Below the pieces are notes generated by a model that was not told the origin of the DNA, did not search any database, and worked only from the letters and a program-made list of their open reading frames with translations. The translations under genes were made by a program, and so were the position numbers. 64,000 nucleotides of DNA from Actinomycetota bacterium (lineage in GTDB: Bacteria; Actinomycetota; Thermoleophilia; Gaiellales; Gaiellaceae), in the NCBI GenBank assembly GCA_009702325.1, contig WLID01000008.1:1-64000 (forward strand). Reading direction: 5' to 3'. Position 1 is the first letter of the stretch. Every line of letters begins with the position of its first letter. This document shows positions 1 to 64,000 of this stretch, one piece after another.

Positions 1-2
1 AG

Positions 3-215
3 CAGGCGTGGATCGACGTTCAGGTGCCGCATTGCGGTTACTGCCAGAACGGCATGATGATCCAGGCTGCTGACCTGCTTTCGAGCAACAAGAATCCGTC
101 TGAGGATGAGATTCGGACGGCGATGAATGGTCATCTGTGCCGCTGCGGTACGTACCCGCGGATCCTTACCGCGATTCAGCAGGCGGCCGCTGCGATGCGG
201 AAGGCTGGTGCTTAG
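3..215 (+). CDS. (2Fe-2S)-binding subunit of isoquinoline 1-oxidoreductase-like enzyme, C-terminal part
   Basis: The window opens inside this gene; 70 residues remain. It carries the second [2Fe-2S] cluster motif of the xanthine-oxidase family small subunit: CGYC near the visible start and CRC about 31 residues later (HLCRCGTYPRI). In IorA-type two-subunit hydroxylases this domain passes electrons from the molybdenum subunit to an external acceptor. The next gene begins 3 bases after the stop and encodes the matching molybdenum subunit, so the pair is one operon. The substrate cannot be read from this fragment. Confidence 0.9.
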   Translation, partial: QAWIDVQVPHCGYCQNGMMIQAADLLSSNKNPSEDEIRTAMNGHLCRCGTYPRILTAIQQAAAAMRKAGA

Positions 216-217
216 TC

Positions 218-2599
218 ATGGCTGATCTTTTGAACGAAGTCACTTCGAAGGAGTTCGGCCGCAAGTCGTTCCTCAAGGGCGGCGGCGCACTCGTCGTCGG
301 CTTCTCGCTCGCTGGAGCCGGTGCAGCCGGCAAGGCAGCAGGCGCCGGCCCGATCAGCGCAGGCAACCTGCCTGACGCCGCCCAGGTCGACTCGTGGATC
401 CGCATCAACGCGGACAACACCGTCAACCTCAAGACGAGCCAGATCGAAACCGGTAACGGCATCACCACCGGCTTCCTGATGGTCCTCGCCGAAGAGCTCG
501 ACATGGACATGAGCCAGATGATCTACGGCTCGTCCACCCACACGCTCGGCGAGGGTGGGCTCAACTCGGTCGTCGACACCAACGTCACGCTCAGCACGGG
601 TGGCCAGGGCGGCTCGAACGCGATGTCAGGCCAGGGCGGCAAGATCCGCGCAGCCGGCGTCGTCGCTCGCCAGACGCTCCTCGGACTCGCAGCAACGCAG
701 CTTGGTGTTCCGGCATCGAGCCTCACCGTCTCGAAGGGTGTTGTGTCAGGCGGCGGCAAGACCGTCACCTACGGCCAGCTCGTCGGCGGCAAGCTTCTGA
801 GCGCAACGATCCCGACGGCGGCGAGCAACATCGCGGCCGGCACCAACGGATCGAAGACGGTCAGCCAGTACAAGCTCGTGACGTCACGCGCACCGCGCAT
901 CGACATCCCAAGCAAGGTGCACGGCACCTACACCTACATCCACGCGCTCCGCATCCCCGGCATGCTCCATGGCCGTTGGATCCGCCCGCGTGGTCAGGGG
1001 CCGTACATGTCCGACGGTTGGGCCAAGCCGCTGAAGGTTGACACGACCGGAATCACGCACCTCAAGGGTGTCAAGGTCATCCAGGTCGGCGACTTCGTCG
1101 GCGTCGTTGCAGAGCGTGAATACGACGTCGTTCAGGCCGCTGCCCAGATCAAGGTGACCTGGGCCGACAGCCCAATCCTCCCGAGCCACACGGACGTTCA
1201 GAGCCAGTGGCGCAAGGCGGACTCGGCAGGCCAGATCCCGGCACGTATCACGAGCAACGTCGGCAACTTCGACACCGCGTTCGCGGGTGCGGCCAAGCAG
1301 GTCAGCGCCTCGTTCTACGCCGGTGCTCGTGGCCACAACCCGATCGGCCCGGGCTGCGCAGTTGGTATCTACACCAAGGGCTCAGGCGGCGCGTCGACCG
1401 ACAAGATCACGGTCTACAACAACACCCAGAACGTTGAGAGCGAGGCGCAGAACCTTGCAACCACGTTCGGTGTGCCGCTGACCAACGTGCAGGTCGTCTT
1501 CTACGAAGGCTCCAGCACCTACGGCAACGGCTACCACGCGTTCGACATCGCTCAGGCAGCAGCGCTGCTCTCGCGCGAGGCCGGCGCACCGGTTCGCCTC
1601 CAGCTCATGCGCTGGGACGAGCAGGGGTGGACGAAATATGGCCAGGCGTTCATGACCGACATCCGCGGTGGCGTCGATGCGAAGGGCAACATCGTCGCAC
1701 TCGAAGCAACGCAGTTCACGCAGCCGAGCACGTCGCTCTTCGCGACCGCTCAGATGATGGGCAACACGCCGCCGGCACTCGGCACGGGTAGCCCGAACAC
1801 CGAGAACATCGGTCCGTTCTACAACGTCGCGCAGAACACGGCGGGCAACATGGGTTACCGGGTCATCGCGAAGACGATCGGGCAGTCGCTCGGCATCTTC
1901 CAGTGCGGCACCCTGCGCGCACCGTCGGGTCCGCAGACCGCGTTTGCAACGGAGCAGTTCGTCGACATGCTCGCCGAATCGGCCGGCATGGATCCGCTCG
2001 CGTTCCGCGTGCAGAACATCCGCCAGGACGGGGAGTTCCCACGTTGGGCCGCAGCGCTTCAGACGGCTGTCGCTAGCTCCCCGTACAAGGCGCATATCCC
2101 TGCCTCGCTCGCTTCGAGCCAGACGGGCAATATCGCCACCGGCTGGGGTATGGCAATCGGCACCCACAACGCGGCCTACGCGGCCACCGTTGCCAAGGTG
2201 CAGGTCAACAAGAAGACCGGCAAGATCACGATCACGGATCTCTGGGCAGCCCAGGACTCCGGACTTGCGATCAACCCGGGCCTCATCGAGAACCAGATGC
2301 TCGGCTCCCTCATGCAGGGTGCGAGTGCTGCTCTCATAGAGGAGCTCCGCTTCGACACGCATCGCGTGACGAGCACCGACTGGGTCACGTATCCGATCAT
2401 GCGGTTCAAGGATGCTCCGAAGATTCACCTCAGTGTCATTCAGCGCACCGAGAAGCTGTCCGAGGGCTCCGGCGAGCCGCCGCTCGTCCCGGTTGTCCCC
2501 GCGATCGCGAACGCGGTGTACGACGCGCTCGGCATTCGGATGTTCAAGGCGCCAATGACGCCTGCATACGTCCGCGGCCGGATCGCTCAGGGCAAGTAA
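218..2599 (+). CDS. Molybdopterin-binding subunit of isoquinoline 1-oxidoreductase-like aldehyde/xanthine oxidase family enzyme
   Basis: This 793-residue protein has the length and layout of IorB-type large subunits. The C-terminal GSGEPPLVPVVPAIANA segment holds the family's catalytic glutamate, Glu753 here. The N-terminus reads FGRKSFLKGGG followed by a hydrophobic Ala/Gly stretch. This looks like a Tat signal with RK in place of the twin arginine, as expected for an enzyme exported with its cofactor. I chose the ATG at 218, directly after the small-subunit stop, over an upstream in-frame start at 137 that would overlap that gene. The reaction is probably hydroxylation of an N-heterocycle or aldehyde; the substrate is unknown. 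Confidence 0.88.
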   Translation: MADLLNEVTSKEFGRKSFLKGGGALVVGFSLAGAGAAGKAAGAGPISAGNLPDAAQVDSWIRINADNTVNLKTSQIETGNGITTGFLMVLAEELDMDMSQMIYGSSTHTLGEGGLNSVVDTNVTLSTGGQGGSNAMSGQGGKIRAAGVVARQTLLGLAATQLGVPASSLTVSKGVVSGGGKTVTYGQLVGGKLLSATIPTAASNIAAGTNGSKTVSQYKLVTSRAPRIDIPSKVHGTYTYIHALRIPGMLHGRWIRPRGQGPYMSDGWAKPLKVDTTGITHLKGVKVIQVGDFVGVVAEREYDVVQAAAQIKVTWADSPILPSHTDVQSQWRKADSAGQIPARITSNVGNFDTAFAGAAKQVSASFYAGARGHNPIGPGCAVGIYTKGSGGASTDKITVYNNTQNVESEAQNLATTFGVPLTNVQVVFYEGSSTYGNGYHAFDIAQAAALLSREAGAPVRLQLMRWDEQGWTKYGQAFMTDIRGGVDAKGNIVALEATQFTQPSTSLFATAQMMGNTPPALGTGSPNTENIGPFYNVAQNTAGNMGYRVIAKTIGQSLGIFQCGTLRAPSGPQTAFATEQFVDMLAESAGMDPLAFRVQNIRQDGEFPRWAAALQTAVASSPYKAHIPASLASSQTGNIATGWGMAIGTHNAAYAATVAKVQVNKKTGKITITDLWAAQDSGLAINPGLIENQMLGSLMQGASAALIEELRFDTHRVTSTDWVTYPIMRFKDAPKIHLSVIQRTEKLSEGSGEPPLVPVVPAIANAVYDALGIRMFKAPMTPAYVRGRIAQGK

Positions 2600-2621
2600 C
2601 ACTCCCTGAACTGGCTGTACT

Positions 2622-2649
2622 GCGAGGGGCCCGGCAACGGGCCCCTCGC
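2622..2649. terminator. Bidirectional hairpin terminator between converging genes
   Basis: A perfect 12-bp stem (GCGAGGGGCCCG with its complement) closes on a GCAA tetraloop. It lies between the plus-strand oxidoreductase stop and the minus-strand membrane protein stop. The flanking T content is weak (TCATT), so termination is probable rather than certain. Confidence 0.75.
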
Positions 2650-2660
2650 TCATTCTGGGC

Positions 2661-4334
2661 TTACGACGGGCAGGTTGCGGGGCCGGGAACGACGCGGTAG
2701 AGCGTGACGCCCCCAAGATGCTGCGACGGGTATTGGCCCGTGAGCAACGCCGTCCACGGCGAGGCATGCGCATCGTCGACGAGGATCGTTGACACCCCTT
2801 GCGCGGTCGCGATCGCAGCAATGTCGCCTGCCGAGATCGTGTCAACGTCGCCTCCACTATCGAGAACGAGCACCGACTCACGGTGGGGAATCGAAACAGG
2901 TGGATCGGGGCGGAGGTTGCCGTTTGCCAGCCGAAAGTGGAATCGTGCTTCGGCCTGCCACACCATCATCGCTGTCTGGTTTGGGTAGGGCAGCGCGAGC
3001 ACGTTCTCGCCGGGGCGGAGGCACTGGCTCTCAAGGGCGGAGGTGAAGAACGACGGGCGGTCGATAGTTCCGCGCCATCCCGATGAGGTTGGGGAAGGGA
3101 GGACGACGACGAGTGCGGCCGCGGCAATCCCGATTCGCGTGATGCTCGTCCTGGGCCCACCTGCCACAAACAGTGCGAGGAAGATCGCGACCGTCAAGGC
3201 GACGAATGCCGAGAGGCGCACGGGGAGCACGTTGCTGAGACCAGGAGCGGCGGAGAATGCGCGCCACGGGAGGACGACAAGCGAGTGGCCCATGACGTGC
3301 AGCGCTGTCCCGAGCTCAGCCACAACACCCGCCGCTGCGGCGACCGCCAGGAAGCGGATACGTGGCTCTCGCCACCGCATTGCGATCACGACCGCTACGA
3401 CGCCAAGCGCTGGCAGCCCGATGTAGGCGCCGTTCTCGCTGAGATTCCCAACAAAGCGGTCGGACTTCGTCACCGTCCAGCTCGTGGTGAGCAACGCGAG
3501 CCGAGTTGGGACGATGAGATTTGCCAGGTCGGCCGGAAAGTCGGCCGGACGGTTGATCGATCCGGTTTCGAAATGCCGTAGCGCGTACCAGACAAACGGT
3601 GCGGTGCAGGCTCCGGCAAGCCCGTACGCCGCTGCGAGCGGAGCGAATGCGGATCGCAACGCCGATCGACGATCGGGAATCAGGAGGAAGGCAAGGAGCA
3701 GGCCAACCGCGAGGGCGAGCGTGGCGGTGAGGAGCACCTCGGTCGAGAGCAGGAGTTGCCACGCGAGAAGCGCCCCGATGCGCACCACAGAGGCGCGCCG
3801 TGAGCGCTTGCCGTCGAGGAAGTCGAGCATCGCGATGGCACCCAGGGGCACCAAGAAGACCGAGCTCATGTGGAGATGCCCCTCCTCGTGCCCCGCCATA
3901 TACGGCGAGAAGCCAAAGAATGCGCCGCCGATGAGTGACGCCACGCGTGAGCCCGTGAGCCTGAGACACAGGAGGTAGGCGGTCGTTGCCGCGAGCGCCG
4001 GCAGTGCGAGGGCCGCGACGTTGTAGGCGACCACAGGGCCAAATGCGAGTGTCACGGGCGCGAGCGGGAGCGCAATCCCCGCTACCGAAGTTGTCCACGC
4101 GAGGTTGGCACCAATCGGCGCCCACACAGCGTGGGTGACGATTGGGTTCAGGCCGTGCAGAAGAGCGTGGGGCCACCAGGCGATCGACCACACGAAGATC
4201 TGTGGGTCAACACCCGTCCCGACGAGCGAGCGACCCGGATGCGCGAGCACCGAGCGGCCGTACAAGACGACGGAAAGTGCGGCGTATGCGAGCGGAACGG
4301 CCGATCCACGCGCTAGGCGAGAGACGTGTGTCAC
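2661..4334 (-). CDS. Polytopic membrane protein, GT-C glycosyltransferase-like
   Basis: A 557-residue protein made largely of hydrophobic segments, probably 11 to 13 helices, with a shorter soluble C-terminal part. Early loops contain GVDPQIFVWSIAWWPHAL and, further on, SPYMAGHEEGHLHM. An Asp-containing first loop followed by His/Glu-rich motifs is typical of membrane GT-C transferases that use lipid-linked sugars. The family is assigned by general resemblance only; donor and acceptor are unknown. The GTG start is preceded 6 bases upstream by TAGGCT on the minus strand and has no Shine-Dalgarno site. It is the last of four minus-strand genes after icd. Confidence 0.6.
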   Translation of the reverse strand: MTHVSRLARGSAVPLAYAALSVVLYGRSVLAHPGRSLVGTGVDPQIFVWSIAWWPHALLHGLNPIVTHAVWAPIGANLAWTTSVAGIALPLAPVTLAFGPVVAYNVAALALPALAATTAYLLCLRLTGSRVASLIGGAFFGFSPYMAGHEEGHLHMSSVFLVPLGAIAMLDFLDGKRSRRASVVRIGALLAWQLLLSTEVLLTATLALAVGLLLAFLLIPDRRSALRSAFAPLAAAYGLAGACTAPFVWYALRHFETGSINRPADFPADLANLIVPTRLALLTTSWTVTKSDRFVGNLSENGAYIGLPALGVVAVVIAMRWREPRIRFLAVAAAAGVVAELGTALHVMGHSLVVLPWRAFSAAPGLSNVLPVRLSAFVALTVAIFLALFVAGGPRTSITRIGIAAAALVVVLPSPTSSGWRGTIDRPSFFTSALESQCLRPGENVLALPYPNQTAMMVWQAEARFHFRLANGNLRPDPPVSIPHRESVLVLDSGGDVDTISAGDIAAIATAQGVSTILVDDAHASPWTALLTGQYPSQHLGGVTLYRVVPGPATCPS

Positions 4335-4340
4335 CGCCCG

Positions 4341-4346
4341 AGCCTA
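4341..4346 (-). promoter_or_regulatory. -10 box for a probably leaderless transcript of the membrane protein gene
   Basis: TAGGCT on the minus strand ends 6 bases before the GTG start at 4334, with no ribosome site between. This matches the start-proximal TANNNT pattern seen at many genes here. Confidence 0.45.
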
Positions 4347-4366
4347 ACGACAGCGGGCGATGCTCG

Positions 4367-5356
4367 TCAGAGCCAGTTCTTGTAACGGAAGAACGCGAGC
4401 ATCGAGACAACAGCGGTGGCCATCGTGCCGAAGATCGTCCAGAACGCCCAGACGGTTCCAAAGCCGGGGAACTCGACGTTCATGCCAAAGAAGCCTGTGA
4501 TCAAGGTCAGCGGCAGCAAGATCACCGAAAACACGGTCAGGATGCGCAGCACATCGTTCTGGCGGTGCTGAATCACGGATTCGTTGGTGCTCTCGAGAGC
4601 CTCGATGACTTCCTTGTAGTTGTCGAGGATGTCCCAGATGCGTTCTGCGGCGTCGATGATGTCGTCGTAGTAGATCTCGAGTTCCTCGGGCAGGAACCGT
4701 CCGACGTGGCGATCGAGCAGCCGCAGCGTCGTACGCTCCGGCTTGACGATCTTGCGGTAGGAGATGATCTCCTGCTTGACGTTCGAGATGTCACGAACGA
4801 CCTCGTTCGACCGGCCCTCGAACACGTCGTCTTCGAGAGCGTCGAGCTTATGGCCGATCTTGTCGAGAATCGGGAAGCAGTAGCCGAACAGGTCGTCGAG
4901 CACCTCGTACAACAACCGTCCGGAGCCCATCGCAAAGAGCTGCTCGCGGTAGGCCTCGTCCTCTTCGCACCGGCGAAACAGTGCCTCGAGCGGCCGCAGT
5001 TGAACGGTGGGGAAGGTGACGATGTAGTTCGGGCCGATGAAGAAGTCGACCTCACCGGCATTTAGACGCTGAATCGACCGGTCGTAGACCGGGAAGTGCA
5101 GAACGCCAAAGAGGTATCCGTCATCGGCGTAGTCGTCGACCTTCGGGCGCTGGCGCTTCGAGAGAACATCCTCGACATCAAGGGGATGCCACCCAAACCG
5201 CTCCGCAAGTGCCTGCGCCTGCGCGTGCGTCGGCGAATTGAGGTGGATCCAGGTGAGGCCAGCGGCGGTGAGCTCAGCGGGCGCCGACTGCGGGCGCGCA
5301 GCAACGATCGCGCTGTCGCGCGTGCGAGGACGACGGATGCGAGGCAAGCTCGGCAC
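4367..5356 (-). CDS. corA: CorA family magnesium/cobalt transporter
   Basis: A 329-residue protein with the CorA layout: an alpha/beta cytoplasmic N-terminal domain, a long helical stalk (about residues 140-270), then two C-terminal membrane helices. The signature GMN sits in FFGMNVEFPG near residue 290 at the end of the first helix, and the protein ends in the basic tail RYKNWL. CorA forms a pentameric channel for Mg2+ (or Co2+/Ni2+) entry. The GTG at 5356 starts the conserved frame; a GAGGA lies about 14 bases upstream. It is followed 32 bases later by the membrane protein gene. Confidence 0.93.
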   Translation of the reverse strand: MPSLPRIRRPRTRDSAIVAARPQSAPAELTAAGLTWIHLNSPTHAQAQALAERFGWHPLDVEDVLSKRQRPKVDDYADDGYLFGVLHFPVYDRSIQRLNAGEVDFFIGPNYIVTFPTVQLRPLEALFRRCEEDEAYREQLFAMGSGRLLYEVLDDLFGYCFPILDKIGHKLDALEDDVFEGRSNEVVRDISNVKQEIISYRKIVKPERTTLRLLDRHVGRFLPEELEIYYDDIIDAAERIWDILDNYKEVIEALESTNESVIQHRQNDVLRILTVFSVILLPLTLITGFFGMNVEFPGFGTVWAFWTIFGTMATAVVSMLAFFRYKNWL

Positions 5357-5428
5357 CGGTACTGAGTGGGTCCTCGAGGATCGTGAGCACGGGCATGTCG
5401 AAAAGTGTACCCGGTGCAGCCACTTTGG

Positions 5429-5944
5429 CTACCGCGGCCCGAGCAACGAGAGGCTCAAGGCTCCGTGCTCGCACACGCTCGTTGGCGGCAGCACCGGCAA
5501 TAGAGCGCTTCCACCACCGTTTGGGACGACGCGAACGCGGGTAGCGATCGGCTCGCACCGCCCAAGTTGCTGCTCACCAGGGCCAGGAACATCAGGCGAG
5601 AAGCGTGCCTCAAGGGCGGCTACACCTCCGGGGTGCAGATCGACCCGAATCGCCATCAACATGCCGGGGTGTTCGGCACGGGCAGCGGTGGGCAGGTGCT
5701 TGCCGCGTCGGCCGATGAGCGTCAGATGCGGGATCCCGCTCACGAAACACGCGGCCTTCGAACTGTTCCGAAGCACGAGGCGGTAGCTGACGTTGCCAGC
5801 GCCCGCGCTTCCCTTGATCGCGGCGAACGCGCCCGAGAGTTGCTTGCCGACGCAGGGCGGACTGGAACTCTGTGCCGCGGCGCCACTCACGAGGAGCAGC
5901 GCCGCAACACTGAGAGCAAGTCCGGCGAGCGGCAGACGCCGCAC
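5429..5944 (-). CDS. Secreted DUF4232-type protein
   Basis: A 171-residue protein with an N-terminal signal peptide (MRRLPLAGLALSVAALLLVSGAAAQ). The mature part has spaced cysteines and the pattern YRLVLRNSSKAACFVSGIP, typical of the DUF4232 beta-sandwich family common in Actinobacteria. Function is unknown. The GTG start lies one base after the icd stop, so translation is probably coupled to icd. I see no functional link between the two products. Confidence 0.75.
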   Translation of the reverse strand: MRRLPLAGLALSVAALLLVSGAAAQSSSPPCVGKQLSGAFAAIKGSAGAGNVSYRLVLRNSSKAACFVSGIPHLTLIGRRGKHLPTAARAEHPGMLMAIRVDLHPGGVAALEARFSPDVPGPGEQQLGRCEPIATRVRVVPNGGGSALLPVLPPTSVCEHGALSLSLLGPR

Positions 5945-5945
5945 G

Positions 5946-7193
5946 CTACATCCGTTCGATCATGGCCCGGCCAAATGCCGAGCACGAAACCTCTTTCGCC
6001 CCGTCGAGCAGGCGAGCGAAGTCGTACGTGACGATCTTGTCGGCGATCGTCGCCTCGAGTGACGAGATCACGAGGTCGGCCGCGTCGATCCAGCCCATGT
6101 GGCGGAGCATCATCTCGGCCGAGAGGATCAGCGAGCCGGGGTTGACCTTGTCCTGCCCGGCGTATCGCGGCGCGGTGCCATGGGTCGCTTCGAACATGGC
6201 GACCGTGTCGGACATGTTCGCGCCAGGCGCGATGCCGATACCGCCAACCTGCGCAGCGAGTGCATCCGAGACGTAGTCACCGTTCAGGTTGAGCGTCGCG
6301 ATCACGTCGTACTCGGCCGGGCGCAGCAGGATCTGCTGGAGGAACGCATCGGCGATCACGTCCTTGATCACGATCTCGCCGCCGGTGTTCGGGTTCGTGA
6401 TGCGCATCCACGGCCCTCCGTCGAGGAACGTCGCACCGAACTCCCGCTCTGCGAGCCCGTAACCCCAGTCGCGGAACGCGCCCTCGGTGAACTTCATGAT
6501 GTTGCCCTTATGCACGAACGTCACTGAGGCACGGTCATTCGTGATCGCGTACTCGATCGCCTTGCGCACAAGCCGTTCGGTGCCTTCGCGCGAGACCGGC
6601 TTGATGCCGATCCCCGAGGTGTTCGGGAAGCGAATCTTTGTGACATCCATTTCGCGTTGGAGGAAGTCGATCACCTTCTTCGCATTCGGCGTCTCAGCCT
6701 CCCACTCGATCCCGGCATAGATGTCCTCGGTGTTTTCGCGGAAGATCACCATGTCGGTCTTCGACGGATCCTTGAGCGGGCTCGGAACACCTTCAAACCA
6801 CCGCACCGGGCGCAGACACACGAACAGATCGAGCTCCTGACGCAAGGCGACGTTGAGCGAACGGATGCCGCCACCGACGGGAGTGGTCATCGGACCCTTG
6901 ATCGAGACGGAGTATTCGCGAACGGTGTCAATCGTCTCTTGCGGCAACCAAACGTCAGAGCCGTAGAGCCGCGTTGACTTCTCGCCGGCATAGACCTCCA
7001 TCCAGTGGATCTGGCGTTCACCGCCGTACGAGTGCGCAACGGCAGCATCGACGACGTCCTTCATGACCGGTGTGATGTCGATCCCGATGCCGTCACCCTC
7101 GATGAACGGGATGATCGGATTGTCAGGCGTCGGCTGCCCCGGAACGATCTTCGTTCCGCCGGTCGGGACGGTGATGCGTGAGTCGGCGCTCAT
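5946..7193 (-). CDS. icd: NADP-dependent isocitrate dehydrogenase
   Basis: Oxidatively decarboxylates isocitrate to 2-oxoglutarate in the TCA cycle. The 415-residue protein follows E. coli Icd closely along its length, for example [29 protein letters not shown] and [18 protein letters not shown] preference is indicated by [16 protein letters not shown] and the later VTYDFARL (Tyr and Arg contacts to the 2'-phosphate). Ser112 in [13 protein letters not shown] corresponds to the serine that AceK phosphorylates in E. coli. AAGGAG lies 4 bases before the ATG. The divergent gene starting 62 bases away encodes AceK, so the target and its regulator sit together. Confidence 0.97.
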
Positions 7194-7255
7194 GTCGGCT
7201 CCTTGCTCTCGTCGTGGCGTCTAGCCCTAAAGGGTAGGGGAGAAGCGGCCCGAGG
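7194..7255. promoter_or_regulatory. Divergent icd-aceK promoter region with CCCT-AA-AGGG inverted repeat
   Basis: These 62 bases separate the two start codons and must carry both promoters. An inverted repeat, CCCT AA AGGG, lies at 7225-7234 near the middle, where a shared regulator could bind. No regulator is identified. Confidence 0.45.
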
Positions 7256-9073
7256 GTGTCAGGTCGTGTCGTCTACCCTGACCTCAACAATGCGGAACAC
7301 GATCTGATGCGGCGAATCGGCTCCTCAGAAGCACTTGCACATCGGGCCGCAGAGATCCTTCTCGACGGCATCGATCGGCACTTTGAAACGCTGCGCGAAG
7401 CGAGCGCTGAGGCGCGGCAACGCTTCGAGACCGGGAACTGGGCTGCCGCCGGGCCTGCGCTCCGTGCGCGGCTCGAATACTACGACGAGCGCCTTGCCGA
7501 AACGATCGACCGCCTCGATGCTGAGGTCGCAATTCGGCGACGTGACGACGATTTCTGGCGCCGCATCAAGCATCACTACACCGGCCTGATGATCGATCAC
7601 AAGCGGCCCGAGCTTGCGGAGACCTTCTTCAACTCGGTCATCACACGCGTGCAACGCTCAACCTACGTGCGGCATCCGCTGATCTATTCGCGCGCGACGA
7701 TCTCGACGGAGCACATTCCGGCCGATCCTCCGGTGTATCGGAGCTATTACCCCACGGAGCACGGCTTCCGTGAGACCCTCGTTCAGATCTTCCAAGACTT
7801 CGGGTGGAAGCGGCCGTTTACCGACCTCGAGCGCGACACGGGCTATGTCGTGCGAGCGCTCACCGAACAGACGGCCGAGTGGGTGGAGCAGGATCCCAAC
7901 CATCAGATTCAGGTGCTGTCGTCAGCCTTCTACCGCAACAAAGCGGCGTATGTGATCGGCAAGGTCGTGAACGGCAATTTCGAGACGCCGTTTGTCGTGC
8001 CGGTTATTCACGATGAGCAGGGAGGCCTGATGCTCGACACGGTGCTGCTTGCATCGAGTGACCTGAGCATGCTGTTCTCACTCTCCCGTGCGTACTTCCT
8101 CGTGGAGCTCGACGTGCCGTCGGGCTACGTCGAGTTCCTCAGCGGGATCATGCCGCACAGCCTTCGCTCGGAGCTCTACAGCGCCCTTGGCTTTCTCAAG
8201 CAAGGAAAGACGCTGTTCTTCCGCGACCTTGTGCACCATCTCCGCCAGTCGAACGACCTCTTTGTTGAAGCGCCCGGCACGCGCGGTCAGGTGATGCACG
8301 TCTTCAATCTCCCGTCGTACCGCTACGTGTTCAAGATCATCAAGGACGTCTTCGGCCCGACGAAGAACATCGATCGCGACACCGTGAAACAGAAGTTCCG
8401 CATGGTGCGTGAGGTCGATCGCGTTGGTCGACTTGCCGATGCCGTCGAGTTCGAGAATCTCGCACTTCCACTTAATCGATTCGCGCCGGAGCTGCTGGAG
8501 GAACTCCAGCGCGTAGCGGCCTCGTCGATCGAAATCGTTGGCGACGACCTGATCGTGAAGCACTGCTATGTGGAACGGCGCATGACGCCGCTCAACGTCT
8601 ACCTCGACCATGCGACGCCGGCGGAGCTCGACCGGGTTGTGCGCGGCTACGGCAACGCCATTCGCGAACTTGCGATCGCGAACATCTTTGCGGGCGACCT
8701 GCTGTGGCGGAACTTCGGTGTCACGCGACACGGCCGTGTGGTGTTTTACGACTACGACGAGCTCGAGTACCTCACAGACTGCCGCTTCCGGCGGGTTCCC
8801 GAACCGCCGAACCCCGAAGCGGAGATGTCGAGCGAGCCGTGGTACGCCGCCTCACCGGGCGATGTCTTCCCGGAGGAGTTCGAGACCTTCCTGCTCGGCG
8901 ACCCGCGCGTACGCGAGCTGTTCCTCAAATATCACGCGCAGCTGCTGACACCAGAGTTTTGGATCGAGTGTCAGCGTCGAGTGGAGGCGGGGGAGGTCGT
9001 CGAGTTCTTCCCGTACCACGAGTCGCTTCGGTTCTTCCGCCGGTACGGCGACCAAGCGCTCGTACCGGCATAA
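7256..9073 (+). CDS. aceK: Isocitrate dehydrogenase kinase/phosphatase
   Basis: AceK phosphorylates and dephosphorylates isocitrate dehydrogenase, switching carbon between the TCA cycle and the glyoxylate shunt. The 605-residue length fits the family. The kinase core is clear: YRYVFKIIKDVF carries the ATP-binding lysine; IFAGDLLWRNFGVTRHG carries the catalytic Asp (Asp481); FYDYDE follows as the metal-binding segment; then SEPWYAASPGDVFPEEF. The N-terminal regulatory part is also full length. The start is uncertain: GTG 7256 is the longest option and an ATG near 7306 is possible. It is divergent from icd. The shunt genes aceA and aceB are not in the window. Confidence 0.95.
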   Translation: MSGRVVYPDLNNAEHDLMRRIGSSEALAHRAAEILLDGIDRHFETLREASAEARQRFETGNWAAAGPALRARLEYYDERLAETIDRLDAEVAIRRRDDDFWRRIKHHYTGLMIDHKRPELAETFFNSVITRVQRSTYVRHPLIYSRATISTEHIPADPPVYRSYYPTEHGFRETLVQIFQDFGWKRPFTDLERDTGYVVRALTEQTAEWVEQDPNHQIQVLSSAFYRNKAAYVIGKVVNGNFETPFVVPVIHDEQGGLMLDTVLLASSDLSMLFSLSRAYFLVELDVPSGYVEFLSGIMPHSLRSELYSALGFLKQGKTLFFRDLVHHLRQSNDLFVEAPGTRGQVMHVFNLPSYRYVFKIIKDVFGPTKNIDRDTVKQKFRMVREVDRVGRLADAVEFENLALPLNRFAPELLEELQRVAASSIEIVGDDLIVKHCYVERRMTPLNVYLDHATPAELDRVVRGYGNAIRELAIANIFAGDLLWRNFGVTRHGRVVFYDYDELEYLTDCRFRRVPEPPNPEAEMSSEPWYAASPGDVFPEEFETFLLGDPRVRELFLKYHAQLLTPEFWIECQRRVEAGEVVEFFPYHESLRFFRRYGDQALVPA

Positions 9074-9078
9074 CTCAT

Positions 9079-9150
9079 GCGCCCGGCTGGAATCGAACCA
9101 GCGACCTTTCGCTCCGGAGGCGAACGCTCTATCCCCTGAGCTACGGGCGC
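9079..9150 (-). tRNA. tRNA-Arg (anticodon CCG)
   Basis: Seventy-two bases fold as a full cloverleaf on the minus strand: acceptor GCGCCCG/CGGGCGC, D arm GCTC...GAGC, anticodon stem TTCGC/GCGAA around loop CTCCGGA, and T arm GCTGG-TTCGATT-CCAGC. The anticodon CCG reads CGG arginine codons. CCA is not encoded. It converges on aceK with only 5 bases between them. Confidence 0.96.
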
Positions 9151-9219
9151 CAGGGAGGAGTCAGTCTACCCGCGCCCCCGCGACGTTTGACCTTCTCCGC
9201 GCGATCACCCGCGAACCTC

Positions 9220-9225
9220 TAGGTT
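9220..9225 (+). promoter_or_regulatory. -10 box before the dipeptide/N-acyl-amino acid epimerase gene
   Basis: TAGGTT ends 7 bases before the ATG at 9233, and no Shine-Dalgarno site lies between. This suggests a leaderless transcript. Confidence 0.45.
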
Positions 9226-9232
9226 TCCGGAC

Positions 9233-10231
9233 ATGGAACTCCGCGCCGAGAAGGTCACGGTGTATCTCGCCGAGACGTTCACGATCGCCCGCTCATCGGA
9301 GGATGAGGCGGAGGTCGTACAGGTTGCAGTAACGCATGGTGGGGTTACTGGCTACGGCGAGGCCGCGCCGATCGCGCGCTACGAGGAGTCGGCCGATTCG
9401 GCGCTCGCGTGGCTTCAGCACGTGACGCTCGGCGACGATCCCTGGGCGCTCGACGACATTCAGGATCTGCTCCCGCGAGGAGAGCAGGCGGCACGGGCTG
9501 CCGTCGATGCGGCGCTCTACGACCTGCAGGGGAAGCTCGTCGGCCAGCCGGTCTACAAGCTGCTCGGTCTTCGGCGCGTGGGCCCCCCGACGTCGTGGAC
9601 GGTGTGGCTCGGTGATCCCGACGATATGGCGCGCCGTGCAGAGAAGGCCGAGGCCCGCGGCTTCAAGCGGCTAAAGCTCAAGCTCGGCGGCCGCGACGGA
9701 CTCGACCTCGAGCGCGTGCGGCAGGTGCGCGCGGCCAGCTCCGTACCGCTGATGGTCGACGTCAACGAGTACTGGACGCTCGATGAGGCACTCGACGTCC
9801 TTCCGCAGATGGAGATCGAGTACTGCGAGCAGCCGCTCCCGGCCGGCAGCCCCGATGGTCCCGAGTTGAAGCGAAGGTCGCCGATCCCGATCTACGTCGA
9901 CGAGGACTGCCACACGCTTGCTGATGTCGCAGCGTGCGCCGAACGCGCCCACGGCATCAACATCAAACTCGCGAAGTCAGGCGGAATCCGTGAGGCCGTG
10001 AAGATGGCGGCGGCCGCACGCGCGCTCGACCTCGGAGTGATGCTCGGCTGCATGGTCGAATCCGGGCTAGGTATCGCCGCGGGCGCGCACATGGCAAGCC
10101 TTTGCGACCACGTCGATCTCGACGGCAACCTGCTCCTCAGGTCGGACCCATGGCCGGGTGTGGCGTGGGAAGACGGCATACAACTACCAGCCGACGCACC
10201 AGGCCTCGGCGTCGAAAGGGCGGCGACATGA
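9233..10231 (+). CDS. Enolase-superfamily epimerase (dipeptide epimerase / N-acetyl-D-glutamate racemase type)
   Basis: A 332-residue muconate-lactonizing-type enolase-fold enzyme. The N-terminal capping domain is followed by the barrel with general-base KLKLG, metal ligands in VDVNEYW, EYCEQPL and VDED, and the second base in KLAKSGG; LGCMVESG follows. This is the residue set of L-Ala-D/L-Glu epimerases. The next gene overlaps by four bases (ATGA) and encodes a DUF1611 protein. In the described DgcN-DgcA pathway this pairing converts D-glutamate via N-acetyl-D-glutamate to N-acetyl-L-glutamate. I infer either that role or dipeptide epimerization in cell-wall peptide recycling. Confidence 0.85.
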   Translation: MELRAEKVTVYLAETFTIARSSEDEAEVVQVAVTHGGVTGYGEAAPIARYEESADSALAWLQHVTLGDDPWALDDIQDLLPRGEQAARAAVDAALYDLQGKLVGQPVYKLLGLRRVGPPTSWTVWLGDPDDMARRAEKAEARGFKRLKLKLGGRDGLDLERVRQVRAASSVPLMVDVNEYWTLDEALDVLPQMEIEYCEQPLPAGSPDGPELKRRSPIPIYVDEDCHTLADVAACAERAHGINIKLAKSGGIREAVKMAAAARALDLGVMLGCMVESGLGIAAGAHMASLCDHVDLDGNLLLRSDPWPGVAWEDGIQLPADAPGLGVERAAT

Positions 10232-11259
10232 GCGACCGGCGCGTACTGATTCTCGCGGAGGGCTTTTCGGGTGATCCGCACTTCGGCAAGACCGCTCGCG
10301 GTGTGATGCGCTACCGACCGGCCGAGGTAGTTGCGCTGCTCGACTCAGAGCGCGCCGGCGAGACCGAGGGGGGATTCCCCATCGTCGGGAGCGTCGCCGA
10401 TGCGCTCGCGCTGAAGCCGACCGTCGCACTCGTGGGCGTCGCGCCGGCCGGGGGACGGTTCCCGCCTGCCTGGCGGGCGATCTTGCGCCAGTGCATCGAG
10501 GCCGGCCTTGACATTGAGAGCGGCCTGCACGAATTCCTGATCCGGGACGACGAGATGACCGCGCTCGCCGCCATGCACGGCGTGAGCCTGCGGGATCTAC
10601 GCCTCGCCCCGAGCGGGCTCAACGTGCCGACAGGGGCGAATCTCACCCACGGCAGCAAAGTCGTGACCACCGTTGGCTCCGACTGCGCGATCGGAAAGAT
10701 GACGGTTGCACTCGAACTCGACGCCGAGGCGCAGCGTCGCGGGATCAAGAGCGAGTTCGTTCCGACAGGACAGACGGGGATCGCGATTGCCGGTTGGGGG
10801 ATGTCGGTTGACGCGGTCGTCGCCGACTTCATCGCAGGTGCAACCGAGCAACTCGTGATGGAGGGAGTTGAGCGCGGGGGAGAGCTTCTGTGGATTGAAG
10901 GCCAGGGTTCGCTGCTCCATCCGTCGTACTCGGGCGTCACGCTCGGACTGATCCACGGGAGTGCGCCGCACGTCTACGTCCTGTGCGACAAGCCCGTCGA
11001 GCCATTCGTCGACGAGAATCCCGCGTTTCCGAAGCCGTCGTACACGTTCCTCGTCGATCTCCATGAGCGGATGTCACTGATCGGGCGACCAGCCAAGGTG
11101 GCCGCAATCGCGCTCAACACGCAGGGATTGACAGACGAGGGGGCGCGGGCGGCCGTTTCGGCGGCTGAGGCCGATTCGGGACTCGTCGCAGACGACCCCG
11201 TTCGGTTCGGGGCGACGCGACTCGTCGACGCTGTGCTCTCCGCGCTCGGCGAATTGTGA
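10228..11259 (+). CDS. DUF1611 family P-loop protein, candidate D-glutamate N-acetyltransferase (DgcN-like)
   Basis: A 343-residue protein matching the DUF1611 family: an N-terminal Rossmann-like domain (FPIVGSVADALA) and a C-terminal P-loop NTPase-like domain with VGSDCAIGKMTVALEL and later EGQGSLLHPSYSGVTLGLIHG. The ATG at 10228 overlaps the epimerase stop, so the two are translated together. The described DgcN enzyme of this family acetylates D-glutamate, and DgcA, an enolase-fold partner, racemizes the product. The function here is inferred from family plus neighbour. Confidence 0.8.
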   Translation: MSDRRVLILAEGFSGDPHFGKTARGVMRYRPAEVVALLDSERAGETEGGFPIVGSVADALALKPTVALVGVAPAGGRFPPAWRAILRQCIEAGLDIESGLHEFLIRDDEMTALAAMHGVSLRDLRLAPSGLNVPTGANLTHGSKVVTTVGSDCAIGKMTVALELDAEAQRRGIKSEFVPTGQTGIAIAGWGMSVDAVVADFIAGATEQLVMEGVERGGELLWIEGQGSLLHPSYSGVTLGLIHGSAPHVYVLCDKPVEPFVDENPAFPKPSYTFLVDLHERMSLIGRPAKVAAIALNTQGLTDEGARAAVSAAEADSGLVADDPVRFGATRLVDAVLSALGEL

Positions 11260-11315
11260 CACCGGTGTGAGAATTCGCCGTTGACTTGGGGCAAGCTCTC
11301 TGTCACGAGCGTCAT

Positions 11316-11519
11316 ATGGGGGGCTGGTCAGCACACGTTCACCACTTCATTGTCTTGCACGACGGCGATCTCTGGCGCTGGCAGTTCGTCGCGCCCGATC
11401 AGACCGTGCTCGCCGCCTCAGCTGATGGGTACGACACGCGCCTCGAAGCTGAAGAGTCGATCATCCGCGTGAAAGAATTTGCGGTGCTCGCACCGATTGG
11501 CGAACTCGAGCGGCCCTAA
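11316..11519 (+). CDS. Small DUF1508-like protein
   Basis: A 67-residue reading frame beginning MGGWSAHVHHFIVLHD. The segment WRWQFVAPDQTVLAASADGY, followed by an Ala/Glu-rich helix ending in IIRVKE, resembles one repeat of the YegP/DUF1508 fold (strand, strand, 'S-x-GY', helix). Function is unknown. The frame could extend upstream to a TTG at 11286, but the ATG gives the better family fit. There is no clear ribosome site. Confidence 0.5.
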   Translation: MGGWSAHVHHFIVLHDGDLWRWQFVAPDQTVLAASADGYDTRLEAEESIIRVKEFAVLAPIGELERP

Positions 11520-11662
11520 CGCATTCGTCCGACAGAGCCGTCGACATGGTCGATCCGAACACGATCGCGAGGCGTCCTCCTTCTGGTGGACCCGCTACAA
11601 CTTCGGGGCGTACGCCCGAGCGCTTCGGGCGACGGCCCCCCAAAGATGATGGAGGATCAAGC
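11520..11662 (+). other. Intergenic leader of the interrupted glycosidase gene
   Basis: No gene is supported here. A small hairpin, GCCCGA-GCGCT-TCGGGC, lies at 11614-11630. A strong ribosome site GGAGGA lies at 11651-11656, six bases before the GTG at 11663. No known riboswitch consensus was recognised. Confidence 0.4.
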
Positions 11663-12994
11663 GTGATCAGCATTCCCAAGGGCATTCGTGCAGCCCTGCT
11701 TGTCGTGTGCGCGACAGCTCTTGTCGCCGGCGGCTTTGCACGCGCGGCCTCGGCCGCTCCGTAATTTGGCGTTGTCGATGACACGTCGCTCTACGCCGAC
11801 GACGGCGGTAAGGCCTTCTTCACTGATCTGAAGGGTGTCGGGATGGTCTCCGACCGTTGGTCTGCGACGTTCGACGGCAACGCCGGCACGATCACGCAGC
11901 AGGCATTCCTCGACAAGGCCGTTCCTGCCGCGAAGGCTGCCGGCGTGAACATCACGATTTCGCTGTACCCGGCGACCGCGTCGATTGCTGGCTCAATGGA
12001 TCCGAACACGTTCTGTCAGTGGGTCGGGAACGTTGCCAACCGGTACAAGTCGGTCAACCGTTGGATTATCGGCAACGAGGAGAACACCACTCGTTTCTGG
12101 GCACCCGTGAGTCCGTCGAACTACGAGGCGACGCTCGCCGCCTGTTATGACGTTCTCAAGGGAATCAACGGCAACAACACCGTGATCGCTTTCGGTGTCT
12201 CTCCTCGCGCCCAGAACGCGCAGTCGATGACGCCCGCCGACTTCATCAAGGGTGTTGGCGCTGCGTATAAGGCGTCTGGTCGCACGAAGCCGATCATGGA
12301 TCAGGTTGGTATCCACCCATACCCGAACCAGAATGCGCGCCCGGCACCAGCCCCTGATAAGGCGGGCTACTCGGTTGCCGGTGACATCGGCATCCCGCAG
12401 ATGGACGTCCTCAAGCAGGCGATCTACGACGGGTTCAACGGAACCGGCCAGCCGACGACGCTCGGTGGCCTGATGATCGTTGTCGACGAAGTCGGGTACC
12501 AGACGGTCACCGACGGGGTGGCTGGCTACACGGGCTCCGAGATCTCGCCGACAGTCAGCGAGGCTGATCAGGCGTCGTACTACGCACGCATCGTGCAGAT
12601 CTACGCCTGCGATCCGTCGATCGCCCAGGTGCTGTTCTTCCATCTCGTCGACGAGGCAGATCGAGGGGGCGGTTGGCAGTCGGGTCTCGAGCACGTCGAC
12701 GGCTCGTCGAAGCCGTCGAAGGCGTCAGTCCCGTCTGCCATCTCGGCCGGCTGTTCAGGAGCACAGACCGCATGGGCTCCGAAGGGGGCAAGCACGACGC
12801 CCGCTCCGAAGATCAACTTCTTGACTGACCCGAAGAATTGCGGGACGGCCGGAAATGTCGTACCGACCGCACCGCATGCCACGACGGGCTGCAAGAACGG
12901 CGTTTCGGCGATCTTCTCATGCTTGAGGGGCTACGCGAACAAGGACAAGAAGTTCGCGAACGGCTGCGAGGTTGCCACGAAGAAGAAGAAGTAG
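11663..12994 (+). pseudogene. Secreted clan GH-A-like glycosidase gene interrupted by an in-frame TAA
   Basis: GTG 11663, preceded by GGAGGA, opens a signal peptide (IRAALLVVCATALVAGGFARAASAAP). The frame meets TAA at 11762-11764, then continues open in the same frame for about 410 codons to 12994. The region after the stop reads FGVVDDTSLYADDGG, the expected first strand of a TIM-barrel glycosidase. Catalytic glutamates are visible in WIIGNEEN (12077) and VVDEVGY (12488). The C-terminus has a degenerate cysteine-rich module ending in ANGCEV and KKKK. A restart at ATG 11843 would remove the first barrel strand and the export signal. Either a recent nonsense mutation or a sequence error explains this. 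Confidence 0.82.
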
Positions 12995-13036
12995 CGCGAC
13001 TTCGAACCAATGTAGGTCGCACTTGACCACGTCATC

Positions 13037-13064
13037 AGGAGGGTCGCCGGAAGGCGGCCCTCCT
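13037..13064 (+). terminator. Intrinsic terminator after the glycosidase gene
   Basis: The stem AGGAGGGTCGCC pairs with GGCGGCCCTCCT (one G-T pair) around a GGAA loop and is followed by GCGTTT. It separates the glycosidase from the SOS-controlled gene. Confidence 0.75.
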
Positions 13065-13099
13065 GCGTTTAACGTCCTAGACATGTCGGTCGCCCAACA

Positions 13100-13113
13100 C
13101 GAACAGATGTTCT
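13100..13113 (+). promoter_or_regulatory. LexA (SOS) box 1 upstream of the LysM gene
   Basis: CGAACAGATGTTCT matches the Gram-positive LexA operator CGAACRNRYGTTYC at all but the final base. It abuts the -35 box. Confidence 0.75.
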
Positions 13114-13141
13114 GGACACGAACGAACGTTCGCTCTATAGT
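13113..13141 (+). promoter_or_regulatory. Promoter of the SOS-regulated LysM gene
   Basis: TGGACA (13113-13118) and TATAGT (13136-13141) are separated by 17 bases, a near-ideal vegetative promoter. Transcription would start around 13148-13151, at or next to the ATG, so the transcript is leaderless. LexA box 2 fills the spacer. Confidence 0.7.
13119..13132 (+). promoter_or_regulatory. LexA box 2, in the promoter spacer
   Basis: CGAACGAACGTTCG fits the CGAACRNRYGTTYC operator except for its last base. It lies between the -35 and -10 boxes. Confidence 0.8.
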
Positions 13142-13143
13142 GA

Positions 13144-13157
13144 CGAACACATGTTCG
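13144..13157 (+). promoter_or_regulatory. LexA box 3, over the start codon
   Basis: CGAACACATGTTCG contains the ATG at 13151, so LexA bound here would cover the transcription start. It begins 25 bases after box 2 begins. Confidence 0.78.
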
Positions 13158-13390
13158 CAAAGATCCTTCTTATCGCGGCCTCATTTCTCGTCCTCTGGAG
13201 TGTCACGCCGCATTCATCCGGCGCGCATGGCAGCAAGCAGCTCTACCGCGTGCAGCCATACGACACGCTCTGGACGATCGCCGAGACCCGCTACAGCGGT
13301 GATGTTTCGCGTGCCATCTGGCAGATCGAGCAGGCCAACCATCTGAGCGGGGCCGATATTCGGCCTGGCCAGGTGCTGGTTCTGCCGTAG
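13151..13390 (+). CDS. Small membrane-anchored LysM protein, probable SOS-induced cell division inhibitor (YneA-like)
   Basis: A 79-residue protein: a hydrophobic N-terminal segment (residues 2-18) then one LysM domain (YRVQPYDTLWTIAETRY ... IRPGQVLVLP). This is the layout of YneA of Bacillus and of the related LysM proteins of Actinobacteria that delay septation during DNA damage. Three LexA boxes surround its promoter and start codon, which directly supports SOS control. In many Gram-positives the gene lies beside lexA; no lexA is in this window. It should act at the cell surface or inner membrane and bind peptidoglycan. Function is inferred from architecture and control. Confidence 0.82.
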   Translation: MFAKILLIAASFLVLWSVTPHSSGAHGSKQLYRVQPYDTLWTIAETRYSGDVSRAIWQIEQANHLSGADIRPGQVLVLP

Positions 13391-13444
13391 CCCGACCACT
13401 GCGTAGACCTCTCGCGTAGCCACCTGTCGTCGCCATCCCGCCGA

Positions 13445-13450
13445 TACGAT
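13445..13450 (+). promoter_or_regulatory. -10 box before rnz
   Basis: TACGAT ends 6 bases before the GTG at 13457 and no ribosome site intervenes. This fits a leaderless rnz transcript. Confidence 0.45.
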
Positions 13451-13456
13451 CGGCGA

Positions 13457-14443
13457 GTGGACCTAGACGTTGTGTTTCTTGGCACATCGGCGAGCGCGCC
13501 GACGGCGCGTCGCAACCCGAGTGCGCTCCTGATTCGACGAGGTGGTGAGCGTCTGCTGTTCGACTGCGGTGAGGGCACCCAGCGCCAGCTTCTGCGCTCG
13601 ACCGTCGGACTCGTCGATCTCGAAGAGATCTTCCTTACGCACTTCCACGCCGACCACTTCCTCGGCCTCCCGGGGATGTTGAAGACGTTCGCGCTGCGCG
13701 CACGGGAGGTTCCGCTCACGATCTATGGCCCGCCAGGGCTGCGTGCGCTCTACGACTCGATGCGCGTCGTGTTCGGGCGGCTGCCCTATCCCGTAGAGCT
13801 CACCGAGATCCATGCGGGCGACTCGCTCCAACGAGACGGCTACCGGCTGCTCGCGTTCCCCGTCGACCATGGACAGAACGCGCTCGGATATGCGCTCGTC
13901 GAAGATGACCGCCCAGGACGGTTCGATGTCGAACTCGCCGACACGCTCGGAATCCCGTTCGGGCCCGCGCGGGGTCTCCTGCAGCGGGGCGAAGCCATCA
14001 CGCTCGATGACGGAACCGTCGTATCGCCCGATGCGGTCCTCGGCGAAGCGCGATCTGGCCGCAGAGTGGTCTACACGGGCGACACGGCTCCGTCGACGAT
14101 CGTCGAGACGATGGCGACCGGCGCCGACCTGCTGATTCACGAGGCGACGTTCACGCGAGAAGAGAGTGAACGTGCACGGGACACCGAGCACTCGACGGCG
14201 TATGACGCAGCGACGCTCGCGCAGAACGCCGGCGTGGGCTTGCTTGCGCTGACGCACATCTCGACCCGCTACTTCGGCTCGGAGATTGCAACGGAGGCAA
14301 CGGCGGTGTTCCCGAACACCGTGGTTCCCCGTGACTTCGACATCATCGAGGTGCCGTTCGCGGAGCGAGGAGAGCCGACACTCATTCGGCTCGGCGCACG
14401 ACCCGAGCGCGAATCCCCAGCAGGGACGGGCGCGAGCCAGTGA
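13457..14443 (+). CDS. rnz: Ribonuclease Z (tRNA 3'-processing endonuclease)
   Basis: RNase Z trims the 3' trailer of tRNA precursors, needed where CCA is not encoded, as in the tRNA-Arg of this window. The 328-residue protein has the metallo-beta-lactamase motif THFHADHFLGLPG (about residues 60-72), the early FDCGEGTQRQ, later YTGDTAPS and the terminal LTHIS histidine. The length matches the short bacterial form. The final GTGA overlaps the next gene's start. Confidence 0.93.
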   Translation: MDLDVVFLGTSASAPTARRNPSALLIRRGGERLLFDCGEGTQRQLLRSTVGLVDLEEIFLTHFHADHFLGLPGMLKTFALRAREVPLTIYGPPGLRALYDSMRVVFGRLPYPVELTEIHAGDSLQRDGYRLLAFPVDHGQNALGYALVEDDRPGRFDVELADTLGIPFGPARGLLQRGEAITLDDGTVVSPDAVLGEARSGRRVVYTGDTAPSTIVETMATGADLLIHEATFTREESERARDTEHSTAYDAATLAQNAGVGLLALTHISTRYFGSEIATEATAVFPNTVVPRDFDIIEVPFAERGEPTLIRLGARPERESPAGTGASQ

Positions 14444-15180
14444 ATGGGGTGAGCTTCGACGGGCGCGCGGCGCGCTACGACGAGCTGCGACCCGTCGACG
14501 ATCAGTGGTGGGAGGTGTTCGACGCACTCGTGCGCCTCGGCACGCTGCGCGGCTCGCGCGTGCTCGAGGTTGGATGCGGCACCGGGCGTCTGTCACAGGC
14601 GCTCGAGGAACGGGCGCTCGCGCGCGTTTGGGCGATCGACGCAGCACCAGCGATGGTCGAAAAGGCCCGCACCCTAGGTGTGAACGCCCGCGTTGGCCGT
14701 GCCGAGAACCTGCCATTCAAAGCGGGGTGGTTCGACGCTGTCGTCGCGCGGATGGCGATCCACCTTCTCGACCGCCCGACCGCCTTTGCGGAGGCGCGAC
14801 GCGCGCTTGCGCCTGCCGGAAGGATCGTGATCGCAACCGAGGATCCCGCCACGTTCGATGACCTGTGGTTTGGCGAGCTCTTCCCATCACTCGCCGACAT
14901 CGACCGCGCCCGCTTCCCGAGCGCCGAACGCCTGAGCGCCGAACTCGTCGCTGCGGGTTTTGCGGCGCCAACGGTGGAGCACAAGGCGCAAGAACGCACG
15001 ATCACACGCGAACATGCATTGGAGATCCTGCGTACCAAGGCGTACTCGACGTTTGAGCTGCTTCCGGGCGATGAATATCGAGACGGTCTCGCTCAGGCCG
15101 AGCGGGAGCTTCCGGAGGCCGTCACGTACAGGTTTGGCTGGATCTTCGCCTCGGCCGAAAGCATGACGTCGGCCGCCTGA
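14440..15180 (+). CDS. Class I SAM-dependent methyltransferase
   Basis: A 246-residue Rossmann-fold methyltransferase. Motif I is VLEVGCGTGRLSQAL (about residues 41-55), followed by an acidic ribose-binding Asp in AIDAAPAMV, motif IV FDAVVARMAIHLL and motif V LAPAGRIVIATED. It overlaps rnz by four bases. The substrate is unknown; the Methyltransf_11 group includes small-molecule, lipid and tRNA enzymes. Confidence 0.82.
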   Translation: MNGVSFDGRAARYDELRPVDDQWWEVFDALVRLGTLRGSRVLEVGCGTGRLSQALEERALARVWAIDAAPAMVEKARTLGVNARVGRAENLPFKAGWFDAVVARMAIHLLDRPTAFAEARRALAPAGRIVIATEDPATFDDLWFGELFPSLADIDRARFPSAERLSAELVAAGFAAPTVEHKAQERTITREHALEILRTKAYSTFELLPGDEYRDGLAQAERELPEAVTYRFGWIFASAESMTSAA

Positions 15181-15213
15181 GTTAGAGTCCCACTACGCCA
15201 CTAATGGCGATCG

Positions 15214-15246
15214 CCTTTAACTCGGTCCAGAGAGGCCGGAAAGGAG
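15214..15246 (+). promoter_or_regulatory. PyrR-binding hairpin overlapping the pyrR ribosome-binding site
   Basis: TCCAGAGAGGC (15226-15236) is the conserved loop of PyrR-binding RNAs. A lower stem pairs CCTTT (15214-15218) with AAAGG (15240-15244), and CGG pairs with CCG above an internal loop. The AAAGG arm includes the Shine-Dalgarno AAGGAG (15241-15246), 4 bases before the pyrR ATG. PyrR bound with UMP should stabilise the hairpin and block translation. No terminator follows, so control would act on translation rather than by attenuation. Confidence 0.85.
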
Positions 15247-15250
15247 CACC

Positions 15251-15838
15251 ATGAACCAGCCGATCGCGGCGCCAGCTGGCCGCGTCCTCTTGGACGCCGA
15301 CGCAATGGCCCGCACGCTCTCACGCATCGCGCATGAGGTGATTGAGCGAAACGAAGATCTTGAATCGGTTGCGCTCGTGGGCATCCACACGCGCGGCGTC
15401 CCTATCGCACAACGGCTGCGCCGGGCGATCGAAGAGCGCGCCGGCATTGAGCTCCCGCTCGGACAGCTCGACATCACGTTCTACCGCGATGATGTCTTGG
15501 TGCGCAGCGGCCGCGCGCCGCGCCGATCCCAGCCGATTGTTCGCGACACAAAGCTTGATTTCGATCTTGAGGGACGCACGGTGATCCTCGTCGACGACGT
15601 GCTCTACACCGGGCGCACGATTCGGGCAGCGATCGACGCGCTCTTCGAATACGGCCGGCCGGAGCGCGTGCAGCTCGCCGTCCTTGCCGACCGGGGCCAT
15701 CGCGAGCTTCCCATCCGCCCTGACTACGTGGGCAAGAACCTGCCCACGGCGCGCGAGGAGCGCGTGCAGGTGCAGCTCGTCGAGATCGACGAGATCGACC
15801 AGGTCGTGCTGCTTGGCCGAGTGGAGGAGGGGGCATGA
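15251..15838 (+). CDS. pyrR: Bifunctional pyrimidine operon regulator PyrR / uracil phosphoribosyltransferase
   Basis: PyrR binds pyr mRNA when UMP is high and also converts uracil and PRPP to UMP. The 195-residue protein has the PRPP loop [17 protein letters not shown] (about residues 115-131), the family segment TFYRDDVL, and the basic [10 protein letters not shown] near the C-terminus. Its own leader carries a PyrR site over the ribosome site, indicating autogenous control of the whole operon. The stop overlaps the pyrB start (ATGA). Confidence 0.95.
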
Positions 15839-16821
15839 CCGAGCGTTCACTCCATGTGGTCTCGGGTGACCTACGCCCTCCGAGCGACGGGGAGCGTCGC
15901 CACCTGCTCTCGGTCGCCGACCTCGACCGCGACGACATCGACCGCCTGCTCGCGACGGCGCACTCATTCGCGCTGTCACAGGAGCGCGACACCAAGAAGC
16001 TGCCGACGCTGCGCGGCCGGCTTGTCGCCAATGTGTTCTTCGAGTCGTCCACGCGCACCTCGACGTCCTTCGAGCTCGCCGCCAAGCGGCTCTCGGCCGA
16101 CACGCTCTCGATGAAGGCATCCGGATCCTCGGTCGACAAGGGCGAGTCACTCCGTGACACGGCCCTCACGCTCTCGGCCTACGAGCCAGACGTGATCGTC
16201 ATCCGTCACCCGCAGATCGGGGCGCCACAGCTCGTTGCGCAGGCGACACACGCACACGTCGTAAACGCAGGTGATGGGAAGCACCAGCATCCCACGCAGG
16301 CGTTGCTCGACCTCTACACGATCTCGGAGTCACTTGGCCGCCTCGATGGTGTTCACGTCGCGATCGTCGGAGACGTGCTCCACTCACGCGTTGCTCGCTC
16401 GCTCGTGCAGGCGCTGCGCCTCGTGGGTGCACACGTCACGCTCGTGGGACCGCCACCGCTGCTCCCCGAGGGCCTCGGAGTCGAGCGCTCCTTCGATATC
16501 CGCGACATCGCGAACGCCGACATTGTTTACGTCCTACGCATGCAGCGCGAGCGCATGGAGGAAGGCGCGAACTACGTCCCGTCTTTGCGCGAATACACCG
16601 CGCGGTGGGGTGTGACACTCGATCGGCTCAGCCCAAACCAGCGCGTGATGCATCCAGGCCCCATGAACCGGGGCGTTGAGATCGACCCGCGCGTGGCCGA
16701 CTCACCCCAGGCTCTCGTTGTCGACCAGGTCAAGGCTGGCCTCGTCGTGCGGATGGCTGTCCTGTACGACCTACTCACGACCGGCCCAGTGCTCGTCGAA
16801 ACGACTGCGGAGGTCGCATGA
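15835..16821 (+). CDS. pyrB: Aspartate carbamoyltransferase catalytic subunit
   Basis: Joins carbamoyl phosphate to aspartate, the committed step of pyrimidine synthesis. The 328-residue protein has the carbamoyl-phosphate loop [21 protein letters not shown], and [12 protein letters not shown] near the C-terminus. No pyrI regulatory gene is present, so feedback probably acts through PyrR. Four-base overlaps join it to pyrR and pyrC. Confidence 0.96.
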
Positions 16822-18119
16822 TCCTTGTTGGTAAGTCCGGTGCGGACGATCTCGTTATTCGCGGCGCGCGCGTGCTCGACCCGACCGAAGGCGTCGACCT
16901 GGTGTGCGACGTTCGTATCGTCGCCGGGGTGATCACCGAGATCGGAACGTCGCTTGATCCCAACGGCGTCAGGGTGATCGAGGCCGACGGAAATCTGCTC
17001 GTGCCGGCGTTCGTCGACCCGCACGTCCACCTGCGGACACCAGGCCGCGAGGATGAGGAAACGATCGCATCGGGTACAGCCGCAGCTGCGGCCGGCGGGT
17101 ATTGCGCGATCCTCGCGATGCCAAACACCGAACCGGTCGTCGACAACACCGACGTGCTCCGCGGCCTGCGAGCACAAGCAGCCGAGGAGGCCGAGATTCC
17201 GGTTGGGTTCACCGCTGCAATCACCGTGGGACAGCTTGGGCAGCAACTGACCGAGATGGGCGAGCTCGCTGAAGCAGGTGCAGCAGCATTCACCGATGAC
17301 GGCCGCCCCGTCGCAACGGCGGGACTCATGCGCCGAGCGCTTGAGTACAACGCGATCACCGATCGTCTCCTGACGCTGCATTGTGAGGAGCCGTCGCTCA
17401 CGAAGGGTGGCCATATGCACATGGGGGCCGTCTCGGCCGAGCTTGGTCTTGGCGGTTGGCCGTCGCTTGGTGAGAGCCTTGGTGTTGCGCGAGAGCTGTC
17501 GCTGGCCGGCGACACAGGTCAGCCGGTTCACCTGATGCACCTTTCAGCACGCGAATCCGTCGACCACCTCCGTGCCGCACAGGCCGCCGGAGTCGCGGCG
17601 ACCGGGGAGGCGTCGCCGCATCACCTCGTACTTACCGACGAGGCAGTGCGGTCGCTCGACACGAACTTCAAGATGAACCCGCCGCTTCGCACCGAGGACG
17701 ATCGGCAAGCGCTCATCGAGGCGCTCCTCGACGGGACGATCGGGGTGATCGCAACCGACCATGCGCCACATTCGCGTGAGGAAAAGGACGTCCCGTTCGA
17801 GGCGGCTCCGTTCGGGGTCACCGGCCTTGAGACGGCGTTCTCGTCGCTCTACACCTATCTCATCGAACCGGGCGTCCTGCCGCTTGGGCTTGTCATTGAA
17901 CGGATGACGGCCGGGCCTGCGCGGACATTCGGGCTTGACATTCCCCGAATCGCCGTCGGTGCGCCCGCAAACCTCACCCTGATCAACCTCGCTGCCACGT
18001 GGCGTGTCACTGAGGAACGGTTCAAGTCGCTCTCAGCGAACTCGTGGCTGCTCGGTGAACGGTTGCACTCGAAGGTCGTCCTGACGATCGCGGCTGGTCG
18101 CGTGGCGTACGAAGCATGA
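16818..18119 (+). CDS. pyrC: Dihydroorotase
   Basis: Cyclises carbamoyl-aspartate to dihydroorotate. The 433-residue amidohydrolase has metal ligands in DPHVHLRTPG (about residues 61-70), later metal-binding residues in HCEEP and MHLSARES, and the catalytic Asp in ATDHAPHS. Length fits the type I bacterial form. Four-base overlaps on both sides mark tight operon coupling. Confidence 0.96.
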   Translation: MILVGKSGADDLVIRGARVLDPTEGVDLVCDVRIVAGVITEIGTSLDPNGVRVIEADGNLLVPAFVDPHVHLRTPGREDEETIASGTAAAAAGGYCAILAMPNTEPVVDNTDVLRGLRAQAAEEAEIPVGFTAAITVGQLGQQLTEMGELAEAGAAAFTDDGRPVATAGLMRRALEYNAITDRLLTLHCEEPSLTKGGHMHMGAVSAELGLGGWPSLGESLGVARELSLAGDTGQPVHLMHLSARESVDHLRAAQAAGVAATGEASPHHLVLTDEAVRSLDTNFKMNPPLRTEDDRQALIEALLDGTIGVIATDHAPHSREEKDVPFEAAPFGVTGLETAFSSLYTYLIEPGVLPLGLVIERMTAGPARTFGLDIPRIAVGAPANLTLINLAATWRVTEERFKSLSANSWLLGERLHSKVVLTIAAGRVAYEA

Positions 18120-19142
18120 GCGGATATCTCCTTCTCGAAGACGGCACAGCTTTTGCCGGTCAGAGCACCGGTGCGAGCGCAACGGCGTTTGGTGAGGCGG
18201 TCTTCACGACCGCGATGACCGGGTACCAGGAGGTCGTCACTGACCCGAGCTTCACCGGCCAGATCGTGTCGTTCACCGCACCTATGGTCGGGAACTACGG
18301 CGTTGACCCGTCTCGCGACGAGTCGAGTGCGGCTCATGCAACTGCCGTTGTGATGCGTGAGGCACGCGGACCGGGGTGGACAGACTGGCTCGTCGAGCGC
18401 GGGCTGCCTGCACTCACGGGAATCGACACACGCTCGGTTGTCCTTCACCTGCGCGACCGTGGTGCCATGCGCGCCGCTGTCGTCTGCGACGGGCGTACGC
18501 CCGACGAAGCGCTTGCAGCCGTGCTCGCTCAGCCGAGCATGGCCGGCGCGGCACTCGCTCCACTCGTCTCCTGCACCGACGCCTATGCGTTCTCAACTGA
18601 CGGAGACATTCGCATCGCGGTGGTCGACTACGGCGCAAAGCGTTCGATCCCGCGTCGCCTGGCGAAGCAAGGTGCCGCAGTGACAGTGGTTCCTCACGAC
18701 ACCCCAGCCGACGAGCTCGCGCGTTACGACGGCGTTGTGTTGTCGAACGGCCCGGGCGACCCCGAGCCACTTGACGCACAGGCCGCAATCGTGACCGAGC
18801 TGCTCGGGCGCGTTCCCGTGCTCGGCATCTGCCTTGGCCACCAGTTGCTCGCTCGAGCCACAGGACGGGCAACGTTCAAGCTCCCGTTTGGGCATCGCGG
18901 CGCGAACCACCCTGTCCTTGATCGAGTTACCGGTCGCGTATTTGTGACAGCGCAGAATCACGGTTTCGCGGTAGAGGCAGCCGACGACCCGGCAGTATCG
19001 GAGGTGTCGCTGTACGACGGCACCGTTGAGGGACTCCGCCTCCCGGAGCTGCGCGCACGTTCGGCGCAGTTCCATCCTGAGGCGGGCCCTGGGCCACACG
19101 ACGCGTGGCGGATCATCGATGAGTTTGTGGCGGAGGTGCGGA

Positions 19143-19153
<11 letters not shown>
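18116..19153 (+). CDS. carA: Carbamoyl-phosphate synthase small subunit (glutaminase)
   Basis: Hydrolyses glutamine and passes ammonia to CarB. The 345-residue protein has the CarA N-terminal domain ([20 protein letters not shown]) and a class I amidotransferase domain: nucleophile Cys in [10 protein letters not shown], then the His and Glu in [10 protein letters not shown]. It overlaps pyrC by 4 bases and carB by 11. Confidence 0.96.
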
Positions 19154-22011
<2,858 letters not shown>

Positions 22012-22034
<23 letters not shown>

Positions 22035-22704
22035 GGTCACGGGGATCGAATCGGTCGGGCCCTACACGCTCGTTCGCGTCGATCGAGGCAACCTCGACGC
22101 CGGCGTCCCGGGCCAGTTCTTCATGGTCGAGGCACCGGGGCGTGTGCTGCCGCGCCCGTTCTCGTTGTGTCTCGCGGAAGCGGGTGAGTTGGCGTTCCTG
22201 ATCGACGCGATCGGCCCCGGAACAACGGCGATCGCCGAAGTGTCGGTCGGTGACTCCCTGCATGTGTTCGGCCCCCTCGGTAACGGCTTTCGCCTCGACG
22301 TCGAACGACCTGTCCTCGTAGGTGGGGGCATCGGCATTGCGCCGTTCCCGTTCACACGCTCGGTACTCGGTGCGGGAACGCCCGTCGTGCTCGGTTTTCG
22401 CAACTCCCATTTCGCCGAAGCCGCGGCACTGCTCCCTGGTGCAGAAGTCGTGATCGATCCCGTTCTCGTTACCGAGGCGCTTCCCGCAGGGCGCGACATC
22501 CTGGCCTGCGGCCCCGAGCCGATGCTTGAAGCGATTCGCCGCATCGATCCTGCCGCGCAGCTCGCATGGGAGGCGCCGATGGCGTGCGGGTACGGCGCCT
22601 GCTTCGGCTGTGTGGTCGAAATCGACGGGACGCTCAAGCGTCTGTGCCTGGAAGGTCCCGTGATCGGGGGCGCTCCCGCCGTGTTTCCGGCGGTGCCAGC
22701 GTGA
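22012..22704 (+). CDS. pyrK: Dihydroorotate dehydrogenase electron-transfer subunit
   Basis: Carries FAD and a [2Fe-2S] cluster that pass electrons from the type 1B dihydroorotate dehydrogenase to NAD+. The 230-residue protein has the FAD motif PRPFSL, the nucleotide loop GGGIGIAPF, and the cluster cysteines in [12 protein letters not shown] and RLCLEGP. The ATG at 22012 follows AGGAG at 22002 and lies inside the end of carB (23-base overlap). It overlaps pyrD by GTGA. Confidence 0.94.
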
Positions 22705-23537
22705 ACATCCTCAACGCGAGTGGATGTCTCGACGCGTTGGCGGCGCCGGGCGTGGTCGCGGCGCTCGACGGTTTCGTGACCAAGACGGTGACGCCCGACG
22801 CGCGGGTCGGCAACCAGCCCGCCCGGATTGCCGAGACCTCGCACGGCATGCTCAACGCGATCGGACTCGCGAACCCCGGCCGAGATGCGTTCCTTCGCGA
22901 CTATCTGCCCGAGCTCCGTTCGTTCGGAAAACCGTTGTGGGTCTCGGTTGGTGGGTTCAGCGCTTCGGAGTACGCGGAGACGTGCGCGCTCCTGACGGAC
23001 GTCACAATCGAGATCAACCTCTCATGCCCAAATGTCGATGAGGCGCCTGAGAGCGCCGCTGAGATCGTCGCAGCGTGCCGTGCGGCAACCACCCTGCCGC
23101 TCTACGCGAAGCTGTCTCCCGCGGCGTGGGACATCGCGGAGGTCGCCCGAGCGGTTGAAGCGGCGGGCGCAGATGGGCTCACGCTCGTGAACACGCTCCG
23201 CGGCATGGCGCTCGACCGACGCCTACGTCCGGTGCTCAACCGCGGCACCGGCGGCTACAGTGGGCCGTCGCTCCGGCCTGTCGCCCTCGCCGCCGTGTAT
23301 GCCTGCCGGCGCGCGACCGCACTGCCGATCGTCGGCATGGGTGGCATTACGACGGGCCGTGAAGCACTTGAGATGATCGCGTGCGGCGCAACCGCTATCG
23401 CGCTCGGAACGGTGCTCTTCGCCGACCCCGACGCGCCAGCGCGAGTCCGGCACGAGCTCGACGAGGCACTCGCCGAAGCAGGATTTGGAAACGCCGACGA
23501 TGCGGTCGGCGCAGCGCACGAAACTGTTGCCATGTGA
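22701..23537 (+). CDS. pyrD: Dihydroorotate dehydrogenase, class 1B catalytic subunit
   Basis: Oxidises dihydroorotate to orotate with FMN. The 278-residue barrel has ETSHGMLNAIGLANPG, the catalytic Cys in EINLSCPNV, the FMN lysine in YAKLSP, and GMGGITTGREAL. It starts directly at the second strand motif (MNILNASG), so the usual first 15-20 residues are missing; no better upstream start exists because pyrK overlaps. Pairing with pyrK identifies the NAD-linked 1B type. pyrE and pyrF do not follow. Confidence 0.93.
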   Translation: MNILNASGCLDALAAPGVVAALDGFVTKTVTPDARVGNQPARIAETSHGMLNAIGLANPGRDAFLRDYLPELRSFGKPLWVSVGGFSASEYAETCALLTDVTIEINLSCPNVDEAPESAAEIVAACRAATTLPLYAKLSPAAWDIAEVARAVEAAGADGLTLVNTLRGMALDRRLRPVLNRGTGGYSGPSLRPVALAAVYACRRATALPIVGMGGITTGREALEMIACGATAIALGTVLFADPDAPARVRHELDEALAEAGFGNADDAVGAAHETVAM

Positions 23538-23549
23538 GGCAGCTGCCTC
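23536..23549. other. Perfect 14-bp palindrome after pyrD
   Basis: GAGGCAGCTGCCTC overlaps the pyrD stop codon. A second short inverted repeat, CCTCTG/CAGAGG (23556-23580), follows, and its AGAGG also serves as the mihF ribosome site. Either could be an operator or an RNA hairpin for mihF; no regulator is assigned. Confidence 0.35.
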
Positions 23550-23588
23550 AAACGCCTCTGAGTTGCACGACGCGCAGAGGTTGTTAGT

Positions 23589-23933
23589 ATGCGCGAGCTT
23601 ATGGCGATGCCACCCGCTCCAGTACAGGCCCCGGCCCGCTCCCTCGATCAGAGGATGGACGCGCTCCGACGGGCGAACGACATTCGCGTGAAGCGGGCGC
23701 AGCTGAAGAAAGATCTGAAGTCAGGCGACGTCTCGATCGAAGAGATCCTCCGCGACCCGCCCGAATTCGTCTCGACTGCGAAGGTGTTCGATATGCTGAT
23801 GGCCGTCCCCAAGTTTGGACGCGTGAAGGCGGCCCGGCTGCTGAACCAGTGTCGGATCAGCCAGTCGAAGACCGTTGGCGGGCTCTCTGACCGGCAGCGC
23901 CACGAACTGCTGACGCTCTTCAACAACCGGTAG
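23589..23933 (+). CDS. mihF: Actinobacterial integration host factor mIHF
   Basis: A nucleoid-associated DNA-bending protein special to Actinobacteria. The 114-residue protein has the basic helical N-terminal arm (RVKRAQLKKDLKSGDVSIEE) and the H2TH domain FGRVKAARLLNQCRISQSKT. It lies just before gmk and rpoZ, the usual actinobacterial order. The start could be ATG 23589 (AGAGG 8 bases upstream) or an ATG at 23601. Confidence 0.95.
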   Translation: MRELMAMPPAPVQAPARSLDQRMDALRRANDIRVKRAQLKKDLKSGDVSIEEILRDPPEFVSTAKVFDMLMAVPKFGRVKAARLLNQCRISQSKTVGGLSDRQRHELLTLFNNR

Positions 23934-23981
23934 ACGCGTTGTCGGAGCGTGCTGGTTCGGCGGCGGGCCCGTATCGCGCAG

Positions 23982-23987
23982 TAGGCT
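23982..23987 (+). promoter_or_regulatory. -10 box before the gmk leader mini-gene
   Basis: TAGGCT ends 8 bases before an ATG at 23996, matching the start-proximal TANNNT pattern. It would make the mini-gene leaderless. Confidence 0.4.
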
Positions 23988-23995
23988 CGTCGTAC

Positions 23996-24034
23996 ATGCA
24001 TGCATTCGCCTTCCCGGTCGGCAAAGCGGCGTGA
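23996..24034 (+). CDS. Possible 12-codon leader peptide coupled to gmk
   Basis: ATG 23996 opens the 12-residue frame MHAFAFPVGKAA. Its TGA (24032-24034) overlaps the gmk GTG (24031-24033), the same GTGA junction used between genes in this window. A -10 box lies 8 bases upstream and gmk itself has no ribosome site. Translation of the short frame could deliver ribosomes to gmk. It may be chance. Confidence 0.35.
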   Translation: MHAFAFPVGKAA

Positions 24035-24615
24035 CGCGCCCGGTCCCCGCCTTCGTGGTGACCGGACCCTCAGGGGCCGGCAAGGGGACGATGGTGGAGG
24101 CGTTGCTCGCGCGAATTCCGCGACTGCGTCTGGCGGTGTCGGCGACGACCCGGGCGATGCGCCCAGGCGAAGAGAACGGGGTGCACTACTGGTTCGTCTC
24201 TGACGAGGAGTTCGACCGTCGACTTCGTGAACGTGACTTCCTCGAGTACCACGTGTTTCCATGGGGGCAGCGGTCGGGAACGCTTCTAACGGAGCTCGAG
24301 CGGATTGCATCGCATGGATCCGTCCCGCTGCTTGAGTTGGAGCTCAACGGCTCGCTCGAAGTGAAGCGGCGGCTCCCGGAGGTCGTGACGATCTTCGTCG
24401 ACGCACCCATCGAGGAGCTTGAGCGACGGTTGCGTGGGCGCGCGACAGAGAGCTCGGGCGAGATTGAAGAGCGTGTCGCGCTCGCACATGAGCAGCGGGC
24501 CCTGGCGCCGGAGTTCGACTACGTCGTTGCGAACGACGATCGCGACCGTGCCGCCGCCGAAGTGGTGGGGATAGTCGAGACCGCGCTGGCTGCGAACGCC
24601 GCTCAGGTAGGATAG
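24031..24615 (+). CDS. gmk: Guanylate kinase
   Basis: Phosphorylates GMP to GDP. The 194-residue protein has the P-loop TGPSGAGKGT (about residues 11-20), the GMP-binding SATTRAMRPGEENGVHYWFV, and the lid arginines near RRLRGRATESSGEI. Its GTG start has no Shine-Dalgarno site and overlaps the stop of a possible leader peptide. Confidence 0.96.
   Translation: MTRPVPAFVVTGPSGAGKGTMVEALLARIPRLRLAVSATTRAMRPGEENGVHYWFVSDEEFDRRLRERDFLEYHVFPWGQRSGTLLTELERIASHGSVPLLELELNGSLEVKRRLPEVVTIFVDAPIEELERRLRGRATESSGEIEERVALAHEQRALAPEFDYVVANDDRDRAAAEVVGIVETALAANAAQVG
24608..24613 (+). promoter_or_regulatory. -10 box before rpoZ
   Basis: TAGGAT overlaps the end of gmk and ends 8 bases before the rpoZ ATG. No ribosome site is present. 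Confidence 0.45.
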
Positions 24616-24621
24616 GCAGCC

Positions 24622-24852
24622 ATGATTCATCCTCGCATCGATCAGCTCACCGAAAAGGTCGACTCGCGCTATGCGCTGGTGATCGTCGCGGCCAAGCGTG
24701 CCCGGCAGATCAACAACTATCACCATCAGCTTGGCGAGGGCACCTTCGATGAGTTTCCGCCGCCGCTCGTGCAGTCGCGGTCGAAGAACTACCTCACCAT
24801 GGCCCTCGAAGAAGTTGCTGAGGGCAAGATCACGTACGAGTACCGCCGGTAG
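24622..24852 (+). CDS. rpoZ: RNA polymerase omega subunit
   Basis: A 76-residue omega subunit that aids assembly of RNA polymerase. The conserved helix SRYALVIVAAKRARQINNYH and the terminal ALEEVAEGKITYEY are clear. Position after gmk and before coaBC is the standard arrangement. Confidence 0.95.
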   Translation: MIHPRIDQLTEKVDSRYALVIVAAKRARQINNYHHQLGEGTFDEFPPPLVQSRSKNYLTMALEEVAEGKITYEYRR

Positions 24853-24897
24853 GTCGGCGGGCTGGCCGGAAACGGCCGCTCCCGGCACACTTTCAGC

Positions 24898-26046
24898 GTG
24901 GCTCGGATTCTTCTTGGTGTAAGTGGTGGCATCGCGGCCTATAAGGCCTGCGAACTCGTACGCCTTCTTGTCCGTTCTGGCCACGACGTCGTGCCGCTCG
25001 TCACGCCTGGTGCTGAACGCTTCGTCACGGCTCAGACATTCACGGCGCTCGCGCGCCGGCCAGCTGGTGACGATCCGTATCTCCACCTGACGCGTGGGGA
25101 TCTTCTGGTCATCGCGCCCTGCACGGCCAATACGCTCGCGAAGCTCGCGTACGGCATTGCCGACAACCTCCTGACACAGGCCGCGCTCGCGCACCGTGGG
25201 CCAGTGCTTGTGGCGCCCGCGATGAACCCGCGGATGTGGGCGAACGCGGCGACGCGGGCGAACGTCCAGACGTTGCTCGACCGCGGCCTCGAGTTCATCG
25301 GGCCTGACGAGGGGGAGATGGCTGAGGGCGAGTGGGGAGTAGGTCGCCTCGCTGAGCCCGAAGAGATCGCCGCGCGCATTGGGCAGATGCTCGGTGCCCC
25401 GACGCTCGCCGGCAAGCGCGTCCTTATTACCGCGGGCGGTACGCGCGAACCCCTCGACGACGTTCGGTACCTGGGGAATCGTTCTTCGGGGCGTATGGGT
25501 GTAGCGCTCGCCGAGGAGGCTCGTCGCCGAGGCGCCGAAGTGACGCTGCTCGCGGCGAACCTTGCCGTCGCGGCGCCCGCCGGCGTTCGCGTTGTCGCGG
25601 CACCGACGGCCGCCGACATGGCGGAGGCAGCGTTCAGTTCGCTCGACTACGACATCGCGATCTGCGCTGCGGCAGTAGCTGACTATCGCCCTGTCGACGC
25701 AGTTGCGGGGAAGCGCGCGAAGGACGCGAGCACGTGGTCAGTGGAGCTTGTTCCGACGACGGACATCGCGAAAGCACTCGGGGAACGAAAGAGGTTCGGG
25801 CAGGTGCTCGTCACGTTCGGCGCCGAGATCGGGGCGGATGGGCTCGACCGCAAGCGAGGAATGCTTGAGGCGAAGAACGCCGACGTTGTCGTGTTCAACG
25901 ACGTGTCCGTTGCGGGCATTGGCTTCGATGCGCAGGAGAACGCGGTGACGATCGTGACACACGCCGGGGAGCACGACGTTCCTCGTGCACCAAAGAGTGC
26001 GATTGCGTCGGCCGTCATCGACGCCGCTGAGACGCTGCTTCCGTAG
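24898..26046 (+). CDS. coaBC: Bifunctional phosphopantothenoylcysteine decarboxylase / phosphopantothenate-cysteine ligase
   Basis: Two steps of coenzyme A synthesis in one 382-residue protein. The CoaC half (residues 1-175) has the flavoprotein start LLGVSGGIAAYKACELVRLL, a catalytic His in YLHLTRGDL and the PAMN motif (VAPAMNPRMW). The CoaB half begins at VLITAGGTREPLDDVRYLGN and has AAAVADYRP and the NDVS dimer motif. In the CoaC flap, where E. coli has ACGD with the catalytic Cys158, this protein reads AEGE, with Glu at the Cys position. My recollection is that mycobacterial CoaBC also lacks this Cys, so activity is not excluded. Confidence 0.93.
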   Translation: MARILLGVSGGIAAYKACELVRLLVRSGHDVVPLVTPGAERFVTAQTFTALARRPAGDDPYLHLTRGDLLVIAPCTANTLAKLAYGIADNLLTQAALAHRGPVLVAPAMNPRMWANAATRANVQTLLDRGLEFIGPDEGEMAEGEWGVGRLAEPEEIAARIGQMLGAPTLAGKRVLITAGGTREPLDDVRYLGNRSSGRMGVALAEEARRRGAEVTLLAANLAVAAPAGVRVVAAPTAADMAEAAFSSLDYDIAICAAAVADYRPVDAVAGKRAKDASTWSVELVPTTDIAKALGERKRFGQVLVTFGAEIGADGLDRKRGMLEAKNADVVVFNDVSVAGIGFDAQENAVTIVTHAGEHDVPRAPKSAIASAVIDAAETLLP

Positions 26047-26099
26047 AGCGTCGTCGGCGCCGCGGCGTGACGAGGACGACCTCTGGTATTCAGGGATGT

Positions 26100-26603
26100 G
26101 TGGCTGACGACTCATTGATGGACGCCTACGATTTCTTCCGCGAAGGCCAGGCAAGGCTGCGGAAGGGGCAGGCTGCGCAGGCGACTGTTCCGCTTGAGCG
26201 AGCGAAGCGGTTGGAGCCCGCCAAGGCGTCCATCCGGGAGGCGCTCGGGATTGCGTACTTCAGGCTCGGGCGCTGGGGGGACTTCGCGGTTGCCGAACCG
26301 GTCGTTGTAGCGACACCGCTCGTGGTGACAGCCAAGGCGATCATCAAGCAGTTGAAGCATCAGCTGGCACTGACCTTCTCAACCACCGCACCGACCCACG
26401 TGCAGTTCGTGTTGCTCGCCAAGGACGGCAAAACCGTCAAGGCGAAGTTCCACCGCTGGTTCACCGTGGCAGGTTCGAAGACGCTCACGGTGTCGCTGTG
26501 GTCGCTCAAGCCGACCGCCTTCCCCGGCGCCACGTTGAAGGCAACTGCGACAAGCGGCACGAGCACGGTCACGTTGTCGAAGAAGGTCGTCCTCGAAGCC
26601 TGA
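26100..26603 (+). CDS. Chimeric protein: one TPR unit joined to a beta-rich domain
   Basis: The first 55 residues read like a TPR protein (YDFFREGQARLRKGQAAQAT ... ALGIAYFRLGRW). The expected continuation of the TPR array stops at FRLGRW. The rest (PTHVQFVLLAKDGKTVKAKF ... LSKKVVLEA) is Thr/Val/Lys-rich and looks like an extracellular beta-sandwich, yet no signal peptide precedes it. This suggests a deletion or recombination that fused two unrelated genes in frame. GTG 26100 is the chosen start; GTG 26067 and ATG 26118 are alternatives. The function is unknown. Confidence 0.55.
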   Translation: MADDSLMDAYDFFREGQARLRKGQAAQATVPLERAKRLEPAKASIREALGIAYFRLGRWGDFAVAEPVVVATPLVVTAKAIIKQLKHQLALTFSTTAPTHVQFVLLAKDGKTVKAKFHRWFTVAGSKTLTVSLWSLKPTAFPGATLKATATSGTSTVTLSKKVVLEA

Positions 26604-26621
26604 TGAAGGACTGAGATGAGA

Positions 26622-26671
26622 GACGACAGGCCGAATCACCCTTTTTGAGGGTTCCTAAGCGGCCTGTCGTC
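26622..26671 (+). other. Two-tier RNA hairpin before the diguanylate cyclase gene
   Basis: The outer stem is a perfect 12 bp (GACGACAGGCCG and its complement). The inner stem is ACCCT-TTTTG-AGGGT. They are separated by an asymmetric internal loop, AATC on one side and TCCTAAG on the other. No T-tract follows, so it is not a standard terminator. It ends 15 bases before the ATG at 26687 and could be an mRNA-end stabiliser, a terminator, or a regulatory leader. Confidence 0.6.
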
Positions 26672-26686
26672 CCTCACTCTTCGAAC

Positions 26687-27841
26687 ATGGGGGGACGGAT
26701 TCAACGCGGCGCGATCCAACAGATCGCCTCCGCCCAGGTGCTCCTCGGTGCGACGGTCGCAATTACCTTCGCCCTATGGGCCGCTGACCGTTTCGAAGTT
26801 CACCACCTCGCTGCGTTCGGCTTCCTTGTCGTAGCCGCTGCAGCAGGGAGTGCGCAGGCACTCGACCTCGGCACAGAGTCCCGATACGACGTTGCAGGCC
26901 CCGTCGTCGTACTCGCAGGGGTTATCACCGGGCCGCTCGGAGGCGCGGTCGCCGGCGCGGCGTGCGTTCGCGCACCCATCGACGGTTCCACCGCTCGGCT
27001 AACAGCGACGATGATCCGCATTCTCCAAGGTGCGGTGGCAGGGGCAGTCGTCTGGATTCCCGGCCTCTCAATCGGAACGAGCGCAGGCGCAGTGGAAGCG
27101 GCGTTCGCAGCGGCGGCCAGCGCGTTCGCCATCAACGCCGTCGCGTTCCTCCTTGAGGCCCCCATGACGCAAGGACGCTTGCTCCGCGTTGACGCTGTCG
27201 ACGCGGCGATCGGTGCTCCACTCGTCGCCGGCTACACCATCGCCTACAACCACGCGGGGCTCCTGCCACTCCTGCTTCTGCTCGTACCGGTCATCGTTGC
27301 TGCGACAGGTCTGCGATCACTGCGTGAGCGGTGGCGACGTGCGGCGGAGGAATCGGAAGCACGCGCACAACGCGACCCGCTCACGGGAGCCTTCAACCGT
27401 CGCTGGTTCGAAGGCGCTGTCGCCGACGACTCCGTTTTTGGACTCGTCCTGATCTACATCGACCATTTCAAGAACATCAACGACGAACTCGGGCACCCAG
27501 TTGGTGACGCTGTGCTCGTCGAAGCGGTGCGCCGGCTCACAACGCGCGTACGGCCTGGTGACGCAGTTGTGCGCTGGGGTGGCGAGGAGTTCGCGGTCGT
27601 ACTTCGTGGTGTGCGCAGCGGCGAAGATCTCGCTGACCGTGCAGAGGAGCTACGAACTGCTCTCGGGGAGGCCCCGTTTGAGGTCGACGAGCACCTCATT
27701 CATGTCACCGCTTCCGCTGGCGCATCGGCAGCTACCGGCGATGTGGCCGCGGTGATCAGGGCTGCCGACGCAGCCCTCTACGACGCGAAGCGAACCGGAC
27801 GCAACCGTGCGGTGATGATCGGCCGCCCAGAAGACGAGTGA
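26687..27841 (+). CDS. Membrane-anchored diguanylate cyclase (GGDEF)
   Basis: Makes cyclic di-GMP. The N-terminal 215 residues form about six membrane helices with short loops (MASE-like sensor). The GGDEF domain has [26 protein letters not shown] and the active-site GGEEF in [11 protein letters not shown], so catalysis is expected. An inhibitory I-site RPGD lies five residues before GGEEF. The ATG at 26687 avoids the hairpin that would lie inside a longer frame from 26645. The stop overlaps dtd by GTGA. Confidence 0.9.
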
Positions 27842-28269
27842 GGGCTGTCGTCCAACGCGTCACGCGGGCTCAGGTACACCCAGGCGGCGCGATTGCTAAG
27901 GGTCTGTTGATTCTTCTCGGAGTTGGACACGAGGACACCGAGAGTGATGCCGATGCGCTCGCGAGCAAGATTCGACGCCTTCGAATCTTCCCAGACGACA
28001 CCGGCAAGTTCGATCGCTCCCTTCCAGACGTGGGGGGAGCCGCGCTTGTCGTCTCCCAATTCACCCTCTTTGCCGATACCCGCAAAGGCAACCGGCCAAG
28101 CTTCTCAGCAGCGGCACGACCCGAGCAGGCAATTCCGCTCTATGAGCGCTTCTGCGACGCGTTACGAGACGGTGGAGTGCCGGTCGAAACAGGCACGTTC
28201 GGCGCCCACATGACGGTTGATCTCGTCAACGATGGGCCTGTGACGATCGTCCTAGACACAGCCGAGTGA
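27838..28269 (+). CDS. dtd: D-aminoacyl-tRNA deacylase
   Basis: Removes D-amino acids mischarged on tRNA. The 143-residue protein has the family start [13 protein letters not shown], the active-site [17 protein letters not shown], and a C-terminal NDGPVT in place of the usual NGPVT. It overlaps the diguanylate cyclase gene by four bases. Confidence 0.95.
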
Positions 28270-28370
28270 CGTGTAGGAGCGCGTCCCGGTGTTCTCGCGG
28301 TTGTAAACGGACGCTCGCCCGAGAAGATGGTCTCTGCTAGTCTTCGCGCACCACATTTCGGCAATTTGAA

Positions 28371-28394
28371 ATGGGCGCCTGGCGCCCATTTTTT
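28371..28394 (+). terminator. Intrinsic terminator or attenuator abutting the rimP start
   Basis: ATGGGCGC-CTG-GCGCCCAT forms an 8-bp stem with a 3-base loop, followed at once by six T residues (28389-28394). The rimP ATG is at 28398. It can end the dtd transcript, but any rimP message started upstream must read through it. That fits attenuation of the rimP-nusA-infB operon, where NusA is known to act on terminators in E. coli. Confidence 0.85.
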
Positions 28395-28397
28395 GTG

Positions 28398-28829
28398 ATG
28401 ACAACTAATTCGCATGACAAGGAGCGAGAGCTGCAGCGCGAGGTCACCCGAGCAGTCGAGAACGCTGTTCCCGGTTCAGAGGTGCTCGCCCTCGAACTCA
28501 TAGGGAAAGACCGTTTCTGCGTCTATGTCGACCACCCTGAAGGCGTCGACCACGCATTGTGCGAACGGGTTTCGACCGTACTCAGGCCGTATCTCGACCG
28601 ATATTCGGTTGAAGTGTCATCACCAGGACTTGACCGTCCGCTTCGGACGCAGGCGCATTTCGCGCAGGTTGTTGGACAGAACGTGAAGCTTCGCACCGCC
28701 GACCGGCGGATGCAGGGCGCAGTTGTTGAAGCTGGCGCGCGCATGGTGCGTGTCGAGCGCAGGGCCGGGGAACCGGTCGACATACCGTACGACGAGATCG
28801 TGCGGGCGAATCTGATCTGGGAAGGGTAG
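28398..28829 (+). CDS. rimP: Ribosome maturation factor RimP
   Basis: Needed for 30S subunit assembly. The 143-residue protein has the two-domain RimP pattern, including SVEVSSPGLDRPLRTQAHF and the C-terminal PYDEIVRANLIWE. The ATG at 28398 begins MTTNSHDKE; a longer frame from 28371 lies inside the terminator. There is no ribosome site because the terminator T-tract ends 3 bases before the ATG. Confidence 0.93.
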   Translation: MTTNSHDKERELQREVTRAVENAVPGSEVLALELIGKDRFCVYVDHPEGVDHALCERVSTVLRPYLDRYSVEVSSPGLDRPLRTQAHFAQVVGQNVKLRTADRRMQGAVVEAGARMVRVERRAGEPVDIPYDEIVRANLIWEG

Positions 28830-28837
28830 GTACCGGG

Positions 28838-30244
28838 ATGAGCCAGGAGATCGTTGACGCCGTTCGTGAAATCGAGCGCGAGAAGGGAATCGAGGCCGGC
28901 ACGCTGGTCGCGGCTCTCGAGGACGCGCTGCTTGCGGCATACAAGAAGACACCGGGCGCAGCCCGTCACGCCAATGTCGTGCTCGACGAAGCCGGTGACT
29001 TCCGCGTGTTTGCGATCGAACTGCCCGCCGACCTCGAAGCGCGGCTCCTCGACGAGGCGCGCGAGCGTGCTCTCGACGAGCTTGAGCGCATTGAAGAAGA
29101 GACGGGCGAGAAGAACCACACGCTTCTCGCCGACGATGACCTCGACCTCGACTGGTCGCAGGTGCCGGACGAGCAGATCAGCCGCGAGGATGTCACGCCC
29201 GACAACTTTGGCCGGATCGCCGCGCAGACCGCGAAGCAGGTCATTCTCCAGCGCATCCGTGAGGCCGAACGCGAAATGATGTACGACGAGTACATCGATC
29301 GTGTCTCCGAGGTCGTCACGGGAATCGTGCAGCAGGCAGGCGACCGCAACAACGTGCTCGTCGACCTCGGCAAGGTTGAGGCGCTTCTGCCGCGCTCCGA
29401 GCAAGTCGACGGTGAGCGCTACGAGCAGGGGTCGCGCATCAAGGCGGTCATCACGGAAGTGCGCACCGGCACGAAGGGCCCGCAGGTCATTCTCTCCCGC
29501 CGCGACCCGGAGCTGATCAAGACGCTCTTCGAGCTTGAAGTGCCGGAGATCGCTGACGGTCTTGTTGAGATCCGTGGCGTTGCACGTGAGCCGGGGTACC
29601 GGTCAAAGATCGCTGTCGAGTCGCACGCCCAGGGCGTCGACCCAGTCGGCGCCTGCGTCGGCCCGCGCGGTTCGCGCGTTCGCATGGTCGTCTCAGAGCT
29701 CCGCGGCGAGAAGATCGACATCATTCCGTGGAACCCGGAGCCCGCACGCTTCGTCGCCAAGGCTCTCTCGCCGGCACGGGTGCGCGAGGTCTATCTCGAT
29801 GACGACGGCCGCGAGGCCACTGTTGTCGTGCCGGACGACCAGCTCGCGCTTGCAATCGGCAAGGAAGGCATGAACGCGCGCCTCGCGCATCGGCTGACCG
29901 GCTGGAAGATCGACATTGTCAGCGACTCGGAATTTGCGCAGCAGGAAGCGAACGCAGCGTTTGGTGGCGACAGCGACGAGGAAGGCGACTTCTCCGGCCG
30001 TTGTGCAGCGATCCTGACAAATGGGAAGCGCTGCCCGAACGCGGCGCTCGACGGAAGCAAGTACTGCGGTGTTCCGGCCCATCAGGAACTCGCATTGCAC
30101 GAGCCGGCCGATGGCGAGGCGAACATGATGGTCGCCGAGTCGGATCCGGAGCTTGAAGCATTGGCTGATGAGTTGGCACCCGAGGCCGTTACCGAGGACG
30201 CTGCGGCGTTCGAGGAGACCGCCGGGGAGCCGGGCAACGAGTAA
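28838..30244 (+). CDS. nusA: Transcription termination/antitermination factor NusA with appended Cys3-His motif
   Basis: NusA binds RNA polymerase and modulates pausing, termination and antitermination. The 468-residue protein has the N-terminal polymerase-binding domain, an S1 domain ([19 protein letters not shown]), then KH1 and KH2 ([40 protein letters not shown]). After the KH domains comes C-x9-C-x10-C-x4-H (about 30002-30091), resembling a small zinc motif of the DUF5763 type, then an acidic tail. Such a motif is not part of classic NusA. Confidence 0.95.
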
Positions 30245-30473
30245 GAACAGCATCAGGACATGCGCGGGTTGCGGTCGCAAGGCGCCGCAGCCCGCGCTTC
30301 TCCGCTTCCATGCCGTCGGTGGGGTTTTGACCGCCGGTGCGGGGCCGGGGAGAGGGGCCTACACCTGTCGCAACGCCGCCTGTTTTGAACGGGCGCGGAA
30401 CGCCAGGGGCTTCGCTCGGATCTTGCGCACAACCGTCCGCGTCGACCAGGAACTCGCGCGGCTCTACACTTGA
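30168..30473 (+). CDS. YlxR-type RNA-binding protein (DUF448)
   Basis: The core is certain from about 30258: TCAGCGRKAPQPALLRFH ... GRGAYTCRNAACFERARNARG is the YlxR fold, usually found between nusA and infB. The start is not. The conserved part begins just after the nusA stop at SIRTCAGC and has no ATG, GTG or TTG there; the only canonical in-frame starts (30168, 30153) lie inside nusA and would add residues unlike the family. An ATC at 30252 is a possible non-standard start. Confidence 0.65.
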   Translation: MSWHPRPLPRTLRRSRRPPGSRATSKNSIRTCAGCGRKAPQPALLRFHAVGGVLTAGAGPGRGAYTCRNAACFERARNARGFARILRTTVRVDQELARLYT

Positions 30474-30480
30474 GGTCTCA

Positions 30481-32472
30481 GTGCCGAACGGAAAACCAAA
30501 TAAGCCGATCAGGCCTCGTGGCGGTAGTGGCCCGGGCAACCGGAAGCGCCGTGTCGTTATCGAGGGTGGCGCCGCGCGCCCTGCCGCAGGGCAGCGTCAG
30601 CGTCCCGGAGATCGCACGGCCGACCGCGGGCCGAAAAGCCCACGCGAAGTCGTTGCCCCGACCGGCCCCGTAACCGTCGAGTCGGGCGTCACGCTGCGTG
30701 ACTTCTCACAGGCGCTCGGTACACCGCTCCAGCAGATCATCAAGATGCTGATGGGCCTCGGTCAGATGAAGACCGCGACACAATCGCTGACAGACGATGA
30801 GGTCGAGCTGATCGCCGTTGAGCTTGAGCGCGAAGTGACGATCAAGCACGCAGGCGACGAAGAGGCAGAGCCCGAGTCATATGACGACACCGAAGACGAG
30901 CTTGAGGTGCGGCCGCCGGTCGTGACGATCATGGGTCATGTCGACCACGGCAAGACCACGTTGCTTGACGCGATTCGTGAAACCGCGGTGGTTGAGACCG
31001 AAGCGGGTGGCATCACCCAGCACATCGGCGCGTACCAAACCGATGTTCACGGCCGAAAGATCACGTTCCTCGACACTCCGGGCCACGAGGCGTTCACCGC
31101 CATGCGTGCCCGTGGTGCGAAGGTCACAGACATTGCTGTGCTTGTTGTTGCAGCAGACGACGGTGTGATGCCGCAGACGCGGGAGTCAATCTCGCACGCG
31201 CGCGCCGCCGGTGTTCCGATCGTTGTTGCCGTTAACAAGATCGACCTTCCCGGTGCGAACCCCGACCGGATCCTCGCCGAGCTTGCGTCTGAGGGGCTCC
31301 AGCCGGAGGAGTGGGGCGGTGACGTTCAGGTCGCGCGCGTTTCGGCGAAGCAGCGTCTGAACCTCGACGACCTCCTCGAGCGCATCCTGCTCGTTGCTGA
31401 CGCGGAGCTGACACTCAAGGCGAACCCGAACACGGAAGCGTCGGGTCCGATCATCGAATCCCGCCTTGATGTTGGGCGCGGCCCGGTCGCGACGATGCTG
31501 ATCCATCGCGGCACCCTTAGCGTTGGCGATTCGATTGTCGCCGGCGACGCCTGGGGCCGCGTGCGCGCGCTGTACGACTATCGCGAGCGCAAAATCGATC
31601 ACGCCGGCCCCGGTGATCCCGTCGAGATCCTTGGTTTCGATCGCCCACCGCCTGCCGGCGAACTCGCTCGCGTCGTCGAGAACGATCGCCGCGCCCGCGA
31701 CCTGGCGCATCAGCGCGAAGAGCGCCTGCGCCGCGAGGCACGCGCGAAGCAGTCAAGCCGTGGCGTGTCGCTCGAGAAGCTCTTCGAAGCGCTGCAGTCG
31801 GGTGGCGTCGCCGACCTGAACCTTGTCCTGAAGGGCGATGTGCAGGGCTCGGTTGAGGCGATCGTCGGCGAGCTTGCGAAGATTGAGCATCCTGAGGTGC
31901 GAGTCAACGTGATCCACACCGGTGTCGGTGGAATCACCGAAAACGATGTGAACCTCGCCGCAGCGTCAAGCGCGATGGTCGTTGGGTTCAACGTGAGGCC
32001 GAGCGCCGAGGCGCGCCAGCTCGCCGATCGGCAGGGCATCGAGATTCGCCAGTACCGCGTCATCTACGAGCTGACGCAGCAGATCGAGCAGGCACTCGTC
32101 GGAATGCTGTCGCCGGTTGAGACCGAGGCCGTCATCGGTGAGGCTGAAGTGCGCGCCCTGTTCAAGGCGTCGCGGATCGGCACGATCGCAGGCTGCATGG
32201 TCACGAGTGGCATCGTCCGCCGAAACGCCGACGTGCGCGTCTTCCGCGACGGAGCACGCATCTACGAGACCACGATCTCGGTTCTGCGCCGCTTCAAGGA
32301 CGACGTCCGTGAGGTCGCCGAAGGGTTCGAGTGCGGCATCCTGCTGCAGGGCTTCAACGATCTGCGCGAGGGTGACATCTTCGAGATTTACGAGACGCGC
32401 GAAGTTGAGCGCACCTCGCTCGATGAGCCTTCGGCCAAAGCCGATGCCTCGTCGAAGTCCGACGACGACTAG
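30481..32472 (+). CDS. infB: Translation initiation factor IF-2
   Basis: A GTPase that places initiator tRNA on the ribosome. The 663-residue protein has one short basic N-terminal stretch and one IF2_N module, then the G domain: [32 protein letters not shown] and VNKIDLPG. Domains II to IV follow, with [16 protein letters not shown] and [20 protein letters not shown]. It is short for an actinobacterial IF-2 because the N-terminal region is reduced. GTG 30481, with GAGG 5 bases upstream, is preferred over the upstream frame from 30337, which overlaps ylxR. Confidence 0.96.
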
Positions 32473-32512
32473 TCCTCGGCGAGTCGTCCAAGTGGCTGAC
32501 CGCCGCACAAAC

Positions 32513-32518
32513 TAGGAT
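32513..32518 (+). promoter_or_regulatory. -10 box before fhs
   Basis: TAGGAT ends 8 bases before the ATG at 32527, with no ribosome site between. It suggests that fhs has its own leaderless transcript. Confidence 0.45.
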
Positions 32519-32526
32519 CGGCAACG

Positions 32527-34182
32527 ATGCTTTCAAGCCTCGAAATCGCGCAGGCCGCGACGCTGCGGCCCATCGCGGAGATCGCGCATGATCTTGGGTT
32601 GCGTGACAGCGAGTGGGAACCGTACGGTCGAACGAAGGGGAAGATTGACCTTTCGGTGCTCGATCGTCTCGAGGATCGTCCCGACGGCAAGCTGATCGCC
32701 GTCACGGCGATCACGCCCACGCGCAGCGGCGAGGGGAAGACGACAACGTCCGTATCGCTGACCCAGGGGCTCGGAGCAATAGGTCGCAAGCCGATGCTCT
32801 GCCTTCGCGAGGCATCACTCGGCCCCGTCTTCGGAGTGAAGGGTGGCGCCGCCGGTGGTGGGTACGCCCAGGTCGTCCCGATGGAGGACATCAACCTGCA
32901 CTTCACAGGCGACATCCACGCGATTACCGCTGCCAACAACCTTCTGGCCGCGATGGTGGAGGCCCACCTCCACCACGGCGACGCGCTTGAGATCGATCCT
33001 TCGACGATCGCGTGGCGTCGATGCCTGGATATGAACGACCGTTCGCTGCGCGAGATCACGCTCGGGCTGGGCGGCCCCGCGAACGGCACGCCACGCCAGT
33101 CGGGCTTCGATATCACCGCAGCTTCAGAAGTGATGGCCCTGCTTGCCGTCTCGCGCGACCTGGCCGATCTGCGGCGCCGGCTTGGCGAGATCACGATCGG
33201 CAAGACCTACAACGGGAAGTCCGTCACCGCCGAAATGGTTCGCGCAGCGGGTGCGATGACCGTCCTCCTGAAGGAGGCGATCAAGCCGAACCTCGTACAA
33301 ACGCTCGAGGGGCAGCCCGCGCTGTTGCACTGCGGCCCGTTTGCGAACATCGCGCACGGCAACAACTCGCTCGTTGCCGACCGAATTGGGCTCAAGCTTG
33401 GCGAGTATGTCGTGACCGAGGGCGGTTTTGCGTCCGACCTCGGGATGGAGAAGTTCATGAATATCGTGTGTCGAGCTGGCGGGCTGCAGCCGAGTGCTGT
33501 CGTGCTTGTCGCGACCGCGCAGGCGCTTGAGCATCACGGCGGCGAGCCGGGAGGCGGTCCGGCGGCGATCGAGCGTGGGGCGGCCAACCTCGAACGGCAC
33601 ATCGGCATCGTCAAGAGCTTTGGCATCTCACCTGTTGTCGCGGTAAATCGATTCCCTGGCGACACGGACGAGGAGGTGCAGCTCGTACGACGCCTCGCAC
33701 TTGAGTTTGGAGCGCACGCTGCCGAACTGAACGAGGGCTTTGAGAAGGGCGGGGCAGGGGCAACGGCGCTTGCTGAGGCGGTCGTTGATGCTGCCAACCA
33801 GCACATTGCATTCCGGCACACCTACGGTCTAGACGCCCCGATCGCGGAAAAGATCACGGCGATCGCAACGACGATCTACGGCGCCGATGGCGTCGTGTTC
33901 CTGCCGGCCGCTCAGGAGAAGATCGCGGAGTTCACTGCAGCGGGATACGGGAACCTCCCGATCTGCATGGCGAAGACCCACATGTCGCTTTCCGATGATC
34001 CGACGAAGTACTGCGCCCCCACGGGGTTTACGGTCACCGTCCGTGACCTTCGTGCCTATACGGGTGCGGGGTGGCTCGTGGCGCTCCTTGGCGAGACGCA
34101 GACGATGCCCGGCCTTGGAGCCGAACCGGCGGCGTTCAACATCGATATCGATGCGTCGGGTAACACCGTTGGTCTCTTCTAA
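32527..34182 (+). CDS. fhs: Formate-tetrahydrofolate ligase
   Basis: Makes 10-formyl-tetrahydrofolate from formate and ATP. The 551-residue protein is full length with the ATP loop TPTRSGEGKTTT (about residues 63-74), REASLGPVFGVKGGAAGGGY, and the C-terminal AKTHMSLSDDP. It splits the usual infB-rbfA neighbourhood, with spacers of 54 and 81 bases and its own -10 box. Confidence 0.97.
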   Translation: MLSSLEIAQAATLRPIAEIAHDLGLRDSEWEPYGRTKGKIDLSVLDRLEDRPDGKLIAVTAITPTRSGEGKTTTSVSLTQGLGAIGRKPMLCLREASLGPVFGVKGGAAGGGYAQVVPMEDINLHFTGDIHAITAANNLLAAMVEAHLHHGDALEIDPSTIAWRRCLDMNDRSLREITLGLGGPANGTPRQSGFDITAASEVMALLAVSRDLADLRRRLGEITIGKTYNGKSVTAEMVRAAGAMTVLLKEAIKPNLVQTLEGQPALLHCGPFANIAHGNNSLVADRIGLKLGEYVVTEGGFASDLGMEKFMNIVCRAGGLQPSAVVLVATAQALEHHGGEPGGGPAAIERGAANLERHIGIVKSFGISPVVAVNRFPGDTDEEVQLVRRLALEFGAHAAELNEGFEKGGAGATALAEAVVDAANQHIAFRHTYGLDAPIAEKITAIATTIYGADGVVFLPAAQEKIAEFTAAGYGNLPICMAKTHMSLSDDPTKYCAPTGFTVTVRDLRAYTGAGWLVALLGETQTMPGLGAEPAAFNIDIDASGNTVGLF

Positions 34183-34250
34183 GAGCTTCTACGGCCCGGC
34201 CTCCCGTCGACGAGCGGCAGATCAGGCGACTGTGGGACGACGGCGACGAG

Positions 34251-34256
34251 TAGCGT
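34251..34256 (+). promoter_or_regulatory. -10 box before rbfA
   Basis: TAGCGT ends 7 bases before the ATG at 34264 and no ribosome site intervenes. Confidence 0.4.
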
Positions 34257-34263
34257 GCACTCC

Positions 34264-34638
34264 ATGAGCGAACGGATGCGGAGAGTGAATGAGGCTGTGC
34301 GAAGCGTCGTCGCTGACGCGCTCGGCGACCTGCAGGATCCACGGATTGGCCTCGTCACCGTAACGGGGGTCAAGATCACACCCGACCTCCGCGAGGGCAA
34401 GGTGTTCGTGTCGGTGCTCGGTAACGAGAAGAAGCGACGTGCGTCGCTTGCAGGGCTCGAATCGGCGACCGGCTTTGTACAGGCTCGCCTCGGCCGCGAC
34501 CTCCGCTTGCGCAGGACGCCCGCACTCACGTTCGAATACGATCCATCGGTCGAGCACGGCGTCCACATGTCGAAGCTGATCGAGCAGCTTGACCCAGGCC
34601 CTGCGCCCGAACCTGACGATGACGAACAAACAGGCTGA
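34264..34638 (+). CDS. rbfA: Ribosome-binding factor A
   Basis: Assists late 30S assembly. The 124-residue protein has the KH-like pattern MRRVNEAVRSVVADALGDLQ and DPRIGLVTVTGVKITPDLR, then an acidic tail (APEPDDDEQ). ATG 34264 (MSERM) is preferred to the GTG at 34255. It overlaps the next gene by 20 bases. Confidence 0.92.
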   Translation: MSERMRRVNEAVRSVVADALGDLQDPRIGLVTVTGVKITPDLREGKVFVSVLGNEKKRRASLAGLESATGFVQARLGRDLRLRRTPALTFEYDPSVEHGVHMSKLIEQLDPGPAPEPDDDEQTG

Positions 34639-35623
34639 TTTCGCTGCGGTAATCGACGCCCTGAACGCGGGCGAGCGATTCCTTGTGACGACCCACGAGA
34701 ACCCCGACGGTGACGCGCTCGGCTCGCTGCTCGCAATGACAACGATTCTGCGTTCCCTCGGCAAGGATGTGGCGCAATACCTCTCGGGTGAGGCGCCGCT
34801 CCCTGCGGAATACGGTTTCTTGAACCTCGAAGAGCTCTCGCGCGTCTTGCCGGCTGATGCGAGTGAACGAATCGTTGTCGCTGTCGACTGCGCGAATGAG
34901 CGCCGAATCGGCTCTGACACGACGTTTCTTGGTGATGCACGGCAGGTAATTGACATCGATCACCACCACGACAACACGCGTTTTGGCGCCGTGAACCTGG
35001 TCGTTGGCGATGCGTCGTCGACGGCCGAGATCATGCGCGACGTCGCAGCAGCCGTCGGGGTGCCCCTTACTCGTGAGCTCGCCGAACAGATCTACATCGG
35101 GCTCGTCACCGACACGGGTCGTTTCCAGTATTCGAATACAACGCCGAAGGCGCACCGGCTTGCCGCCGAACTCGTCGATGCAGGTGCTGATGTCAACGGG
35201 ATCTTCCAGGCGATCTACGAGACCGTGCAGCTTCCGAAGCTCAAGCTGCTCGGTCGTGCGCTTGAGCACGCGCAACCGTACGAGGGTGGCCGGCTCGTCA
35301 TCGCTCACCTGCACCGATCCGATTTCGCCGATGCGGGTGCGACAGAACCGTTCTCCGAAGGGGTGATCGACTACCTGCGCCAAGCTGAGGGGGCGGAGGT
35401 CGTCGGGCTTATCCGCGAGCCACCGCCGCATGCAGGTGGGCCACCGTGGCGTGTATCGCTCCGCTCCCGTCGGGAAGACATCGACGTTTCTGCGATCGCT
35501 CGAGGCTCGGGCGGTGGCGGACATCGGCAGGCGGCCGGGTTCTCCCATGAAGGTCCTCTTGAGGCGATCGTGGAGTTCATCCACCAGGGCTTTCTCGCCG
35601 CTGATGCCGCCGCGCGCACGTAA
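34619..35623 (+). CDS. DHH/DHHA1 phosphoesterase, NrnA-like oligoribonuclease / pAp phosphatase
   Basis: Degrades very short RNA oligomers and may hydrolyse pAp. The 334-residue protein has metal ligands in THENPDGDALGS, VAVDCAN and IDIDHHHDN (DHH-type motif), LVTDTGRFQYSN, and the DHHA1 glycine-rich end GSGGGGHRQAAGF. Placement between rbfA and truB is the standard location of nrnA in this operon. It overlaps truB by 20 bases. Confidence 0.9.
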   Translation: MTNKQADFAAVIDALNAGERFLVTTHENPDGDALGSLLAMTTILRSLGKDVAQYLSGEAPLPAEYGFLNLEELSRVLPADASERIVVAVDCANERRIGSDTTFLGDARQVIDIDHHHDNTRFGAVNLVVGDASSTAEIMRDVAAAVGVPLTRELAEQIYIGLVTDTGRFQYSNTTPKAHRLAAELVDAGADVNGIFQAIYETVQLPKLKLLGRALEHAQPYEGGRLVIAHLHRSDFADAGATEPFSEGVIDYLRQAEGAEVVGLIREPPPHAGGPPWRVSLRSRREDIDVSAIARGSGGGGHRQAAGFSHEGPLEAIVEFIHQGFLAADAAART

Positions 35624-36335
35624 ACCCGTCGGCATCGTCCTCGCGGACAAGCCTGCTGGGCCGTCATCGTTTGCGCTCGTTTCGGCACTCCGTCGCCAGA
35701 CAGGGGCGCGCACAGGGCACGCTGGGACGCTCGATCCGTTTGCGACGGGCCTACTCGTGCTGCTCTCGGGTGCGGCCACGTCGCTCGCACCATGCTTCGT
35801 TGGGCTCGACAAGCGGTACGAGACGACGGTTGATCTCACCGCGACGTCATCGACGGGAGACCCGGAGGGAGAGCTTGGCGAGCGTCACGACGCACCGTCA
35901 CCTGAGGAACTCGAGGTGAGCGTCGCGTTGCTTCGTGGCGAAGTAGAGCTTCCCGTTCCGGCGTTCTCCGCAATCAAGATCGACGGCGAACGTGCCTACA
36001 AGAAGGCGCGCCGCGGCGAAGATGTTGCGGTGCCGATGCGTCGCTCGCACGTCTACGGTTTGGACGTGCTCGGCTACGACGGAGCTATCGCGACGCTGCG
36101 CTTGCACGTCTCTTCGGGGACGTACGTGCGCTCGATCGCGGAAGCGCTCGGTGGCCATTGCGTGACGCTTCGCCGAACTGCGGTCGGGCCGTTTGCGATC
36201 TCCGAGGTGAGCGAGCGAATGGTGCCTGCCTCGATCGCGATAGGCCGGTTGCCTGAGGAGGCGGTCGAGCGTATCCCTCGCGAACTCATCGATCGGGTGC
36301 TTGCGGTTGAGGCTGAGGAGTATCTGTCCGCGTGA
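35604..36335 (+). CDS. truB: tRNA pseudouridine-55 synthase
   Basis: Forms pseudouridine 55 in tRNA. The 243-residue protein has the catalytic Asp in GHAGTLDPFATGLLV, KRYETTVDL, the ASK-like VPAFSAIKIDGERAYKKAR, and SSGTYVRSIAEALG. ATG 35604 lies within the end of the previous gene. The C-terminal PUA part is short. Confidence 0.94.
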   Translation: MPPRARKPVGIVLADKPAGPSSFALVSALRRQTGARTGHAGTLDPFATGLLVLLSGAATSLAPCFVGLDKRYETTVDLTATSSTGDPEGELGERHDAPSPEELEVSVALLRGEVELPVPAFSAIKIDGERAYKKARRGEDVAVPMRRSHVYGLDVLGYDGAIATLRLHVSSGTYVRSIAEALGGHCVTLRRTAVGPFAISEVSERMVPASIAIGRLPEEAVERIPRELIDRVLAVEAEEYLSA

Positions 36336-37195
36336 AGGTCGCGTACTCACCGGCAGAGCTTGAGCCTGTCGATCGCACTGTCGCGATCGGTGTGTTCGAC
36401 GGTGTTCACCTCGGTCATCGTGCGGTGATCGCGAGAGCAGTCGAAGGGCGGCATCCGACAGTCCTCACGTTCGATCCGCACCCTCGCGCGTTTTTCGGGC
36501 ACCGGGTGCCGATTCTGTCGAGCCTCGAACGGCGCCTCGAACTGCTTGCCGACATCGGTGTGGAGGAGACGCTTGTCGTCACGTTTGACGGCGCGGTCGC
36601 GGCGCTCTCGCCCGATGAGTTCGCAGACAACTACCTTGGCGCGATCGGTGCGCGCACGGTGATCGCCGGTGCCGACTTCCGCTTCGGCAATCGCCGTACT
36701 GGTGATCTTGAAACACTGCGCGAACGTGGCTTTGAGGTTGCAACCGTGCCGCTTGTCGACGGCATCTCGTCCTCGCACATCCGCGAACTTGTTGCAGCGG
36801 GTGATGTGCGTAGCGCGGCGCCGCTCCTTGGACGCCCGTTTGAGGTCGAAGGGGTGGTGGTGAGCGGTGACGCTCGCGGCGGCACCTTGGGCTTTCCCAC
36901 CGCCAACCTCCGGTCAGCACCCGACGCGGCGATTCCACTGCACGGGATCTATGCCGGCTCCGCGAGGGGCACACGCTCGGCGATCTCGATCGGGATCAAT
37001 CCGCACTATGGAGGCAAAGAACTCCGGCTTGAGGCGTTCCTGCTCGACTTCGAAGGCGACCTCTACGGAGAACGGCTGGTCGTGGAACTCTGGGACCGGC
37101 TTCGTGACGAAGCCGTGTTTGAGAGTGAGGCTGCGCTGATCGACCAGATCGCTGCCGACGTGGCGGCGACCCGTGCGGCTACTCCGCCTGTCTAA
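36332..37195 (+). CDS. ribF: Bifunctional riboflavin kinase / FAD synthetase
   Basis: Makes FMN and FAD from riboflavin. The 287-residue protein has the adenylyltransferase motif GVFDGVHLGHRAVI (about residues 20-33), SSSHIRELVAAGD, and the kinase motif GGTLGFPTANL with later GIYAG. GTGA overlap joins it to truB. Its end overlaps the convergent serine hydrolase by 17 bases. Confidence 0.95.
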   Translation: MKVAYSPAELEPVDRTVAIGVFDGVHLGHRAVIARAVEGRHPTVLTFDPHPRAFFGHRVPILSSLERRLELLADIGVEETLVVTFDGAVAALSPDEFADNYLGAIGARTVIAGADFRFGNRRTGDLETLRERGFEVATVPLVDGISSSHIRELVAAGDVRSAAPLLGRPFEVEGVVVSGDARGGTLGFPTANLRSAPDAAIPLHGIYAGSARGTRSAISIGINPHYGGKELRLEAFLLDFEGDLYGERLVVELWDRLRDEAVFESEAALIDQIAADVAATRAATPPV

Positions 37196-38318
37196 GCATC
37201 ACGCTGTGGAGGCGCAGCGCGTAGCTGCCGCTCGCAAGCAGCGGAAAGTCAAACCGGGTGCCGTCTTCGACTCCACCGCAAACGACGAACGCGTTCGGAG
37301 CGGTTGGTTGGGCAACGAGCGTCGTCTCGGAGGCTGTTCCTTCGTCGAGCACGACCGCGATGCCAGCTTCAGTGAGCCTGACCGTGGCGGTGGCGCGCTC
37401 GTTGGCGTACGTGCCGGTGAACACGCCGCGTTCGTGGGCGCCGAGCAAGATGGGGGAGGGCGCCAAACGTCGCGCACCGATCGTCGACTCGAAGACACTG
37501 TCAGCGAGCGCCCGCAGAGGCTTCGACGTTGCTGCGCCCCGTGCGATGACCACGAGCGCGATGGATTCGGTGGGAATGGTCACCAACGTCGAGCGCCAGC
37601 CGTTCCAGGCGCCGTCATGGCCCCACACCTCATGCGCTCCCACCGTTTCGCAGCTCATACCCAGGCCGTACCCACCATCCAATCGATCGGCCACCCGCTG
37701 ACGCTGGCGCTCACCAGGAGCGCCGCCGAGAGCCTGCGCGAGCACCAGCAGCTCGTCGATCGTCGACACGAGCCCGCCCGAAGGACGGCGTGCCCTTGGA
37801 TAGGTCTCGCCCTTCACCACGTCAAAGCTCGTATTCGAGAGTTCCAACGGTGCGAGAACGCGTTCACGGACGAGTTCCTCGTATGGCGCGTCGCCAACGG
37901 CAGCCGCAAACGCAGCTGCGAGCCAATAGCCGGCGTTTGAGTAGCTCCAGACGGTACGGGGTGGCACCATCGGCTCAAGCGATTGCAGCGAGCGGGACGC
38001 CCGTTGCAGCGCGTCAGCGCCATCACCAAAGCGTGCGAGATCGCCGTATTCGCACTGATAGCCACTGAAATGGGAGAGCAGGTCGCCGCAGGTGACCCCA
38101 GGCCACGCTCCGATGGCAAGGTTCGGCCCAACCACATCAAGAGCCGTCCAGGCCGTCACCGGCTTCGTCAACGACGCCACATGGAAGCGGTCACGCGGCT
38201 TGCAGCCAACCGTTACGCGGTACGTCGCGGTCGGCGTTGACAGGGCAGCAGCGAGCGCCTCGACGCCATGTTCGGCGGCAAGAGCTCGGGCGTGTGCGGA
38301 AAAGGCCTGTTTGTTCAC
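37179..38318 (-). CDS. Beta-lactamase family serine hydrolase
   Basis: A 379-residue class C/penicillin-binding-like hydrolase. The nucleophile motif SLTK (ASLTKPVTAW, about residue 49), the YSN tyrosine motif (WSYSNAGYW) and the late HDG (WGHDGAWNGW) are present. A small C-terminal beta domain follows. No signal peptide is visible, so it is probably cytoplasmic; the substrate may be an ester or peptide rather than an antibiotic. It breaks the ribF-rpsO junction and runs in the opposite direction. Confidence 0.85.
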   Translation of the reverse strand: MNKQAFSAHARALAAEHGVEALAAALSTPTATYRVTVGCKPRDRFHVASLTKPVTAWTALDVVGPNLAIGAWPGVTCGDLLSHFSGYQCEYGDLARFGDGADALQRASRSLQSLEPMVPPRTVWSYSNAGYWLAAAFAAAVGDAPYEELVRERVLAPLELSNTSFDVVKGETYPRARRPSGGLVSTIDELLVLAQALGGAPGERQRQRVADRLDGGYGLGMSCETVGAHEVWGHDGAWNGWRSTLVTIPTESIALVVIARGAATSKPLRALADSVFESTIGARRLAPSPILLGAHERGVFTGTYANERATATVRLTEAGIAVVLDEGTASETTLVAQPTAPNAFVVCGGVEDGTRFDFPLLASGSYALRLHSVMLRQAE

Positions 38319-38326
38319 GTACTGCT

Positions 38327-38332
38327 ACCCTA
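38327..38332 (-). promoter_or_regulatory. -10 box before the serine hydrolase gene
   Basis: TAGGGT on the minus strand ends 8 bases before the GTG start at 38318. No ribosome site lies between them. Confidence 0.4.
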
Positions 38333-38388
38333 CTCATCGACCCCGACCCGGCCGTGCGCGTCCTTCCTTGCGCGGCGAAGCTGAGTCG

Positions 38389-38401
38389 AGGGTGTCACCC
38401 T
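38389..38401 (+). other. Palindrome in the rpsO leader, just before the ribosome site
   Basis: AGGGTGTCACCCT ends 2 bases before AGGAGG (38404-38409), which lies 6 bases before the rpsO ATG. S15 is known to repress its own translation through leader RNA structures in several phyla, so this could be part of such a site. The pairing is short and unproven. Confidence 0.35.
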
Positions 38402-38415
38402 AGAGGAGGTACAAG

Positions 38416-38685
38416 ATGTCACTGACCAAGGAAGCGAAGCAGGGCGCTACTGCGAAGTTCGGCAAGCACGAGACTGACACCGGTTCGCCGGAAGTGCAGA
38501 TCGCGATGCTGACCGATCGGATCAACGAGCTCACGGAGCACCTGCGCACGCACAAGAAGGACCACTACTCGCGCCGCGGGCTGCTGAAGCTCGTCGGGCG
38601 CCGGCGCCGGTTCCTGGCGTACCTGCAGAAGAAGGATCTCGAGGGCTACCGCGCCCTCATCAAGGAGCTCGGCCTCCGCCGCTAG
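38416..38685 (+). CDS. rpsO: 30S ribosomal protein S15
   Basis: An 89-residue primary 16S-binding protein of the small subunit. The sequence is typical: [40 protein letters not shown] and LGLRR at the end. A strong AGGAGG precedes the ATG. pnp follows after a hairpin. Confidence 0.98.
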
Positions 38686-38703
38686 CTCCTTCGTCAACGC
38701 ACC

Positions 38704-38760
38704 GGAGGGTGGATGTTTGAGCGAGCCCCTACGAGGGGTTGACTCAAACCTCCGCCCTCC
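38704..38760 (+). other. Large rpsO-pnp intergenic hairpin
   Basis: The lower stem pairs 38704-38721 with 38743-38760 (18 positions, two mismatches). The upper stem is CCCCT-ACG-AGGGG. In E. coli and Streptomyces a hairpin at this place is cut by RNase III and lets PNPase control its own mRNA. The same role is likely here. Confidence 0.85.
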
Positions 38761-38787
38761 CATTCGCACAGTGGAGGAATAGGAAAA

Positions 38788-41256
38788 ATGAGCATTGTTG
38801 AAGCCGGGCCCCTCGGGACACCGGTTTCCGTGACCGTGAACGTGGGTGGCAAGGACATCACGTTCGAAACCGGCAAGCTTGCAAAGCAGGCTGACGGTGC
38901 GGTCGTTGTCCGCTCCGCGGACACCGTCGTTCTCGCAACGGCCCAGGGCCGGACGGAGGCGCGCGAAGGCGCGGACTTCTTCCCGCTGACGGTCGATGTT
39001 GAAGAGCGCGCATACGCCGCGGGCAAGATCCCGGGCGGGTTTTTCAAGCGCGAAGGTCGCCCGACTGAGAAGGCGATCCTCACCGCACGCATGATCGATC
39101 GTCCAATCCGGCCGCTCTTCCCGAAGGGCTACCGCAACGAGACGCAGTGCATCGCGACCGTCTTGTCGGCCGACATGATCGAGCCGCACGACATTCTCGC
39201 GATCAACGGCATCTCCGCCGCGCTGCTCGTCTCACCGCTGCCGTTCCTCGGCCCGGTGGGCGCAGTTCGTATCGGCCTCATCGATGGCGATCTGATCGTC
39301 AACCCGACGCTCGAGGAGATCTACCAGGAGTCGACGCTCGATCTGATCGTCGTCGGCACCAAGGACGGCCTCACGATGGTTGAGGCGGGTGCCGATCAGG
39401 TCAGCGAAGCAACGCTGCTTGAGGCGCTCGATATCGCCCAGGCCGAGATCGTCAAGCTGTGCCAGGCGCAGGAAGACCTCCGCGCAAAGGCCGGTAAGCC
39501 GAAGTGGCTCGATCCCGCCGTCACGGAGGAGATCGATTCCAAGCACGGCGCCGAGATCGCTGCGCGCATTCAGTCGCACGGCATCGCGGCCTCTGGTGCA
39601 ATCGTCGCCGAGATCATCGAGCGTGAAGCTGGCGTCATCACGATGCAGTCGACCGAAGCCAACGTGCTTCGTGCGCTTCAGGTGCGGATGTCGCTTGAGC
39701 AGATCATCGAGAAGAAGCGGGCAGCTGCCGTTGAGGGTCCGGTGCGCGAGCAGTTCGGCGCCGACCTGAAGGCCCTGACCGACTCGGAGCAGGACTCGAA
39801 GGACCTCAAGTCGGCGAAGTCGAACCTGCTCTACAGCCGCATCCTCGAGAGCGTTTCGCTCCCGTTCCCGGGTGGCGAAGAGAACGGCTTCGACTCGGCA
39901 ACGAAGGGGTACATCAAGAAGGCGGCCGACTCGATCTACAAGAGCCTCGTCCGCACGAAGATCGCCGTTGACAAGCGGCGCCCCGACGGTCGCTCGGAAG
40001 AGCAGATCCGCCCGATCGAGGTTGAAGTCACCGTCCAGCCGCGTACGCACGGCTCAGCGCTCTTCACCCGCGGTCAGACGCAGATCATGTCCCTCGCCAC
40101 GCTTGGTACGGCCAAGGAAGTGCAGCGGATCGACGACCTCACCCTTGAGGGCGATCGCCGCTACATGCACCACTACAACTTCCCGCCCTACTCGGTCGGC
40201 GAGACCGGTCGTATGGTTGGCCCGAAGCGCCGCGATATTGGTCACGGTGCGCTCGCACAGCGCGCGCTTGAGGCGGTCATTCCGGACGCTTCCGAGTTCC
40301 CGTACACGATCCGTGTCGTGTCTGAAACGCTCGAGTCGAACGGCTCGTCGTCGATGGGTTCGGTCTGCGGCTCGACGATGGCGCTGATGGATGCTGGTGT
40401 GCCGATCAAGGCGCCGGTCTCCGGTATCGCCATGGGTCTCGTCAAGGAGGGTGACGACTACACCATCCTCACCGACATCCAGGGCGCCGAGGATCACCTC
40501 GGTGACATGGACTTCAAGGTTGCGGGCACCGAAGCGGGCATCACCGCACTCCAGATGGACATCAAGATCACCGGCGTTTCGCGGGAGATCATGGAGAACG
40601 CGCTCGCCCAGGCAGCACGGGCACGCAAGGCGATCCTTGAGCGGATGCTGACTGCGATCAGCGCACCGCGTGAGGAGCTTGCAGCTCACGCTCCGCGGAT
40701 CTCAACGATCCAGATCAATCCGGAGTACATCGGGATGGTCATCGGCAAGGGCGGCGAGACGATCCGCTCGCTCGAAGCTGACTACGACGTCCAGATCGAC
40801 ATCCAGGAAGACGGAACGATCCTCGTCTACGCAACCGAAGGCACGAAGGGCGACGCGGCAATCGCCGCGATCAATGCCCTCACGCGTGACCCTGAGGTCG
40901 GCGACGAGTACACCGGTGAGGTCGTCAAGACGACCGACTTCGGCGCGTTCGTCCAGCTGAAGAAGGGCACCGACGGTCTGCTCCACGTCTCGAACGTGGG
41001 CCCGGGTCGCGTCAACCACATCGAAGACGTCCTCGCACGTGGCGATGTTCTCGATGTTGTCGTCCAGGAAGTCGACAAGGCTCGCGGTCGAATCGGCCTC
41101 AAGCTCGTGCGCAAGCATGAGGGCGACGGGTTCGCGTCTCCCGAGGAGCTCGTTGAGCGGGCAAAGGATGCCCCGCCGCGTGAGCCTCGTGAGGAGCGCC
41201 CCCGCAGCGGTGGTGGCGATCGTCGCGGAGGACGCGGCGGCGGCCGCCGCGACTAG
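38788..41256 (+). CDS. pnp: Polyribonucleotide nucleotidyltransferase (PNPase)
   Basis: A 3'-5' phosphorolytic exoribonuclease. The 822-residue protein is longer than the usual 700-750. It has two RNase PH domains (DFFPLTVDVEERAYAAGKIPG; FTRGQTQIMSLATLGT, SNGSSSMGSVCGSTMALMDA), a KH domain (IGMVIGKGGETIRSLE) and an S1 domain (TDFGAFVQLKKGTDGLLHVS). Extra length comes from a long charged helical linker between the PH domains and a Gly/Arg-rich basic C-terminal tail. Confidence 0.97.
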   Translation: MSIVEAGPLGTPVSVTVNVGGKDITFETGKLAKQADGAVVVRSADTVVLATAQGRTEAREGADFFPLTVDVEERAYAAGKIPGGFFKREGRPTEKAILTARMIDRPIRPLFPKGYRNETQCIATVLSADMIEPHDILAINGISAALLVSPLPFLGPVGAVRIGLIDGDLIVNPTLEEIYQESTLDLIVVGTKDGLTMVEAGADQVSEATLLEALDIAQAEIVKLCQAQEDLRAKAGKPKWLDPAVTEEIDSKHGAEIAARIQSHGIAASGAIVAEIIEREAGVITMQSTEANVLRALQVRMSLEQIIEKKRAAAVEGPVREQFGADLKALTDSEQDSKDLKSAKSNLLYSRILESVSLPFPGGEENGFDSATKGYIKKAADSIYKSLVRTKIAVDKRRPDGRSEEQIRPIEVEVTVQPRTHGSALFTRGQTQIMSLATLGTAKEVQRIDDLTLEGDRRYMHHYNFPPYSVGETGRMVGPKRRDIGHGALAQRALEAVIPDASEFPYTIRVVSETLESNGSSSMGSVCGSTMALMDAGVPIKAPVSGIAMGLVKEGDDYTILTDIQGAEDHLGDMDFKVAGTEAGITALQMDIKITGVSREIMENALAQAARARKAILERMLTAISAPREELAAHAPRISTIQINPEYIGMVIGKGGETIRSLEADYDVQIDIQEDGTILVYATEGTKGDAAIAAINALTRDPEVGDEYTGEVVKTTDFGAFVQLKKGTDGLLHVSNVGPGRVNHIEDVLARGDVLDVVVQEVDKARGRIGLKLVRKHEGDGFASPEELVERAKDAPPREPREERPRSGGGDRRGGRGGGRRD

Positions 41257-41284
41257 CGGTAGCCAAAGAAGATGATGGTGTGAA

Positions 41285-41312
41285 GAGAGGCCACGGGAGA
41301 CCGTGGCCTCTC
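41285..41312 (+). terminator. Intrinsic terminator after pnp
   Basis: GAGAGGCCACGG and its exact complement form a 12-bp stem around a GAGA loop, followed by TTGTTC. Confidence 0.85.
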
Positions 41313-41340
41313 TTGTTCACGCGACACGTGCGTTACCGCC

Positions 41341-41346
41341 TAGGAT
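41341..41346 (+). promoter_or_regulatory. -10 box before the M16 peptidase gene
   Basis: TAGGAT ends 6 bases before the ATG at 41353, after the pnp terminator. No ribosome site is present. Confidence 0.5.
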
Positions 41347-41352
41347 CTTGTG

Positions 41353-42645
41353 ATGCAGTCGTGGACGCTGACCGAGCTCGATTCTGGCGAGCGGATCGTT
41401 TCTGAGAAGTTGGATCACGTGCGCTCGATCGCGCTTGGGATCGGCATTGGTGTCGGGTCTCGCGACGAAAAGCCTGCGCGGGCCGGCGTGTCGCACTTCA
41501 TCGAGCACTTGCTGTTCAAGGGCACGCCGAGCTACACGGCACTCGATATCGCGGAGATCTTCGATGAGATGGGCGGTGAGCTCAACGCGTCAACGTCTCG
41601 CGAGCAGACAACGGTGTACGCACGTGTGCCCGACGTGCACCTTGCGAAGACAATCGATGTGACGACCGAGATGGTGTTCTCGCCACTCCTCGCGGATATC
41701 GACTCGGAACGAGAGGTCGTGCTTGAGGAGATCGCGATGGTCGAGGACGACCCGCAGGATCTCGTGCACGACCTGATCTCGGAAGCGGTCTTTGGCAATC
41801 ACCCGCTCGGGCGTCCCGTGATCGGGACTGCAGATGTGATCCGGTCAGTCTCGCGGCGTTCGCTCCTTGCCTACCACCGCCAGATGTACACGCCGGCGAA
41901 TGTCGTTGTCGCGGCGGCAGGCAACGTCGACCACGCGCAGCTCGTCGAGCTGGTTGAGCGCTCTGTTGCAAAGCGTGAGGCTCCTAGTTTGCCGGGAGCG
42001 CCGCACGTGCGTCCGGCCCTTGTGAAGACGCCGCCGCCTCAGACGTGTTTCTTGACGAAGGACACAGAGCAGTACCACGTGTGTCTTGGCGCCCCAGGGC
42101 TCGCGCGCGGCGACCGGCGCCGCTTTGCCGCATCTGTCCTCGACGCGATCCTTGGTGGTTCGGCATCGTCGCGGCTCTTTCAGGAGATCCGTGAGAAGCG
42201 GGGAATGGCCTATTCGGTCTACAGCTACCGCTCCGAGTACAGCGATGCCGGGCACGTAGGCGTGTACGTCGGCACGCGTGAGGACAACCTTGGCGTGTGC
42301 CTGGAGATCGCGGCGGAGCAGATTGCGGAGATTGCCGCTGGGCGTGTGACCGACCGTGAAATTCGGCGCGCCAAGGATTCGCTGAAGGGTCGGATTCTGC
42401 TCACGATGGAATCGACGAGTGCACGGATGAGCCGGCTTGGACGAGCAATCATGGACGACGCTGAGATCCTGTCGGTGGAACGCCTCGAAGCCGAGATCGA
42501 AGCTGTCGAAGCCGACGCCGTGGCGGATCTGGCCGCGCTGCTCCTCGCTCCCGGCAACGTTTCGGTGGCAGGGATCGGGCCACGCGAGGACAAGTTTGAG
42601 GACGCGCTCGCGCGCATCGCACCCGACCGGAAGGCAGCGGCATGA
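41353..42645 (+). CDS. M16 family zinc peptidase
   Basis: A 430-residue protein with the inverted zinc motif HFIEH (SHFIEHLLFKGTPSY) and the distal Glu in EIAMVEDDPQDL about 75 residues later. The second, inactive half has the RxxxY-type ending GMAYSVYSYRSEY. Homologues beside pnp are common in Gram-positives. It probably degrades peptides, and the physiological substrate is unknown. It overlaps dapB by ATGA. Confidence 0.92.
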   Translation: MQSWTLTELDSGERIVSEKLDHVRSIALGIGIGVGSRDEKPARAGVSHFIEHLLFKGTPSYTALDIAEIFDEMGGELNASTSREQTTVYARVPDVHLAKTIDVTTEMVFSPLLADIDSEREVVLEEIAMVEDDPQDLVHDLISEAVFGNHPLGRPVIGTADVIRSVSRRSLLAYHRQMYTPANVVVAAAGNVDHAQLVELVERSVAKREAPSLPGAPHVRPALVKTPPPQTCFLTKDTEQYHVCLGAPGLARGDRRRFAASVLDAILGGSASSRLFQEIREKRGMAYSVYSYRSEYSDAGHVGVYVGTREDNLGVCLEIAAEQIAEIAAGRVTDREIRRAKDSLKGRILLTMESTSARMSRLGRAIMDDAEILSVERLEAEIEAVEADAVADLAALLLAPGNVSVAGIGPREDKFEDALARIAPDRKAAA

Positions 42646-43250
42646 AGATCCTCGTGAACGGCTTCGACGGCAAGGTCGGGAGCGTGCTCTGTCCTGCGCT
42701 TGAGGCCGCCGGTCACACGCTCGTGACCACCGAGTCAGAGGCCGACGTGATGGTCGACTTCACTGCGCCCGACGTAGCTGTACCCGACATTCTCCGGGCG
42801 CTTGACGCTGGGGTTCCGTGTGTCGTTGGCACAAGTGGGTGGGATATCACCGCGGTCGACGAGCCCGCCAAGAAGGCGGGACTGCCCGTGTTCTTCGCGC
42901 CGAACTTTGCGATCGGCGCTGTGCTCGGCATGCGTTTTGCCGAGGAGGCATCGAAGTACATGGAGCGGGCGGCGATCGTCGAGCTCCATCACGAGACCAA
43001 ACTCGACGCACCGTCAGGGACAGCGATTGCCACAGCCGGAAAGATGAATGGCGATGTGTCGATCCACTCCGTTCGGCTACCAGGGCTGATCGCGCATCAA
43101 GAGGTGCTCCTCGGTGGACGTGGGGAGGTGCTGACGATCCGGCATGACGCAACATCACGTGAGGCGTATGTGCCGGGAGTTCTGCTCGCGCTCGAGAAGA
43201 TCACATCGCTTCCTCCTGGCGTTACGGTCGGCCTCGACAAGATCCTCTGA
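42642..43250 (+). CDS. dapB: 4-hydroxy-tetrahydrodipicolinate reductase, compact form
   Basis: Second step of the diaminopimelate/lysine branch. The nucleotide loop is NGFDGKVGS; DVMVDFTAPD, GTSGW and the catalytic ELHHETKLDAPSGTA follow, then RLPGLIAHQEVLLGG. At 202 residues it is about 40 shorter than usual. The loss is between the first helix and VDFT and after KMNGD. Key residues remain, so activity is expected. Confidence 0.92.
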   Translation: MKILVNGFDGKVGSVLCPALEAAGHTLVTTESEADVMVDFTAPDVAVPDILRALDAGVPCVVGTSGWDITAVDEPAKKAGLPVFFAPNFAIGAVLGMRFAEEASKYMERAAIVELHHETKLDAPSGTAIATAGKMNGDVSIHSVRLPGLIAHQEVLLGGRGEVLTIRHDATSREAYVPGVLLALEKITSLPPGVTVGLDKIL

Positions 43251-43270
43251 GCGACCTCGTTGAACACCGC

Positions 43271-43822
43271 GTGGAGGTGGGAGCTGCGACCTTCACGATT
43301 CTCCGCCCTGCCGATCCAGACGAGCTCCTCGACGAGGTGGCGTTCGAGAACAACGAGTTTCTGCCGTATTGGGCACAGCTATGGCCCTCGGCTCTGGAGC
43401 TCGTTGAGGCGCTGCCACTCGACCTCGCCGGCGTCAGCGTGATCGAGGTCGGCTGCGGGCTCGGCATTCCGTCCCTCGTGGCCGCCTCCCGTGGCGCGGA
43501 GGTTGTTGCCACTGACTGGGCGCCCGAGGCGATCGAGCTGCTGCACGAAAACGCGCGTCGCAACGACCTCGTCGTTGATGCGCGCCAAGCAGATTGGCGG
43601 ACATTCACCGGCAATTTTGATCTCGCGATCGCCGCGGATGTCCTCTATGAGGAGCGGAACGTCGCACCTTTACTCGCATTGCTGCCGCGGCTTGCCCCGA
43701 TAACGCTGCTCGCAGATCCGGGCCGCCCGCACGCAAAACTCTTCTTCGCGGCGGCACCAGAGCACTGGAATATCTCGCCTGCAGGGCAACGTGTGAGTCG
43801 CCTTGAGCGGCGCGTAGAATAG
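43271..43822 (+). CDS. Class I methyltransferase, Methyltransf_16-like
   Basis: A 183-residue protein with NNEFLPYWAQLWPSA, the hallmark opening of the nicotinamide/lysine methyltransferase-like group. Motif I follows (VIEVGCGLGIPSLVAA), with ATDWAPEAIELL and the IAADVLYEE loop. The target could be a protein lysine or a small molecule. GTG 43271 is the first standard start. The conserved frame can be read upstream to a CTG (43247) overlapping the dapB stop, so the true N-terminus is uncertain. Confidence 0.75.
   Translation: MEVGAATFTILRPADPDELLDEVAFENNEFLPYWAQLWPSALELVEALPLDLAGVSVIEVGCGLGIPSLVAASRGAEVVATDWAPEAIELLHENARRNDLVVDARQADWRTFTGNFDLAIAADVLYEERNVAPLLALLPRLAPITLLADPGRPHAKLFFAAAPEHWNISPAGQRVSRLERRVE
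43815..43820 (+). promoter_or_regulatory. -10 box before dapA
   Basis: TAGAAT ends 6 bases before the ATG at 43827, with no ribosome site between. Confidence 0.5.
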
Positions 43823-43826
43823 CCCG

Positions 43827-44702
43827 ATGCTCGGTTCAGTCCTTACTGCGATCATCACGCCGTTCAAGGCGGATGGCGCGATCGACTATGACGCGTTTGC
43901 CGACCTCTGCGTGTGGCTCGTCGACAACGGCTCCGACGGACTCGTCGTTGCGGGCACGACGGGCGAATGCCCAACCCTGCTCGATCCGGAGCGTGTCGAG
44001 CTCGTGCGTGTCGCCAAAGCTGCCGTTGGTGATCGGGCCTCGATCGTTGCGGGCACCGGCACGAATGCCACCGCCGATTCGATTCAGATCACCGAGATGG
44101 CGCACGAGGCAGGGGCTGATGCGTTCCTCGTTGTGACGCCGTACTACAACAAGCCGCCGCAGCGGGGCATCGTCGCGCACTTCGCTGCCGTGGCAGCGTG
44201 CACCGATCGGCCCGTCATTGCCTACAACATCCCTGGCCGGGTCGTCGTCAATGTCGAATCGGCCACGATGACGGAACTCGCAAAGATTCCGAACCTCACG
44301 GCCGTCAAGCAGGCGAATGACGATATCGAGCAGGCGAAGCACATTGTGTCGCTCGGTCTCGACCTGTACGCCGGTGACGACAACCTCGTGCAGCCGTTCC
44401 TCGAGATCGGAGGCAAGGGCGGCATCTGCGTTCACACGCACGTTGTTGGGCCCCAGGTCGCTTCCCAGGTCGCTGCGATGCGTGACGGAGATCTTGAAGC
44501 CGCTCGTGCAATCGATCGTGAGCTCGCACCGGCGTATGACCTGCTCAAGATCAGCACGAATCCCATCGCGATCAAGGCCGCCGTGGAGCTGCTCGGACAC
44601 CGCACCGGCGGATTCCGGCTTCCGCTCGTACCCCCGACGGCTGAGGAGCTTTCAGCGGTGCGCGGATGCCTCGAGCGGCTCAATTTGCTCGGCTCCGCCT
44701 GA
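43827..44702 (+). CDS. dapA: 4-hydroxy-tetrahydrodipicolinate synthase
   Basis: First committed step to diaminopimelate and lysine, condensing pyruvate with aspartate semialdehyde. The 291-residue barrel has GTTGECPTL, the tyrosine in TPYYNKPPQRG, and the Schiff-base lysine in LTAVKQANDD. dapB and, at the far end of the window, dapF belong to the same pathway. Confidence 0.96.
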   Translation: MLGSVLTAIITPFKADGAIDYDAFADLCVWLVDNGSDGLVVAGTTGECPTLLDPERVELVRVAKAAVGDRASIVAGTGTNATADSIQITEMAHEAGADAFLVVTPYYNKPPQRGIVAHFAAVAACTDRPVIAYNIPGRVVVNVESATMTELAKIPNLTAVKQANDDIEQAKHIVSLGLDLYAGDDNLVQPFLEIGGKGGICVHTHVVGPQVASQVAAMRDGDLEAARAIDRELAPAYDLLKISTNPIAIKAAVELLGHRTGGFRLPLVPPTAEELSAVRGCLERLNLLGSA

Positions 44703-44721
44703 GCGGGTCGGCCATCGGCCG

Positions 44722-44727
44722 TATGCT
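44722..44727 (+). promoter_or_regulatory. -10 box before rnj
   Basis: TATGCT ends 6 bases before the ATG at 44734, and no ribosome site is present. Confidence 0.5.
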
Positions 44728-44733
44728 TGACAG

Positions 44734-46377
44734 ATGACTGACGACGTCGTCCGCATCATTCCGCTTGGCGGCCTCGGCGAGGTCGGCAAGAACATGACCG
44801 TCTTCGAGACGGGCGGAGAGATCATCGTCGTCGACGCAGGTATCGCATTTCCACGCGACGAACACCTCGGCGTCGACCTGATCCTTCCCGACTTCGGATA
44901 CCTCGAGGGCAAGGAAGTGCGGGCCGTCATCCTGACGCACGCCCACGAAGACCACGTCGGTGGCCTGCCGTATCTGCTGCGCGAAATTCGCGTGCAAGAG
45001 GTGTGGGCCACCCGTCTGACACTGGCGCTCGTACAGTCGAAGCTTGACGAACACGGTCTGCTACGCGCCGCGGAGCTGCGGGAGGCTATCCCCGAAGCTG
45101 GCGCAGTCGAGCTGGGGCCATTCTCACTGGAGTTCATCCGCATGTCGCACTCGGTGCCTGACGCGGTTGGGGTTGCCATCAGCACGAAGGCAGGGCGCAT
45201 CTTCCACACAGGCGACTGGAAGCTTGATTTCACGCCCGTCGACGGCTTGAAGACCGATGTTGGTCGACTTGCCGATCTCGGGAACCGCGGCGTCGATCTG
45301 CTGCTTGGCGACTCGACGAACGCCGAACGCCCCGGCTATACTCGCTCCGAGCGCGTTGTCGGTGAAGCTTTCCGGCAGCTGATTCCGCAGCGGACGGGCC
45401 GCGTACTGATCTCATCGTTCGCGTCGAACATCCACCGTATGCAGCAGGCAATCGACGTTGCCGTCGATGAAGGCAGGCGCGTTGCAGTCGTCGGCCGCTC
45501 GATGCGCAAGAACCTGAACATCGCGCGCAGCCTCGGCTACATCACCGCCCCCGATGACGTATTTGTGAAGCCCGCCGACCTCGACGAGCTGCCACCCGAC
45601 GAGCAGCTGATCCTGTGCACCGGATCGCAGGGCGAGCCGCTTTCTGCACTGACCCGCATCGCGTACAACGATCACCCGTCGATCGTGGTTGAGCGCGGCG
45701 ACACCGTGATCATCTCGGCGCGCCCGGTCCCTGGAAACGAGCTCCGCGTTCACGATTCGATAAACCGGCTCACCCGCAGCGGCGCCGAAGTGCTGCACGA
45801 GGAGAACGCGCCTGTGCACGTCTCGGGCCACGCGTGCTCCGAAGAGATGCGCACGCTCATCGGCCTGGTTCGCCCGAAGGCGGTCATGCCGATCCACGGT
45901 GAATACCGAATGCAGGCGGCACATGCGCGGATTGCACGGGAAGCGGGCGTGCCGGCAAACGCCATTGTGATCGCAGAAAACGGCGACGTCGTTGAGCTCT
46001 CGAAAAACGGCGTCCACCTTGGCGAACGTGTCGAATCGGGTGTCACGTTCGTCGATGGGCTCGGAGTTGGCGACATTTCGGATGTCGCACTCCGCGATCG
46101 GCGCCACCTCTCCGAAGACGGCGTGCTGATCATCGTCGCGACGCTCTCCAACGGAACTGTCTCGCCGCCTGAGCTCATCTCGCGCGGGTTTGCAGAGTCG
46201 GAAGAGTTGCTCTCCGACATGCGCGAAGAGGCACACGAGATCGTTCGTGGACTGCTCGAAGACGACGTACGCGAAATCAAACTGCTCCAGGAGCATCTGC
46301 ACGACGGAATTGGCCAGCTCGTGTACGACCGCACCCGGCGCAGGCCGATGATCCTGCCCGTGGTGGTCGAAGTTTGA
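44734..46377 (+). CDS. rnj: Ribonuclease J
   Basis: A 5'-3' exonuclease and endonuclease of RNA maturation and decay. The 547-residue protein has the RNase J start VRIIPLGGLGEVGKNMTVFE, the metallo-beta-lactamase motif THAHEDHVGGLP, TGDWKLDF, the beta-CASP ASNIHRMQQAID and the later HVSGHACSEEM. With PNPase and RNase Z it makes three RNases in this window. Confidence 0.96.
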   Translation: MTDDVVRIIPLGGLGEVGKNMTVFETGGEIIVVDAGIAFPRDEHLGVDLILPDFGYLEGKEVRAVILTHAHEDHVGGLPYLLREIRVQEVWATRLTLALVQSKLDEHGLLRAAELREAIPEAGAVELGPFSLEFIRMSHSVPDAVGVAISTKAGRIFHTGDWKLDFTPVDGLKTDVGRLADLGNRGVDLLLGDSTNAERPGYTRSERVVGEAFRQLIPQRTGRVLISSFASNIHRMQQAIDVAVDEGRRVAVVGRSMRKNLNIARSLGYITAPDDVFVKPADLDELPPDEQLILCTGSQGEPLSALTRIAYNDHPSIVVERGDTVIISARPVPGNELRVHDSINRLTRSGAEVLHEENAPVHVSGHACSEEMRTLIGLVRPKAVMPIHGEYRMQAAHARIAREAGVPANAIVIAENGDVVELSKNGVHLGERVESGVTFVDGLGVGDISDVALRDRRHLSEDGVLIIVATLSNGTVSPPELISRGFAESEELLSDMREEAHEIVRGLLEDDVREIKLLQEHLHDGIGQLVYDRTRRRPMILPVVVEV

Positions 46378-46928
46378 GCTCGGTCGATATTCACCCTGAA
46401 TGGGCAGAGGCGATCAGCTCACATGCCTCAAACGATGCGACCGCCCGCCGACTGATCTCGCAACTGATCGCTGTTGAGACATCTGCGCTCGCCTTCTGCC
46501 GCCTGCTTGAGAAATGGGCGAAGGGCGACGCCGATCCCTCGACACCCGGACGGCGCGAAGCAGCTCTCCGGCACGCGGCTGATCGGATCGAGACCGCATT
46601 GACCGGCCTGGAGACGCCGCTCGGGAACTACCTTCTCGAGCTCGAACCCGACGAGGCCGAAGGTCGCTCATGGTTCGGCGAACCCGGCCCGGCCGAACTC
46701 GTCGACTGGGCGCCTGTTCTGCAGCGTGCAGGTGTTCATGCTTCGCCTCATCGTGTTGCGAGCGCCTACCTGGAGCTGGCGGTTCTTGTGCGGGCGCTGG
46801 AGGGCCTCTCAGCGTCGGTGCGTTGGGAGGCAAGCCCAAATCGCGGCTCGCTCTGGGCGGGGCTGTTCGATCTGCGTGAGAACCTGATCGGTAGCGCGCT
46901 CGAAGAGCTCCGCGCCCTCGCTGCCTGA
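46374..46928 (+). CDS. Uncharacterised helical protein
   Basis: A 184-residue protein I do not recognise. It appears all-helical and acidic, with a Trp- and Glu-rich middle (GRSWFGEPGPAELVDW), and has no signal or membrane segment. TTG 46374 overlaps the rnj stop (TTGA), so it is co-translated with RNase J. Its role may relate to RNA decay, but that is based only on position. Confidence 0.65.
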   Translation: MSSVDIHPEWAEAISSHASNDATARRLISQLIAVETSALAFCRLLEKWAKGDADPSTPGRREAALRHAADRIETALTGLETPLGNYLLELEPDEAEGRSWFGEPGPAELVDWAPVLQRAGVHASPHRVASAYLELAVLVRALEGLSASVRWEASPNRGSLWAGLFDLRENLIGSALEELRALAA

Positions 46929-46936
46929 GGATCGCC

Positions 46937-47737
46937 GTGGCAGTCGAGCTTACGGTCGTCGGCTCAATCAACCTGGATCTCGTCCTGCGCCTCGAGCGCC
47001 TACCGCGTCCAGGCGAAACTGTGAGCGGGGGCGAGCTCTCACGCTTTCCCGGTGGCAAGGGGGCAAATCAAGCCGTGGCCGCAGCACGGCTGGGCGCGGC
47101 TGTGACGATGGTTGGCGCCGTGGGGGACGACGCGTTCGCCGACGAGGCGCTGGTCGGGCTTCGCGACGCTGGCGTGACGCTCGAACTCCAACGCTCCGGC
47201 GTCACCGGCGTAGCGATGATCTACGTCGATGCTGGGGGCGAGACGGAGATCGCCGTCGCCCCAGGGGCAAACGCAACGGTGCGTCCGTCTTCACCGGGTG
47301 GGGCGGTTCTCTGCCAGCTCGAAGTCTCGGACGAGGTTGTGCGTGAAGCAGCACGTGGTGCTGACTTCTTCGCGCTGAACGCAGCACCCGCCCGCCGGAT
47401 CGACATCGTCCCCGACCTGCTCGTCGTCAATCAGCTTGAGCACGAGGTTGTGTCGGCAGGACGACTCGTCGCGGTGACCTACGGCAGCGCAGGCGCCGCC
47501 TTGTTCGAGAACGGGGTGGAGGTCGCCCGGGCCGTACCACCTCGCGTCGAAGCTGTCGACGGCACGGCCGCAGGAGACGCCTTCACTGCCTGTCTTGTCG
47601 TCTCGCTTCTCGAAGGCCGGGCGCATCAGGTTGCGCTTGAGCGTGCGTGCGCCGCTGGGGCGCTTGCGGCCACGCGTCTCGGTGCTCAGCCGTCGCTACC
47701 GACAGCATCAGAGGTCGAAGCCATACTTTCTGCATGA
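46937..47737 (+). CDS. PfkB family carbohydrate kinase, ribokinase-like
   Basis: A 266-residue kinase with the ribokinase opening VVGSINLDLVLRLERLPRPG, FPGGKGANQAVAAARLG, and the catalytic Asp in DGTAAGDAFTACLV. It is some 40 residues shorter than typical ribokinase. The next gene overlaps and encodes a nucleoside hydrolase that releases ribose, so ribose is the likely substrate. Confidence 0.87.
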   Translation: MAVELTVVGSINLDLVLRLERLPRPGETVSGGELSRFPGGKGANQAVAAARLGAAVTMVGAVGDDAFADEALVGLRDAGVTLELQRSGVTGVAMIYVDAGGETEIAVAPGANATVRPSSPGGAVLCQLEVSDEVVREAARGADFFALNAAPARRIDIVPDLLVVNQLEHEVVSAGRLVAVTYGSAGAALFENGVEVARAVPPRVEAVDGTAAGDAFTACLVVSLLEGRAHQVALERACAAGALAATRLGAQPSLPTASEVEAILSA

Positions 47738-48666
47738 CGCCAACCCGCATCATTCTCGACTGCGATCCCGGTCACGACGACGCCATCGCGCTCCTGCTCG
47801 CTCTCGCGTCGCCTGAGGTGGAGCTCCTCGGCGTCACGACAGTGTCCGGCAACCACACGATCGCGCGGACGACCGCAAATGCCCTCCGCCTGCTCGAGTT
47901 TCTCGATCGAACCGATGTCCCTGTCGCAGCGGGCGCCGCGGGGCCGCTCGTGCGCCCGCGCGTGATCGCGGAGTACGTCCACGGCGTCACAGGCATGGAC
48001 GGCCCCGATCTCCCTCCGCCCGTTGGGGCGCCAATCGAGCGTCATGCGGTGCAGTACCTCGCCGACACGATTCGCGGGTACGACGGAAAAGTGACGCTTG
48101 TGCCAACGGGGCCGCTGACGAACATCGCGTTGCTGCTTGCGATGTACCCCGACGCGCGACCCGAGCGGATCGTGTTGATGGGCGGGGCGATTGGGGAAGG
48201 AAATCGCACCCCCGCAGCCGAGTTCAACATCTGGGCCGATCCTGAGGCGGCAAGGCGGGTCTTCGAAAGCGGAATCGAGACGACGATGATTGGCCTCGAC
48301 GTCACCCACCAGGCGCTCGTGACACACGCGCATGCCGAGCGCCTCCGCGTGGCAGGGCGGGTGGGGAAGGTTGTCGGCGAGCTGCTCGACTTCTACCTTC
48401 GCTTCCATGAGCTGCGATGGCCGGAACTTGGTGGCTCACCCATGCACGATCCGGTGGCCGTACTTGAGGTGATTCGCCCCGATCTGCTCGATGTCCGTCC
48501 CGCACGGATCGACATCGACTGCGGGTGGGAGCAAGGGCGGGGACGCACGAACGTCGACTATCGCGATCGCGAGGACGGTCTTCCACCAAACAACAGGGTC
48601 GCGGTTGGGATCGATGCGGAGGCGTTTGCCGAACTGTTGATCGAGCGCATTTCGACTCTCGGTTAG
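47734..48666 (+). CDS. Nucleoside hydrolase
   Basis: Splits the N-glycosidic bond of nucleosides. The 310-residue protein has the Ca2+/ribose motif LDCDPGHDDAIALLLA (about residues 8-23), TGPLTNIALLL, and MHDPVAVLEVI near the C-terminus. ATG 47734 overlaps the kinase stop. Together the two genes would turn nucleosides into base and ribose 5-phosphate. Confidence 0.92.
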   Translation: MTPTRIILDCDPGHDDAIALLLALASPEVELLGVTTVSGNHTIARTTANALRLLEFLDRTDVPVAAGAAGPLVRPRVIAEYVHGVTGMDGPDLPPPVGAPIERHAVQYLADTIRGYDGKVTLVPTGPLTNIALLLAMYPDARPERIVLMGGAIGEGNRTPAAEFNIWADPEAARRVFESGIETTMIGLDVTHQALVTHAHAERLRVAGRVGKVVGELLDFYLRFHELRWPELGGSPMHDPVAVLEVIRPDLLDVRPARIDIDCGWEQGRGRTNVDYRDREDGLPPNNRVAVGIDAEAFAELLIERISTLG

Positions 48667-48712
48667 CCTCGCCCGCCAACGAGCGGGAAGGAGGGGCCCG
48701 TCGGAGCGAGAA

Positions 48713-51013
48713 GTGGCATGCGTGGCAGTTCGCAGCAAGCCGGCGAGAAAGCCGACCCGTAAGACCGCTCCGCGCCGTTCACCGGCGCCGAAGACCCGTG
48801 CGCGCCGGGCTCGGCCGCCAGTGCAGCCGATCAAGGCGCACCACCATCCAGAACTCGTTGGCCTCGGGCTTGTTGCCATCGGCGTGTTCCTCGCAAGCGT
48901 CCTCTGGTTCGGGCTCAGCGGCGGTCCGGCGGCGTCAGCCGCGACCGGCGCGATCGGCTGGGCCGCGTACCTTGCGCCACTCGTGTTCTGCCCTGTGGGC
49001 GTTCTGGTGGTCGCAAAGAGTGAACTCGTTGAGGTGCGGCCGTTTCGGCTCGGTCTCAGCCTTGCGCTTCCGGGATTGCTGCTCGCCTTCGGCTCGTCGC
49101 ATGGCGGCGGCGTAGGACGACTTCTCGAAGCGATCGTTGCGCTCGGAATTGGTTCAACAGGTTCGATGATTCTCGGAATCGTGATCGCGCTGGCGGGACT
49201 CTTGCTGCTCTCGGGCGCATCGCTCGGTGCGATCGTTCGCCGATCCGGTCACGCAGTGCGTTCAGCCTCCGTGCGCGTCCGACGCGAGCTACACGAGCTT
49301 GACGTTTCCGACCCCTTTGACGATCTCGACCCATCGGAAGAGACACCGAAGCGCCGTCGCCGCAAGGAAGCTGCGCCGATCGTCGATGGTGAGCATGACT
49401 TCCCGGACATCGTTTCCGAAGTCGTGGCAGGTGTCGCAGAGGAAACGATGCCTGCCCGCCTTGCGCCGCCGTTCAACGACGAAGCAACGGTCGAAAATCT
49501 TGTCGGCGACGACACGCAGCAGGCGCTCTTCACCACCGAGAGCACATCCCCCGACTCCGATTATCAGCTTCCTGACCGCAAGCTTCTCCGCCGCTCTAAG
49601 GCGGGGGGAGGCCCGAGCCCCGAAGCCGACAAGCGCACCGCTGACGCACTTGTGCGTTGCCTCGCCAGTTTTGGCGTCGATGCGACGATCGTCGGTCAGG
49701 TCTCGGGTCCGCGTGTCACGCGATACGAGCTGCAGCTTGCCGAGGGCACCAAGGTCGGCAAGGTCGCCAACCTCAAAGACGACCTCTCGTACGCACTCGC
49801 CACGACCGAGATCCGCATCCTCGCTCCAATCCCAGGCAAGCAGGCGGTTGGCGTCGAGGTGCCGAACCTCTCGCCGAAGCTCGTCACGCTCGGCGATATC
49901 TACGACGATCTGCCTGCAACGGCGAGCCCGCTCTCTGTGTGGCTCGGCAAGGACATCTCTGGCGCCTCGGTGTGGACAGATCTGGCGCGGATGCCGCACC
50001 TGCTGATCGCGGGAACCACCGGCTCGGGTAAGTCGGGCTGCATCAACGCGATCCTGACGTCGATCCTGCTCCGCGCATCACCGGATGAGGCGAAGCTGAT
50101 CCTGATCGACCCAAAGCGCATCGAGCTGAACTACTACGAGTCAATCCCGCACCTCTTGACGCCGGTCGTGTCGAGCCCCAAGGAGGCAAGCGCCGTCCTT
50201 CTGAACGTCGTCACCGAAATGGAGAGGCGCTACGAGCGACTGTCGGTCGTTCGCGCACGCAACCTGCCCGAGGCGAACCGCTCCTTCCGTAAGCGTGGCG
50301 AACCTGAACTTCCGTATCTGCTCGTGGTGATCGACGAGCTCGCCGACCTGATGATGGTGAGCCCGCAAGACGTGGAAGACGCGATCATCCGGCTCGCGCA
50401 GAAGTCGCGAGCCGTCGGTATCCACCTCGTGCTCGCAACGCAGCGGCCGTCGGTCGACGTCATCACCGGCATGATCAAGGCGAACGTCCCATCGCGCATC
50501 GCGTTCGCAGTGTCGTCGCAGACCGACTCGCGCGTGATTCTCGACCAGAACGGGGCCGAGAGCCTGCTCGGGCAAGGCGACATGTTGTTCAAGCCTCTTG
50601 GCACATCACGGCTTCAGCGCGTGCAGGGCGCATTTGTCTCGGAAGACGAAGTGGCACTCATTGTCGAGCAGACGCGCGTGCAACGTGAGCAGAAAGTCGA
50701 CGCGACGTTCCTCGAGGCGCCGCAGGTGTTTGTCGAAGAGCATGACGGCGACGACGGAGAGTACGACCCCGACGAAGACGCGTTGCTCGACCGCGCCATC
50801 GAGGTCGTGATCGCCGCGCAGACAGCTTCGGTGTCACTGCTCCAGCGGCGACTGCGTGTTGGTTACACGCGGGCCGGACGGCTGATCGACATGCTTGAAC
50901 GTCGCGGGATCATCTCAGCGTACGAAGGCTCGAAGCCACGGACTGTTCTCATCGGTGAAGCCGATCTAGAACGCCGCGTGCGCGTCGAAGCCGACGAAGT
51001 TTCCGACCTGTAG
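48713..51013 (+). CDS. ftsK: DNA translocase FtsK
   Basis: Pumps chromosomal DNA through the closing septum. The 766-residue protein has a basic N-terminus and four membrane helices (about residues 50-170). A charged linker follows, then the motor domain with P-loop GTTGSGKS (about residue 433), Walker B YLLVVIDELADLM, and ATQRPSVDVITG. A C-terminal winged-helix gamma domain (SVSLLQRRLRVGYTRAGRLI) ends the protein. GTG 48713 has GGAG 6 bases upstream; a GTG at 48722 is the alternative. Confidence 0.96.
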   Translation: MACVAVRSKPARKPTRKTAPRRSPAPKTRARRARPPVQPIKAHHHPELVGLGLVAIGVFLASVLWFGLSGGPAASAATGAIGWAAYLAPLVFCPVGVLVVAKSELVEVRPFRLGLSLALPGLLLAFGSSHGGGVGRLLEAIVALGIGSTGSMILGIVIALAGLLLLSGASLGAIVRRSGHAVRSASVRVRRELHELDVSDPFDDLDPSEETPKRRRRKEAAPIVDGEHDFPDIVSEVVAGVAEETMPARLAPPFNDEATVENLVGDDTQQALFTTESTSPDSDYQLPDRKLLRRSKAGGGPSPEADKRTADALVRCLASFGVDATIVGQVSGPRVTRYELQLAEGTKVGKVANLKDDLSYALATTEIRILAPIPGKQAVGVEVPNLSPKLVTLGDIYDDLPATASPLSVWLGKDISGASVWTDLARMPHLLIAGTTGSGKSGCINAILTSILLRASPDEAKLILIDPKRIELNYYESIPHLLTPVVSSPKEASAVLLNVVTEMERRYERLSVVRARNLPEANRSFRKRGEPELPYLLVVIDELADLMMVSPQDVEDAIIRLAQKSRAVGIHLVLATQRPSVDVITGMIKANVPSRIAFAVSSQTDSRVILDQNGAESLLGQGDMLFKPLGTSRLQRVQGAFVSEDEVALIVEQTRVQREQKVDATFLEAPQVFVEEHDGDDGEYDPDEDALLDRAIEVVIAAQTASVSLLQRRLRVGYTRAGRLIDMLERRGIISAYEGSKPRTVLIGEADLERRVRVEADEVSDL

Positions 51014-51150
51014 GTCGCCCTCCCGCTCAGCGCCCCGAACCGACATGTGACGGTTTGGTAACTGATCCACGATCCACCCTGGCGCATACGCCGCCCCGGG
51101 CCGTAGGATGCGCGCCAAGCACCAATGTTTGATTCCAACAAGGAGGGAAT

Positions 51151-52191
51151 GTGAGAAGGACGCGTCTTATGGCGCTCGCGTGTGCGGCTCTCTCAATTGT
51201 CGCGCTCACGGCCGTCGCCGCGTCGCAGGCAAAGAGCTCGAAGCCTGCCGCCGTGAACTACAAGGTCGGCCTCGTCACCGACATCGGTGGTCTCAATGAC
51301 CGCGGCTTCAACCATCTCGCGTACGTCGGTCTCCAGCGGGCTGCTGCGCAGCTCGGCGTCCAGGTCAAGGTTCTGACCTCGACGGGCGCGAACGACTACG
51401 TTCCGAACCTCTCGTCGCTCGCGAAGGACGGCTACAACCTGATCATCGGCGTCGGCTTCCTCCAGGAGCAGGCGATCCAGCAGGTCGCGAAGGCGTTCCC
51501 GAACACGAAGTTCGCCGGCGTTGACATGAACGCTGAAACCGACTTCCAGGGTGGCATCTCGAAGAACTTCGAGGGCCTCATCTTCGCGGAGAACGAGGTT
51601 GGGTACGAAGTCGGCTACCTCGCCGGCCTCGAGGCCAAGCGCCTTGGCAAGACGGCAGTCAGCTCGGTCGGTGGCATCCCGGTTCCGCCGGTTGTCCGCT
51701 ACATCGCTGGCTTCCAGGCTGGCGCGAAGGCTGCGTTCCCGGGCGTCAAGACGCTCAATGGGTACTCGCAGGACTTCGTCGCTCAGGACAAGTGCAAGAA
51801 TGTCGCACTGAGCCAGCTCGCGCAGGGCTCTGCTGTCGTGTTCCAGGTCGCCGGTGGCTGTGGCCTCGGCGCGCTTGACGCGGCGAAGGAGAAGGGCGCG
51901 TGGGGCATCGGCGTTGACGCCGACCAGTACTACGTGAATAACCGGGTGCTCACGAGCGCCCAGAAGAAGGTTGACGTCGCCGTGTACACGTCGATTCTCA
52001 ACCAGGTCAAGCGCAACGTCTTCGCCGGTGGCTCGAACCTCCTGTTCAACGCCAAGAACGGCGGCGTCGGCCTCGGCAAGATCAACGCCGGTGTTCCGGC
52101 GGCCGAGGTTGCTAAGACCAAGGCAGTTGCCTGGCAGGTGCACCAGGGCAAGGTCATGGTGCCGACCACCTGCGCCAACAAGGGCTGCTAA
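51151..52191 (+). CDS. BMP family ABC transporter substrate-binding protein
   Basis: A 346-residue exported protein with a signal peptide (LMALACAALSIVALTAVAAS) and the BMP/PnrA-type fold: KVGLVTDIGGLNDRGFNHLA, LIIGVGFLQEQAIQQVA, ENEVGYEVGYLAG and GIGVDADQYYVN. Such proteins bind nucleosides, purines or related ligands. No clear lipobox is seen. It ends with two cysteines (PTTCANKGC). A TAGGAT lies at 51104 and AGGAGGG 4 bases before the GTG, so unlike many neighbours it has a leader. Confidence 0.9.
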   Translation: MRRTRLMALACAALSIVALTAVAASQAKSSKPAAVNYKVGLVTDIGGLNDRGFNHLAYVGLQRAAAQLGVQVKVLTSTGANDYVPNLSSLAKDGYNLIIGVGFLQEQAIQQVAKAFPNTKFAGVDMNAETDFQGGISKNFEGLIFAENEVGYEVGYLAGLEAKRLGKTAVSSVGGIPVPPVVRYIAGFQAGAKAAFPGVKTLNGYSQDFVAQDKCKNVALSQLAQGSAVVFQVAGGCGLGALDAAKEKGAWGIGVDADQYYVNNRVLTSAQKKVDVAVYTSILNQVKRNVFAGGSNLLFNAKNGGVGLGKINAGVPAAEVAKTKAVAWQVHQGKVMVPTTCANKGC

Positions 52192-52206
52192 CGACGGTTC
52201 GATGCT

Positions 52207-52234
52207 GTGGGGGTGGGCGCAGGCCCACCCCCAC
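52207..52234 (+). other. GC-rich hairpin between binding-protein and ATPase genes
   Basis: GTGGGGGTGGGC and its exact complement form a 12-bp stem with a GCAG loop and no T-tract. Such hairpins often protect the abundant binding-protein mRNA or partly terminate transcription, giving less transporter than binding protein. Confidence 0.7.
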
Positions 52235-52262
52235 GAGCTTCTCCGCCGCACCGAATACCAAG

Positions 52263-52268
52263 TAGGAT
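52263..52268 (+). promoter_or_regulatory. -10 box before the ABC ATPase gene
   Basis: TAGGAT ends 7 bases before the GTG at 52276. It implies a second, leaderless transcript for the transporter genes downstream of the hairpin. Confidence 0.5.
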
Positions 52269-52275
52269 CGCGCCC

Positions 52276-53811
52276 GTGACGGACTCGACACCTGTGCTTG
52301 AACTGCGGGGGATCACAAAGCGATTCCCGAGCATTGTCGCGAACGACTCGATCGACTTCGACCTCGCAAAGGGTGAGGTTCACGCACTACTGGGCGAGAA
52401 CGGCGCCGGTAAGTCGACGTTGATGAACGTGCTGTACGGGCTGTATGGGGCTGACGAGGGCGAGATCCTGCTGAACGGCGCCCCGGTCAAGTTCAGCTCT
52501 CCGAAAGACGCGATCACTCGTGGCATCGGGATGGTGCATCAGCACTTCATGCTGATCCCCGTGATGACGGTCGCGGAGAACATCGTCCTTGCCGACGAGC
52601 CGCGCAAGGGCGGCATCTTCCTCGACCATGCGGCGGCAAACGCGCGCGTTCGCGAACTCGCCGCCAAGTTCCGCTTCGACATCGATCCCGACACGCGCGT
52701 CGAACGACTCACCGTCGGTCAACAGCAGCGCGTCGAGATTCTCAAGGCGCTCTACCGTCGCGCCGACGTTCTGATCTTGGATGAACCGACCGCCGTTTTG
52801 ACACCGCAAGAGGCGCTCGACCTCTTCCGGATTCTCAGCGAGCTCAAAGCCGATGGCATGTCGATCATCTTCATCAGTCACAAGCTCCACGAAGTGCTTG
52901 AGATCGCCGACCGTGTGAGCGTGCTGCGACGCGGCAAGCTGGTCGAAACGATTCCCGTTGCAGGTGCGACGGAGGAGAGTCTCGCGCAGGCGATGGTTGG
53001 CCGCGCAGTGCTGCTGCAGGTCGAAAAGACACCCCACAGCCCTGGAGCGCCCCTCGTGCAGGTTGACGATCTCTACGTTCGGGACGACCGAGGCATCGAG
53101 AAGGTGAAGGGCGTTTCGTTCGAGGTGCGAGCGGGGGAGATCGTCGGGATCGCTGGCGTCGACAACAACGGCCAGACACAGCTGATCGATGCGCTCACAG
53201 GTCTGAGGTCACCTGAGTCGGGAAGCATCGTGATCGACGGCGAGGCCTACGACAACCCCACACCCAAGGTGATGACCGACGTTGCCGGCGTCGGCCATAT
53301 CCCTGAGGATCGCCAGCACCGTGGGCTCGTACTGGACTTCTCGATCGCCGAGAACCTGGCGTTGCACGATTACCGTCACGAGCCCCAATCGACTCGCGGA
53401 TGGCTCTATCCCGGGCGTCTCGTCGCTTCGGCCCGCAGGTTGATCACCGAGTTCGACATTCGTGGCGGCGGGCCGTCGACGGCCGCGGGAGCGCTCTCAG
53501 GTGGCAACCAGCAGAAGGTGATTCTCGCGCGCGAAATCTCGCGCGACCCGAAGGTGCTGATTGCAGCGCAGCCGACACGCGGCCTCGACGTGGGCGCAAT
53601 CGAGTTTGTTCATCGTCGCCTGATGAGCGAGCGGGACGAGGGTCGAGCGATCCTGCTCGTGTCGCTCGAGCTCGAAGAGATCCTCTCGCTCTCCGATCGC
53701 ATTCTCGTGATGTTTGAGGGCCAGATTGTCGGCGAATACACGCCTGCGGCCACACCCGAGGAACTCGGGCTTGCAATGGCCGGCGCGTCATCACACGAGG
53801 CGGTTGCGTGA
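52276..53811 (+). CDS. ABC transporter ATP-binding protein with two ABC domains (nucleoside/BMP type)
   Basis: A 511-residue tandem ATPase. Domain 1 has Walker [13 protein letters not shown]-loop VHQHFML, a signature-like [11 protein letters not shown] and Walker [13 protein letters not shown]. Domain 2 has the altered Walker [11 protein letters not shown], signature [14 protein letters not shown] and AAQPTRGLD. This pairing is typical of sugar and nucleoside importers. GTG 52276 begins [10 protein letters not shown]; it overlaps the first permease by GTGA. Confidence 0.93.
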
Positions 53812-55016
53812 GCGAGCAGACGCCCAAGCTCGAATCCGGTTCCGACATGAACGTCGCGCCCACGACGTTCGCAGGAAAGCTCACGGAACGGTTCAACTCG
53901 GCGGGCGCCATCAGCGCCGTGGTGACGACGATCATCGCCTTCTTCATGGCGGGAATCGTCGTTCTCGCTACCGGTCACAACCCGCTCTCGACGTATCGCG
54001 CGATCTTCGATGGCACCGGGCTTGCGTGGCTCATTCCCGGCTACGGCGACCGGTCCGCAGGCGCAGAAAACCTCCAACAGACACTGCTTGTTGCAACACC
54101 CCTCATGCTCACGGGGCTTGCGCTCGCCTTTGCGTTTCGCTGCGGGATGTTCAACATCGGTGGTCAAGGCCAGTACCTCGCCGGGCAGACCGTCGCCGTT
54201 CTCGTCGGGTCGTCGTGGGCTGGGATGGCTGGGCCAATGCACATCGTGCTTGCCGTGCTGCTCGCCGGCCTTGCAGGCGCGCTTTGGGCGGGAATTGCCG
54301 GGTTCCTGAAAGCGACGACCGGCGCTCACGAGGTGATCTCGACGATCATGCTCAACTGGATCGCCATCTGGGTTGCCGACTACTTCTTCGGCCTCAACGG
54401 CCCGTTCCAGGGGCCGGTTCAGTTCAACCCGATCTCATCAGACATCGTCTCGAACACGCACCTCTACGTCTTCTGGGGCAATCCTCTGTTGCAGGGGCTC
54501 GATATCGGCTTCTTCATCGCGATCGCGATGCTCGTCGTGTACTGGCTCATCCTGAACCGCACGACCCTCGGGTTCGAGGTGCGGGCGGTTGGCTACAACC
54601 CGGAGGCCGCGCGGTACGGCGGCATCAATGTGCGGCGCAGCTACTTCATGGCGATGGCCGTCTCGGGCATGTTCGCCGGTCTCGCGGGCGCTGTCGACAT
54701 CCTTGGCTGGCAGTTCCATCTCGCGACACCCGACATTCACGCGTCCAGCATCGGCTTCCTTGGCATCGCCGTTGCATTGCTCGGACGGAACACCGCGATT
54801 GGTGTGTTCTTCGCCTCCATTCTCTTCGGCGCGTTGACGATCGGAACCTCAACACGGCAGCTCGATCCGTCGGTGTTTGACCCCGCGCTCGCCTCGAACC
54901 TGACCCTGATCATCCAGGGACTCGTGGTGCTGTTTGTCGGCGCCGATCTGGTGGTGCTTGGACTCTGGTACAAGCTGCGACGCTCGCTCGCACCTTCACG
55001 AAAGGCACCTGCGTGA
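53808..55016 (+). CDS. ABC transporter permease (BPD_transp_2 family), subunit 1
   Basis: A 402-residue inner-membrane protein with about ten helices. Family motifs include LTGLALAFAFRCGMFNIGGQG, GAHEVISTIMLNWIA and GFEVRAVGYNPEAARYGGI. It pairs with the next gene to form the importer channel. GTGA overlaps join both neighbours. Confidence 0.92.
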   Translation: MSEQTPKLESGSDMNVAPTTFAGKLTERFNSAGAISAVVTTIIAFFMAGIVVLATGHNPLSTYRAIFDGTGLAWLIPGYGDRSAGAENLQQTLLVATPLMLTGLALAFAFRCGMFNIGGQGQYLAGQTVAVLVGSSWAGMAGPMHIVLAVLLAGLAGALWAGIAGFLKATTGAHEVISTIMLNWIAIWVADYFFGLNGPFQGPVQFNPISSDIVSNTHLYVFWGNPLLQGLDIGFFIAIAMLVVYWLILNRTTLGFEVRAVGYNPEAARYGGINVRRSYFMAMAVSGMFAGLAGAVDILGWQFHLATPDIHASSIGFLGIAVALLGRNTAIGVFFASILFGALTIGTSTRQLDPSVFDPALASNLTLIIQGLVVLFVGADLVVLGLWYKLRRSLAPSRKAPA

Positions 55017-56245
55017 ACGTCGCCGCGCGCATCCTGCAGCCGTCCGTGAAGGTGACGGGCATCGCCGGCATCCTCATCGGTCTGCTTGCGTTCTGGCTTG
55101 CGCTGCCACCGGCTCTCGTCCGAACACCGGTCATTCCCGTCATCCTCGGCATCGTCGCGGTCGCAGCTGGCATCTCCGTGGTCACGCGCGGGCACCTACG
55201 ACTCGGGTACGGAGCCGTCGTGGCTGGTGTTCTGGGAATCGTCCTCGGGCTGCTCGCCATTCAGTCGGGCGAAACCCATCTTCGCATGGTGTTCACCTGG
55301 GGCGGTCTGCTAGCCGCGACTCTCTCATACGCAACACCGCTCACCTTTGCCGCGCTGGGAGGCATGTTCTCGGAACGCAGCGGAGTCGTAAACATCGCCC
55401 TCGAAGGAATGATGCTCGTTGGGGCGTTCTTCGCCGTCTGGGGCGCCGACGTGACGGGGAACTGGATGCTCGGCCTCCTCATCGGCATGGGGATGGGAGG
55501 CCTCTTCGCGCTCATCCACGCAATCTGGGCCATCCACTTCAGGGCCGACCAGATCGTCGGTGGTACGGCCATCAACTTCCTTGCGCTCGGGGTCACGGGC
55601 TACTTCTTCATTCAGATCTACGGCAACGATGGCACCCCTGATCTCACGTCGGGAAGCTGGTTCACCGGTGAGTCGATCCCGAACGTGAACATTCCAGGCC
55701 TCGGACGAGACAGCTTCTTCGGCCAGGTGATCGGCGGCCTCAACCTGATGATCTGGCTGTCGATCGTCGCGCTCATCGTTTCGTACGTCGTGCTTTTCCG
55801 CACCGCGATTGGCTTGCGGATCCGCGCCGTCGGTGAGCATCCGCGCGCCGCCGACACGGTCGGCATCGACGTCTACAAAACGCGGTACGCCGCTGTCATC
55901 GTGTCAGGCATGCTCGCTGCGATGGGCGGGGCGTACCTCTCGATCGGCTTCGTGCACTCGTTCAACCAAAACATGACTGAAGGACGTGGCTTCATCGCAC
56001 TCGCAGCCCTGATCTTCGGCAAGTGGCGGCCGTTCGGCGCCTTCGCGGCCGCGCTGCTCTTCGGGTTCTCGAGCGCTCTCGCACAACAGATTCCGCCGGC
56101 GTACTCCGACTCAAGCCTGTCAGTGCTCTCGTCGTCATCGCTCTTTCTCATTCTCCCGTACGTGCTGACGCTGATCGCCGTTGCTGGCGTCATCGGTCGG
56201 TCAGTTGCACCCGCCGCCGACGGTCGTCCATATGTCAAACAGTAA
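55013..56245 (+). CDS. ABC transporter permease (BPD_transp_2 family), subunit 2
   Basis: A 410-residue permease with about ten helices. Motifs include LTFAALGGMFSERSGVVNIA, EGMMLVGAFFAVWG, DQIVGGTAINFLALG and GLRIRAVGEHPRAADTVGI. With the binding protein, ATPase and first permease it completes a BMP-type importer. Confidence 0.92.
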   Translation: MNVAARILQPSVKVTGIAGILIGLLAFWLALPPALVRTPVIPVILGIVAVAAGISVVTRGHLRLGYGAVVAGVLGIVLGLLAIQSGETHLRMVFTWGGLLAATLSYATPLTFAALGGMFSERSGVVNIALEGMMLVGAFFAVWGADVTGNWMLGLLIGMGMGGLFALIHAIWAIHFRADQIVGGTAINFLALGVTGYFFIQIYGNDGTPDLTSGSWFTGESIPNVNIPGLGRDSFFGQVIGGLNLMIWLSIVALIVSYVVLFRTAIGLRIRAVGEHPRAADTVGIDVYKTRYAAVIVSGMLAAMGGAYLSIGFVHSFNQNMTEGRGFIALAALIFGKWRPFGAFAAALLFGFSSALAQQIPPAYSDSSLSVLSSSSLFLILPYVLTLIAVAGVIGRSVAPAADGRPYVKQ

Positions 56246-56558
56246 GACTGTTCGCTATGCCACGATCCTCGGTGCGATCGCCGTGCTCGCGATTCCCTTC
56301 GCGGTGCTGTACGCCCAGGAGATCGGTGGCATCACGCTCCTGCAGGGCACGGAGATCGGTGTTGGGGTAGCAGCGATCGGTGCGCTCGCAGCAATCGCGT
56401 TCGTGCGCCGTGCGCGGTTCCGATTGGCGTGGAGCGTGCGGGAAGAAAGCCTTCGCGCGGCCCGCACGGCGTCGCTGCTCGCCTGGGCAGGCGTCTACGC
56501 CGCTGTAACCGGCGGGATCGCCCTCGGAGCCTACGCGCTCCTCTCCGCAAGCTCCTGA
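56232..56558 (+). CDS. Small membrane protein, function unknown
   Basis: A 108-residue protein with three predicted membrane segments (about residues 10-28, 38-57 and 80-103) and a basic middle (FVRRARFRLAWSVREE). ATG 56232 lies inside the end of the second permease gene (14-base overlap), so it is co-translated with the transporter. I do not recognise the family. Confidence 0.65.
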   Translation: MSNSKTVRYATILGAIAVLAIPFAVLYAQEIGGITLLQGTEIGVGVAAIGALAAIAFVRRARFRLAWSVREESLRAARTASLLAWAGVYAAVTGGIALGAYALLSASS

Positions 56559-56563
56559 GCGGG

Positions 56564-56569
56564 TACCCT
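56564..56569 (+). promoter_or_regulatory. -10 box before rodZ-like gene
   Basis: TACCCT ends 10 bases before the GTG at 56580, and no ribosome site is present. Confidence 0.35.
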
Positions 56570-56579
56570 TCTCGATCCT

Positions 56580-57281
56580 GTGTTCGAGATCGGTACGAGC
56601 CTTCGCGAGGCGCGCCATCGCCGTGGCGTCGAACTTGTGCAAGCCGAAGTCGCCACAAAGGTTCGCGCGAAGTATCTGCGGGCCCTCGAGGATGAGCGAT
56701 TCGAGCTGCTCCCTTCACCCACCTACGTCAAAGGGTTCCTTCGCACCTACGCCGAGTACCTCGGGCTCGAAGGGCAGCTCTACGTCGACGAGTACGCCTC
56801 CCGATTTGTCGCTGAAGACGAGGCGGCCGAGCGGCGCGCAGCACGGCGACCCGGCTCTCGCGCGGCCGAACGGCGCAACCGTCGGTTCGAAACTGTGGGC
56901 GTCCTCGCCGCACTCGCGGTCGTCGCAGCGATCACGATCGTCGTGATCGGCGCCTGGACGTCGTCATCGCACCCGACCTCTCTCGTTAAGACGACGGCCG
57001 CAACCGGCGCTGCTCGCATCGCGACGCCCCACTACCTGCTGATCACTGCGGTGCGCGGCTCGTCGTACCTTGCGATTCACCGCAACGGGCCTTCCGGCCC
57101 CATCGTCTTTCAAGGCACGATCATGCGCGGGCACACCGAGCCGTTTGACGGCAGCCACTTCTGGCTGACCGCGAGCGACCCTGAGAACCTGACGATTCGG
57201 GTGGGGGGTCGGATCGTTTCGATCAGTGGAAGTCGCCCGGTGGTGCTGACCGTCACGCCGTCCGGGTGGCAGCTCAGCTGA
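56580..57281 (+). CDS. RodZ-like helix-turn-helix membrane protein
   Basis: A 233-residue protein with an N-terminal HTH of the RodZ type (GTSLREARHRRGVELVQAEV, KYLRALEDERFELLPSPTYV), an Arg-rich linker, one membrane helix (about residues 107-128) and a C-terminal DUF4115-like beta domain. RodZ links MreB and cell-wall machinery in other bacteria. Position before cinA and recA is common in Actinobacteria. It overlaps cinA by 16 bases. Confidence 0.85.
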   Translation: MFEIGTSLREARHRRGVELVQAEVATKVRAKYLRALEDERFELLPSPTYVKGFLRTYAEYLGLEGQLYVDEYASRFVAEDEAAERRAARRPGSRAAERRNRRFETVGVLAALAVVAAITIVVIGAWTSSSHPTSLVKTTAATGAARIATPHYLLITAVRGSSYLAIHRNGPSGPIVFQGTIMRGHTEPFDGSHFWLTASDPENLTIRVGGRIVSISGSRPVVLTVTPSGWQLS

Positions 57282-58534
57282 CGCGCCCACGGGCGCTCAT
57301 CGTCCCCTCGGGTTCGGAACTCGCTCGCGGCGACCGCAACGATCGAAACGGGCCCTATCTCGCCGCGTCACTTGTGCGACTCGGCGTCGATGTCTCGGGA
57401 ATCCACATCGTCGGCGACGGCGAAGCCGATCTGCTCGACGCAATCCGCGCAGGGCTGCAGCACGAGATCCTGGTGATCACCGGCGGACTCGGGCCGACGC
57501 ACGACGATCGGACGATGGCTCTGATGGCCGAGGCTCTGGGGGTGCCACTGACCGTCGACGAGTCGCTTGAGCGCGAGATCGAGGAGATCTCGCGGGCCAT
57601 CGCCGCGCGGCTTGGCCGACCCTATGCGGACTTCCATGACGGTGTACGGAAGCAGGCGACGATCCCGTCGGGCGCCGAGATCGTTGGCCTTGCCGGCACG
57701 GCACCGTCGGTTGTGCTCGCGACCCCGAATGGCATTGCCGTGGTGCTTCCCGGTCCGCCTGCTGAGGTGCACGCGCTCTGGCCAAAGGCAATCGCAACAG
57801 CGGTATTTCAGCGGGCAATCGGAGCGACGCAGGCGCCCACACGCACGACGTATCGCTTCTTTGGTGTTTCGGAGTCAGCGGTGGCCCAAGCGCTCGCTGC
57901 GGCTGGGGGAGAGCCCGAGGGAATCGAAGTCACGATCTGTGCGAGGGAGTTTGAGATCCATGTCGATCTCCTGGTCTCGGACCGAGCCGCCGGGTTCGTG
58001 TCGGCGTTCGAGGAGGCGTTCGTCGGGCCGCTTCGCGGCCACCTCTATGGCATCGGCGATGCGGGGGTGGAAGAGCGTCTTCTCGCGGCGTGCCGGACGC
58101 AGGGATGGACGCTCGCCACGGCCGAATCGTGCACCGGCGGCCTCGTCGCGTCCCGATTGACCGCGATCGCAGGCTCGAGCGACGCGTTCGTCGGATCCGT
58201 CGTCGCCTACGCGAACGCGGTCAAACACACCCAGCTTGGGGTGTCGGAGGCGATCCTTGAGGCCCACGGCGCGGTCTCAGCGGAGGCCGCAGAAGCGATG
58301 GCGACGGGTGTGTGCGACGCGCTCGGCGCAGACGTGGCTGTCTCGATCACGGGGATTGCAGGGCCGGGGGGCGGGACTGACGAGAAGCCTGTTGGCACCG
58401 TGTTCATTCACGCGGTTACGCCACGGGGCAGCGACAGCGTTGCGCTCGGAATCATGGGCAGTCGTGATGTTGTGCGGGGACGCGCGGCCACCGTTGCCTT
58501 GCATCTCCTGCGCCGTCTTGTCGCAGAGGCGTAA
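57266..58534 (+). CDS. cinA: CinA family protein (MoCF-like domain plus NMN amidohydrolase domain)
   Basis: A 422-residue two-domain protein. The N-terminal MoCF-like domain has GSELARGDRNDRNGPYLA and ITGGLGPTHDDRT. The C-terminal PncC domain has ATAESCTGGLVASRLT and SITGIAGPGGGTDEKPVGTV. PncC domains hydrolyse nicotinamide mononucleotide in NAD recycling. The gene precedes recA, as in many Gram-positives. Confidence 0.93.
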   Translation: MAAQLTRPRALIVPSGSELARGDRNDRNGPYLAASLVRLGVDVSGIHIVGDGEADLLDAIRAGLQHEILVITGGLGPTHDDRTMALMAEALGVPLTVDESLEREIEEISRAIAARLGRPYADFHDGVRKQATIPSGAEIVGLAGTAPSVVLATPNGIAVVLPGPPAEVHALWPKAIATAVFQRAIGATQAPTRTTYRFFGVSESAVAQALAAAGGEPEGIEVTICAREFEIHVDLLVSDRAAGFVSAFEEAFVGPLRGHLYGIGDAGVEERLLAACRTQGWTLATAESCTGGLVASRLTAIAGSSDAFVGSVVAYANAVKHTQLGVSEAILEAHGAVSAEAAEAMATGVCDALGADVAVSITGIAGPGGGTDEKPVGTVFIHAVTPRGSDSVALGIMGSRDVVRGRAATVALHLLRRLVAEA

Positions 58535-58611
58535 CGGGCGCGATACAGCGCTGTTACGGCAATCGACCTACGGTTGCGTGCATGAGGAAGAAGGAACGTC
58601 CGATGCGAAAG

Positions 58612-58625
58612 CGAACATGCGTTCG
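58612..58625 (+). promoter_or_regulatory. LexA (SOS) box upstream of recA
   Basis: CGAACATGCGTTCG fits CGAACRNRYGTTYC except its last base. It lies just upstream of the -10 box. Confidence 0.85.
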
Positions 58626-58629
58626 TCCC

Positions 58630-58635
58630 TACAAT
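58630..58635 (+). promoter_or_regulatory. recA -10 box
   Basis: TACAAT lies between the two LexA boxes. No good -35 is seen. Transcription would start near 58642, giving a leader of about 100 bases before recA. Confidence 0.6.
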
Positions 58636-58636
58636 A

Positions 58637-58650
58637 CGAACGTATGTCCG
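58637..58650 (+). promoter_or_regulatory. Second LexA box at the recA transcription start
   Basis: CGAACGTATGTCCG has one extra mismatch in the right half-site. It begins exactly 25 bases after the first box begins. Confidence 0.65.
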
Positions 58651-58740
58651 TCCGACGCCCCTGACAGACTCATTGACCTGCGACCCACCTGGGCGCAGCG
58701 GTGACTGACTCGAGAACGTCGCGCTAAGAGGAGGATGAAG

Positions 58741-59838
58741 GTGGATCGCCAGCAAGCATTGGATACGGCCCTCGGTCAGATCGAACGAAATTTCGGCAAG
58801 GGCGCCGTCATGAAGATGAGCGACCGGGGCCAGGTCTCGGTGGGTGCCGTCTCCACGGGCTCGCTCTCGCTTGACCTCGCGCTCGGCATCGGTGGACTGC
58901 CGGCCGGACGCATCGTGGAGATCTTCGGTCCGGAGTCGTCCGGTAAGACGACGCTCGTCTACCACGTGATCGCCGAAGCTCAGCGTCGCGGGGGCATCTG
59001 CGCCTTCATCGACGCAGAGCACGCGATGGACCCGACCTACGCGAAGCACATCGGCGTGAACATCGATGAGCTCCTCGTCTCGCAGCCCGATAACGGCGAG
59101 CAGGCTCTGGAGATTGCCGAGCTGCTGATCCGCTCAGGTGCCCTCGCGGTCGTGGCAGTCGACTCGGTTGCTGCGTTGACCCCGAAGGCTGAAATCGAGG
59201 GTGAGATGGGTGACTCGCACGTCGGTCTGCAGGCCCGCCTCATGTCGCAGGCACTCCGGAAGCTGGCAGGGACACTCAACCGCACCGACACGATCTGCAT
59301 CTTCACGAACCAGCTGCGCGAGAAGATCGGCGTCATGTTCGGCAATCCAGAGACCACACCGGGCGGTCGCGCGTTGAAGTTCTACGCCTCTGTCCGCCTC
59401 GATATCCGTCGAATCGAAACCCTCAAGGAAGGCGTCGATGCAATCGGCAACCGGGTGCGTGTCAAGGTTGCCAAGAACAAGGTCGCGCCGCCGTTCAAGC
59501 AGGCCGAGTTCGACATCATCTACGGCGACGGCATCTCCTGGGAAGGCACTGTCCTTGAGGTCGGTCTCGATAAGAAGGTCGTCCAGAAGGCCGGCTCGTA
59601 CTTCAGCTACGGCGACGAGCGGCTCGGCCAGGGACGGCAGAACGCAACCGCGTTCCTGCGCGAGCATCCCGACATCGTCCAGAAGATCCTGCACGGCATC
59701 CAGGCCGAAGCGGCCGAGGGCCAGATCGTTTCTGCTCGGCTGTTGCCGCTGACAGAGTCAAAGGACGTCACTCCAGTCGTGCCAGTTGAAGAACCTGAGG
59801 TCGAAGTCGCAACCGAAGAGGCTGCCGTCGTCGCCTAA
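58741..59838 (+). CDS. recA: Recombinase RecA
   Basis: Strand exchange protein and SOS co-protease. The 365-residue protein has Walker [10 protein letters not shown], Walker [11 protein letters not shown], loop L2 [20 protein letters not shown] and an acidic C-terminus. GTG 58741 is chosen because AGGAGG (58729-58734) lies 6 bases before it; the ATG at 58735 directly abuts that site and would be poorly used. LexA boxes upstream support damage induction. Confidence 0.97.
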
Positions 59839-59873
59839 CGGCGACCGTCGGCCACACGCACGGAGCGCAGGGG

Positions 59874-60464
59874 ATGGGGCGGCGCGTCACGGCGGTAGAG
59901 CCTGAAAAGGGCGATCGTGTTCGGATCGACCTTGATGGAGTGCCGTGGCGTGTCGTCCCAACTCTCGCTGCAGTCCGAGCCAGACTCACGCCTGGAATCG
60001 AGCTCGACCGGGAACGTGCGCTCGAATTGCATCGCGCACTCCGCGCGACCGAGGCCGACACCCGCGCCACGCGGGCGCTCGCACGCCGCGATCGCACACG
60101 GGCATCGCTCGATGCCCTGCTCGAACGGCGTGGCATCCGTCCCGACGATCGCAAACAGGCGATCAAACGACTCGCCGACGCCGGGGCGCTCGATGACAAC
60201 CGCTATGCGCACAACCGGGCAGCCACGCTCGCAACCCGCGGGTACGGTGACCGCGCAATCCGGCACGACCTCGAACAGGCGGGGGCAGCACCCACCGTCA
60301 TCGACCAAGCGATTGAGGCGCTCACCCCGGAAACGGAACGTCTTCACGCCATTGTGGGCCCTTCTCCGACACTCCGAGACCTTCGACGGCTCGCGACCAA
60401 GGGATTCGACTCCGCTGCCTTAGAAGACCTCGCAGCCACGCTCGGCTTCGACGAGGCCGCCTAA
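59874..60464 (+). CDS. recX: RecA regulator RecX
   Basis: A 196-residue helical protein that limits RecA filaments. It follows recA by 35 bases. The three-helix RecX repeats are visible: LLERRGIRPDDRKQAIKRLA, ALDDNRYAHNRAATLATRGY and LEQAGAAPTVIDQAI. GGGG lies just before the ATG. Confidence 0.9.
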   Translation: MGRRVTAVEPEKGDRVRIDLDGVPWRVVPTLAAVRARLTPGIELDRERALELHRALRATEADTRATRALARRDRTRASLDALLERRGIRPDDRKQAIKRLADAGALDDNRYAHNRAATLATRGYGDRAIRHDLEQAGAAPTVIDQAIEALTPETERLHAIVGPSPTLRDLRRLATKGFDSAALEDLAATLGFDEAA

Positions 60465-60531
60465 GCGGCCCAACCGGGGCCAGCGCGACGCCAACCGGCA
60501 GCGCCCTCCGCTCACCTCACCCGTTCGCGGA

Positions 60532-60537
60532 TACCCT
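60532..60537 (+). promoter_or_regulatory. -10 box before miaB
   Basis: TACCCT ends 6 bases before the GTG at 60544, without a ribosome site. Confidence 0.45.
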
Positions 60538-60543
60538 TTCCCG

Positions 60544-61908
60544 GTGCGCAGGTACCACGTCACCACCTTCGGGTGCCAGATGAACGCCCACGATTCCGAA
60601 CGAATCAAAGGGCTACTCGAAGACCTTGGGCTCGGCGAAGCACCGACGTCGGAAGAGGCCGACGTCGTCGTCTTCAACACGTGCACCATCCGCGAGAAGC
60701 CCGACACCAAGCTCGCTGCCTACCTCGGTGAAGCCGCAGCCAGCAAACGGCGCGACCCATCGAAAGTGATCGCCGTCGGCGGCTGCTACGCAGAAGCGCA
60801 ACAAGAACGCCTCTTCAACCTGTATCCCGATGTTGACGTCGCTTTCGGGCCAGGCTCAATCGCACACCTCGGCGACTGGCTCGGCGCAGGCGGAGTGGGG
60901 GTCGCGCGTGGCCGGTTCGGCCTCGACGACCGCGCCTTCGCCGCCGAACTCCCCCAACACGGCGAACGAACACACCAAGCGTGGGTTCAAGTCTCCATGG
61001 GCTGCAACTCGACCTGCTCCTACTGCATCGTCCCGTCCGTCCGTGGACGCGAACAAAGCCGGCGACCCGGCGACATCCTCGCCGAAGTCACCAACCTGGC
61101 CGCGACCGGCGTGCGCGAAATCACACTCCTCGGGCAAAACGTCAACTCGTGGGGCCGCGACCTGCTCCCCGACATCCACACGGAATTCGGTGAGCTCCTC
61201 CGGGCCTGCGACGAAGTCGACGGCATCGAACGCATCCGTTTCACGAGCCCTCACCCGAAAGACTTCCGCGAACCGGTCATCGCCGCCATGGCTGAATGCA
61301 GCGCCGTGTGCGAGCAGATTCACCTGCCGCTCCAGTCAGGTTCAAGCCGTGTGCTCAAAGCGATGCGCCGCACATACGACCGCGACCGCTACATCGCCCT
61401 CGCACACAAGCTGCGCGACCGGATCCCCGACGTAGCCCTCGGCACCGACATCATCGTCGGGTTCCCCGGCGAAACCGACGCCGACTTCGAAGAGACGCTT
61501 GCTGTCGTCGCAGAGGTTGGCTTCGAGAGCGCCTTCACGTTCGTCTACTCACCGCGCTCGGGAACCGACGCCGCCGTCATGGACGACCAAGTGCCACACG
61601 AACTGAAGATCGAACGCATGGAACGACTTGTCGAACTCACCCAATCGATCGCGAAAGCAAAGAACGAAGCGCGCATCGGCCGGATCGAAGAGGTGCTCGT
61701 TGAAGGGCCCTCGCGCACCGACGAAACACAACTGCGCGGACGCACCCGCCGCAACACAACCGTCAACTTCACCGGCACCGCCGCAAGCGGAACCCTCGTC
61801 GACGTCTCGATCGAATCGGCGACATCGACAACGCTGCGCGGCCGCCGGGTGACAGCCGACAACGACGGCGTGATCACGGGAACAACCGGTCGTTCTGGCA
61901 GGCTCTAG
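60544..61908 (+). CDS. miaB: tRNA-2-methylthio-N6-dimethylallyladenosine synthase
   Basis: Adds a methylthio group to i6A37 of tRNA. The 454-residue protein has the UPF0004 cluster cysteines (TFGCQMN, FNTCTIRE, GGCYAE), the radical-SAM motif MGCNSTCSYCIVPSVRG, and a C-terminal TRAM domain (EVLVEGPSR...). miaA, which makes its substrate modification, lies two genes downstream. Confidence 0.96.
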   Translation: MRRYHVTTFGCQMNAHDSERIKGLLEDLGLGEAPTSEEADVVVFNTCTIREKPDTKLAAYLGEAAASKRRDPSKVIAVGGCYAEAQQERLFNLYPDVDVAFGPGSIAHLGDWLGAGGVGVARGRFGLDDRAFAAELPQHGERTHQAWVQVSMGCNSTCSYCIVPSVRGREQSRRPGDILAEVTNLAATGVREITLLGQNVNSWGRDLLPDIHTEFGELLRACDEVDGIERIRFTSPHPKDFREPVIAAMAECSAVCEQIHLPLQSGSSRVLKAMRRTYDRDRYIALAHKLRDRIPDVALGTDIIVGFPGETDADFEETLAVVAEVGFESAFTFVYSPRSGTDAAVMDDQVPHELKIERMERLVELTQSIAKAKNEARIGRIEEVLVEGPSRTDETQLRGRTRRNTTVNFTGTAASGTLVDVSIESATSTTLRGRRVTADNDGVITGTTGRSGRL

Positions 61909-61912
61909 ACCA

Positions 61913-62941
61913 ATGCGCATCCTGATCACCGGTTCGTCCGGACAAATCGGCACGAACCTCGCCCACCGGCTTCAGGCCGACGGGCACTGGGTATTCGGAG
62001 TCGACAAGCGGCCGAACGCCTGGACGAACTCGTTCGACACGCTGTTGCAAGACCTCTCCGGGCACTACGCGGCCTACCAAGGTGGCATCAACGGCGTCGA
62101 TTACCCCGAAGTCGACCTTGTCGTGCATCTCGCTGCTCACGCAAAGGTGCATGAGCTCGTGCGCAAGCCGCACCGAGCCCTCGAGAACACGATCATGACG
62201 TTCAACGTCCTCGAGTACTGCCGCCAGCTCAACCTGCCGCTCGTCTTCTCATCAACGCGTGAGGTCTACGGTGACGTCCACCGATTCGAGGAATACGGCG
62301 AAGCGACCGCAGATTTCGCCTACACCGAGAGCCCGTACTCCGCGTCGAAGATCGCATCGGAGGCGTACGTCTATTCCTACGCCCGATGCTACGACCTGCA
62401 GTACCTCGTCTTCCGCTTCTCAAACGTCTACGGCCGGTTCGACAACGACCTGCACCGTATGAAGCGCGTGCTGCCGCTCTTCACCCACCAGATGAGTCGC
62501 GGCGAACCGATTGTCGTCTTCGGTGGCGACGAGAAGGTGCTCGACTTCACGTACGTCGACGACTGCATCGACGGAATCGTCGCCGGCATCGAACGCCTCT
62601 CGGCAGGGACCGTCACAAACGAAACGTTCAACCTCGCCTACGGACAAGGCAACACGCTTGTGCGTGCAGCCGAACTGATCGCAAAGGAACTCGGCGTCGA
62701 CCCCGTCATCCGCCACGAGCCGTCGTTGCTCGGCGAAGTGACCCACTACGTCGCCGACATCCGCAAGGCTCGCGAATTTCTTGGTTGGACGCCATCGACA
62801 CCGCTCGACGCAGGCATCCCGAAGTCCGTCCAGTGGTTCAACGAATGGCGGGCATCCCATCCCGACGAAGACCGGGAACTCGCCGCCGACCACTCCGACG
62901 GCGACATCCAGCACGGATTCAAGCAGCCAACTCGGCCGTGA
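61913..62941 (+). CDS. NAD-dependent sugar epimerase/dehydratase (extended SDR)
   Basis: A 342-residue short-chain dehydrogenase of the nucleotide-sugar type. NAD loop GSSGQIGTNL, VHLAAHAKVHELV, Ser in SSTREVYGD, catalytic YSASK, and RFSNVYGRFDND are present. It lies 4 bases after miaB and overlaps miaA by GTGA, so it is built into the tRNA-modification operon. The substrate is probably a UDP- or GDP-sugar for the cell surface. Confidence 0.88.
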   Translation: MRILITGSSGQIGTNLAHRLQADGHWVFGVDKRPNAWTNSFDTLLQDLSGHYAAYQGGINGVDYPEVDLVVHLAAHAKVHELVRKPHRALENTIMTFNVLEYCRQLNLPLVFSSTREVYGDVHRFEEYGEATADFAYTESPYSASKIASEAYVYSYARCYDLQYLVFRFSNVYGRFDNDLHRMKRVLPLFTHQMSRGEPIVVFGGDEKVLDFTYVDDCIDGIVAGIERLSAGTVTNETFNLAYGQGNTLVRAAELIAKELGVDPVIRHEPSLLGEVTHYVADIRKAREFLGWTPSTPLDAGIPKSVQWFNEWRASHPDEDRELAADHSDGDIQHGFKQPTRP

Positions 62942-63852
62942 ACCACGGCGCACCGCCCGTCGTCGCCATCTTCGGGCCGACGGCGTCGGGCAAGAGCGCA
63001 CTCGTTGAGGCACTTCTCGCGCACCTTCCTGACGCAGAGGCCGTCTCCGCCGACTCCGCCGCTATCTACGCCGGATTGCCGATCATCACCGCGGCGCCCA
63101 ACCATCCGGCGCACCTCGTCGGCACCGTGCCGCTCACCGACGACGTCTCAGTCGCTGAATACCAACGCTCAGCGCACGCAACGATCGACGCGATCCTCGA
63201 CCGAGGCAACACCCCAATCGTTGTGGGCGGAACAGGCCTCTACTTTCGTGCCGCCCTCTCCGCCCTCACGTTCCCTCCGGCCCCATCCGATGAACTCCGC
63301 GCACGCTGGAACAGCCACTACGACGAGAACGGTGGCGACGCGACCTACGCACTGCTCGCCGAACGTGACCCACGCGCAGCGTCCCGCATTCACGCCAACG
63401 ATCGCCGACGCGTCGTGCGCGCGCTCGAACTTACCGAGCTTGGATCGTCGCTTGCGCCCGAAGGTGAAAACCGATTGTGGACCGACGACATGCGCCGACC
63501 CACAATCCTGATCACCCTCGACGGTCCGGCCGAGATGCTCGACGCCCGCATCGCCCAACGGGCCCACGAGATGGCTGCTGCAGGTGCCGGTGACGAGGCA
63601 AAACGTGCATGGGCCGAGCCGCTCTCAGACACCGCACGAAAGATCCTGGGACTCGAACAGTTCGCCACCCTTGCCGAAGGTGAGGCGATCGACGCGGTCG
63701 CGCTCGCGACCCGTCAGCTTGCCCGATACCAACGAAAGTGGCTTCGTCGACTTCCCGCGGCCGCTACCCTCGAATTCACGCGTTCCCTCGAGGAGTTGTC
63801 CGATGCAGTTGTCTCGTTGGCAGGCTCAAGGAAATATCTATCTCGTGGCTGA
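62938..63852 (+). CDS. miaA: tRNA dimethylallyltransferase
   Basis: Adds the dimethylallyl group to A37 of tRNA. The 304-residue protein has the P-loop GPTASGKSALVE, the substrate segment SADSAAIYAGLPIITAAP, VVGGTGLYFRA and NDRRRVVRALEL. The usual DSMQVYRGLDIGTAKP is altered to DSAAIYAGLPIITAAP, losing the conserved Gln and Lys. GTG 62938 overlaps the epimerase stop; a much longer upstream frame is a shadow of that gene. It overlaps dapF by 50 bases. Confidence 0.92.
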   Translation: MNHGAPPVVAIFGPTASGKSALVEALLAHLPDAEAVSADSAAIYAGLPIITAAPNHPAHLVGTVPLTDDVSVAEYQRSAHATIDAILDRGNTPIVVGGTGLYFRAALSALTFPPAPSDELRARWNSHYDENGGDATYALLAERDPRAASRIHANDRRRVVRALELTELGSSLAPEGENRLWTDDMRRPTILITLDGPAEMLDARIAQRAHEMAAAGAGDEAKRAWAEPLSDTARKILGLEQFATLAEGEAIDAVALATRQLARYQRKWLRRLPAAATLEFTRSLEELSDAVVSLAGSRKYLSRG

Positions 63853-64000
63853 ACCAGCTGCGAATGCAGCTCCGCTCGACGCAGCGTCGGTGGCAGCGCA
63901 CGTCGGCGACGCCGACGGAATCCTCGAAGTGCTCGCGGTCGGCGACGACTTTGTCGACATCAACATCTGGAATCCCGATGGCAGCCTTGCCGAAATGTCA
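63803..64000 (+). CDS. dapF: Diaminopimelate epimerase, N-terminal part
   Basis: The window ends after 66 codons. The start MQLSRWQAQGNIYLVAEP resembles the DapF opening, with GNIY in place of the usual GNDF. The conserved INIWNPDGSLAEMS matches the segment just before the first active-site cysteine, which lies beyond the window. DapF converts LL- to meso-diaminopimelate for peptidoglycan and lysine. The miaB-miaA-dapF order is common in Actinobacteria. Confidence 0.85.
   Translation, partial: MQLSRWQAQGNIYLVAEPAANAAPLDAASVAAHVGDADGILEVLAVGDDFVDINIWNPDGSLAEMS

Follow-up and report, generated by a model that had tools for sequence, protein, structure and literature searches.

The 64,000-nucleotide stretch of DNA analysed here (the window) corresponds to contig 12 in a genome of 1.91 Mb that is 93% complete and belongs to a member of the Gaiellaceae (Gaiellales, Thermoleophilia), a soil-type actinobacterial family that is almost wholly uncultured. 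The host is thus an actinobacterium, as had been suspected from the sequence, and its close relatives in the family include Candidatus Gaiellasilicea maunaloa. The locus consists of two divergently oriented genes, icd and aceK, followed by a tRNA gene (Table 1). AceK is a full-length protein, in agreement with the original prediction: both Pfam domains are complete (PF20423, 302/302, E 3.5e-107; PF06315, 255/256, E 3.2e-113), and the NCBIfam equivalog NF002804 matches over the full length at 786 bits (cut-off 488), which places the protein in this family. The alignment with E. coli AceK (PDB 3eps) extends across residues 31-600 (E 2e-142). The translation start is most likely the ATG at 7307, which is the sole in-frame start that the gene has in common with its two 91%-identical relatives; the GTG at 7256 is absent from them. 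With the ATG, the two genes are separated by 113 bp, and the distance of 62 bp proposed earlier depends on the GTG.

Table 1. Features of the icd-aceK locus, in coordinates of the window
Feature	Coordinates	Strand	Length, basis or remark
icd, E. coli-type NADP-isocitrate dehydrogenase, presumed AceK substrate	5946..7193	-	415 aa; profiles, alignment
Ser112 codon (Ser113 in E. coli), putative phosphorylation site	6858..6860	-	Phospho-loop identity
Intergenic spacer from start codon to start codon, presumed to hold the divergent promoters	7194..7306	.	113 bp; sequence and start comparison
TACCCT, candidate -10 element of icd	7231..7236	-	Kept in two close relatives
TACCCT, candidate -10 element of aceK	7274..7279	+	Kept in two close relatives
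aceK, isocitrate dehydrogenase kinase/phosphatase	7307..9073	+	588 aa from ATG 7307; 605 aa with GTG 7256
Arg codon at catalytic-loop Lys461 (E. coli numbering), within GDLLWRNFG	8708..8710	+	Residue comparison
tRNA-Arg(CCG), edge of insertion slot	9078..9150	-	4 bp past the aceK stop

The product of icd is confidently assigned to the E. coli type of isocitrate dehydrogenase (NF005425, 766 bits, cut-off 490; TIGR00183, 703 bits, cut-off 567), is collinear with E. coli Icd and contains the NADP-specificity residues R344 (conservative for Lys), Y345, Y391 and R395. The presumed target serine, residue 112 in this protein and 113 in E. coli when Met is counted, is present as originally claimed, and the surrounding phospho-loop (residues 104-120) is identical to that of E. 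coli in 17 of 17 positions. The AceK recognition segment, which distinguishes AceK substrates from other isocitrate dehydrogenases (IDHs) (PMC3521221, PMC4999502), has the same length as in E. coli, with 24 of 37 residues identical and no indel, whereas the corresponding segment of the native IDH of Gaiellaceae contains a large deletion and retains 4 identical residues of 37.

The roles of the catalytic residues of AceK are known from the E. coli enzyme (PMC3747045, PMC6591243). K336, D457, N462 and D475, along with the phosphatase residues D477 and E478, are conserved in 13 of 13 Gaiellaceae AceKs, so the earlier statement that all kinase motifs are present holds for these positions. It does not hold for Lys461, which is replaced by Arg in the window protein (residue 468) and in the other Gaiellaceae AceKs (13/13), compared with Lys in 62 of the 62 other AceKs sampled. 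The change is conservative and affects a position outside the family definition, so that family membership is not in doubt. In the computed mechanism of E. coli AceK, Lys461 contacts the gamma-phosphate and Ser113 (PMC3747045), and its replacement in every carrier could be taken to indicate that the Gaiellaceae AceK is degenerate or re-purposed, with its activity abolished or redirected. This appears improbable because the remaining catalytic residues, those of the phosphatase included, are all kept, AceK has been conserved beside icd over the long term, and Arg plays the equivalent part in the insulin receptor kinase (PMC3747045). Given this precedent, the Gaiellaceae AceK is expected to be active, and the K461R replacement could alter its rates or its kinase/phosphatase balance.

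The spacer carries a candidate -10 box for each of the two genes. Boxes of the form TAnnnT are located 6-9 nt ahead of an in-frame aceK start in 8 of the 13 family loci (L024, L033, L034, L036, L037, L038, L040 and L042), and this close spacing suggests that the aceK mRNAs are leaderless. In the window, the icd-aceK cassette occupies the slot between corA and a tRNA-Arg(CCG)-dgcA-dgcN block. The same tRNA gene adjoins dgcA in AceK-less congeners, where the slot contains roughly 1.5-9 kb of other sequence in those cases in which both ends are readable. The stretch from corA to tRNA-Arg(CCG) is a variable chromosomal slot, with gene contents that differ across the genus (the window, L262, L263, L264, L265, L267 and L269). 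The dgcA-dgcN-like pair next to the cassette (9233-11259; tentatively of the N-acetyl-D-Glu racemase/N-acetyltransferase type) scores well under the respective NCBIfam cut-offs (251/400 and 252/480 bits). No attachment-site repeat of the tRNA-Arg end, of at least 11 bases, was found around the cassette (positions 2500 to 9030). Nucleotide composition is uninformative as a trace of transfer: the G+C content of aceK and icd is 0.61-0.62 versus 0.643 for the window, and their third-position G+C (0.78-0.83) is inside the range of the neighboring genes.

AceK is rare in the phylum, with scores above the cut-off in only 9 of 396 genomes sampled across Actinomycetota. Within Gaiellales, it is encoded in 13 of 129 genomes, all of them from Gaiellaceae. 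In each of these 13 carriers, an icd of the E. coli type is located beside aceK in the divergent orientation, and none of the 116 AceK-less genomes of the order encodes such an Icd (Fisher 4e-18 for co-occurrence, relatedness ignored), their best IDH being only 43-47% identical. A contaminated bin can be excluded because the genes flanking the cassette are collinear with those of congeners and, in addition, a relative carries the same pair in a single-contig genome of 2.6 Mb.

Outside the family, the best AceK matches come from Rhodocyclales (53-57% identical), compared with 36-40% for other Actinomycetota. The AceK tree unites the 13 Gaiellaceae sequences in a single clade (SH-aLRT 100) inside Betaproteobacteria, with Methyloversatilis and Uliginosibacterium as the nearest neighbors (95), and in the Icd tree the Gaiellaceae are also inside the betaproteobacterial clade (98). 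The AU tests reject a grouping with other Actinomycetota: p-AU is 0.0005 for AceK, 0.035 for Icd, where the signal is weaker, and 0.0016 for the joined AceK and Icd sequences. It is therefore extremely improbable that an ancestor of Actinomycetota or Thermoleophilia already had the pair and that most lineages lost it: AceK and longer Icds do exist in a few other Actinomycetota, but these AceKs are the more distant ones, not vertically related to those of Gaiellaceae, and in the wider order AceK is confined to this one family. The outcome named at the start as refuting the original prediction, an AceK that is widespread in the class and vertically inherited there, does not hold. Together, the trees and the AU tests imply that the cassette was transferred as a single unit into Gaiellaceae, out of Betaproteobacteria. 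The class of the donor is better supported than its order (Rhodocyclales) because, although a separate clade of the 52 betaproteobacterial AceKs is rejected (p-AU 1.4e-8), a betaproteobacteria-only clade is not rejected for Icd (p-AU 0.094) or for the joined set without Burkholderiales (0.457); the joined set leaves the branch inside Rhodocyclales unsettled.

The gene order in the putative donor group is informative as well. At 15 loci of Rhodocyclales, icd and aceK are divergent neighbors no more than about 1 kb apart; at 8 further divergent loci, a few of them in Chromobacteriaceae, the distance between the two genes is about 2.6-3.8 kb. In principle, aceK and icd could have been acquired separately and become neighbors only later, considering that the two genes are far apart in E. 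coli. Such a history is highly improbable given that both genes come from the same donor class and that their divergent order is the same in Rhodocyclales and in 13 of 13 carriers. The strict co-occurrence, the shared donor class and the shared head-to-head order all support the joint movement of the target and its regulator that was proposed originally. Plasmids provide no source for this lineage: the plasmid records of AceK are only from enterobacteria, Aeromonas and Proteus, and are 37-41% identical.

Apart from the entry into the family, the cassette appears to have changed places within it. Its flanks are homologous only among close relatives (G000, the window genome, with G488 and G489; G430 with G432) and are unrelated between genera, as judged from the strong tblastx matches alone, since many weak matches arise by chance in G+C-rich DNA. 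Two carriers from the same genus hold the cassette at different sites. Moreover, rpoB groups the window genus, whereas the AU test speaks against a single clade of the cassettes of this genus (p-AU 6e-7, or 3e-5 with four rows). A single import followed by strictly vertical inheritance with losses, the differences between neighborhoods being due to rearrangement, would be compatible with the monophyly of the cassette in the family and with the flanks shared within the two species groups, but is unlikely in view of this rejection and of the unrelated flanks and different sites. The conflict between the cassette tree and rpoB, combined with the unrelated neighborhoods across genera, indicates that the cassette also moved within the family. 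Altogether, the divergent icd-aceK cassette very probably derives from one transfer from a Rhodocyclales-like betaproteobacterium to an ancestor of Gaiellaceae, with later moves between lineages of the family.

The import was accompanied by changes in the native complement of dehydrogenases. In Gaiellaceae that lack AceK, the IDH is shorter (about 365 aa) and does not contain the recognition segment; at most of the 18 loci examined, its gene immediately precedes mdh, in several cases with gltA on the other side. Of the AceK-less family members, 76 of 90 were found to encode this native IDH, versus 4 of 13 carriers (Fisher 1.3e-4, relatedness ignored), although such absences, and likewise those of isocitrate lyase, may be overcounted because several of the genomes are incomplete MAGs. 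Six carriers (G175, G450, G456, G457, G459 and G483) still have gltA and mdh at this locus, without the intervening icd. No monomeric IDH was found in any of the 13 carriers, so that the imported Icd is the sole IDH found in nine of them, including the window genome; the other four retain an IDH of the native type. Probably, the imported enzyme took over in most carriers, where no other IDH is detected, and the native gene was dropped from the gltA-icd-mdh locus. Because the imported Icd contains the recognition segment that the native IDH lacks, the regulator and the target had to arrive together. In two carriers, G479 and G493, the E. coli-type icd reads in two pieces (L037 4863-6102, L036 1-591), which could reflect a frameshift, an assembly error or decay; both genomes also keep the native IDH. 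Neither the window genome nor the two genomes closest to it (G488 and G489) yielded an ortholog of the mdh of the family, and malate oxidation in these three organisms may use another enzyme.

The carriers also possess the bypass that AceK would be expected to control. Isocitrate lyase is encoded in 13 of 13 carriers versus 70 of the 116 other genomes of the order. The search for aceA and aceB elsewhere in the window genome, suggested along with the original prediction, identified both genes, adjacent to each other on a contig other than that of the cassette: aceA scores 758 bits against a cut-off of 562, and the adjoining malate synthase A gene, cut by the stretch that was read, scores 377 bits for its N-terminal part. 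By homology, when the bypass is needed, for example with acetate or fatty acids as growth substrates, AceK would use ATP to phosphorylate Ser112 of Icd; the phosphate would block isocitrate binding and thus direct isocitrate to AceA and AceB. Under energy shortage, the same active site of AceK would remove the phosphate. Most likely, the pair performs the classical reversible inactivation of Icd via Ser112, which opens the glyoxylate bypass. The conserved residues and the co-occurrence of the genes lend good support to the prediction that this lineage of Gaiellaceae switches isocitrate flux by phosphorylation; the enzymatic activity and its effectors, including the sensitivity to AMP expected of an AceK, are predicted by homology.

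The system is of a known kind but in an unexpected host. It shares with AceK/Icd of E. coli (PDB 3eps, 3lc6/3lcb) the two-domain AceK, all catalytic residues but one, the phospho-loop and recognition-segment length of Icd, and the presence of isocitrate lyase and malate synthase A. The differences are that E. coli aceK belongs to aceBAK whereas in Gaiellaceae it lies beside icd, and that the latter have Arg in place of Lys461, an actinobacterial host and an Icd that replaced the native IDH. The loci of Rhodocyclales (Methyloversatilis, Uliginosibacterium, Rhodocyclus and Accumulibacter) show the same head-to-head arrangement, and their Icds are 76-82% identical, but they retain Lys461 and reside in betaproteobacterial hosts. 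The AceKs of other Actinomycetota (G057, G151, G203, G263, G308, G331 and G340) likewise contain the full AceK domains, and an E. coli-like Icd, where found, accompanies AceK; however, icd adjoins aceK only in G151, the Icd recognition segment is shorter, and the AceKs comprise a separate deep lineage. The shorter segment of these Icds is of another sequence type (SW..EDCGGDPGDRLLV), and this second AceK lineage and its Icds (loci L025-L031; L194, L198, L206, L209, L210 and L212) might represent a co-evolved kinase-substrate variant. One AceK of this lineage has Glu at the position of D457. In mycobacteria, control of ICD and ICL is also an actinobacterial control at the same branch point, but it operates without AceK, through metabolites (PMC4999502).

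AceK has been described as limited to Gram-negative bacteria (PMC4999502), and Gaiellaceae break this limit by importing the regulator and the target together. No earlier description of such a case was found in the open-access papers searched, although one may exist elsewhere. The original prediction is extended by the direction of the transfer, the disappearance of the native IDH from most carriers and the movement of the cassette among Gaiellaceae. The carriers represent a natural experiment in which a covalently controlled enzyme of central metabolism replaces an uncontrolled one, and their K461R replacement is a clade-wide natural variant at a position that, according to the computed mechanism, contacts both the gamma-phosphate and the target serine. 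A broader, tentative possibility is that a target-plus-modifier pair of this type acts as a self-contained mobile replacement unit that displaces an unregulated native enzyme of the TCA cycle and moves between chromosomal sites of the family, its kinase/phosphatase having perhaps been retuned by a fixed Lys-to-Arg replacement that would alter the balance of the two activities in the new host.
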